Of a stretch of DNA of 33,209 bases, positions 1 to 33,209 are shown piece by piece. The stretch is from Gemmatimonadaceae bacterium (GTDB lineage: Bacteria > Gemmatimonadota > Gemmatimonadetes > Gemmatimonadales > Gemmatimonadaceae): assembly GCA_025930755.1 (NCBI GenBank), contig JAICOJ010000027.1, positions 1-33,209 on the forward strand, written 5' to 3'. Below the pieces are notes generated by a model, which worked only from the letters and a program-made list of their open reading frames with translations, had not been told where the DNA came from and did not search any database. Each line of letters starts with the position of its first letter. The first letter of the stretch is position 1. The position numbers and the translations under genes were made by a program.

Positions 1-1
1 C

Positions 2-2599
2 GACGTGTTGCTGTCGATCGTTCGCGACACGGGCTCGATAGCCTCGTTGAGCAGCATTCTCGATGCCGTCGCCGATGAGCCCACGGCGGATACGAAGCGC
101 CTGGCCGCCGTCGCGCGGGCGGTGCCAGGGTCATCCCACCCGGCTCCCCTGTCGCGAGCGCGAGCGGTGCGTGCGGCACCACAAGTGGACACCTTCACAA
201 CGAGCTTCGCGTTCGAGGGGCTCGAGGAGGTGTTCCCTCGTCGCGAGCAGCCCGTGCGTCTCTTCGTGGGTGACGGCCTCATTTCCCGCGTCGCCAACGT
301 ATCCCGAAACGAGGTGTCCGCCGAGGTCCGGGATTCCGTGTACCACATCGGGGGCGAGTTCTTCCGTGCGTTCGGCTTCACGGGGCCGAACGTCTGGTTC
401 TACCAGGGCAACTGGTTCAACGACGACACGAAGCTCGAGAAGGACTCGTACCGCATTGAGGTGCGAGGCCAGGCGATGGGCGATCCCGGCACTCAGACGA
501 TGCCGGGCGAGCCCGCCACACTCCTGTCGACCGTCGTCCCACGCGTTCGGGAGCTGGTTCTCACTCACGGTGCGCAGTGGCTCACCGCGGACGACGTGGG
601 AGAGATCGTCGGGCGACTCCCCGCCCGAACCGGTCGCTGGGTTTCGTCGCGCCTCATGCCCGGAGACATCAAGCGACTGCTACGCGCGGCGCTCTCCGAC
701 GATTCCGCGCTGAACGCGCGCCCAGCGTCTGACACCGGCGTCGTGAGCGCCGGCGCCGAATGGCTCCTGACGTCGCTCGTCTTCTGGTCGCTCGTCCACG
801 ACATGAGTGACCTGCCGCAGCTGGCGGTTGCGCTGCGTTCGACACGGGAGGCGTTGAGCACGCCGAGAGAGATCGCGGCTGCTCCGACCGCGGCGTCCGA
901 GGCTGTCGGTCGTGGCATCACCGCGCTGGAGCGTGACGACGTAACCTCGGCACTGAAACACTTCCGCGGCGCCGCGGGTCGCAATCGTGGAGAGGCGACC
1001 GATGCCTTCCTCACTCTCTACGGACAGAGGCATGTAGACCGGGTCGCACGCGCCATCGAGCGGACGTGTGCGCAAGCATCCGGGGGCGAGCCGAGCGCTC
1101 CCGTTGCGCTCTCCGATGAGGACCTGTTCGTGCTCGAGGATGTCATTCGCGCGAGACGACAAGCTCCGGCCCAGCGACGCACGTCGCTGCATGCGTGCCT
1201 GTTCGGCGCCTACGTGGCTCGCGGATATCAGGGGCGCGCGGGGATGGTGTTCGACACGTTGATGGCGTTGAGAGCGCCCGCGCAGTGGCCATCGAACGAC
1301 GCCTACCGCCTCGCGTATCGGGCCCTCATGCTCCCGCGGCCGGACACGACCCCGGTCCGTTTTCAGCAGGCAAGAGCGCTCTTGTCGGAGGCGGTACGCC
1401 GCTGGAGCGACGGGGACGACGGCACGCTGGCGCTGGGGCTGACCGACCTGTGTTCTGGAAAGCATCGATCCGCCGCGTGGTGCCGCCAGCTGCTGGATTC
1501 GCTCATTCGCCTTCGGCCGCGGAGTTTCTTTTTCCCGCTGTACGTGGGCGTGGAACGCAGCTCGAGTCCGGGGCGCGACGAGGTCATCGAGGCACTGAGT
1601 CTCCTCGATAGCGCCGAATCCCGCGTGCGCAAGACGCAGGACCTCGCACCGGAGGAACGCGCGCGATATGGCGCGTGGATTCAGCTAGGGCGCGCGCAGG
1701 CGAACTTGATGCTTGCGCAGCACGGCGATCGTAACCGTCTCGCGGTGGCCGACACGCAACTTCGAGACATCCTTTCGTCGCTGCAGGACGACGGTGGCTG
1801 GCCCGACCGCGCCGCAGTGACATCCACGCTCATGGACGTGTACACCCTCGGCGGAAGGTTCGCGACGCTCGACAGCCTGCTTCGAACCCCGAGCGTCGCC
1901 GGTTCCCGGCACGCCAACATCATGCGCCATTTCGTCTATCTCGCTCGCGGCCAGATCGACTCGGCCACGAGGATAGCCGACACCGTATTGGCCCAGGAGC
2001 CGTACGATCCGTTCTCGCTTTTCCTCTCCTCGGCGACCCACCTCCTGGCCGGCCGTCCCGAAGGCGAGGGAATCGCTCGTCGTTTCCTGTCGGACACGGA
2101 CCACGAATACCGCGATTACATACGCCTCATGCTGTTCTGGGCGATGAAGGGTGGGCCGTCGGAGAACAGTCGCCGCGCGGCCGACACGCTGTTGCGCGAG
2201 CGTTGGTCCGCGATCGACACCACCACGTGGCGCGATCGCCTGCGCGACAAGGATCGCAGCGTGTGGCGCGAGATGCTCATCGGATACTATGCGGGCCATA
2301 TCGAGCCGGGGCGCATTCATGGTCCGCTCGAGAGCCTGCAAGCGTTGCAGGCCTCCGAGCTCGGAGTCCTGGATTTCTCGCTCGATGGGCTCCGATGCGA
2401 AGCATACTTTTACGATGCGCTGCTGCAATCCGTGTCAGGGGACGCGGCGACTCGTGAGGAGCGAGTGCGAGCGTCGCTGAAGCGGGCCGTCGACACGAAG
2501 TTCCAGCTCTATTACGAGTACCACATGTCGACGTTGCTTCACGGGCGAATGAGCGGCGCTCCGACGCCACCTGATCAGAAACGCAAAGCGGCGGGGTAA
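2..2599 (+). CDS. Large helical-repeat protein of unknown function, 5' end outside window
   Basis: The reading frame is open from the left edge, so the N-terminus is missing; a GTG at position 5 is probably internal. About 865 residues are visible. I recognise no catalytic domain. The first ~200 residues hold a mixed segment with aromatic patches (VWFYQGNWFNDD). From about residue 300 the sequence becomes alanine/leucine/arginine-rich helices of TPR-like character (SALKHFRGAAGRN, TRIADTVLAQEP). No membrane segment or signal peptide is visible in the part present. It ends four bases before the stop of the convergent MscS gene. The missing N-terminus could carry an enzymatic or signalling domain. 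TPR-like is inferred from helix periodicity, not from a clear family match. It contains no copy of the octamer common elsewhere in the window. Confidence 0.75.
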   Translation, partial: DVLLSIVRDTGSIASLSSILDAVADEPTADTKRLAAVARAVPGSSHPAPLSRARAVRAAPQVDTFTTSFAFEGLEEVFPRREQPVRLFVGDGLISRVANVSRNEVSAEVRDSVYHIGGEFFRAFGFTGPNVWFYQGNWFNDDTKLEKDSYRIEVRGQAMGDPGTQTMPGEPATLLSTVVPRVRELVLTHGAQWLTADDVGEIVGRLPARTGRWVSSRLMPGDIKRLLRAALSDDSALNARPASDTGVVSAGAEWLLTSLVFWSLVHDMSDLPQLAVALRSTREALSTPREIAAAPTAASEAVGRGITALERDDVTSALKHFRGAAGRNRGEATDAFLTLYGQRHVDRVARAIERTCAQASGGEPSAPVALSDEDLFVLEDVIRARRQAPAQRRTSLHACLFGAYVARGYQGRAGMVFDTLMALRAPAQWPSNDAYRLAYRALMLPRPDTTPVRFQQARALLSEAVRRWSDGDDGTLALGLTDLCSGKHRSAAWCRQLLDSLIRLRPRSFFFPLYVGVERSSSPGRDEVIEALSLLDSAESRVRKTQDLAPEERARYGAWIQLGRAQANLMLAQHGDRNRLAVADTQLRDILSSLQDDGGWPDRAAVTSTLMDVYTLGGRFATLDSLLRTPSVAGSRHANIMRHFVYLARGQIDSATRIADTVLAQEPYDPFSLFLSSATHLLAGRPEGEGIARRFLSDTDHEYRDYIRLMLFWAMKGGPSENSRRAADTLLRERWSAIDTTTWRDRLRDKDRSVWREMLIGYYAGHIEPGRIHGPLESLQALQASELGVLDFSLDGLRCEAYFYDALLQSVSGDAATREERVRASLKRAVDTKFQLYYEYHMSTLLHGRMSGAPTPPDQKRKAAG

Positions 2600-2603
2600 T
2601 CCG

Positions 2604-4295
2604 TCAGGCTGTCGAGCCGTCACCGTGGCTTGCAGGAGGCGACTCCTCTGCCGCACGCGCGGGTGCTGCGTGCCACCGCTCACGCGGCACGACCGCCGGG
2701 CGCGACGGATCGCCCTCGTAATGCGGTGACAGGATCTGCACGCCGTACTCGTTGAACGCGTCGAGGATGGTCCCGTGCAGCCGGTCCAGCACGCGCATGC
2801 GCTCCTCGGGACGGTCGAGGACGGCGTTGAGCTGGTACTCCACGTAGAAGTCGGCAAGGGACGGCTTGAGCACGAACGGCGGCGGCTCGCGCCTGAGCCC
2901 CGACGTGCGCGATGCCGCGAGCAGCAGGAGTCCTTCGACCTGCCGCCACGGCGTGTCGTAGCCGATGGTGACCGACGTGTAGATCAAGAGGCCCGGGTCG
3001 GCCGCCGTCCGCGAATAGTTCTTGACCGACGCGCTCACCACCACCGCGTTAGGCAGGGTGATCTCTTCCCGCTTGGTGGTGCGGATCTTGGTCGACAGCA
3101 TCGCCAGGGCGACCACCGTTCCTTCGATCTCCCCGACGCGAACGTAGTCCCCGGCCTTGAAGGCGCGGGAATACATCAGCACGAGGCCGCTCATGGCCTG
3201 GTTGACGATCCCGGACGAGCCCAACGAGAGGACGAGCCCGGCGAAAACGCTCACCCCCTTGAAGACATCGCTTCCGCTCCCAGGCACGTAGGGGTACGCG
3301 ACGACGATCGCGAAGAGCCAGAGCAGGACGATGACGATTCGCTTCGTCGCGCTCGCCGTCTCCGGGTGCGGCCACGGCACCTCCACCTGGCCGCCCTCGA
3401 CGGCGTCGAAGAACGTCGACACCACCCGACCCAGCCATCGCGCGACGACGAGGATGATGACGACGGTGAAAATGCCCGGCACGGCGCTGATGGCCGATAT
3501 CGCCAGCGTTCCCACCGTCTCGCTGAGATAGCCGCCCAGCGCTTCCCCCCACGGCCGGCTGTACGCGAACCGCGTGAGCACGAACGCCAGCCAGAGATAG
3601 GCCGCGAACAGACCGGCCGACCAGGCGACGATGTCGACCAGCCGTCGGACGAGCGCGAGACCGCTCTCCGCCGAGAAGAGCGTGAAGCCTCCGACGCGCA
3701 GGTCGGGCAGGTGGGCGGCCGCCGCCCGCAGCAGCTTGGCCGACAGCCGGCGCCGGCTCCAGCGGATGAGCCGGAGGAGCGCGATGAAGAGAATCGTCGC
3801 CAGCAGCGCGAGCCCGCCGGCCTGTAGCAGATGCGGAAGACTCCGTTCCTCTCGCTCGGCGGCGAGCGCGGTTCGGAGGCGAGCGACCGAGGCAGCCACG
3901 ACGTCGGGCAGCCGTTGATCGACCAGCGTGTCGACGTCGGCCGGCGTTAGGCTGAAAGCGGCACGGCCCCCGACCATGATGAGATAGCCCTCGGGGATCG
4001 CCCGGGCCTCGACACTGTCCGACTGCGCTTGCTCGAGGACCGCGGCGATCCGGCGCGCCGCCGCGTCCGCCCGCTCTTCCGGCGTCAGCGCGCCGAGAGG
4101 GGCGCGAAAGACGGTGATGAGCCGCTTGTGCAGCACGAGCGCCGCGGTATCGGCGCCGGGCCCGCCCCGGGGCCGGGCCGCCGACGTCCCCGGCGCGGTG
4201 GTCACCGGGATCGTCTGCTCGGCTGGCCGCTGGGCGCCGGCGTCGCGAGCAAGCGCGATCGCCGCGAGGGCGAGGGCGGCGAGCAGGCGACTCAT
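2604..4295 (-). CDS. MscS-family mechanosensitive ion channel
   Basis: Inner-membrane channel of the MscS family, which releases solutes when membrane tension rises. The frame extends further upstream, but the ATG at 4295 begins a good signal peptide (MSRLLAALALAAIALA, then DAGAQ), giving 563 residues. A periplasmic segment of about 130 residues follows, then four to five hydrophobic helices. The pore helix and beta domain carry the MscS signature: GSSGIVNQAMSGL, SRAFKAGDYVRVGEIEGTV, and LPNAVVVSASVKNYSR. It is larger than E. coli MscS (286 residues) because of the periplasmic part and extra helices, like MscS paralogues such as YbdG or YnaI. It converges on the unknown upstream gene with a 4-bp gap. 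Transport specificity cannot be told from sequence. Confidence 0.92.
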   Translation of the reverse strand: MSRLLAALALAAIALARDAGAQRPAEQTIPVTTAPGTSAARPRGGPGADTAALVLHKRLITVFRAPLGALTPEERADAAARRIAAVLEQAQSDSVEARAIPEGYLIMVGGRAAFSLTPADVDTLVDQRLPDVVAASVARLRTALAAEREERSLPHLLQAGGLALLATILFIALLRLIRWSRRRLSAKLLRAAAAHLPDLRVGGFTLFSAESGLALVRRLVDIVAWSAGLFAAYLWLAFVLTRFAYSRPWGEALGGYLSETVGTLAISAISAVPGIFTVVIILVVARWLGRVVSTFFDAVEGGQVEVPWPHPETASATKRIVIVLLWLFAIVVAYPYVPGSGSDVFKGVSVFAGLVLSLGSSGIVNQAMSGLVLMYSRAFKAGDYVRVGEIEGTVVALAMLSTKIRTTKREEITLPNAVVVSASVKNYSRTAADPGLLIYTSVTIGYDTPWRQVEGLLLLAASRTSGLRREPPPFVLKPSLADFYVEYQLNAVLDRPEERMRVLDRLHGTILDAFNEYGVQILSPHYEGDPSRPAVVPRERWHAAPARAAEESPPASHGDGSTA

Positions 4296-4676
4296 CTGGA
4301 GCGCGGTGTCAGCATGATCCCTGGTCGAAGACCCAACGTCCTGCCTGCGATTGTACGGACTGCCCGGGGGTCTGTCGAGGGAGCGTGACCTGCCGACGGC
4401 ACCGAGACACTTAATCAAACCTTAATCCGCGAGCGTACCCTGAACCGCTACTCTGGGGCACTTCCGTGCCACCGAAGACGACAGGCACGGGACTGCGGTG
4501 ATCGCTCGGCTCTCCGGCACGCGCGCGACGACGACGTCGCCTAACGTGCCGGCCACACGAGCTGCGGCATCCCACTCGACGGGGCCCGGACATATTCCGG
4601 AGCCACCACCGATGTACCCCTCCATGCGCACCTCGACCGAGGTATCGCCCGCGTTTACCGACGCAGGAGGTGGTCT
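4296..4676. other. Divergent intergenic region between MscS and lipoprotein genes
   Basis: About 380 bp separate the divergent start codons and should hold both promoters. Two AT-rich patches (TTAATC and CTTAATCC near 4410-4428) stand out against the GC-rich background. A small hairpin (GGCAC-ttcc-GTGCC) lies near 4457-4470. One exact copy of the dispersed octamer GCCTAACG is at 4539-4546. Short frames exist on both strands but none is convincing. I cannot assign specific -35/-10 boxes. Confidence 0.5.
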
Positions 4677-6824
4677 ATGAGACCCCGTTTCCTGATGGTC
4701 CTCTGTACCGCAGCGGTCACATTCACCGCGTGCGCCGACGATCCGGTTGGGCCGCCGCCGGCACCAGCTGAATCGCCGCCCGAAAGCACGCCAAGCTCCC
4801 GAGCAGAAACGGGCGTCGCCACTCTCGGCATCCTCCTCGAGCGAACGGGCTCCTCGCTCGTGCTGGAGCAGCAGGAGCTCGAGTTCACACCGGCGTCGCG
4901 CGGAAAGGCGCGATCCGCCAGGCAGGAGCTGTCCATCGGCCGTCGCGGCGGCAGTCTCCGCGTGACGACGGACGCCTCCACGGAGATCTACGTGAAGGGG
5001 GCGCGAGTCGCGTCGCTGCAAGACATTCCCTTGCGCACGCAGCTGCTCGTCTCAGGGACGCGGACCGGCACCAGCATGAAGGCGATGCTCGTCACCGATC
5101 TGAGCGGCGCCGGTCCCCCGACGGCGGCGCACAACTTCGCCACCGACGAGGTACCGCGCTCGGTTCGGACCCGCTCGGTCGATCCATCGTTCGCGGCCGC
5201 CGCGACGACGTCGTTATGCATCGGCCAGGACATGGACTACACCGATGCGAACGTGCACGAGTTCCACGGCTGCTGGGGTGGTCCGGTGGTCTCCGACGAC
5301 TGGGAGATCCCCAACATTCCCTTCTTCTGTCCTGTCGTCGGCTGCTTCGTGCTCGACAGGGTCTCCTTCACGTTCGCCCTCGGAGGCTGGATCTTCGACT
5401 GGCCCTTCCGCTTCACGGCGACATCGCCAGGCCTGACGTATCACGTTCCGGGCGAGGTGTCGGTAAATGTCGCGCCGCTTCCCGCGCTCGGGACGGCATT
5501 CACGTTCACCGGAGGCCTCGGCTTCGACTACGGCCTGAACGTCGACTTCTGCACCTTGAATCTGGAGCTGGAAGTGGTGTGCGCGGACCTCGGCACGTTC
5601 CATCTCAGCATCCTGTCGATGATTCACCAGACGACGCTGGCCGGGCCGCTCAAGTCCACCCAGCGCCTCGAGATCGCCGAGGTCGGGTGCCCGAGCGTCG
5701 GCGTCCTCGTCATTCCCAATGTTCCGATCGATCCGCTGGCCCTCGGCCTGTGCGAAGACCTCGACCTCGTCGGCCGAGCGTTCTCGACGAACGTGACCGC
5801 GGAGGGGACGAGTCCTTCGGTGACCGAAATCCGCAGCTTCGACGGCGCTGCCCAGACGCTCGCGGTGAGACCGGACGCGGCTACGGTGAGCGTGTCCTAC
5901 AGCGAGTTCTCGTGGGCTCCGGAGATGGAGGTGGCCTTCTTCTTCCGGTTGAAGTCGTTTGGCATCACGCTGTGGGATAGTCCGGGCGTCCCGATCACGG
6001 GCGGCTCATGGCCCGCGGTGAGCACGCCATTCCCGGGTACCGACTTCACGGTGGCGACGGATCCGGAATCGCCGATCAGCAACCCGAGCTATCTGTTTCA
6101 GCCGACGGTTGCCGCGGTCGCGAGCTTTCCGGTCGCTCCGGCTCCGACGCAGCTCGCCATCCTCTCGTCGGCGACGCTCGCGGAGGGATCGCCGGTGACG
6201 GCGCGACTGACGGAGAGCTTCGACGGGAGCCCCATCTCCGGCGTGCAACTGCGCTTCATTGTCACGACCGCCGGCGTCATCCAGCAGACGTTTGCCACCA
6301 CGAATTTCAACGGCGTCGCGCAGGTGACCCTGCCTAACGGCGAGCACTCGGTCGTGGTGCAGTTCCTGGGGTCGGAGTTCTACCTTCCGTCGTCGGCGGC
6401 CCAGTCGCCGGTGTGGGTGTATCTCCCGACGATGTTCGTGATCTGGGGCGGAAACGCCGAGGGGATCGTGGCCGGGCAGCGGTACAACTTCTGGGGCGCC
6501 CAGTGGCACAAGCAGGTCACCGGCGGTGCGTACAGCGCCGACGGGAGCTTCAAGGGCCACGCCTTCTCGGTGAGCGGTTCGTCATGGATCGGTGCGCCGG
6601 GCAACGCGATTCTCCCGCCGGCGCAGCTCGCCCAGTACGTCGGCGTGATCGTGGCGACGGAGACGGCGCTCGATGGTGTGAACACCGTTGGCGACGTTGC
6701 TGCCCGTGTCATCCTGCGGGTGGAGGATCCTGCCTCGTATCAACTGGACCCGGGGCACGCGGCCTGGGGTGTGATGACGACGCAGATTGCGCCGGCCGGA
6801 GTCACGGTCGCCGCCGGCGGCTGA
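4677..6824 (+). CDS. Secreted lipoprotein with Ig-like domain, unknown function
   Basis: A 715-residue exported protein. The start is decided by a strong ribosome binding site (GGAGGT at 4667-4672). The N-terminus is a lipoprotein-type signal (MRPRFLMVLC...FTAC; Cys19 is the likely lipidated residue, in a slightly non-canonical lipobox), followed by a low-complexity Pro/Ser linker (about 24-43). A small beta region (50-130) resembles a carbohydrate- or metal-binding fold but is not identifiable. The middle (170-470) is Cys- and aromatic-rich. Residues about 485-580 look like a bacterial Ig-like repeat (PTQLAILSSATLAEGSPVTA ... TNFNGVAQVTLPNG). The last ~130 residues form a distinct Trp/Gly-rich module. 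It is probably surface- or periplasm-anchored. A strong hairpin lies 23 bp after the stop. Function unknown. Confidence 0.88.
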   Translation: MRPRFLMVLCTAAVTFTACADDPVGPPPAPAESPPESTPSSRAETGVATLGILLERTGSSLVLEQQELEFTPASRGKARSARQELSIGRRGGSLRVTTDASTEIYVKGARVASLQDIPLRTQLLVSGTRTGTSMKAMLVTDLSGAGPPTAAHNFATDEVPRSVRTRSVDPSFAAAATTSLCIGQDMDYTDANVHEFHGCWGGPVVSDDWEIPNIPFFCPVVGCFVLDRVSFTFALGGWIFDWPFRFTATSPGLTYHVPGEVSVNVAPLPALGTAFTFTGGLGFDYGLNVDFCTLNLELEVVCADLGTFHLSILSMIHQTTLAGPLKSTQRLEIAEVGCPSVGVLVIPNVPIDPLALGLCEDLDLVGRAFSTNVTAEGTSPSVTEIRSFDGAAQTLAVRPDAATVSVSYSEFSWAPEMEVAFFFRLKSFGITLWDSPGVPITGGSWPAVSTPFPGTDFTVATDPESPISNPSYLFQPTVAAVASFPVAPAPTQLAILSSATLAEGSPVTARLTESFDGSPISGVQLRFIVTTAGVIQQTFATTNFNGVAQVTLPNGEHSVVVQFLGSEFYLPSSAAQSPVWVYLPTMFVIWGGNAEGIVAGQRYNFWGAQWHKQVTGGAYSADGSFKGHAFSVSGSSWIGAPGNAILPPAQLAQYVGVIVATETALDGVNTVGDVAARVILRVEDPASYQLDPGHAAWGVMTTQIAPAGVTVAAGG

Positions 6825-6846
6825 TCTCGGTCGGGCGGAATGCAGG

Positions 6847-6876
6847 AACGGCAACACCGATGCTGGTGTTGCCGTT
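6847..6876 (+). terminator. Perfect hairpin, probable terminator of the lipoprotein gene
   Basis: AACGGCAACACC (6847-6858), six-base loop GATGCT, then the exact complement GGTGTTGCCGTT (6865-6876). It starts 22 bp after the lipoprotein stop and lies before the stop of the convergent small gene (6903). No clear U-tract follows, so an intrinsic terminator of the classical type is not certain. It could serve both convergent genes. Confidence 0.6.
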
Positions 6877-6902
6877 CGCGCGTACGGGGATCTCTCCGAG
6901 GG

Positions 6903-7082
6903 TCAGCGCCGATCGCCGCGGTCGCCCTGGCCCTTCTCGCTTTCGTTCTCGGCGTCGGTCTCCCGGTCCTTCGGGATCGAGCGGCTCACGTCATCCTGCT
7001 CCGTGAACTTCCCCTCCTCGTCACGACGGGCGTAGCGCTTGTCCCCCTCGTTAGGCTCGATCAGCTCGCGGTCTCCAGCCAT
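6903..7082 (-). CDS. Conserved-type small hydrophilic protein (59 aa)
   Basis: A 59-residue, highly charged protein starting with MAGDRELIEPNEGDKRY and ending GQGDRGDRR. The frame is open further upstream, but ATG 7082 is preceded by GGGAGG (about 7087-7092) at good spacing. The pattern EP.EGDKRY.RRD..G.FTE...V.RS...DR and the tail KGQGDRGDR recur, as I remember, in small hypothetical proteins of several phyla, which supports a real gene. No function is known to me. It has no membrane segment, no Cys, and is probably disordered. It sits downstream of the DUF481-like gene on the same strand, 61 bp after its stop, and could be co-transcribed. One octamer copy encodes its Pro-Asn. Confidence 0.7.
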   Translation of the reverse strand: MAGDRELIEPNEGDKRYARRDEEGKFTEQDDVSRSIPKDRETDAENESEKGQGDRGDRR

Positions 7083-7143
7083 GATGGCCTCCCTGACGAA
7101 ATGGACTGCTCTCCCGTGCACGGCACGTGCCACGAGCCATCGC

Positions 7144-7941
7144 TCAGAACGATGCGCGCGCCCCAACCAGCAGTTGGCCATCGTGATTGCTGCGCGCACC
7201 GCGCGACCGCGCCTCGCTGTCGTAGCGATCGCGGAGCGTCCCGGTGACGGCAATGCGGGTATTGATGGTCACCGCCAGCGCCGTCGTCGACTCGGCGATG
7301 TAACGCGCGAACCGCTCCACCGCCGGCTGATAGAAGGTCACGTGCTCGAGGCGCGTTGCCTCCGTGAGCTGGCGTCGCGCACGCAGGCGCAGCGACCAGC
7401 GCGCCTGGCTTTCGCTGAGTGGGGCCGGCGGCTCGGGGTCGAGCGCCCGCGTGTGCTCCCACAAGAGCGCCAGGCTGGCGCTGACGTCGTCCTCCCCCTC
7501 GCGGTAGAAAGTGAGCTTCGCTCCCGCCCCGGTGCTGTAGCGGCGGTCGATGCGTTGCTGAAGGCTCGACCCGGCGCTCCCGAACCAGAAGGGGCTCAGG
7601 CGCTCGAACGGCCGATAGTCGGCGCCTAACGACACACGGAGGGCGCGTGCGGTGACCTCGCGCTCCTCGTCCTCGGTGCGCGCGTCGGCGTACGAGAGCA
7701 GCAGGTCCCCCTGCACCTCGAGCGTGCTGTCCGCCCGCTGTGTGCCGGCCTCGAGCGCCACCAGCCGCCCACGCGCCGCGCCGAACAGCACGTTCGCGCT
7801 CGCCTCGATCGCTCCGCTCCACCCCACCTCCTGCGTCTGGAGCGTGGGAGCACGGATGATGCTTGGCAGAAAGATCAGGGCGATCACTTTCGCCCCAGGG
7901 AAGCGCGGCCTGGCGGCCCTCAACGTCGTATCGAGCTGCAT
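7144..7941 (-). CDS. DUF481-like outer-membrane beta-barrel protein
   Basis: About 265 residues. The mature part is a run of alternating amphipathic strands with repeated Arg/Glu turns (GDLLLSYADARTEDEER, RVSLGADYRPFERLSPFW, GAGAKLTFYREGEDDVSASL) and ends in Phe (VGARASF), as expected for an outer-membrane barrel. The strand pattern and the YRPFERLSPFW segment resemble DUF481 (YdiY-like) proteins. The N-terminus is a signal peptide with a long basic n-region (LRAARPRFPGAK) and h-region VIALIFLPSII. The start is uncertain: ATG 7941 lies only 15 bp from the divergent nitrilase ATG and has no good ribosome site; an in-frame GTG at 7887 would give a shorter leader and more promoter space. Role unknown, probably structural or a small-molecule channel. 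Confidence 0.75.
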   Translation of the reverse strand: MQLDTTLRAARPRFPGAKVIALIFLPSIIRAPTLQTQEVGWSGAIEASANVLFGAARGRLVALEAGTQRADSTLEVQGDLLLSYADARTEDEEREVTARALRVSLGADYRPFERLSPFWFGSAGSSLQQRIDRRYSTGAGAKLTFYREGEDDVSASLALLWEHTRALDPEPPAPLSESQARWSLRLRARRQLTEATRLEHVTFYQPAVERFARYIAESTTALAVTINTRIAVTGTLRDRYDSEARSRGARSNHDGQLLVGARASF

Positions 7942-7956
7942 GATCCTGGAGGTGAA

Positions 7957-8849
<893 letters not shown>

Positions 8850-8853
<4 letters not shown>

Positions 8854-9590
8854 GCGCTCGGCGGCCGACGGAACGCAGGTCCGTGCTCGTTCGGCAGACG
8901 ACGCCGGCCGACTTCGCCGGCATCATTGCGCTCAGCCACATGGTCTATCCGGGCGCGCCGACCTGGACGGAAGCGCAGCTCTCGGCGCACCTGCAGGTCT
9001 TTCCCGACGGTCAGCTGGTCGCTGTGGACGAAGCCACGGGCGAGATCGTTGGAATGGCGGCGAGCCTGATCGTCCTCTGGGATGACTACGAGCTGACGAC
9101 CTCATGGCGCGACTTCACCGCCACCGGCACCTTCGCCAACCACGATCCCGTCCATGGACGCACGCTCTACGGGGCCGAGATCATGGTGTCGCCGGCGCTC
9201 CAGGGGCATGGCGTCGGCACGCGGCTGTACGCCGCTCGTGAGGCGCTCGCCCGGCGCCTCGGGTTGCTCCGCATTCGTGCCGGGGCCCGCCTGCGCGATT
9301 ACCACCAGCATGCGGATCGCATGACGGCCAAGGAGTACGTGCGGGCCGTGATCAGTGGCGACCTCGTCGACCGCACGCTGACCTTTCAGCTGCGCCGCGG
9401 CTTTCGCGTGATCGGTGTCGTCTCGAAGTATCTGCGGCACGATCCGGAAAGCCGCGGTTACGCGGCGGTGATCGAGTGGGTCAATGAGGAGGTCGCCGCG
9501 CGCGAAGGGTATGCACCTAACGCGTGGCCCGGCGCGGCGGCGCGGCGCCGGAGGCACCCGCCCGTCGATCCAGGGGTGAGCGGGGACTGA
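8850..9590 (+). CDS. GNAT-family N-acetyltransferase paired with the nitrilase
   Basis: A 246-residue acetyltransferase starting at a GTG that overlaps the nitrilase stop by four bases, which implies translational coupling; there is no separate ribosome site. The N-terminus VRQTTPADFAGIIALSHMVYPGAPTW is typical of GNAT beta1/alpha1. The acetyl-CoA pyrophosphate loop is LQGHGVGTRLYAARE (about 117-131; the usual Q/RxxGxG/A). It shares with YhcX-type enzymes the segment after the loop (RIRAGARLRDY, then a long insert ending LTFQLRRGFRVIGVVSKYL). It probably acetylates a small amine that the partner amidohydrolase makes or consumes (inference). The C-terminal 25 residues are Arg/Pro-rich and probably disordered. 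Confidence 0.88.
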
Positions 9591-9599
9591 CCCTCAGGC

Positions 9600-9628
9600 T
9601 TGGCGCCTTTCTCCGGACGCTCTATCTT
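9600..9628 (+). promoter_or_regulatory. Candidate sigma70-type promoter of the kinase gene
   Basis: TTGGCG (9600-9605) and TATCTT (9623-9628) are separated by exactly 17 bp, with four of six consensus matches in each box. The predicted start of transcription is near 9635, leaving a leader of about 20 nt before GTG 9655, with AGGA at 9644-9647 as ribosome site. It begins 10 bp after the GNAT stop codon. Assigned by eye only. Confidence 0.4.
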
Positions 9629-9654
9629 AGCTCGCCCACCGTCAGGATCCCGGA

Positions 9655-12309
9655 GTGCACGCCGTACCCCTCCTCAACGCCGCCCTAGCCGGGCGCTACC
9701 GTATCGACCGCGCGATCGGCGCGGGCGGGATGGCGACGGTGTACCTCGCGCGCGACCTCAAGCACGACCGGCATGTCGCGCTCAAGGTACTGAACCCCGA
9801 GCTTGGCGCCGTGCTCGGCGTCGAGCGCTTTCTCGCCGAGATACAGGTTACCGCCAGGCTGCAGCATTCCAATCTGGTGCCGCTCTTCGACAGCGGCGAC
9901 GCGGACGGACTGCTCTTCTACGTCATGCCGTACATTCCCGGCGAAACGCTGCGAGCGCGCCTGACGAGCGAAAAACACCTGTCGATGGACGAGACGGTGC
10001 GCCTCGCAGCGGCGATCGCGTCCGCGGTCGACTACGCGCACCGGAACGGCGTCGTCCATCGTGACCTCAAGCCGGAGAACATCCTCCTCCACGACGGGCA
10101 GCCGGTCGTCGCCGACTTCGGCATCGCACTCGCCGTCAAGGCCGCGGCCGGCGAGCGCATCACGCAGACTGGACTCTCGCTCGGCACCCCGCAGTACATG
10201 TCGCCTGAGCAGGCGACCGGCGACCGGGTGATCGACCACCGCACGGATGTGTACTCGCTCGGTGCCATTGTCTACGAGATGCTCACCGGCGAGCCGCCCC
10301 ACACCGGGACGACGTCGAGAGCGATCATCGCGCGGCTCCTCACGGAGCGGCCGCGAAGCATTCGCACCATCCGACCCGGCGTGTCACCGAAGGCGGAGGC
10401 GGCCGTGCTGCGCGCGCTGGAAAAGACGCCGGCCGACCGGTGGCAGACGGCGCGCGAATTCGCCGACGCGTTGGCCGCGGGATCGGGTGCGGCAGCTTCA
10501 CCGAGCGGACGCCGGCTGCTCTCCCGTCCCACGGCGATGATCGCGGGCGCTCTCGTCCTTGGCGCACTCGTCGTGATACTGGCCACTCGACAACGAGGCG
10601 ATACACCGTCGCTGACCTTCGTCATCGACCCGCCCGTAATCAACGGCGTCCGTCAACACATCGGCGATTTTGCCCTGTCACCCGATGGGCGGATGCTGGC
10701 GCTCGTTGCGGCTTCCGACTCGGGATCGCAGCTCTTCGTGCGGCGGCTGTCCGAGCCTAACGCCACGCCGCTTCCCGGAACCGAGCTGGCGTCGTTCGTG
10801 GCGTTCTCGCCCGACGGCGAGTGGCTGGCCGTCGCGACCTTTGGCGGAAGACTGCTGAAGCTCCGCGTGGATGGATCGATCGCTCCGATGACGCTGGCCG
10901 AGGGAATCGACTGGTACAGTGGCGTCGCGTGGGTCGACAACGAGACGATCGTGCTGGGGAGCTCGCGCCCGGAACGCCGCGGCCTGGGCCGCCTGCCCGC
11001 GACGGGAGGGACGGTGCGGCCAGTGACGGTGACGGAGGATTCGTTGCGGGCGCATGCCTTCCCGCACGTGGCTCCCGACCGCAAGACCCTGCTCTTTACC
11101 GAATGGGGACCGGGGTTCACCGAGGACGATTTTCTGGCGATCGGCTCGCTCGAGACCGGGTCGTCGCACACCAGCTCCCTTCGCGCGGCACGCCCCGTTG
11201 GCGTTGTCGATCGCTATGCCCTCTACACGGTTGGCGCGTCGATCATGGCCGTGCCGTTCGATGCGAGGCACCTGAGATTCGCCGGAGACCCCGTACGCGT
11301 GCTGGAAGACGTGAGCTTCAGCAATACGCGGACGGTGCACCTCTCCTCGAGCGGCACGCTCGCGTACATCCGGGGCCAGGTGTCGAAGCGACTCGTACTG
11401 CTCGAGGCTGACAGCCGCACGCAGACGATCTCCGGCGATGAGCACACCATCTGGTCCGTTGGACGCTTCTCTCCTGATGGCCGACGAATCGCCGTCGACG
11501 TATGGGCACCCAGTGGGGACACGTCGATCACCGATGTCTGGACATTCGATGTGAGGACACGAGCGTTCACTCGCGTCACGTCGTTAGGTAACGTGGTCGA
11601 GCCCGACTGGACGAGCGACGGAGGAGCGCTGTTGTTCACGACGTGGTTCCCCCGAAACGCGGCGATCTGGCGGCAGGTTGCGGATGGCTCCGAACCGCCG
11701 GAGAAGCTCCTCGAGGTTCCGGATGGGGTCGCCCTCTTCCAGGCGAGCGCCACGCCCGATGGGCGCGGTGTCGTCTTCTGCCGGGGCTCGAGGTTCATGG
11801 CCGCCGACCTGGTAGAGGAGCTGTTCTATCTCCCACTCCAGGGAAGCCGAACGCCTGAGAAGCTGGTAGACGAGCCAATGGGATCGGTCTGCAGCGGTCG
11901 CGTGTCCCCGGATGGGCAATGGCTGGCGTATGCGGCGATCGAAGGCGGGAGGCCTAACGTGTTCGTGCGTCGTTTTCGGGCCCGGGGCGGCCGGGTGAAG
12001 ATCTCGGACGGCAACGGCGAATACCCGGTCTGGTCGCGTGACGGCGCCCGCCTGTTCTACTCCCACGTCCTCGCCCAGGGTGGGCGAAGATGGGTGGTAG
12101 CGGCGAATCTCAGCGCGTCGGGCAACACCATCGAGGTCGCGACCCGCGAGCGCATCGTCCCGCTGCAGACGCGCGCGTTCGACGTAGCCCCGGGTGACGA
12201 GCGCATCCTCGTGCCGCAGCCGAGTGCCGATCGAATTCAGCTGATGGTGACCACGAACTGGTTATCGCGCTTGCGCGCGCGCGTCGCCGGGCGCGCGCGC
12301 GTGGAGTGA
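9655..12309 (+). CDS. Membrane Ser/Thr protein kinase with TolB-like beta-propeller sensor
   Basis: An 884-residue Hanks-type kinase. Kinase domain about 15-275: glycine loop GAGGMATVY, Lys44 (VALKVL), HRDLKPEN (135-142), DFG (154-156), GTPQYMSPEQ. All catalytic residues are present. A single transmembrane helix follows (about 294-311), and the remaining ~570 residues should face the periplasm. They contain repeated ALSPDGRMLAL / AFSPDGEWLAV / RFSPDGRRIAV blades of a TolB/WD40-like propeller. Kinases with this layout are common in Gemmatimonadota and Acidobacteriota. The propeller is probably a ligand-sensing or protein-binding domain (inference). The GTG start has AGGA upstream. The last codons lie in a GC-alternating inverted repeat (12272-12300). 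Substrates unknown. Confidence 0.93.
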   Translation: MHAVPLLNAALAGRYRIDRAIGAGGMATVYLARDLKHDRHVALKVLNPELGAVLGVERFLAEIQVTARLQHSNLVPLFDSGDADGLLFYVMPYIPGETLRARLTSEKHLSMDETVRLAAAIASAVDYAHRNGVVHRDLKPENILLHDGQPVVADFGIALAVKAAAGERITQTGLSLGTPQYMSPEQATGDRVIDHRTDVYSLGAIVYEMLTGEPPHTGTTSRAIIARLLTERPRSIRTIRPGVSPKAEAAVLRALEKTPADRWQTAREFADALAAGSGAAASPSGRRLLSRPTAMIAGALVLGALVVILATRQRGDTPSLTFVIDPPVINGVRQHIGDFALSPDGRMLALVAASDSGSQLFVRRLSEPNATPLPGTELASFVAFSPDGEWLAVATFGGRLLKLRVDGSIAPMTLAEGIDWYSGVAWVDNETIVLGSSRPERRGLGRLPATGGTVRPVTVTEDSLRAHAFPHVAPDRKTLLFTEWGPGFTEDDFLAIGSLETGSSHTSSLRAARPVGVVDRYALYTVGASIMAVPFDARHLRFAGDPVRVLEDVSFSNTRTVHLSSSGTLAYIRGQVSKRLVLLEADSRTQTISGDEHTIWSVGRFSPDGRRIAVDVWAPSGDTSITDVWTFDVRTRAFTRVTSLGNVVEPDWTSDGGALLFTTWFPRNAAIWRQVADGSEPPEKLLEVPDGVALFQASATPDGRGVVFCRGSRFMAADLVEELFYLPLQGSRTPEKLVDEPMGSVCSGRVSPDGQWLAYAAIEGGRPNVFVRRFRARGGRVKISDGNGEYPVWSRDGARLFYSHVLAQGGRRWVVAANLSASGNTIEVATRERIVPLQTRAFDVAPGDERILVPQPSADRIQLMVTTNWLSRLRARVAGRARVE

Positions 12310-12321
12310 TCAGCGGGCGTT

Positions 12322-12855
12322 TCAGGCGGGGGCGGCCACCCGGGGGCGATCCCGCCGCAGGATGGCCGCGCTCACCAGCGTCACCACGAGCCCGATCGGC
12401 AAAACCTCGATGAGGGTGATGCCGGCGTTGATCAACGGATTCTTGTACGCCGCGGTGAACTCCGCCATCTCGGCCGCCCGGGCCGCCAGCTCCTGTTCCG
12501 TCGCACCCCCTTGCCGCGCCTTCTCCAGCATGTACGCGCCGTATTTCTCGGGGAAGTCAGGCGCGATCCAGTAGTAGATGACCTCCCACGTGGTCACGTA
12601 GCAGACGCTCGCGACCAGCGTAATGAGGAGACCAATACCGAAGGCCTTTCCGAAGCTGATCGTGCCGCCGTAGATGTTGTCGCGGTACGAGCGGATCCCG
12701 AAGTACACCATCAGGAAGGCTACGACCATCGTCGTGTAACCGATGATCTCGGCGGTACCGAATCCCAGTCGGTCGATGAAGGCGACGTTGACCACCATCA
12801 TCGACGACAGCACGGCACCCGCGAGCAGACCGAAAACGAGAACGACGCGTGTCAT
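12322..12855 (-). CDS. DUF4199 family membrane protein
   Basis: A 177-residue protein with four hydrophobic helices: about 4-24 (VVLVFGLLAGAVLSSMMVV), 36-56, 68-92 (FGKAFGIGLLITLVASVCYV) and 146-168 near the C-terminus. A soluble helical segment lies between helices three and four (EKARQGGATEQELAARAAEM). This layout, with ISFGKAF before helix three and a C-terminal NPL.....TL.E..P.GL, is typical of DUF4199, whose function is unknown. A longer frame reaches 12921, but ATG 12855 starts directly at the first helix. It lies downstream of the LuxR gene on the same strand with a 320-bp gap, and its stop is 12 bp from the convergent kinase stop. Confidence 0.85.
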   Translation of the reverse strand: MTRVVLVFGLLAGAVLSSMMVVNVAFIDRLGFGTAEIIGYTTMVVAFLMVYFGIRSYRDNIYGGTISFGKAFGIGLLITLVASVCYVTTWEVIYYWIAPDFPEKYGAYMLEKARQGGATEQELAARAAEMAEFTAAYKNPLINAGITLIEVLPIGLVVTLVSAAILRRDRPRVAAPA

Positions 12856-13175
12856 CGCAGCACTCCGGTAGAGGTGAGGTGCCGGAGGGTATGATCGGCG
12901 AGGGCGGTTGTCGTCACCCATTCGGATGATTCTTCGTTCGGGGGCGAAAAATCATCCGATCGGGTGAGGGTTCAGGTCCTGCGCTGTGCGCCAAGGAACG
13001 CGGAACGCCGCAGAGAACGGCCGAGGACGCTCTCCGGTACGGTTCCAAGGTTCTTTGTTACACCTGCGCATGATCAGATGCGGACGTCGGCCCGGCTGGC
13101 TATCATGCGTGCATCTGCGGCCTGCTGCGGTTCCTTGACCTGGCGAGATGAGCTCGACCCTGGGACCCCCCGCCA
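12856..13175. other. 320-bp spacer between LuxR stop and DUF4199 start
   Basis: No convincing gene on either strand. It holds the inverted repeat at 12922-12959. Around 13000-13030 there is a GC-rich patch (CGCGGAACGCCGCAGAGAACGG in parts) that looks like a decayed copy of the ACCGCAGAGGACGCGG-type repeat found intact at 18367-18483. It must also contain the DUF4199 promoter, which I could not place. Confidence 0.45.
12922..12959. repeat. 10-bp inverted repeat upstream of DUF4199 gene
   Basis: TCGGATGATT (12922-12931) and its exact complement AATCATCCGA (12950-12959) flank an 18-bp centre that itself contains TTCG...CGAA. It lies 67 bp upstream of the DUF4199 ATG and about 215 bp beyond the LuxR stop. 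It could be a regulator operator, possibly for the neighbouring LuxR-type protein, or a terminator of the LuxR transcript. The sequence alone cannot decide. Confidence 0.55.
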
Positions 13176-13634
13176 TCACGGAATCAGCCCGCGCTCCTTG
13201 CCGAGCTGAACGGCCTGCGTCCGCCGCCTCGCCCCGAGCTTGTCGAACAGCCGGCTCGAGTGCGTCTTCACCGTGTTCTCGCTCACGAAGATCCGCTCGG
13301 CGATTTCCCTCGTGCTCAAGCCAGCCGCGATGAGCTCGAGGATCTCGAGCTCGCGCGGGGTGATGCCAAGGGTCTCGACCGCTGCTTCATTGCGCACGAA
13401 TGGTGTTCGGACGGGGACGGGCACCTCTTTGACGACGACCGTCTCCACGACGGTCGTGCGCGCCCGCGTGAGCTTGAGGCCGAGCCAGATGCCGAACGCG
13501 GCGAACACGCCGGCGATCAGCCCCCCGTAGATTTCGAGGGAGTGCTCGACGACGAGATACCGGTATTCGATCAGCCGGAGGACGGCGACGAGAACGCCGC
13601 CCACCAGGCCGTAGAGGAGGACGTGCTTCTTCAC
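13176..13634 (-). CDS. Membrane-tethered LuxR-type (GerE) transcription regulator
   Basis: A 152-residue protein with two N-terminal transmembrane helices (about 5-24 and 34-55), a short Val/Pro-rich linker (VVETVVVKEVPVPVRTP) and a C-terminal LuxR/GerE helix-turn-helix (about 90-148: ITPRELEILELIAAGLSTRE, VSENTVKTHSSRLFDKLGARRRTQAV). All canonical GerE positions are there. It has no receiver or ligand domain, so the membrane part or a partner must provide the signal. The start is GTG 13634 with a weak ribosome site. Downstream on the same strand is the DUF4199 membrane protein, which is a plausible sensory partner (inference from neighbourhood). Confidence 0.9.
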   Translation of the reverse strand: MKKHVLLYGLVGGVLVAVLRLIEYRYLVVEHSLEIYGGLIAGVFAAFGIWLGLKLTRARTTVVETVVVKEVPVPVRTPFVRNEAAVETLGITPRELEILELIAAGLSTREIAERIFVSENTVKTHSSRLFDKLGARRRTQAVQLGKERGLIP

Positions 13635-13715
13635 AGGCCCAAGTTAGACGAAACATGGAGCGACGTCATGACCACGGAGCCGGAACTCGTTCGCGTTGCC
13701 GCCGCCATCCTCTTT

Positions 13716-15164
13716 TCAGGTTCCGCGCAGCTGATCGCGGAGGGTGTCGCGCAGCAACGTCCATGTCCGGGCGACGTGGGACTCCGTCGTGCGAATGTGT
13801 CCGACGGCCAGCCGGAGCACGTAACGCCCGCGGAGCCGCGTGTGGGAGAGATACGTCTCGCCGGTCGCGTTCACGCGCTCGAGCAGCTCCTCGTTCAGCG
13901 CATCGAGCGCTGATTCGTCGAGCCCTCGCGGCGCCGCGCGAAAGCACACGAGACTGAGTGACACGGGCGCCAGGAGCTCGAAGTCGGCGTCCGCCTCGAC
14001 CCATCGCCCGAGCTCCTGCGCCAGCCGGATGTGCTCCCGCAGACGCGCGCGCAGCCCCTCGGCGCCGAATACGCGCATCACCATCCACAGCTTGAGCGCG
14101 CGAAACCGGCGTCCTAACGCGATGCCCGTGTCCATCAGGTTGTGGACGGCGCCCCCCTCGCGCGTTTCCAGATACGCCGGCGTCAGAGCCAGCGCCGCAC
14201 GCAACGTGTCCATCCGCCGGCAGAAGAGCACGCTCGCGTCCATCGGCGTGAACATCCACTTGTGCGGGTTGACGACGACCGAGTCCGCCTCCGGCACGCC
14301 ATCGAAGATGGAGGCGTGCTCGGGCAGCATCGCGGCCGTGCCGGCGTGACAGGCGTCCACGTGCAGCCACACCCCGTGCGCGCTGCATAACGACGCGATC
14401 GCGGCCACGGGGTCCACACTCCCCGCCGAGGTGGTTCCCACCGTGGCGACGACGGCCACCGGGAGATTTCCGGCGGCCCGATCCTCGGCGATCGCGTCCC
14501 GCAAGGCATCCGGGCGCATGCGATACGCATCGTCGACGGGAATCTTCCTCAGGGCGGTGTGTCCCATGCCGAGCGCCATCAGCGCCTTGTCCACCGACGA
14601 GTGGGTGAGCTCGGAGCAGTACACGCGCAGTCGCGGAACGTCAGGGCGCGCCGAGAGGCCGTGCAGGCGGACGCCGGGAATGGCGGCTTCGCGCGCGGCG
14701 AGCAATGCGTGAAAGGTCGACGACGATCCGCTGTCGTTGATCACGCCCTCGAACGTCTCGGGCAGGCCGAGCAGTTCTCGGAGCCATCCGGTCGCGACGT
14801 CTTCGAGCTCCGTCGCTGCCGGGGACGTCCGCCAGAGCATCGCTTGCTGATTGAGGGCGGCGGTGAGGAATTCCGCGAGCACTCCCGGCGCACTGCCCGT
14901 GCTGTTGAAGTACGCAAAGAACGCCGGGTGATTCCACTGGGTGAGTCCGGGGACCAGGATGCGCTCGAAGTCCTCGAGGATGCGTTCCATTGGCTCCCCC
15001 TGCTCGGGGGCAGTCGACGGGAGCGCCCTGCGGATGTCGCCGGGCTCGACCTGCGACAGCACGGGGCGGTGGTCGGACCCGCCCGCGAGGTAGTCGGAGA
15101 TCCAGTCCACGAGCTGATGCGCGGATCGCCGGAACGTCGCCGGATCCATGTCACCCATTGTCAT
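13716..15164 (-). CDS. PLP-dependent decarboxylase, aromatic-L-amino-acid decarboxylase type
   Basis: A group II amino-acid decarboxylase of 482 residues. It has the family blocks: LTQWNHPAFFAYFNSTGSAP, the Gly/Ser-rich INDSGSSSTFHALLAARE, SELTHSS (His188, which stacks on PLP), HVDACHAGTA (Asp270, which binds the pyridine nitrogen) and NPHKWM with Lys302 as Schiff-base lysine. Numbering matches animal DOPA decarboxylase closely. I chose ATG 15164 because GGAG and AAGG precede it; the frame extends 12 codons further. Known family reaction: removal of CO2 from Trp, Phe, Tyr or DOPA to give amines; which one is used here cannot be told. It stands alone, 81 bp downstream of nothing on its strand but 81 bp before the LuxR gene start. 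Confidence 0.93.
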   Translation of the reverse strand: MTMGDMDPATFRRSAHQLVDWISDYLAGGSDHRPVLSQVEPGDIRRALPSTAPEQGEPMERILEDFERILVPGLTQWNHPAFFAYFNSTGSAPGVLAEFLTAALNQQAMLWRTSPAATELEDVATGWLRELLGLPETFEGVINDSGSSSTFHALLAAREAAIPGVRLHGLSARPDVPRLRVYCSELTHSSVDKALMALGMGHTALRKIPVDDAYRMRPDALRDAIAEDRAAGNLPVAVVATVGTTSAGSVDPVAAIASLCSAHGVWLHVDACHAGTAAMLPEHASIFDGVPEADSVVVNPHKWMFTPMDASVLFCRRMDTLRAALALTPAYLETREGGAVHNLMDTGIALGRRFRALKLWMVMRVFGAEGLRARLREHIRLAQELGRWVEADADFELLAPVSLSLVCFRAAPRGLDESALDALNEELLERVNATGETYLSHTRLRGRYVLRLAVGHIRTTESHVARTWTLLRDTLRDQLRGT

Positions 15165-15376
15165 GGTGCCTTCGCTCCGGGCATCGAGCCAGTGGGCCAC
15201 GCACAGCCTGAACTGCGAGGAACGGCAGCTGGGTTCGACGCATGACCGCCAATCCTCGACGAGAGATCATCGTCGACCAGAAGTGGGCAATTGTTCGCGC
15301 GTCTTACCGTGGCAGGACGCGGGCCGCGGCGCGACGCCGCCCCGTACGCAACGCCGTGGACAGAGGCGCCTGACGC

Positions 15377-15964
15377 TCAGCGTCGCTCCGGTTTGGCCAG
15401 CGGACCGATCCGTCGTCCCGCCGCCGAGTCGGCGATCACCACCGCGAGACGGCGGAGCCGCGTGTCCTCCCTCTTGGCGCTCATGACCCAAAGGCTCGCC
15501 AGGCGTTGGTACCCCGGCGGCTGCTTCCGAAAGAATTCCCACGCCTTCTTGTTCGCCTCGAGCTTCGCCGCGTACGCGGCGACGAGCTTCTGATCCTTGC
15601 TACGCTGCTCGAACGAGTAGATCCCCGATCGCTCGGGATCGCGCGCCTCGAACGCCGCGAGTCCCGAGGGATGCACGCGCCCCTCCTTGGTGAGCTCGGC
15701 GAAGCGCTTCGTGTTGACGTTACTCCAGATGCTCCGCGCGCGGCGCGGCGTGAAGCGAATCGAGTAGCTCTCGGCATCGATGCTGCGACGCACGCCGTCG
15801 ATCCAGCCGAAACAGAGCGCCTCGTCCACCGACTCGGGCCAGGTGATGCTCGGTTTCCCCGACCCCTTCTTGTAGAAGCCGACGAGGAGCTCGCGAACCC
15901 TGTCGTGGTTCTTCTCCAACCACGCGCGAAAGTCAGCCGGTGCGGGGAAGAAGGTTGGTTTCAC
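15377..15964 (-). CDS. YdeI/OmpD-associated family protein
   Basis: A 195-residue soluble protein of the YdeI family (also called bacteriocin-protection or OmpD-associated). Recognised by FFPAPADFRAWLEKNHDRVRELLVG, ITWPESVDEALCFGWIDGVR, FTPRRARSIWSNVNTKR and EFFRKQPPGYQRLASLWVMSAKREDTR in order. The frame stays open upstream into the M28 gene, but homology begins at VKPTFFP, so I use GTG 15964. The usual family length (about 190-200) agrees. Biochemical role is not established. It follows the M28 peptidase by 58 bp on the same strand, so the two may share a transcript. Confidence 0.88.
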   Translation of the reverse strand: MKPTFFPAPADFRAWLEKNHDRVRELLVGFYKKGSGKPSITWPESVDEALCFGWIDGVRRSIDAESYSIRFTPRRARSIWSNVNTKRFAELTKEGRVHPSGLAAFEARDPERSGIYSFEQRSKDQKLVAAYAAKLEANKKAWEFFRKQPPGYQRLASLWVMSAKREDTRLRRLAVVIADSAAGRRIGPLAKPERR

Positions 15965-16022
15965 GCAGCGGACATGACACACCAGACGCGCGCTTGCATC
16001 GGCAATGCTATCGCCTGAGTCG

Positions 16023-17615
16023 TCATGGCTGCGCGAAGCTCCGCCGCGCCTTGCCACACCCGATCCACGGCCGAGGCTCACCGTTAGGCCGCGGTGGGAG
16101 GATGGACTGATCGCGCGGCACGCGCTCGCGGTCCTCCGAGGCCGCGTAGACCAGCATGGCCGCCATCGTCGCGTTGTTCTTGAGATCGTCGAACACGATC
16201 TTGTCGTAGGTGTCGCGGTTGGTGTGCCAGGTATACTGGCGGTATTCCGTATAGCTGGACTGTAGCCGGAACGCGGGCGCCGGCCGGCAGATGAACGATG
16301 TGTGATCGCTTCCCTGGTTCGCCTGCGGCCCGGGCACCTGGAGCTTCACGCTGTCCGTCATCTCGGTGGGAATCTGCGCGACCCAGCGAGCGAGGTTGGC
16401 GCCCGCCTTCAGAAATCCCTGCGCTTCGAGGATCTCCACGCGCCAGGTTCCGTTGTCCTGGTTGAAGGCGACCTGCAACCCCTCGATGATGTCAGGATGG
16501 TCCTCGGCGAACGACTGCGATCCGATGATGCCCTGCTCTTCGCCACCCCAGTGACCGACGAGAATGGTGCGGCGCGGACGCGGATACGCTTCCTTCAGGA
16601 TGCGCATCGCCTCGAGCATCGTGATCGTGCCGGTGCCGTTGTCGGTGGCGCCGGTGGCCCCATGCCAGCTGTCGAGGTGCGCCGAGAGCACGACGTACTC
16701 GTTCGGAAGCTCGGTGCCCTTGAGCTCGGCGACGACGTTGAACATTGGCACCTCGGCCGGTGTGGACTGCGACTCCGCCGTGAGCCGAATGCGCGGCGCC
16801 TGATTCTTCGACGCCATGCGGTACAGCAGCCCGTAATCCTCACACGAGAGATCCACGGCCGGTGCCCGCGTGGTCTGAGCGGAGAAGATCTTGTTCACGC
16901 CCCAGCCACCGGACCACGTCAACGTCCCGATCCCGATGACGCCGGCCGAGTCGAGACGCGTGTAGACGGCGCGGCCGGCGTTCTGCTGGGGAGTGCCGTC
17001 CGGGATCAGTGACCGGAAGGCGGCGAGCGATGCCCGCTCCGTCTCGGTGCGCAGCGAGTCGATGCGCCTAACGGTCGCCGCACGCGCGTACCGCTCGAGC
17101 TCCTGGGGGGCGCGGCACATGATCTCCGGTGCCGACACGAGAACGAACTTGCCGCGAACGGTCCCCAGCCACTGACGCGCGGCGGCGGCGTTCGCCAGCC
17201 GGGGAATCACCACGACTTCACCTTCCACGGGTCGGTTGCCGGGGGTTCCCGGGCTCCACGCGAGCAGCTCGACCTCGAGGTTCTGCACCCGAGGTGCGAT
17301 CATCTGCATGTGCACGGCTCCTTGCTGCCATCCGCGCCAGGTGCCGTAGCGCTCGCGTCGGACCGTTATCCCCCACTCCCGATACTTCCGCTCGAGCCAC
17401 TCGACCGCGGACTGGAATCCCGGGGTGCCGGAGAGTCTCGGGCCGATGGAATCGATGAGCACCTGCGCGAGCGTCTCGGTCTGCGACTGCTCCATGCCCA
17501 GCTGCCACATGCGGCGGATCACGGGGTCGGGGCTGCGGAACGTCTGCGCGGCGGCAGTGCCGACGGACAGAACGCAGAAGAGGACGGGCAGTAGAAGGCG
17601 GTTCTGGTGGCGCAT
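16023..17615 (-). CDS. Secreted M28-family zinc metallopeptidase
   Basis: A 530-residue exported aminopeptidase/carboxypeptidase-type enzyme. The signal peptide is MRHQNRLLLPVLFCVLSVGT then AAAQ. A PA-like region (about 120-290) precedes the M28 catalytic domain. The two-zinc ligand set is complete: His313 (SAHLDSW), Asp325 (ATDNGTG), Glu359-Glu360 (GGEEQG), Asp387 (NQDNGTW) and His464 (WHTNRDTYDKI). ATG 17615 is preferred over GTG 17621 because AGGAG is then at five-base spacing. Likely degrades peptides in the periplasm or outside for nutrition. Divergent from the methyltransferase gene across 84 bp. Confidence 0.93.
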   Translation of the reverse strand: MRHQNRLLLPVLFCVLSVGTAAAQTFRSPDPVIRRMWQLGMEQSQTETLAQVLIDSIGPRLSGTPGFQSAVEWLERKYREWGITVRRERYGTWRGWQQGAVHMQMIAPRVQNLEVELLAWSPGTPGNRPVEGEVVVIPRLANAAAARQWLGTVRGKFVLVSAPEIMCRAPQELERYARAATVRRIDSLRTETERASLAAFRSLIPDGTPQQNAGRAVYTRLDSAGVIGIGTLTWSGGWGVNKIFSAQTTRAPAVDLSCEDYGLLYRMASKNQAPRIRLTAESQSTPAEVPMFNVVAELKGTELPNEYVVLSAHLDSWHGATGATDNGTGTITMLEAMRILKEAYPRPRRTILVGHWGGEEQGIIGSQSFAEDHPDIIEGLQVAFNQDNGTWRVEILEAQGFLKAGANLARWVAQIPTEMTDSVKLQVPGPQANQGSDHTSFICRPAPAFRLQSSYTEYRQYTWHTNRDTYDKIVFDDLKNNATMAAMLVYAASEDRERVPRDQSILPPRPNGEPRPWIGCGKARRSFAQP

Positions 17616-17699
17616 TCTCACTCCTGTTGGCGTTGCCGTGTGGTGATACTTTACCTCCGCACCGGCAAATCGGCGATGGTCGCCCTGGAGCTCGCCATT

Positions 17700-18341
17700 A
17701 TGACTTGTTGCAGCAGTGAGTGCTTCGAATCCACGTTCAACGACCGTCGCGCCAGGCAGCAGCTGAAGCGCTACCGCAAGCGGGGCCCGGACAAGACAAC
17801 CCGCATGTTGCTGGACGCGCTGCGGGCGGCGGGGATCAGGAATGCGTCGTTACTCGACGTGGGCGCGGGCATCGGCGTCGTCCACCACGAGCTCCTCGCC
17901 GAGGGCGCTCGGTCCGCGATTCACGTGGATGCGGCGCGGCCGCACATTCGCCTCGCCGAGGAAGAGGCCACGAGGCGGGGGCACGCTGCCCACGTGACGT
18001 TCGTCCTCGGTGACTTCGTGGGACTCGCCGAAGACATTGCGGCGGCCGACGTCGTCACGCTGGACCGCGTGATCTGCTGCTATCCCGACATGGAGCAACT
18101 GGTCGCGAAGTCGGCGGCCAGGGCGAACCGGCTCTACGGGGCGGTCTTCCCGCGTGAGCGGCGCGGAGTCAAGGTGGTGTCAGCGCTTCAGAACCTCCTG
18201 TGGAAGGTTCTTGGCAATCCGTTCCGCTCGTACATCCACTCGACGGCGGCCATCGATGCGGCGCTGCGGCGCCAGGGCCTCGCGCCGCTTTCCGTCACCG
18301 ATACCGTGCTCTGGCGGGTCGCAGTGTACTCGCGTGGTTAG
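17700..18341 (+). CDS. Class I SAM-dependent methyltransferase
   Basis: A 213-residue Rossmann-fold methyltransferase. Motif I is SLLDVGAGIGVVHHELLAEG; the acidic end of beta2 is HVDAARPHI; VLGDFVGLAEDIAAADVVTLDRVICCYPD covers motifs II-III. The N-terminus (MTCCSSECFESTFNDRRAR) carries three Cys residues and is shared, as I recall, with bacterial hypothetical methyltransferases of the BchM-like group. I chose ATG 17700 because GGAG lies nine bases upstream; the frame extends 31 codons further without homology. The substrate is unknown. The stop codon lies inside GGTTAGGT, a near-match to the dispersed octamer. A long inverted repeat follows 25 bp later. Confidence 0.85.
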   Translation: MTCCSSECFESTFNDRRARQQLKRYRKRGPDKTTRMLLDALRAAGIRNASLLDVGAGIGVVHHELLAEGARSAIHVDAARPHIRLAEEEATRRGHAAHVTFVLGDFVGLAEDIAAADVVTLDRVICCYPDMEQLVAKSAARANRLYGAVFPRERRGVKVVSALQNLLWKVLGNPFRSYIHSTAAIDAALRRQGLAPLSVTDTVLWRVAVYSRG

Positions 18342-18366
18342 GTGCTACGAGCAAGGACCAACTGCT

Positions 18367-18483
18367 TTTTTTTACCGCAGAGGACGCGGAGGACGCGGAG
18401 GAACTGCGACGGCGAAAGCCTTTGAAAAAAGCCCTTGCCGTTGAAGTTCCTCCGCGTCCTCCGCGTCCTCTGCGGTAAAAAAA
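18367..18483. repeat. 117-bp inverted repeat with 39-bp perfect arms (ACCGCAGAGGACGCGG type)
   Basis: Left arm 18367-18405 and right arm 18445-18483 are exact complements over 39 bp. Each starts with a 7-base T (or A) run, then ACCGCAGAGG followed by the 9-bp unit GACGCGGAG in tandem. The 39-bp centre is partly self-complementary (ACGGC ... GCCGT). It lies between two convergent genes. With T runs at both outer ends it would make a bidirectional intrinsic terminator, but the arms are far longer than needed. Translated, the arm gives the FTAEDAEDAEE string often mis-annotated as protein. Confidence 0.9.
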
Positions 18484-18522
18484 CAACAGGGCTCGTTGCG
18501 AGAAGCGGCGTCGTAAGGCCGA

Positions 18523-19770
18523 TCAGCTCTCGACACGGTTGCGCCCTGCGTCCTTGGCGCGATAGAGCGCACGGTCCGCGGCCTGGAGCACCATCTCCGG
18601 CGCTTCCTGGCGCCCGTTGGATTCCGCTGCGCCAATGCTCACGGTGACCGTGATCTGCGGGCGCGCTCGGGCGCCATTCCCGCCGTTCTTGCTCCGGGCG
18701 GGTTTGCGTCGCTGCAAACGGCGCCGCACCGTGAACTTCGACTCCTCCACCGAATGACGTAGCGCCTCGAGCTCCGGTAAGCACTCCTCGACGCGATCGC
18801 CCGGGAACAGGATCGCGAACTCCTCGCCGCCGTAGCGGAACGCACGGCCGCCACCGGACACCTTGGCCAGCCGCGACGCCAGCATGCGCAGCACCTGATC
18901 ACCGACGTCATGTCCGTAGCGATCGTTGAGCTTCTTGAAATGATCGACGTCGACCATCGCGATCGTGAACTTTCCGTTTACGCGTTGCAGCGCCTCGGTG
19001 AGCGCTCGGCGCGCGGGAAGGCCCGTGAGACCGTCCTGATACGCCATGAGGTACGAGGCCTCGATGACGGCGACGACGAGGATCAATGCAGCCGTCGAGC
19101 CGTAGATCGTCGCGGCGACCGGCGTGTCGACGGAATGCATCGCGAGAAATGCGGCGATGAGCGTCCAGAGAAACGCGCGGCCCGTCGCGCTCGCGCGGAA
19201 CACGATACCCGTGACGATGAGCGCCGCGCCGATGACGAACGCGAGCAGCGCTGATTGGCCGAGCGGGGTCCAGCTGGACCAGTCAGCCGGGAAGGGCCGG
19301 TAACGCACGAACGACTCCGCCAGCCCGGGTGCGTATCGCACCACCGCCGCGACCCCGCCAACCTGCGCGAGCAGGGCCGCTGTTCGCACGAGCCCAACGC
19401 GGGTGAAGATGCCTCGCTCCGTCATCAGCATGACGGCGGCGAGGTTCAACGGAATGAGCACTGCCGCCGCTTGCCACACGAAGCGGCCGACGTCGCCGGC
19501 GCGCGTGCGGTCGAGTCCCCATTCGACGAGCGCAAGAATGAGAAGCGCGAACACGAGCCGGCTCCGCTGGAACCGCAAGGCCAGCAGGAAGCCGAGCGCG
19601 AAGACGACGACGGGGTAGAAGGGCGCGAACTCGCGTAACGGGTCGCGCAGAGCGTCGACGTGCAGCGACGCGATGGCTGCGCCGAGCAGCAATGCCTCGG
19701 GCACGAGCCACGACAGCCCTTTCCGTACGGAATGCCAGGTCACGAACAAAGACGAACAACGACCCGGCAC
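18523..19770 (-). CDS. Membrane diguanylate cyclase (GGDEF)
   Basis: A protein of up to 415 residues that makes cyclic-di-GMP from GTP. The N-terminal half holds seven or eight hydrophobic helices (about 22-240) and no known sensor domain. The GGDEF domain spans about 243-412: DGLTGLPARRA, DVDHFKKLNDRYGHDVGDQVL, and GGEEF at 314-318, so the active site is intact. The RxxD inhibitory site expected just upstream is absent (KVSGGGRAFRY instead). A basic insert (RRRLQRRKPARSKNGGNGA) precedes TVTVSIGAAE, as in some other DGCs. The start is unclear: GTG 19770 gives the longest protein; GTG 19743 is possible, and neither has a good ribosome site. Confidence 0.92.
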   Translation of the reverse strand: MPGRCSSLFVTWHSVRKGLSWLVPEALLLGAAIASLHVDALRDPLREFAPFYPVVVFALGFLLALRFQRSRLVFALLILALVEWGLDRTRAGDVGRFVWQAAAVLIPLNLAAVMLMTERGIFTRVGLVRTAALLAQVGGVAAVVRYAPGLAESFVRYRPFPADWSSWTPLGQSALLAFVIGAALIVTGIVFRASATGRAFLWTLIAAFLAMHSVDTPVAATIYGSTAALILVVAVIEASYLMAYQDGLTGLPARRALTEALQRVNGKFTIAMVDVDHFKKLNDRYGHDVGDQVLRMLASRLAKVSGGGRAFRYGGEEFAILFPGDRVEECLPELEALRHSVEESKFTVRRRLQRRKPARSKNGGNGARARPQITVTVSIGAAESNGRQEAPEMVLQAADRALYRAKDAGRNRVES

Positions 19771-19803
19771 GGTATCGCTTCGCGGGCTCGCGACGCTCCC
19801 TCT

Positions 19804-20448
19804 CTACCGCCTCTGGAACTTGAGGTGGACGGCCTTCGGTGCGGGCACCGTTCTCACCAGCTCCAGGCCATGGAGATCATCGCCTATGCCGTCGAACAGC
19901 CGCTCACCGCCCCCGAGCAGCGTCGGCGCGAGGCTGATTTCCATCTCGTCGACGAGACCAGCGACCAGATACTGCTGGGCCGCGCGCGCTCCGCCGGCCA
20001 GCGCTACGTCCTTGCCTCGTGCGGCCGCGCGTGCCTGCGCGAGCGCATCGTCGATACCGGTGGTGACGAAGGTGAAGGTCGTCCCTCCTTCGAGCTCGAG
20101 CGGCTCGCGTGCGTGATGCGTGAGCACGAACACCGGGTGATGGAAGGGCGGTTTCTTCCCCCACCAGCCCGTCCAGGGCTTCGCGGAGTCCCACGGGCCG
20201 GGATGACCGCCGAACATGTTCCGCCCCATGATGGTGGCGCCAATGTTCGCGAGCGACTCCTTCATGACGGCGCTGCTCGCGTTGACCTCTCCGCCTTCGC
20301 GACCGTGCTCCGCACGCCACTCCGCCAGCGAAATCGCCCATTCGTGCAGACGCTCACCGCCGACCCCGAGCGGGTCCTTCACGCTCTGATTGGGACCGGC
20401 GACGAAGCCGTCGAGTGACATCGAGATTCTGAATCGCAGCTTGGACAT
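19804..20448 (-). CDS. Dihydrofolate reductase/RibD-C family protein
   Basis: A 214-residue NADPH-dependent reductase-fold protein. Family marks: LRFRISMSLDGFVAGPNQS at the N-terminus, IGATIMGRNMFGG, PVFVLTHHAREPLELEGGTT, KDVALAGGARAAQQYL and VDEMEISLAPTLLGGGERLF. It belongs to the RibD_C-like group of DHFR-fold proteins, most of which have no proven substrate; it is not a folate-metabolism DHFR by context. ATG 20448 is supported by homology and GAGG upstream. The frame is open far upstream but that part is non-coding. A TGTCGA-N17-CGAC motif lies 36 bp upstream, and the same motif precedes the YciI gene. Divergent from the antitoxin gene. Confidence 0.9.
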   Translation of the reverse strand: MSKLRFRISMSLDGFVAGPNQSVKDPLGVGGERLHEWAISLAEWRAEHGREGGEVNASSAVMKESLANIGATIMGRNMFGGHPGPWDSAKPWTGWWGKKPPFHHPVFVLTHHAREPLELEGGTTFTFVTTGIDDALAQARAAARGKDVALAGGARAAQQYLVAGLVDEMEISLAPTLLGGGERLFDGIGDDLHGLELVRTVPAPKAVHLKFQRR

Positions 20449-20483
20449 GGAGTTGCCTCGGATCGGGTGGGGTCTACACATAC

Positions 20484-20510
20484 GTCGAACCAACGCTCGT
20501 GGAATCGACA
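20484..20510 (-). promoter_or_regulatory. ECF42-like promoter motif of the DHFR-like gene
   Basis: On the minus strand TGTCGA (plus 20505-20510) and CGAC (plus 20484-20487) are separated by 17 bp. Flanking bases also match the copy upstream of YciI (TGTCGATTC-AC and TTCGAC-TA). The -10 element is 36 bp before ATG 20448, leaving a leader of roughly 25-30 nt. The pattern agrees with the target motif published, as I remember it, for ECF42 sigma factors (TGTCGA at -35, CGA/TC at -10). Confidence 0.6.
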
Positions 20511-20584
20511 TCTCATTCCGAGTGCCGAGCCGTTCACGAGCGGTAGCAGGGAGACACACCGAGTTTTCAGCCGATGTTCGGGAC

Positions 20585-20613
20585 TTGCCTGCTCGGCCAT
20601 ATTGCACTAAATT
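20585..20613 (+). promoter_or_regulatory. Candidate promoter of RES-Xre module
   Basis: TTGCCT (20585-20590) and TAAATT (20608-20613) are exactly 17 bp apart, with four of six consensus matches each. The expected transcription start is near 20620, only about three bases before the antitoxin ATG (20623), and there is no Shine-Dalgarno sequence. The mRNA would be leaderless or nearly so. The -10 box lies inside the inverted repeat at 20597-20626. Confidence 0.5.
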
Positions 20614-20626
20614 GAGTGCAATATGG
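20597..20626. promoter_or_regulatory. 12-bp inverted repeat operator over -10 box and antitoxin ATG
   Basis: CCATATTGCACT (20597-20608) and AGTGCAATATGG (20615-20626) are perfect complements with a six-base spacer AAATTG. The AT-rich site stands out from its surroundings. It covers the candidate -10 box and contains the antitoxin start codon in its right arm. This is the position expected for an autorepressor site; Xre antitoxins of RES-Xre modules are known to repress their own promoter. Confidence 0.7.
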
Positions 20627-21063
20627 CACACCCACGACGCAAGGCCCAGCCAGCCGCCTCCCGGTGGCTTCGAGGGGGCCGGGAAGCCTGGTCCGAGCTC
20701 GAGCTCGCGCGGCTCATTGCTCAGGGCATCCCGACGTCGCTCCTTGGCGAGGTCATGGAGCAGGGTATCCTCAGCCGCGACGAGGTCACTCGCCTCATCC
20801 TCCCTCGGCGCACGCTCGCGCACCGGAAGCGCCGGGGCGAGCACCTCTCGCCCGACGAGTCCGACCGGCTCGCGCGCGTACTCCACCTCCACCGGATCGC
20901 GCTCGAGACCTTCGACGGGGAGACCGAGACGGTGAGCAGGTGGCTTCGCACACCGAACCGCGCTCTCTCCGGCGAGATTCCGCTCGATCTGATCGTGACG
21001 AGCACCGGCGCGCGACTCGTCGAGGATGCGCTGCTGCGGCTTGCGCATGGAGTCTTTACCTAG
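20623..21063 (+). CDS. Xre/MbcA/ParS-type antitoxin of a RES-Xre module
   Basis: A 146-residue antitoxin. The N-terminal part (about 20-75) is the degenerate Xre-like DNA-binding region (LIAQGIPTSLLGEVMEQGIL, LILPRRTLAHRKRRGEHL). The C-terminal part (about 76-146) is the toxin-binding DUF2384/MbcA-ParS domain (LSPDESDRLARVLHL, ALETFDGETETVSRWLRTPN, PLDLIVTSTGARLVEDALLR). Order and length fit the family. It neutralises the RES toxin encoded next and probably represses the shared promoter through the palindrome over its own start codon. Unlike the usual close or overlapping arrangement, toxin and antitoxin are separated by 124 bp filled by an inverted repeat. Confidence 0.92.
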   Translation: MAHPRRKAQPAASRWLRGGREAWSELELARLIAQGIPTSLLGEVMEQGILSRDEVTRLILPRRTLAHRKRRGEHLSPDESDRLARVLHLHRIALETFDGETETVSRWLRTPNRALSGEIPLDLIVTSTGARLVEDALLRLAHGVFT

Positions 21064-21187
21064 GGGTCGGGAGTCAGGGGTCAGGGATCAGGGGGTCGGA
21101 GAAGAGGTTCCAGGAGCTTCGCGAGCCGATCTCCTCGAACCTTCTCCCTGACACCCCCTGATCCCTGACCCCTGACCCCCGGCTCCC
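21063..21187. repeat. 125-nt long hairpin repeat between antitoxin and toxin
   Basis: Core arms 21073-21096 and 21153-21176 are exact complements (24 bp) built of GGTCAGG-type heptamers. Pairing continues outward with wobble and a mismatch (GGGGTCGGGA with the strand ending CCCCGGCTCCC) and inward (GGAGAAG.GGTTC with GAACCTTCTCC, then AGGAG with CTCCT). The element starts in the antitoxin stop codon and ends at the base before the toxin ATG. It leaves the toxin with no Shine-Dalgarno sequence: the 15 bases before the ATG are mostly C. It would fold strongly in mRNA and probably limits toxin synthesis. Confidence 0.88.
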
Positions 21188-21640
21188 ATGATCGTCCACC
21201 GTCTCGCCCGCGTCGTGCACGCCAAGCTCGACGGCGAGGGTGCGCGACTCGCGGGCGGACGGTGGAATAGTCGCGGGCGCGCGGCGGTGTACGCGTCGAG
21301 CCGGCTGTCGCTGGCGGCGCTCGAGCTCCTCGTTCACACCGATGTCCCGCTCGTGCCCCCCGATCTCGTCGCGTTCGAGATCGAGATCCCGGATACGGTC
21401 GAGATCGAGTCCGTCGAGCTCGCTGCCTTGCCCAAGGACTGGCGCGTCCCCGGTCATCCCGCCTGTCGCTCGATCGGCGACGTGTGGCTCGCCGAGGAGC
21501 GAACGGCGGTGCTGCGCGTGCCGTCGGCGGTGGTGCCGGAGGAATCGAACTACATCATCAACCCTGCGCATCGCGCCGCGAAGTCGATTCACGTCATCGG
21601 CCGCCGCACGTTCGCCTTCGATGCCCGGCTGCTCGGCTAG
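21188..21640 (+). CDS. RES-domain toxin
   Basis: A 150-residue toxin of the RES family. Named family residues are present: Arg25 in GGRWNSRG, Tyr35 and Glu46 in VYASSRLSLAALELLVH, and Ser113 with Asn121 in RVPSAVVPEESNYIINPAH. Known members (MbcT, RES of Pseudomonas and Sinorhizobium modules) destroy NAD+ or transfer ADP-ribose and stop growth until the Xre antitoxin binds. Length is normal and nothing suggests inactivation. ATG 21188 is the only sensible start but has no ribosome site and abuts the hairpin right arm, so translation may depend on unfolding of that structure or on readthrough from the antitoxin gene. Confidence 0.93.
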   Translation: MIVHRLARVVHAKLDGEGARLAGGRWNSRGRAAVYASSRLSLAALELLVHTDVPLVPPDLVAFEIEIPDTVEIESVELAALPKDWRVPGHPACRSIGDVWLAEERTAVLRVPSAVVPEESNYIINPAHRAAKSIHVIGRRTFAFDARLLG

Positions 21641-21680
21641 CGCGTGCAGGGCGTTCCAAAGGCTCGTCGCAATGTGCTCG

Positions 21681-22232
21681 TTAGGTCGCGCCGGGTCCGT
21701 TCTCGATGAGGCGCTCGTATTCGCCTTCCAGGCGCGCGTGCGTAGACCAGAATGGTCGGCGGTCCCGTCCACTCAGCTCGTCGGCGAGAATGGCGAGGTG
21801 CGTGTGCCATCCGCCTGAGACGCTGATCATCTCCGTGCGGCTGGGGAGACCGCGATGAGTGACGGTCAGCAGAACCTCGTTGCCCTGCGGCTCGAGCTCG
21901 AACGTCACGCGCGACGTCTCGTCGTCCCGCTCGCCCCACGTGTAGGCAAGAAGACGCGGGGGCTCCACGGCGGTGACGCGGCCCTGCATCGTCGCGCCCT
22001 CGTCGTATTCCTTGTAGCGGTCGGGGGTCCGCTCGACCTGCGACGAGAGGCTCTTGTGCTTGAACTCCAGCGTGACGCGGCCGCCCTCGCGCAGCTCCAT
22101 GGGGCCTGACGCCAGCCACCGCCCGCGCTTCTCCGAGTCGCTGAGATACGCCCACACCCGCTCGATCGGGCCAGGCAACACACGCTCGAACTTCACGGTG
22201 CCTGCTTCGGGAACTACGCCGTACTCATTCAT
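21681..22232 (-). CDS. SRPBCC/AHSA1-family protein
   Basis: A 183-residue START-like (SRPBCC) fold protein of the Activator-of-Hsp90-ATPase group. Recognised by VKFERVLPGPIERVWAYLSD, KRGRWLASGPMELREGGRV, RLLAYTWGERDDETSRVTFEL, EVLLTVTHRGLP and SGGWHTHLAILADEL. ATG 22232 is preferred over GTG 22244 because GGAG then sits six bases upstream. Such proteins bind hydrophobic ligands; most have no known role. In other bacteria they cluster with YciI/DGPF and DHFR-like genes, as here. The TAA stop lies within a near-match to the dispersed octamer (ACCTAACG on its strand). No TGTCGA motif was found before it. Confidence 0.9.
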   Translation of the reverse strand: MNEYGVVPEAGTVKFERVLPGPIERVWAYLSDSEKRGRWLASGPMELREGGRVTLEFKHKSLSSQVERTPDRYKEYDEGATMQGRVTAVEPPRLLAYTWGERDDETSRVTFELEPQGNEVLLTVTHRGLPSRTEMISVSGGWHTHLAILADELSGRDRRPFWSTHARLEGEYERLIENGPGAT

Positions 22233-22286
22233 GATCGGCTCCACTTCGGTTTGTTCGCCGTTCAGGGTTTTCGCGTGAAGGCCAGG

Positions 22287-22485
22287 AACCGCAGACGGCC
22301 GCAGACAACTGCGAACGGCAAGTGCAACAGCGTTGGACGTCCATTACGCGGATTTGAACAGCGATAGCACACGGATGCGGCACCGGCAACTGCAAGGCTT
22401 CTTGTAGCTGCGTCTCGTGGCCATTGCGGACGAGAAGACGGTCCTCCCTTTAGGGAGGACCGTCCCTTTCTGGCCGTCTGCGGTT
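22287..22485. repeat. 199-bp segment bounded by 14-bp inverted repeats
   Basis: AACCGCAGACGGCC (22287-22300) is exactly complementary to GGCCGTCTGCGGTT (22472-22485). The ends resemble the ACCGCAGAGG start of the repeat at 18367, and AACTGCGAAC just inside the left end resembles the heptamer of the 32.1-kb repeat. It may be a decayed or composite member of the same repeat group, or a small non-autonomous element. No target-site duplication was evident. Confidence 0.55.
22438..22463 (-). terminator. Hairpin downstream of the YciI gene
   Basis: ACGGTCCTCCC (22438-22448), loop TTTA, GGGAGGACCGT (22453-22463): an 11-bp perfect stem. It lies about 97 bp beyond the YciI stop on its strand and is followed there by CTTCTCGTC, a weak pyrimidine tract. 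It is the best terminator candidate for YciI, though it could also belong to the surrounding inverted-repeat segment. Confidence 0.55.
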
Positions 22486-22559
22486 ACGCGACAGGCTGCG
22501 CTGCTCCGTCACGGGCGAGCCAGCGAGGCCGGTTCGCGCTCCTCGACCACCTGGACTTG

Positions 22560-23000
22560 TCAGGCAGAAGCCCGGGGCTCCTGCCGCTCGGCGTAGCCGC
22601 CTTGCTTGCGGATCCGCTCCTCGAGCGCCGCCACCTCCGGGGTGAGCGCCTCGCCAAAGTCCTCGTTCTCGAAGACCTGACGGATCTCGACCTCGCCCTC
22701 CTGGAAGGGCGCGCGCTTCAACCACTCGATCGCCTCTTCCTTCGACTTCACCTGCCAGAGCCAGAATCCAGCGACGAGCTCCTTCGACTCCGCGAATGGG
22801 CCATCGATGACCGTACGCTTCTTCCCATCGAACCGCACGCGCGCGCCTTTCGAGCTCGCCTGGAGGCCCTCGCCCGCGAGCATGATGCCGGCCTTCGCCA
22901 GCTCCTCGTTGTACTTCCCCATCTCGGTCAGCATTTTCTCGTCAGGCAGGACGCCGGCTTCCGAGTCCTTGTTGGCCTTGACGATCACCATGAACCGCAT
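22560..23000 (-). CDS. YciI/DGPF-domain protein
   Basis: A 146-residue protein of the YCII-related family. It starts MRFMVIVKANKDSEAG, typical of the DGPF subgroup, and contains the DGPF motif at 66-69 (TVIDGPFAESKELVAGFWLW), then the helix SKEEAIEWLKRAP. The C-terminus carries an extra charged tail (ALEERIRKQGGYAERQEPR). ATG 23000 has AGGAG eight bases upstream. DGPF proteins form ferredoxin-like dimers of unknown activity and, by established genomic association, are the hallmark partners of ECF42 sigma factors. A matching TGTCGA-N17-CGAC motif lies upstream of this gene, but no sigma factor is in the window. Confidence 0.92.
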   Translation of the reverse strand: MRFMVIVKANKDSEAGVLPDEKMLTEMGKYNEELAKAGIMLAGEGLQASSKGARVRFDGKKRTVIDGPFAESKELVAGFWLWQVKSKEEAIEWLKRAPFQEGEVEIRQVFENEDFGEALTPEVAALEERIRKQGGYAERQEPRASA

Positions 23001-23058
23001 TGTCGGTCTCCTTTGCGTTTGGAGGTTTAAGCGCCGGAACGCCCGGCTCTATCTGTAT

Positions 23059-23085
23059 GTCGAATGAGGGGCGGTCGAATCGACA
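23059..23085 (-). promoter_or_regulatory. ECF42-like promoter motif of the YciI/DGPF gene
   Basis: On the minus strand TGTCGA (plus 23080-23085), 17 bp spacer, CGAC (plus 23059-23062). Spacing and several flanking bases are the same as in the motif upstream of the DHFR-like gene at 20484-20510. The -10 element is 58 bp before ATG 23000, giving a leader of about 50 nt. Confidence 0.62.
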
Positions 23086-23146
23086 GGTTCGTTTCGCGCC
23101 TCTGTGGTGAGGCAATCTGGGCTCGCACGACATTGACCCTCTGCCC

Positions 23147-23509
23147 TCAGAGGTTCACGAGAGCCCGGAACCCCCCATACACCATCCTCTTCACATCAAA
23201 GGGCATCGCCTTCCCATCCATCATGTTCGCCAGGCGGGCATCCTTCATCACCTTCGCGTTCACCCGATCGCGGTGCGCGCGGGACTTGAACACGATCCAG
23301 GAGAAGAACACCGTCTCGCCGGCCTTGGCGCGCCCTGCACGCGTGAATGGCACCACGCCCTTCACTTTCAGGTCATCGCCCACGCATTCGCGGAACTCCA
23401 GCGCACCATGCTCGATCCACACCTTGCCGGCTTTCTGCGCTATGCGGCGGTAGGCCTCGACTTTTCTCCGCGGAACCGGGATGAGGAATCCATCGACGTA
23501 ACGCGCCAC
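23147..23509 (-). CDS. DUF1428 family protein
   Basis: A 120-residue protein closely following the DUF1428 pattern: ARYVDGFLIPVPRRKVEAYR, KAGKVWIEHGALEFRECVGDD, ETVFFSWIVFKSRAHRDRVN, KVMKDARLANMMDGKAMPFD and KRMVYGGFRALVNL. The start is GTG 23509 with AGGAGG at five-base spacing (23515-23520); the frame is open further upstream but has no homology. DUF1428 proteins have a dimeric alpha-beta barrel fold and no known activity. It lies 146 bp upstream of the YciI gene on the same strand; the ECF42-like motif in that gap suggests YciI is expressed separately. Confidence 0.93.
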   Translation of the reverse strand: MARYVDGFLIPVPRRKVEAYRRIAQKAGKVWIEHGALEFRECVGDDLKVKGVVPFTRAGRAKAGETVFFSWIVFKSRAHRDRVNAKVMKDARLANMMDGKAMPFDVKRMVYGGFRALVNL

Positions 23510-23649
23510 GCGAACCTCCTCGTTTGTTTGTCGGCTGGACGGCTGATCGTGAAGGTGCAGCTTGCAGCAGGAAGCTGGCCACGGCACGTGGGAGTTGCAG
23601 TGGAGCACATGCGGCCTATCATTGTGCCCAACCTCGTCCCGGAGAATTC

Positions 23650-25008
23650 ATGCGTCGTGCGACCGTTCTCGCTGTCGCCGTGCCTACGCTGATGCTCCTC
23701 TCACCCGCCGTCGCCGACCAACGAGCTGACGCACAGTCCCTTCGCGACCAAATTGCCCAACTGTTCATCTTCGGTCCCGGTCAGGATCCGCTCTTTCTCG
23801 GCGGGTCGGGGGACCCGAATAATCCCGAGGCCCTGCGCGCGCACGGGTCGCACTACATCCCCGCGGCGTCAGCCGCGAACGCGACCGTCATCTCCTTTCT
23901 CGTCGGCTCCATCAGCGGCAACGTCTCCAACGTTCCGCTGAGCGCGACGAGCAGCGGCGCCACCTTTCGCTTCGAGGGGGGCACGCCGGTTCGCACGTCC
24001 GAATCACCCGGACCGATCTTCGGCGAGCGCGCCCAGACGCTCGGGCGCGGGCGACTCGTGCTCGGCGCCCACATGAGCGGGATGCACTTCTCCACGCTGC
24101 GCGGCGTGGATCTCCAGAACATTCACCTCAGCTTCACCCACGCCAACGTCGATTTCGCCGGGTGCGACAGCACGTTCGCCGGGGACTGCAGTCTCATGGG
24201 AGTGCCCCTCCTGGAGAACGACGTCATCGAGCTCGATCTCGCGCTCGATCTCGACATTCGGGTCGCCACGCTTTTCCTCACGTATGGCGTCACCGATCGC
24301 GTCGACGTCGGTGTCGTCCTCCCGATCGTCTCGACGTCGCTGCGCGCGCAGAGCCAGGCACAGGTATTCCCTTTCGGCGGCACGACGGCGACGCACTTCT
24401 TTGGCGGCACTGCCACCAATCCCCAGCTCTCGGCGACGCGCCTCGTGCAGGGAGACGCGCGCGGCCTCGGTGACGTCGCCGTGCGCGTCAAGGCAAACGT
24501 CCGGCAAACGGGGCGCGCTCTCTTCTCGGTATTGGGAGACGCACGCTTTGCGACCGGCAGCGAGGACGATCTCCTCGGCTCGGGCACGTTCGCCGTGCGC
24601 GGTCTGGCGATTTTCTCGGCGCAGGCGGGAGGCTTCGCGCCGCACGTCAACGTCGGATACCTGTACCGGCGCAGCGAGCTTCAGAACGACGCGCTGCTCG
24701 CAACCGCTGGCTTCGATCAGATCATCGCGCCCTGGGCGGCGATCGCCGTCGATGTCGTCTCGGAGCTGCAGGTTGGGCAGGAGGGGCTTCGGGTTCCTGA
24801 TGCCGTCATCATCGAAGCCCCCTTCCGCCGCACGATCCGCCCCGCCCTCATCCCGAACACGCGCGATGACATCGTCAACGGCTCGATCGGGGCCAAGCTG
24901 AGCGCCGCGCCCGGCCTAACGGTGGTCGTCAACTCGCTCTGGCCCCTCAACCGCGGCGGTCTGCGCGCGAACGTCGTCTGGACGGCGGGAGTGGAGTATG
25001 GGTTCTGA
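23650..25008 (+). CDS. Outer-membrane beta-barrel protein, transporter-like
   Basis: A 452-residue exported protein. ATG 23650 has GGAG five bases upstream and starts a clear signal peptide (MRRATVLAVAVPTLMLLSPAVA, then DQRADAQ). The frame is open upstream without support. After a soluble N-terminal segment (about 30-110, with GSHYIPAASAANATVISFLV), the rest is alternating beta strands: LGRGRLVLGAHMSGMHF, DVGVVLPIVST, GLGDVAVRVKANV, and the C-terminal end VWTAGVEYGF, a typical barrel insertion signal ending in Phe. The layout resembles the 'MetA pathway of phenol degradation' outer-membrane family, but substrate is unknown. Its TGA is the first codon of the following inverted repeat. Confidence 0.85.
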   Translation: MRRATVLAVAVPTLMLLSPAVADQRADAQSLRDQIAQLFIFGPGQDPLFLGGSGDPNNPEALRAHGSHYIPAASAANATVISFLVGSISGNVSNVPLSATSSGATFRFEGGTPVRTSESPGPIFGERAQTLGRGRLVLGAHMSGMHFSTLRGVDLQNIHLSFTHANVDFAGCDSTFAGDCSLMGVPLLENDVIELDLALDLDIRVATLFLTYGVTDRVDVGVVLPIVSTSLRAQSQAQVFPFGGTTATHFFGGTATNPQLSATRLVQGDARGLGDVAVRVKANVRQTGRALFSVLGDARFATGSEDDLLGSGTFAVRGLAIFSAQAGGFAPHVNVGYLYRRSELQNDALLATAGFDQIIAPWAAIAVDVVSELQVGQEGLRVPDAVIIEAPFRRTIRPALIPNTRDDIVNGSIGAKLSAAPGLTVVVNSLWPLNRGGLRANVVWTAGVEYGF

Positions 25009-25140
25009 GTGGAACGAGGAACAAGCGGAACGAGGAAATAAACGGAACGAGGAACGAGGAAGCGGTGCGTCGAGGTCCTGCGCGCTGGACCGTGTTAGCC
25101 ACTTCCTCGTTCCTCGTTCCTTTCTTCCTCGTTCCACTCA
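25006..25140. repeat. 135-bp inverted repeat of GGAACGA heptamers joining two stop codons
   Basis: Outer arms TGAGTGGAACGAGGAA (25006-25021) and its complement (25125-25140) are perfect over 16 bp; inner arms of 19 bp (25044-25062 with 25102-25120) are also perfect. The unit GGAACGA or GGAACGAGGAA recurs several times in each arm. The outermost TGA on each strand is the stop codon of the adjacent gene (barrel protein on plus, kinase on minus), so the element exactly fills the convergent gap. Confidence 0.9.
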
Positions 25141-26946
25141 CCTCACCGTCACCATCCGCCACACCCCACCACCGTCTCGCCTGAAGGTCGACTGAAAGAA
25201 GACCTCGCGATGCTCGCGGCGCTGGCTGCCGCGGAGGACGTAGTCGAAGCTGCCGGCGATCGCGACGTCCGCGCTGGATCCGGATTGGTCCATCGAGGCA
25301 ATCGACAGCGTGGCCTGGATCTGCTCGGTCGATTGAAAGAATTGCTCCCACGCCTGCTGCTGCGACGCCGTTAGGCCGGGATACACGCGGCGCACCGCGG
25401 CGACGTCGCGAGACGCGATGGCTCGAGCGTACTCGTCGACGATCGCCTCGATTGCCGGTCTGGGGTTCTGCACCGAGGGGGCGGGCACCACCGGCGCCAG
25501 CGTGTCTGGCCGGGGCGCTTGTGTAACCACGGGAAGCGCCGGCCGTGCATCCGCTCGCTCGAGCGTGGTCCGTGTGCGCGCTGCGTTCTCGGCGGCGAGC
25601 CACGAAGATGACGCGCCCGACATCTGTCTCATCGCATCGGCGAGGCGCCCCGACCGCGCGAGCGCCTGGGCCGAGTCCATGGCGGTGTCACCGGGCCCGA
25701 GCTCCGCGGCGCTCGCACCGGCGGCGGCGGCACGCTGTCGCGCCTCGAGCGCCTCGGCCAGGGTATTCCGCGGAAGCGAAACCGGCTGACGAGCGGGCAC
25801 GTTAGGCGTGCGCGGTGGAGCGGGCGTCTCTCTCGCCGGACGTGTCGGGGCCGCCACCGGCGGCTGCTCGACGACAGGCGGCGGTGTCGGGAGCGTGGCA
25901 GGGGTCGTATCGCGACCGCTCGGCAGGGCGGTCGTGTCGACCGAGGCGACGAAGGACCGGTCACCAGTGTCTTGCCGAGTGCGCTGCGCGACGAGCCAGA
26001 CGGCGATGATGACGGCGGCGACGGCGATCGAGTATGGAATGATCAGACCGGGCCCCCAGAGGCGATTGCGCGTGCGAGCGCCTGAGCTGCGACGCGGGCC
26101 TGCTCCGGGACCAAAGAGTGCCGCGCTGAACTCATCGGCGGTCGTGAAGCGATCGGCGGGATCGAGCTCGAGTGCCTTGGCGATCACGCCGTCGATGCGC
26201 TCCGACACCGTCGCTCGCGAGTCTCGTACGGAAGGCGCGCGCTCGGTGAAGCGGCGCACGAGCTTGAGCTCGCCATCGGGACCGATGAACGGGGGAACGC
26301 CAACCAGCATCTCGTACAGCACGCATCCGAGGCTGTAGATGTCGCTGCGGCCATCGATGGTCATGTCGCCCGCAGCCTGCTCCGGACTCATGTACGCGGG
26401 CGTCCCCACGACGACGCCACTGGACGTCAACGTTTCCCACTTCTCGCCGCCCGACTTGCTGATGGCGCGAGCGATCCCGAAGTCGGTGACGAGTGCGTGG
26501 CCCGCCGAGAGGAGGATGTTCTCGGGCTTGATGTCCCGATGAACGACGCCGTACGAATGCGCGTAGGCGAGCGCATCGGCGATCTCGCGCACGATGCCGA
26601 GCGCGGCATCGACGGGGAGTCGGTGCTCGCGCCGGAGACGATCGCGCAGGGAATCCCCGCTCACGAACGGCATCACGTAGAAGATGCGGTTGTCCGCCTC
26701 GCCCGAATCGTACAGGGGGAGGATGTGCGGATGCTGCAGGCGCGAGGTGAGCTTGATCTCGTGCAGGAACCGGCCGGCGCCCAGGAGGGCACCGATCTCG
26801 GGATTCAGCAGCTTGACCGCGACCTGGCGGTCGTGCTTGGTGTCGCGCGCGAGGTAGACGGTCGCCATGCCGCCCTGCCCGATCGGCCGCTCGACGATGT
26901 ACCGCTGGCCGAGTAGGGCTTGCAGTTCCTCGACCGTATTACTCAC
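25138..26946 (-). CDS. Membrane Ser/Thr protein kinase with NTF2-like C-terminal domain
   Basis: A 602-residue Hanks-type kinase. Kinase domain about 16-278: GQGGMATVYLARD, Lys45 (VAVKLL), HRDIKPEN (136-143), DFG (155-157), GTPAYMSPEQ. A single helix (about 299-320) crosses the membrane. A Pro/Thr/Ala-rich stalk (340-385) leads to a helical Ala-rich part (390-450) and a C-terminal ~115-residue domain (IEAIVDEYARAIASRDVAAV ... HREVFFQSTFRRDGGGVWRM) that looks like an NTF2/SnoaL-type fold. The first 60 residues are nearly the same as in the kinase at 9655, but the sensor half is unrelated. GTG start with GAGGAA upstream. Shares its stop codon with the inverted repeat at its 3' end. Confidence 0.92.
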   Translation of the reverse strand: MSNTVEELQALLGQRYIVERPIGQGGMATVYLARDTKHDRQVAVKLLNPEIGALLGAGRFLHEIKLTSRLQHPHILPLYDSGEADNRIFYVMPFVSGDSLRDRLRREHRLPVDAALGIVREIADALAYAHSYGVVHRDIKPENILLSAGHALVTDFGIARAISKSGGEKWETLTSSGVVVGTPAYMSPEQAAGDMTIDGRSDIYSLGCVLYEMLVGVPPFIGPDGELKLVRRFTERAPSVRDSRATVSERIDGVIAKALELDPADRFTTADEFSAALFGPGAGPRRSSGARTRNRLWGPGLIIPYSIAVAAVIIAVWLVAQRTRQDTGDRSFVASVDTTALPSGRDTTPATLPTPPPVVEQPPVAAPTRPARETPAPPRTPNVPARQPVSLPRNTLAEALEARQRAAAAGASAAELGPGDTAMDSAQALARSGRLADAMRQMSGASSSWLAAENAARTRTTLERADARPALPVVTQAPRPDTLAPVVPAPSVQNPRPAIEAIVDEYARAIASRDVAAVRRVYPGLTASQQQAWEQFFQSTEQIQATLSIASMDQSGSSADVAIAGSFDYVLRGSQRREHREVFFQSTFRRDGGGVWRMVTVR

Positions 26947-26981
26947 GCGCGTTCCTCGTAAACAGTTAGGGCGGGTGCAAC

Positions 26982-27010
26982 AGTATAGGAGGCTGCGCCC
27001 CGAGCGACCA
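26982..27010 (-). promoter_or_regulatory. Candidate -10 box upstream of second kinase
   Basis: On the minus strand TATACT (plus 26982-26987) matches the -10 consensus at five of six positions and would start transcription near 26975, about 29 nt before GTG 26946. The position 17 bp further upstream (TGGTCG, plus 27005-27010) is a poor -35. A near-match to the octamer (CCTAAC) lies in the leader. Confidence 0.35.
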
Positions 27011-27115
27011 GATCATGCGAGTCCGAAACGCCTGAATTGGGGTCCAGCCCCCGACGGCAGTGGGCGTGCTACCTGGGCTCGTTGAGCATGCACTCCGCGA
27101 TTCAGACGCGGGCGC

Positions 27116-27427
27116 CTAGCTCTCGATCTTGTAGATCTCCCGTCGCCCATAATCGACGAGATCGTGGTACCCTTTCATGATGTTGTCGAACTCCTTCGCG
27201 AGCTCCGGCGTAATCCCCTCGCCCTGCATCATCTGCTCGAAGACCTGCATGCTCGCCACCTCGAACTCGGAGGTGATCGTCCAGTAGCGCTCGCCGCAGA
27301 AGTCGGTCATGACGCGCATCTTCCCGAAGCCGGCCTGCTCGTTGAGCTTCGACATGGCGAGAAACTTCTCCACCATGGGGCGGACCTTGCCGGGCTTGCA
27401 GTACATGATTTCGCGAATGAGCAGCAT
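27116..27427 (-). CDS. NIPSNAP/Dabb-like small protein
   Basis: A 103-residue protein with a beta-alpha-beta ferredoxin-like pattern: MLLIREIMYCKPGKVRPMVE, FLAMSKLNEQAGFGKMRVMT, RYWTITSEFEVASMQVFEQM and a helical C-terminus ending in YGRREIYKIES. This fits dimeric alpha-beta barrel proteins of the NIPSNAP/Dabb type, but the exact family is uncertain. ATG 27427 has AGGAG six bases upstream; a longer frame passes through the repeat upstream and is not real. Divergent from the AlkZ-like gene. Possibly downstream in a transcript leading to the kinase (169 bp gap). No activity can be named. Confidence 0.8.
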   Translation of the reverse strand: MLLIREIMYCKPGKVRPMVEKFLAMSKLNEQAGFGKMRVMTDFCGERYWTITSEFEVASMQVFEQMMQGEGITPELAKEFDNIMKGYHDLVDYGRREIYKIES

Positions 27428-27480
27428 CGTAGCTCCTGAGTAGGATGTGGGTGTGCCAAGGTGATCGAGGTCGTCGAGGC

Positions 27481-27530
27481 TGTCGAGGTGATCGAGGACC
27501 GGAGGCGACATTGCCTCGATCACCTCGACA
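27481..27530. repeat. 17-bp inverted repeat of TCGAGG units in divergent gap
   Basis: TGTCGAGGTGATCGAGG (27481-27497) and its exact complement (27514-27530) flank a 16-bp loop. To the left, GTGATCGAGGTCGTCGAGG continues the same unit for another 20 bp, so the array spans about 27460-27550 in degenerate form. It occupies most of the 128-bp gap between the two divergent start codons and must overlap at least one promoter. Confidence 0.8.
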
Positions 27531-27555
27531 CCCTGGCGATCGTCGACTACCTCTG

Positions 27556-28635
27556 ATGCGCATGGACATCGCCCGCCGCCGGCTGGCCCGTCAACACCTC
27601 ATTCATCCCACGCTTTCCGACCCCGCCGAGGTCGTCCGCGTTCTTGGGGCCGTCCAGGCGCAGGACTTTGGTGGGGCGAAGTGGGCGCTCGGCATGCGCA
27701 CGCGAGGCTCGACTGACGCCAGCATTGAGCGTGCCTTCGCCGAGGGGTCGATCGTGCGGACGCATGTGCTGCGACCGACCTGGCACTTCATTACGCCGGC
27801 CGACATTCGATGGATGCTCGCCCTCACCGGCCCGCGCGTCAAAGCGACAATGGCGTCCTACGACCGCAAGCTCGAGCTGGACGACGCGTTCTTCCGGCGC
27901 AGCAACGCGGCCATCGTGCGCGCGCTGCGGGACGGAAAACAATTGACGCGCGCAGAGCTCGGCGAGACGCTGCGTCAGGCGGGACTCGACGTCGGTGGGT
28001 CGCAGCGGCTCGGTCACATTCTCCTCCGCCCAGAGCTCGACGCGATCATCTGCAGCGGCGCCCGGCGTGGTAAGCAGTTCACGTACGCCTTGCTCGACGA
28101 GCGCGTGCCCGCCGCGGCGGCGAGGCCGCGCGATGAGGCGCTGCTCGATTTGACGACGCGGTACTTCGCCACGCGTGGGCCGGCGACGGCGCACGACTTC
28201 GCCTGGTGGTCGGGACTCACCGTCGCCGATGCCAGGCGCGGGATCGAGATGGCTGGCGTCGCCCTCGAGCGCGAGGTCATCGACGACACGTCGTACTGGT
28301 CAGATCCGTCAGCGCGCATGTCGGCCTGGCGCTCCCCGAAGGTCTTTCTGCTCCCTAACTACGACGAATTCTTCATCGGTCACAGGGACCGCAGCGCGAT
28401 CGGCACGCGTCTCAAGTCCGCCAGGCTCGTCACCGGCGGCGACGCGCTGATCTCGCACGTCATTGCCGTCGATGGGCAGCTCGTGGGCGGCTGGAGGCGC
28501 ACCCTAACGAACGACCACGTGACGATCGATGTGCGCCTGCTGACGCGTCTGACCTCGCCCGAGCGCCAGGCGCTCGATCGGGCGGCGCGACGTCACGGCG
28601 AGTTTCTGGCCCGTCGTACTATAGTTCGCGCCTAG
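27556..28635 (+). CDS. Winged-helix DNA-binding protein, AlkZ/YcaQ-type (HTH_42)
   Basis: A 359-residue protein of the HTH_42 (winged-helix DNA-binding domain) family, which includes the AlkZ and YcaQ glycosylases that unhook DNA crosslinks. Typical blocks: LARQHLIHP, VVRVLGAVQAQDFGGAKWAL, VRTHVLRPTWHFITPADIRWML, RGPATAHDFAWWSGL, VFLLPNYDEFFIGHRDRS and VDGQLVGGWRRTL. The Gln34-Ala-Gln36 motif corresponds to the QxQ catalytic motif of AlkZ-like enzymes. The family is large and many members are uncharacterised, so glycosylase activity is inference. ATG 27556 or 27562; no clear ribosome site. The TAG stop overlaps the tandem heptamer array. Confidence 0.88.
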   Translation: MRMDIARRRLARQHLIHPTLSDPAEVVRVLGAVQAQDFGGAKWALGMRTRGSTDASIERAFAEGSIVRTHVLRPTWHFITPADIRWMLALTGPRVKATMASYDRKLELDDAFFRRSNAAIVRALRDGKQLTRAELGETLRQAGLDVGGSQRLGHILLRPELDAIICSGARRGKQFTYALLDERVPAAAARPRDEALLDLTTRYFATRGPATAHDFAWWSGLTVADARRGIEMAGVALEREVIDDTSYWSDPSARMSAWRSPKVFLLPNYDEFFIGHRDRSAIGTRLKSARLVTGGDALISHVIAVDGQLVGGWRRTLTNDHVTIDVRLLTRLTSPERQALDRAARRHGEFLARRTIVRA

Positions 28636-28675
28636 CTCGCAGCTCGCAGCTCGCAGTTCGCAGTTCGCAGTTCGC
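28634..28675. repeat. Six tandem heptamers AGCTCGC/AGTTCGC
   Basis: Three copies of AGCTCGC (28634-28654) followed by three of AGTTCGC (28655-28675), without interruption. The first copy begins in the stop codon of the AlkZ-like gene; the array ends five bases before the stop of the convergent membrane-protein gene. It is the same heptamer (reverse complement GCGAACT) as in the 32.1-kb element, but here only one arm exists. Confidence 0.92.
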
Positions 28676-28679
28676 AGTT

Positions 28680-29192
28680 TTAGAGGTACCTCGCCGTCGC
28701 CATGGCGATCACGGCAACCAGCAGCAGCGATGCGACGATCCGCATCCCCTTTCCCATCTTCGCCTGTAACGCAGCCATCTCCGCCGCTTGTTCGGCCGAC
28801 GGTGGGCGACCCGTCGCCTGAATCGCCTCGCCCAGCTTTCCAAGACGCACGCCGGAGCGACTCACGAACGCGCCACCGATGATGGCGGCGACGATCGTCG
28901 CCACTCCACCGATACCGAAGATCATCGCGGAGTTCGTTCGCACCCAGGCTCCGTTCATCGCCATCGCGCGACCATACAGGATGAGTCCCGACAGCATCGT
29001 CAGGCCGGCGGCGGCGTTCATGAACACGGGCAGGCGCCGCCGCTGGATCTGCTGCATGAAGGGCGCGCCGCCGGGCCCGGCGTCGCGCACCGAGGGAAAG
29101 ATGAACCCAACCATGAGGAAGACGGCGCCGGCCCAGAAGACGCCGCTGACGATGTGGAGGAGCCGCAGCACCAGCGTAATGGTCTGATCCAT
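28680..29192 (-). CDS. Four-helix integral membrane protein, DUF2269/CopD-like
   Basis: A 170-residue membrane protein with helices at about 6-30, 55-75, 89-110 and 149-168. The first helix carries LRLLHIVSGVFWAGAVFLM, reminiscent of DUF2269 and CopD-like membrane proteins, where the His may bind metal or haem; the family assignment is tentative. A soluble helical segment (about 115-148) precedes the last helix. ATG 29192 is chosen because the protein starts directly at the first helix; the frame is open upstream. Converges on the AlkZ-like gene across a heptamer array. Function unknown. Confidence 0.8.
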   Translation of the reverse strand: MDQTITLVLRLLHIVSGVFWAGAVFLMVGFIFPSVRDAGPGGAPFMQQIQRRRLPVFMNAAAGLTMLSGLILYGRAMAMNGAWVRTNSAMIFGIGGVATIVAAIIGGAFVSRSGVRLGKLGEAIQATGRPPSAEQAAEMAALQAKMGKGMRIVASLLLVAVIAMATARYL

Positions 29193-29301
29193 GTCGAGCA
29201 CACGGGAAAGGGGTGGGATCACGCCCGCCTTACATCGTGGAGAATGGGGCGACCGGCGCCCCGGTTCCCGCAATTCGGACGCCGCCCAACCTGTTTCCAG
29301 A

Positions 29302-29320
29302 GAGACGGTTCGGCCGTCTC
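29302..29320 (+). promoter_or_regulatory. 7-bp hairpin with UUCG-type loop in small-ORF leader
   Basis: GAGACGG (29302-29308), loop TTCGG, CCGTCTC (29314-29320): a perfect 7-bp stem with a stable tetraloop-like turn. It lies 46 bp before the GTG of the small ORF. It may be a leader structure or, on transcription from the left, a terminator; no T tract follows. Confidence 0.45.
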
Positions 29321-29365
29321 ATTACAGGAGGGCCGTTAGGATAGACCACGTTCAAGAGAGGAATT

Positions 29366-29572
29366 GTGCATACGCGCACAGTGACCGATGAGGATGGCCG
29401 TGTTTGGTCGTTGAGCCCGGAGACCCGCCGCACGCCCGCCGCGGGCCGTGACGTCGTACTCGTGGCCACGACGCCGTCAGTGCCGAACCCGGTGAGACTG
29501 ACGGTCGGCTGGCAGTGGCTAAAAATGGCGGAGAAGGGGCTGGCGCGGATGATCGCTGCGGCCCTGCGGTAG
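29366..29572 (+). CDS. Small hypothetical protein (68 aa)
   Basis: A 68-residue frame starting at GTG 29366 with AGAGAGG six to seven bases upstream. The sequence (MHTRTVTDEDGRVWSLSPET ... VRLTVGWQWLKMAEKGLARM) has a balanced composition with a plausible beta-rich start and a C-terminal helix, unlike the Arg/Ser-rich shadow frames of this GC-rich DNA. I do not recognise a family. It has its own leader hairpin and is followed after 45 bp by a 60-bp perfect palindrome that could terminate it. Real gene is more likely than not, but unproven. Confidence 0.55.
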   Translation: MHTRTVTDEDGRVWSLSPETRRTPAAGRDVVLVATTPSVPNPVRLTVGWQWLKMAEKGLARMIAAALR

Positions 29573-29617
29573 CGGAATTCCGGCGGTGGCGACACCGACA
29601 GCCTGAACCCCCGAACT

Positions 29618-29677
29618 ACACGAAAGACTCGAGGGCCACGAATACCGCGGTATTCGTGGCCCTCGAGTCTTTCGTGT
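29618..29677. repeat. 60-bp perfect palindrome without spacer
   Basis: Every base from 29618 to 29647 pairs with 29648 to 29677: ACACGAAAGACTCGAGG... on each strand, centred on CCGCGG. There is no loop. It lies 45 bp after the small ORF and about 280 bp before the MFS gene. It can form a cruciform in DNA and a very stable RNA hairpin. It may be a terminator or a member of the window's group of inverted-repeat spacers, although it lacks the short tandem units. Confidence 0.93.
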
Positions 29678-29958
29678 GATCCGGTGGTTCCAAGGTGCCC
29701 ATGGCGCGGCGGACCGCTGAGGTCGGCGCGCACATTCTCGTGTGACGGGAGACGTCGGGAGCCGGGTCTCCTCGCAACCGGCGCTGTCAGGGATCGCTGA
29801 CAAATGTTTGCCCGGTACCTGGAACCAACGATACCTCCAGGTGCTTGACCAGCATGCGGCCGCCGATGAACGCGAGGGCCCTGTCGCCGTCTCTCCGCGT
29901 TCGTGCACAGGGCGGCTCTTCGACCTCGCCGGATCAGTAGCCTCAATCACGACGTCCG
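29678..29958. other. Leader/promoter region of the MFS gene
   Basis: No convincing gene; a 74-codon frame here has random composition. Two weak stems are present: TGTCAG-ggatcg-CTGACA (29785-29802) and ACCTGG...CCAGGT (29817-29842). One of them could be an operator for a regulator of the exporter. There is no clear ribosome site before ATG 29959. Confidence 0.4.
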
Positions 29959-31557
29959 ATGTCTGAAGTCACCAGAGCAACGCGCCGCGAATGGGTTGGA
30001 CTCGCGGTCATCGCGCTCCCCTGCCTGTTGTACTCGATGGACCTGACGGTCCTGTATCTTGCCGTCCCGCATCTCACCGCGGATCTCAAGCCCACGAGTG
30101 CGCAGCTCCTGTGGATCAGCGACATCTACGGATTCCTGATCGCCGGCTCCCTCATCACGATGGGAACGTTAGGCGACCGGATCGGGCGCCGGCGGCTCCT
30201 GCTCATCGGGGCGACGGCGTTCGGCGTCGCGTCAGTGCTTGCCGCGTTCTCCAATAGCGCCGAGATGCTGATCGCGACACGCGCCCTGCTGGGCGTGGCG
30301 GGCGCGACGCTGGCCCCGTCGACGCTGTCGCTCATCCGCAACATGTTCCTCGACCCGCAGCAGCGGACCGTCGCCATCGGCATTTGGGCGACGAGCTTCT
30401 CGGTCGGGGGCGCGCTCGGTCCGCTCCTGGGCGGCGTGATGCTCGAGCATTTCTGGTGGGGGTCGGTCTTTCTGTTAGGCGTGCCCGTGATGGCGCTGTT
30501 GCTCGTGGTCGGCCCAAAGCTGCTTCCCGAGTTCCGCGACCCGAACGCCGGGCGCCTCGACCTCACGAGCGCGGCCATGTCGCTGACGGCGGTGTTGTCG
30601 ATCATCTACGGGCTCAAGCGTATCGCCCAGGACGGGGTCGGAGTCGTGCCGGCGATGTTCATCGTTACGGGAATCGCGATCGGCGTGCTGTTCGTTGGCC
30701 GTCAGCGCCGTCTCGCCGATCCGTTCATCGACCTCCGACTGTTTCGCGCTCCCGCATTCAGCGCGGCGCTGGCGACGAACACGCTCGGCATCTTCGTGGC
30801 CTTCGGCACCTTCCTGTTCACGTCGCAGTACCTGCAGCTGGTGCTGGGCTTCTCTCCGCTCGTCGCCGGACTGTGGACGCTGCCGTCCTCGCTCGGCTTC
30901 GTCATCGGCTCGATGGCCGCACCGCTCCTCGTACGCCGCGCTCGACCGGCGTACGTGATGGCCGGCGGACTGACGCTCGTCGCGGCGGGACTCATGCTCA
31001 TGACGCAGGTCGAGGGTGAGCGTGCCCTCACCCTTCTCGTGACGGGCACGGTGGTGCTGGCGCTGGGCCTGTCCCCGGTCGTCACGCTGGGAACCGATCT
31101 GATCGTCGGAAGCGCGCCGCCCGAACGCGCCGGAGCGGCCTCATCCCTCTCGGAGACGGGCGCCGAGCTGGGTGGAGCGTTAGGCATCGCGGTGCTCGGC
31201 AGCATTGGCACCGCCGTGTATCGCTCGATGATGGCCGAGGCGGTGCCACGGGGCGTGCCGGCCGAGGCCGCCGAGGCCGCGCGCGGCACGCTGGGGGGCG
31301 CGCTGGCGACGGCGGAGCAGCTTCCGCCGGCGATCGGCGCCGAGCTCGTGAGCGCGGCGCGTGACGCCTTCTCGGAGGGGCTGGAGCTCACCGCCTCGGT
31401 CTCGGCGATGGTCGCGATCGCGACGGCAGCGATGGCCGCGATCGTATTGCGACGTGCGCGCGCCGGCGGTGCGCACGTCGAGTCGCCTGTCAGCCACGAC
31501 GACGTGGCCCCTGGAGTCGAGACGATCTTCGCCGGCGCGGCGCAGGAGAAGCGATGA
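29959..31557 (+). CDS. MFS drug/cation exporter, DHA2 (14-helix) family
   Basis: A 532-residue proton-driven exporter of the QacA/SmvA-like DHA2 group. Evidence: 14 hydrophobic segments; Asp28 in the first helix (LLYSMDLTVLYLAVPHL), typical of cation-exporting members; motif A GTLGDRIGRRRLL between helices two and three; motif C SVGGALGPLLGGVML in helix five. It ends in a soluble tail (after about 500). All three TTA leucine codons I can find in the gene are inside GTTAGGC. The stop overlaps the ATG of the DinB-family gene (ATGA), implying co-translation. The likely substrates are lipophilic cations or antiseptics (family knowledge), not proven. Confidence 0.92.
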   Translation: MSEVTRATRREWVGLAVIALPCLLYSMDLTVLYLAVPHLTADLKPTSAQLLWISDIYGFLIAGSLITMGTLGDRIGRRRLLLIGATAFGVASVLAAFSNSAEMLIATRALLGVAGATLAPSTLSLIRNMFLDPQQRTVAIGIWATSFSVGGALGPLLGGVMLEHFWWGSVFLLGVPVMALLLVVGPKLLPEFRDPNAGRLDLTSAAMSLTAVLSIIYGLKRIAQDGVGVVPAMFIVTGIAIGVLFVGRQRRLADPFIDLRLFRAPAFSAALATNTLGIFVAFGTFLFTSQYLQLVLGFSPLVAGLWTLPSSLGFVIGSMAAPLLVRRARPAYVMAGGLTLVAAGLMLMTQVEGERALTLLVTGTVVLALGLSPVVTLGTDLIVGSAPPERAGAASSLSETGAELGGALGIAVLGSIGTAVYRSMMAEAVPRGVPAEAAEAARGTLGGALATAEQLPPAIGAELVSAARDAFSEGLELTASVSAMVAIATAAMAAIVLRRARAGGAHVESPVSHDDVAPGVETIFAGAAQEKR

Positions 31558-32096
31558 GCACGACGATCGACGCAGCCACCGAGCGGCCCGGGCCCGACGA
31601 GTACGACGCGTACTATCACAAGTACATCTCGCTCGTGCCCGATGGGGACATCACCGTCACCCTGGCGCGGGCATTTCCGCAGACCCGCGAGATCCTGGAA
31701 ACCGTGCCCCTCGGCCGCGAGGGCTGGGCGTACGAGGCCGGGAAGTGGAATTTCCGGGAGGTGGTGGGCCATCTCGCCGACATGGAACGCGTCTTCGCCG
31801 GGCGCGCGCTGTGGATCGCGCGCGACCCGGAGACGGCGCTGCCCTCGTTCGAGCAGAACGTCTGGGCGCCGAACAGCAACGCGCGTCACCGCCCCCTTCG
31901 AGAGCTGCTCTACGAGTGGGCGTCGGTACGAGCGGCAAGCCTAACGCTCGTACAGAGCTTCGATCCCGAGACGATGGTGCGCGTTGGAACCGCGTCCGGT
32001 CTGCGCTTCAGCGTGCGCAGTCTCGTATGGATGATCGCGGGCCATGAGCTCCATCATCGCGAGCTGCTGCGCGAGCGGTACGGGCTGACGGAATAG
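31554..32096 (+). CDS. DinB-family (DinB_2) putative metal-dependent protein
   Basis: A 180-residue four-helix-bundle protein of the DinB/YfiT superfamily. The expected metal-binding triad is present: His73 (EVVGHLADMERV), His164 and His168 (MIAGHELHHRE). Additional family marks: KWNFREVVGHLADME and RPLRELLYEWASVRAA. The start overlaps the MFS stop by four bases, with AGGAG five bases upstream. Members act in thiol-dependent (mycothiol or bacillithiol) detoxification or have unknown roles. Coupling to an exporter suggests a joint detoxification unit (inference). A heptamer inverted repeat begins immediately after the stop. Confidence 0.92.
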   Translation: MSTTIDAATERPGPDEYDAYYHKYISLVPDGDITVTLARAFPQTREILETVPLGREGWAYEAGKWNFREVVGHLADMERVFAGRALWIARDPETALPSFEQNVWAPNSNARHRPLRELLYEWASVRAASLTLVQSFDPETMVRVGTASGLRFSVRSLVWMIAGHELHHRELLRERYGLTE

Positions 32097-32197
32097 GACT
32101 GCGAACTGCGAACTGCGGACTGCGAACTGCGAACTGCGAGCTGACGGGTGAAAAGTAGGAGGCTGTTTTCGCAGTTCGCAGTTCGCAGTTCGCAGTC
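32097..32197. repeat. 101-bp inverted repeat of ACTGCGA heptamers
   Basis: The left arm (32097-32139) has six tandem ACTGCGA units with one variant (GGACTGCG). The right arm (32170-32197) has four units in the opposite orientation (CGCAGTT). The 28-bp right arm pairs with the first 28 bp of the left arm with one mismatch, or in a shifted register with the second half. It starts at the base after the DinB stop and ends four bases before the metK stop, filling the convergent gap. Heptamer shared with the array at 28634-28675. Confidence 0.92.
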
Positions 32198-32201
32198 TCA
32201 T

Positions 32202-33209
32202 TCATGCCTCCCACGGCAAGTTGGCTCTCCCGAAATGCCCGTAGTTCGTCGTCTCGCGGTAGATCGGCCGCCGCAGGTCGAGACGCTCGATGATCGCGTT
32301 CGGCCGGAAGTCGAACTTGTCGGCCACGAAGCGCTCGGCGCGCAGCGGGTTGCCCGTTCCGAACGTCTCGACACTCACGGACACGGGGCGCGGACGGCCG
32401 ATCGCGTAGGCGACCTGCACCTCGCACCGGTGCGCGAGGCCCTCGCGCACGACCTGGCGCGCGACGTAGCGGCCGAAGTAGGCACCGCTCCGATCCACCT
32501 TCGACGGATCCTTCCCGCTGAACGCGCCGCCACCGTGGCGCGCAGCGCCACCATACGTGTCGACGATGATCTTGCGACCCGTCACGCCACAGTCCGTTGA
32601 CGGGCCGCCTTCGACGAAGCTTCCGGTGGGATTGACCAGGATCGCGAGGTTCTCGTGATGCCACTCGCCGAGGACCTCGGGGATGACCGAGGCGGAGAGG
32701 TACTCGCGAATCGCGACCTGTGTCACGTCGGGCGCGTGCTGCGCCGACACGAGCACCGTCCGCACCTCGGCGGGGAAGCCTGACGAGTCGTAGGCCACCG
32801 AGACCTGGGTCTTCGCATCGGGTCGGAGCCACGGCGCCTTGCCCGACCTCCTGTCCGCCGCCAGCCGCGCGGCGAGCGCGTGGGCGAGCAGAATCGGGAG
32901 CGGCATCAGCGCGTCGGTCTCATCCGTCGCATAGCCGAACATGAGCCCCTGATCGCCGGCGCCGCCGATGTCGACGCCCTGCTTGATCTCCTGAGCCTGG
33001 TGGGAGAGGAGCTGCGTCACGCGGACGCCATTCGCGTGAAACGCCTCGGCCGGATCGGTGTAGCCGATCGCGCGAATCGCGGTGCGGGCGATCTGCTCGT
33101 GATCGACGCGGGCGCTCGATGTGATTTCGCCAGCCAGAACGACGTTTCCCGCCTTGCAGAGGACTTCGCACGCGACGCGCGCGGAGGCGTCCTGCTCGAG
33201 ATGCGCATC
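32202..33209 (-). CDS. metK: S-adenosylmethionine synthetase, 5' end outside window
   Basis: Makes S-adenosylmethionine from ATP and methionine. The frame runs through the right edge with no stop, so roughly 28 N-terminal codons are missing. The visible N-terminus reads DAHLEQDASARVACEVLCKA, GEITSSARVD, RTAIRAIGYTDP, aligned with E. coli MetK. The family signatures follow: GAGDQGLMFGYATDE (methionine/ATP binding), GGGAFSGKDPSKVDRSGAY (the P-loop-like GGGAFSGKD), and NPTGSFVEGGPSTDCGVTGRK. The C-terminus ends HFGRANLPWEA, about a dozen residues shorter than E. coli. A GTG near 33020 is internal. Convergent with the DinB-family gene. Confidence 0.97.
   Translation of the reverse strand, partial: DAHLEQDASARVACEVLCKAGNVVLAGEITSSARVDHEQIARTAIRAIGYTDPAEAFHANGVRVTQLLSHQAQEIKQGVDIGGAGDQGLMFGYATDETDALMPLPILLAHALAARLAADRRSGKAPWLRPDAKTQVSVAYDSSGFPAEVRTVLVSAQHAPDVTQVAIREYLSASVIPEVLGEWHHENLAILVNPTGSFVEGGPSTDCGVTGRKIIVDTYGGAARHGGGAFSGKDPSKVDRSGAYFGRYVARQVVREGLAHRCEVQVAYAIGRPRPVSVSVETFGTGNPLRAERFVADKFDFRPNAIIERLDLRRPIYRETTNYGHFGRANLPWEA

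Follow-up and report, generated by a model that had tools for sequence, protein, structure and literature searches.

Families of repeated stem-loops in the intergenic regions of bacteria consist of folding sequences that lie mostly between genes, according to the available part of their description (PMC2267715), and the REP elements that go with RAYT transposases are extragenic palindromes carrying a GT(A/G)G head, as given in the accessible portion of PMC2817692. Rho-independent (intrinsic) terminators form a stable hairpin just past the stop codon, and an excerpted report (PMC13155455) places the peak of perfect inverted repeats in bacteria at +50 to +80 past stop codons. Template switching can create stems as well as perfect them, and for the template-switch (quasipalindrome-correcting) mutations perfect inner arms and diverged outer arms are predicted, both points being taken from a partial text of PMC8794818.

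Here we describe a palindrome found in a stretch of 33,209 nucleotides (the window), which is the entire contig C160 of a Gemmatimonadaceae bacterium whose draft genome (the own genome) comprises 275 contigs and 4,267,153 bases. The reading that we prefer, with a probability of just under one half (about 0.48), is that of a 3'-end hairpin, either a terminator or an mRNA stabiliser, that was probably derived from an element and had its arms equalised by fold-back template switching. Like the members of the repeated stem-loop families, the palindrome folds and is intergenic, and its genus has such repeats; unlike them, it is a single, diverged and perfected copy. It resembles the REP elements in being an extragenic palindrome, but the GT(A/G)G head is absent directly 5' of it on either strand and it is not repeated. 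Membership in the REP/RAYT system was rejected on the basis of the single copy, the lack of the head and a Y1 transposase that is flanked by the ends of another sequence. The perfect inner and diverged outer arms agree with the prediction for template-switch mutations.

A perfect palindrome and its surroundings

The initial annotation reported a 60-bp perfect palindrome without spacer, and direct reading of the sequence bore this out: the 60 bases are identical to their own reverse complement, with 30 pairs and a spacer of 0 (Table 1). Perfect stems of this kind, with loops of 0-8, are expected by chance at 8e-10 per random genome of the same size and composition. A sample of 783,722 bases, made up of the window and 60 other stretches, covers 18% of the 4,267,153 bases of the own genome; within it, the palindrome is the longest perfect stem with loops of up to 8, followed by stems of 26, 19 and 18 bp. 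The palindrome is real and not a chance product.

Table 1. Positions of the palindrome, its neighbouring features and the hairpins behind homologues of the 68-aa gene (positions in the window unless given relative to a stop codon)
Feature	Position	Strand	Remarks
Conserved 68-aa gene	29366..29572	+	no Pfam or NCBIfam match at E 0.01
Left flank outside the palindrome	29588..29617	+	resembles the element-family terminus GGCCACGGACAGCCGAAC..
Complete inverted repeat	29605..29690	.	39/43 pairs; outer 13 pairs 9/13 matching
Perfect palindrome, 60 bp	29618..29677	.	two 30-nt arms without spacer; centre between 29647/29648
CCGCGG centre	29645..29650	.	inner CGCG self-complementary; fold-back copying could be primed there
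MFS efflux transporter gene, downstream	29959..31557	+	Pfam MFS_1 above cut-off
G001 hairpin	+32-61 past stop		12-bp stem, loop 6; T's at the end and beyond it
G148 hairpin	+31-55 past stop		11-bp stem, loop 3, then TTTTTG
G129 hairpin	+24-54 past stop		15-bp stem, loop 1; T's at the end and beyond it

The initial argument that perfect palindromes of this length are unstable in many bacteria looks overstated, since strong effects of palindromes in E. coli are seen at lengths well over 100 bp. Perfect stems longer than that of the palindrome were met elsewhere, one of 38 bp with a loop of 7 in the relative G017 (L198:17596-17678) and one of 36 bp with a loop of 2 at a Streptomyces locus (L040:4551-4624). 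Cleavage of lagging-strand palindromes by SbcCD has been detected only with artificial palindromes exceeding natural lengths, and any closely spaced inverted repeat might enter a different rearrangement pathway if its hairpin has a suitable size, as stated in the available part of PMC3315005; the available part of PMC7999016 holds nothing on length limits of bacterial palindromes.

A search for other copies of the arm, as the initial annotation suggested, was carried out with its 27-nt core. When 179 family genomes were searched with up to 3 mismatches allowed, the core was found in the own genome, where it occurs only as the two arms, and was absent from the 178 others. Neither was an exact match to the 21-mer core of the palindrome found in viral contigs, and a plasmid search left the palindrome unmatched, with two partial matches to flanking bases only (E 0.04 and 0.4). 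None of 4227 Rfam families matched the window at the gathering score; the matches below cut-off (DUF3800-IV and microRNA precursors, best E 0.013) are probably due to the shape of the hairpin. The arm shows a weak periodicity at lag 9 (12/21), the same share being reached at some lag by 2.6% of shuffles.

The inverted ends of a mobile element, when abutting after its excision, produce a palindrome without spacer, and the sequence could represent such joined ends or else an active miniature transposable element. The genus contains many inverted-repeat elements of unassigned mobility, and in the own genome a gene for a Y1-type transposase is enclosed by inverted ends of 33 nt. Against this explanation, which we consider very improbable, the arm has no further copy in the own genome, the ends of the Y1 unit are unlike the palindrome (1965/2000 and 1964/2000 shuffles were as good), and the first 20 bases of these ends were found at three sites, all on contig C64 (≤3 mismatches). 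The transposase gene (L220:1383-2179, on C64) is the one place in the own genome that matches a Y1-type (IS200-like) transposase; its score of 73.5 against 80 bits falls just under the NCBIfam REP-associated cut-off. Its inverted ends match at 91%; the third copy of their first 20 bases is located about 2 kb away, and these bases occur nowhere else in the own genome with up to 3 mismatches.

G001, the only genome of the same genus returned for comparison (the sister genome), carries on one contig the genes for an AlkZ-like protein, the 68-aa protein, two MFS fragments, DinB and S-adenosylmethionine synthetase, in the same order as the window. The gene at 28680-29273 is displaced there: instead of separating the AlkZ-like and 68-aa genes, it is found on the far side of the AlkZ-like gene at a distance of about 3.4 kb. 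Two other genes (ArsR-like and AHSA1-like by eye reading) lie between the hairpin of the sister genome and its MFS fragments. Since the nearest homologous sequence on either side of the palindrome keeps the same order, the join at the palindrome is probably real and not a false one. The assembly artefact raised by the initial annotation is disfavoured on the same ground, whether one thinks of a fold-back or of an inverted duplication and whether it arose during assembly or from a chimeric read. The draft of 275 contigs and the other long inverted repeats at contig ends (L166, L155, L112 and L160) would be in line with such an artefact, but the symmetry of the palindrome fades over 13 imperfect pairs with no abrupt end, and a second near-perfect palindrome without spacer exists in the sample (L166, 44/45 pairs), itself at a contig end. 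Altogether, we give an artefact a very small probability.

Homology between the 3' flank of the palindrome and that in the sister genome was rejected, the alignment being no better than those of shuffled sequences (222/500 as good), and the short matches of the palindrome to the region behind the 68-aa gene of the sister genome were at chance level (E 0.12 or worse). For the MFS gene, the closest match in a pattern-seeded search was a Chloroflexi metagenome bin (74% identity), followed by Bosea and actinobacteria, and the nearest NCBIfam models are of the QepA, LfrA and SmvA types, all below cut-off. Two short MFS fragments are all that remains of this gene at the equivalent locus of the sister genome, considering that locus only.

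The location of a perfect dyad upstream from an MFS efflux gene might also suggest that a dimeric regulator of the pump gene binds there. This is most unlikely, however, because the start codon is 281 bp away from the palindrome and no sigma-70-like promoter was found nearby in a scan of 29200-30000 for promoters of the sigma-70 type. In addition, none of six scanned proteins of the window matches a regulator family, the 68-aa protein matches nothing, and 60 bp far exceeds the usual length of a dimer site.

Hairpins at the 3' ends of genes

The palindrome starts at +46 bp from the stop codon of the 68-aa gene and is centred at about +75. This gene was matched in nine of 178 family genomes, the own one included, with 93% identity in the sister genome. 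Behind three of its eight other homologues, in G001, G148 and G129, a perfect hairpin with T's is located at a like distance (Table 1), while no comparable hairpin with T's was found within 130 bp behind the other five. Among the functions offered in the initial annotation, a strong terminator is the best supported by this position behind a conserved gene and by the hairpins of the three homologues; for a dimer site or a recombination site, inspection of the position and of the neighbouring genes gave no support.

As in the Rho-independent terminators, a stable hairpin is present shortly after the stop codon: the predicted RNA fold of 29595-29700 reaches -72.3 kcal/mol (z -10.9), a value equalled by none of 200 shuffles, and the DNA fold of the palindrome region gives z -11.4. 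The palindrome differs from these terminators in being longer, perfect and without spacer, and in having its T's (TCTTTCGTGT) within the 3' arm of the stem, with no T-tract behind the full stem. A simple terminator scan, which counts at most 20 pairs so that TTTCGTGT serves as the tail, rated it terminator-like on both strands. If transcribed, the palindrome would fold into a stem of 29 pairs, by which the mRNA of the 68-aa gene would be terminated or protected, and such a stem would block read-through into the efflux-pump gene behind; being symmetric, the hairpin could work on both strands.

The own genome offers many hairpins for comparison. A total of 26 perfect stems of at least 12 bp with loops of up to 8 were detected in the sample, 17 of which are intergenic and centred no more than 150 bp beyond a called gene end, as against 202 of 3902 random positions. 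Apart from the palindrome, the intergenic stems measure 12-19 bp, plus one of 26 bp. In several hairpins at gene ends the perfect stem contains A's on its 5' side and T's on its 3' side, in the same manner as in the palindrome. When long inverted repeats were defined by arms of at least 22 bases, an identity of at least 85% with mismatches allowed and a spacer of up to 150, the sample yielded 86, of which 62 are found no farther than 100 bp behind a called gene end (373/3440 for random placements). Enrichment was also observed within 100 bp before called starts (30/86; random 344/3440), and gene 3' ends are therefore not the sole location of these repeats. The gene caller used for these counts was a crude one (ORFs of at least 210 nt with third-position GC bias), and the palindrome is scored as a miss among both the 26 and the 86 because the 68-aa gene, being shorter than 210 nt, is skipped. 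Only two of the 86 have no spacer, the palindrome and the near-perfect L166 repeat at a contig end.

The palindrome is a real gene-end hairpin of unusual perfection, a feature of a known type in an uncommon form. It is possible, though in our estimate doubtful, that it is simply the intrinsic terminator of the 68-aa gene, lengthened by point mutation and selection without the participation of any element or template switch. The T-hairpins behind the gene in the three other genomes and the shared A/T pattern of the arms are in agreement with this possibility, as are the weak or negative profile searches for the element family described below. On the other hand, 30 perfect pairs without loop are an outlier relative to the other stems of the sample, no T-tract is located behind the stem, and the left flank resembles the element family.

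Many of the long inverted repeats in the own genome are built from short tandem units. Periodicity of the arms of 0.6 or more, in many cases with units of 7 or 9 bases, was shown by 55 of 81 repeats outside the window and by two of five inside. Arms made of such tandem units (CTGCGAA, GGGTCAG-like, GCGGAGGAC and GGAACGA) recur in the own genome, mostly past gene ends, and unit-built inverted repeats in the window are located at 18367-18483, 21063-21186, 25041-25123 and 32091-32203. Four unit patterns from a 283-kb sample of the own genome gave no match in a 151-kb sample of the sister genome. A literature search with the exact unit strings returned nothing relevant, and further searches gave neighbouring topics only, such as the TAACTGA heptamer repeats in the available part of PMC4679880.

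An inverted-repeat element family of the genus

The sister genome contains a family of inverted-repeat elements of about 180-210 bp that start with GGCCACGGACAGCCGAAC; examples with GGCCACGGAC ends are located at L134:1593-1776 and L133:17558-17756. With one element as DNA query, at least 93 matches were obtained in the sister genome at E≤0.01, in both orientations and among the best 40 of 86 candidates, and none in the own genome at the same threshold. A sequence-only model was then constructed from 37 arms of the sister genome (33 of 39 listed plus four others, including a more distant subtype). Among the best 150 candidates per genome, this model matched at least 140 times in the sister genome and at least twice in the own genome (on C267 and C110) at E≤0.01, and gave no match in 29 other relatives. 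Concerning the location of these elements, six of 18 checked in the sister genome (30 fetched) are situated no more than 100 bp beyond a called gene end, as against 216 of 1800 random placements. In the window, a 24-bp match to an end of the family (10.7 bits, E 0.016) was noticed at 15195-15218, where an ORF on the minus strand begins.

All comparisons between the palindrome and this family were chosen after the resemblance had been noticed by eye. The left flank alone was matched to the consensus of the 37 arms as well by only 17 of 20000 random 30-mers; when the left flank was taken together with the arm, the alignment ran from the first bases of the consensus on and was equalled by one of 20000 random 62-mers from the own genome and by two of 5000 shuffles. 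The right arm with its flank was no better than random sequences (1894/20000) or shuffles (1623/5000). In an earlier comparison with four strings, two of which were taken from the own-genome C267 element, none of 4000 random 60-mers and one of 81 other inverted-repeat starts was as good, and in another, four of 60 shuffles were as good on the best hit and one of 60 on the mean of the top ten.

Profile searches gave less. The palindrome was not listed among the own-genome matches of the 37-arm model in a whole-genome cmsearch at E≤0.01, and it was missed by nhmmer with 10 arms of the sister genome. With filters off over the 33 kb, cmsearch placed both arms in the same register with weak scores (7.0 bits and E 0.25 for the left arm, 3.9 bits and E 2.2 for the right). 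The left arm was outscored by two other places in the window and the right arm by six. A search with a 9-mer consensus (CACGAAGGN units, 3 mismatches) detected both arms and two other places in the own genome, at 30793 in the window and on C267; this consensus was derived from the palindrome arm and thus provides no independent test. The C267 member was first met through this pattern and was refound independently by the model from the sister genome.

The elements consist of two arms with a loop of tens of bases in between, the spacers of six GGCCACGGAC-ended members in the sister-genome sample being 72-134 bases, whereas the palindrome has a spacer of 0. The missing spacer fits an ancestry in the family only if the loop was lost. 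Taking the flank and profile comparisons together, we lean slightly toward descent of the palindrome from this genus-specific family, an origin that is statistically supported but not proven.

Proposed equalisation of the arms

The four mismatches of the 43-pair inverted repeat all fall within its outer 13 pairs, the matches being 30/30 in the inner and 9/13 in the outer part. If mismatches were spread evenly, such a placement would have a probability of 0.006, a value to be read with the boundary having been picked after inspection. The recent origin proposed in the initial annotation is plausible in the light of this distribution.

One event could explain both the perfect centre and the missing loop. 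The starting material would be an inverted-repeat element from between the genes of the genus. A nascent strand that ends in the self-complementary CGCG at the tip of the arm could fold back upon itself, and the left arm would then be copied into the right arm. Where the left arm of the own-genome member on C267 meets the loop, it reads GAATACCGCG; the member on C110 lacks GAATACCGCG. Fold-back at the CGCG of GAATACCGCG would yield GAATACCGCGGTATTC, which is the centre seen in the palindrome. Such a template switch would remove the old loop, and the resulting 60 perfect bases would be flanked by outer arms that are older and have diverged. From the pattern of matches in the arms, we infer a template-switch origin of the palindrome.

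A more specific and decidedly tentative version of this history combines these steps. The palindrome would be a relic of an element family that has expanded to at least 140 arms in one species and has almost vanished from its sister, where at least two were detected, and it would have been made spacerless by a single fold-back at CGCG and then employed as the terminator of the preceding gene. Were the palindrome merely a long terminator, it would be ordinary, yet unusually perfect for its own genome. If the history as a relic is true, dispersed folding repeats, template-switch mutation and terminator turnover, three subjects that are mostly treated separately, would be linked at one site, and the sister species would display an alternative state of the same site.
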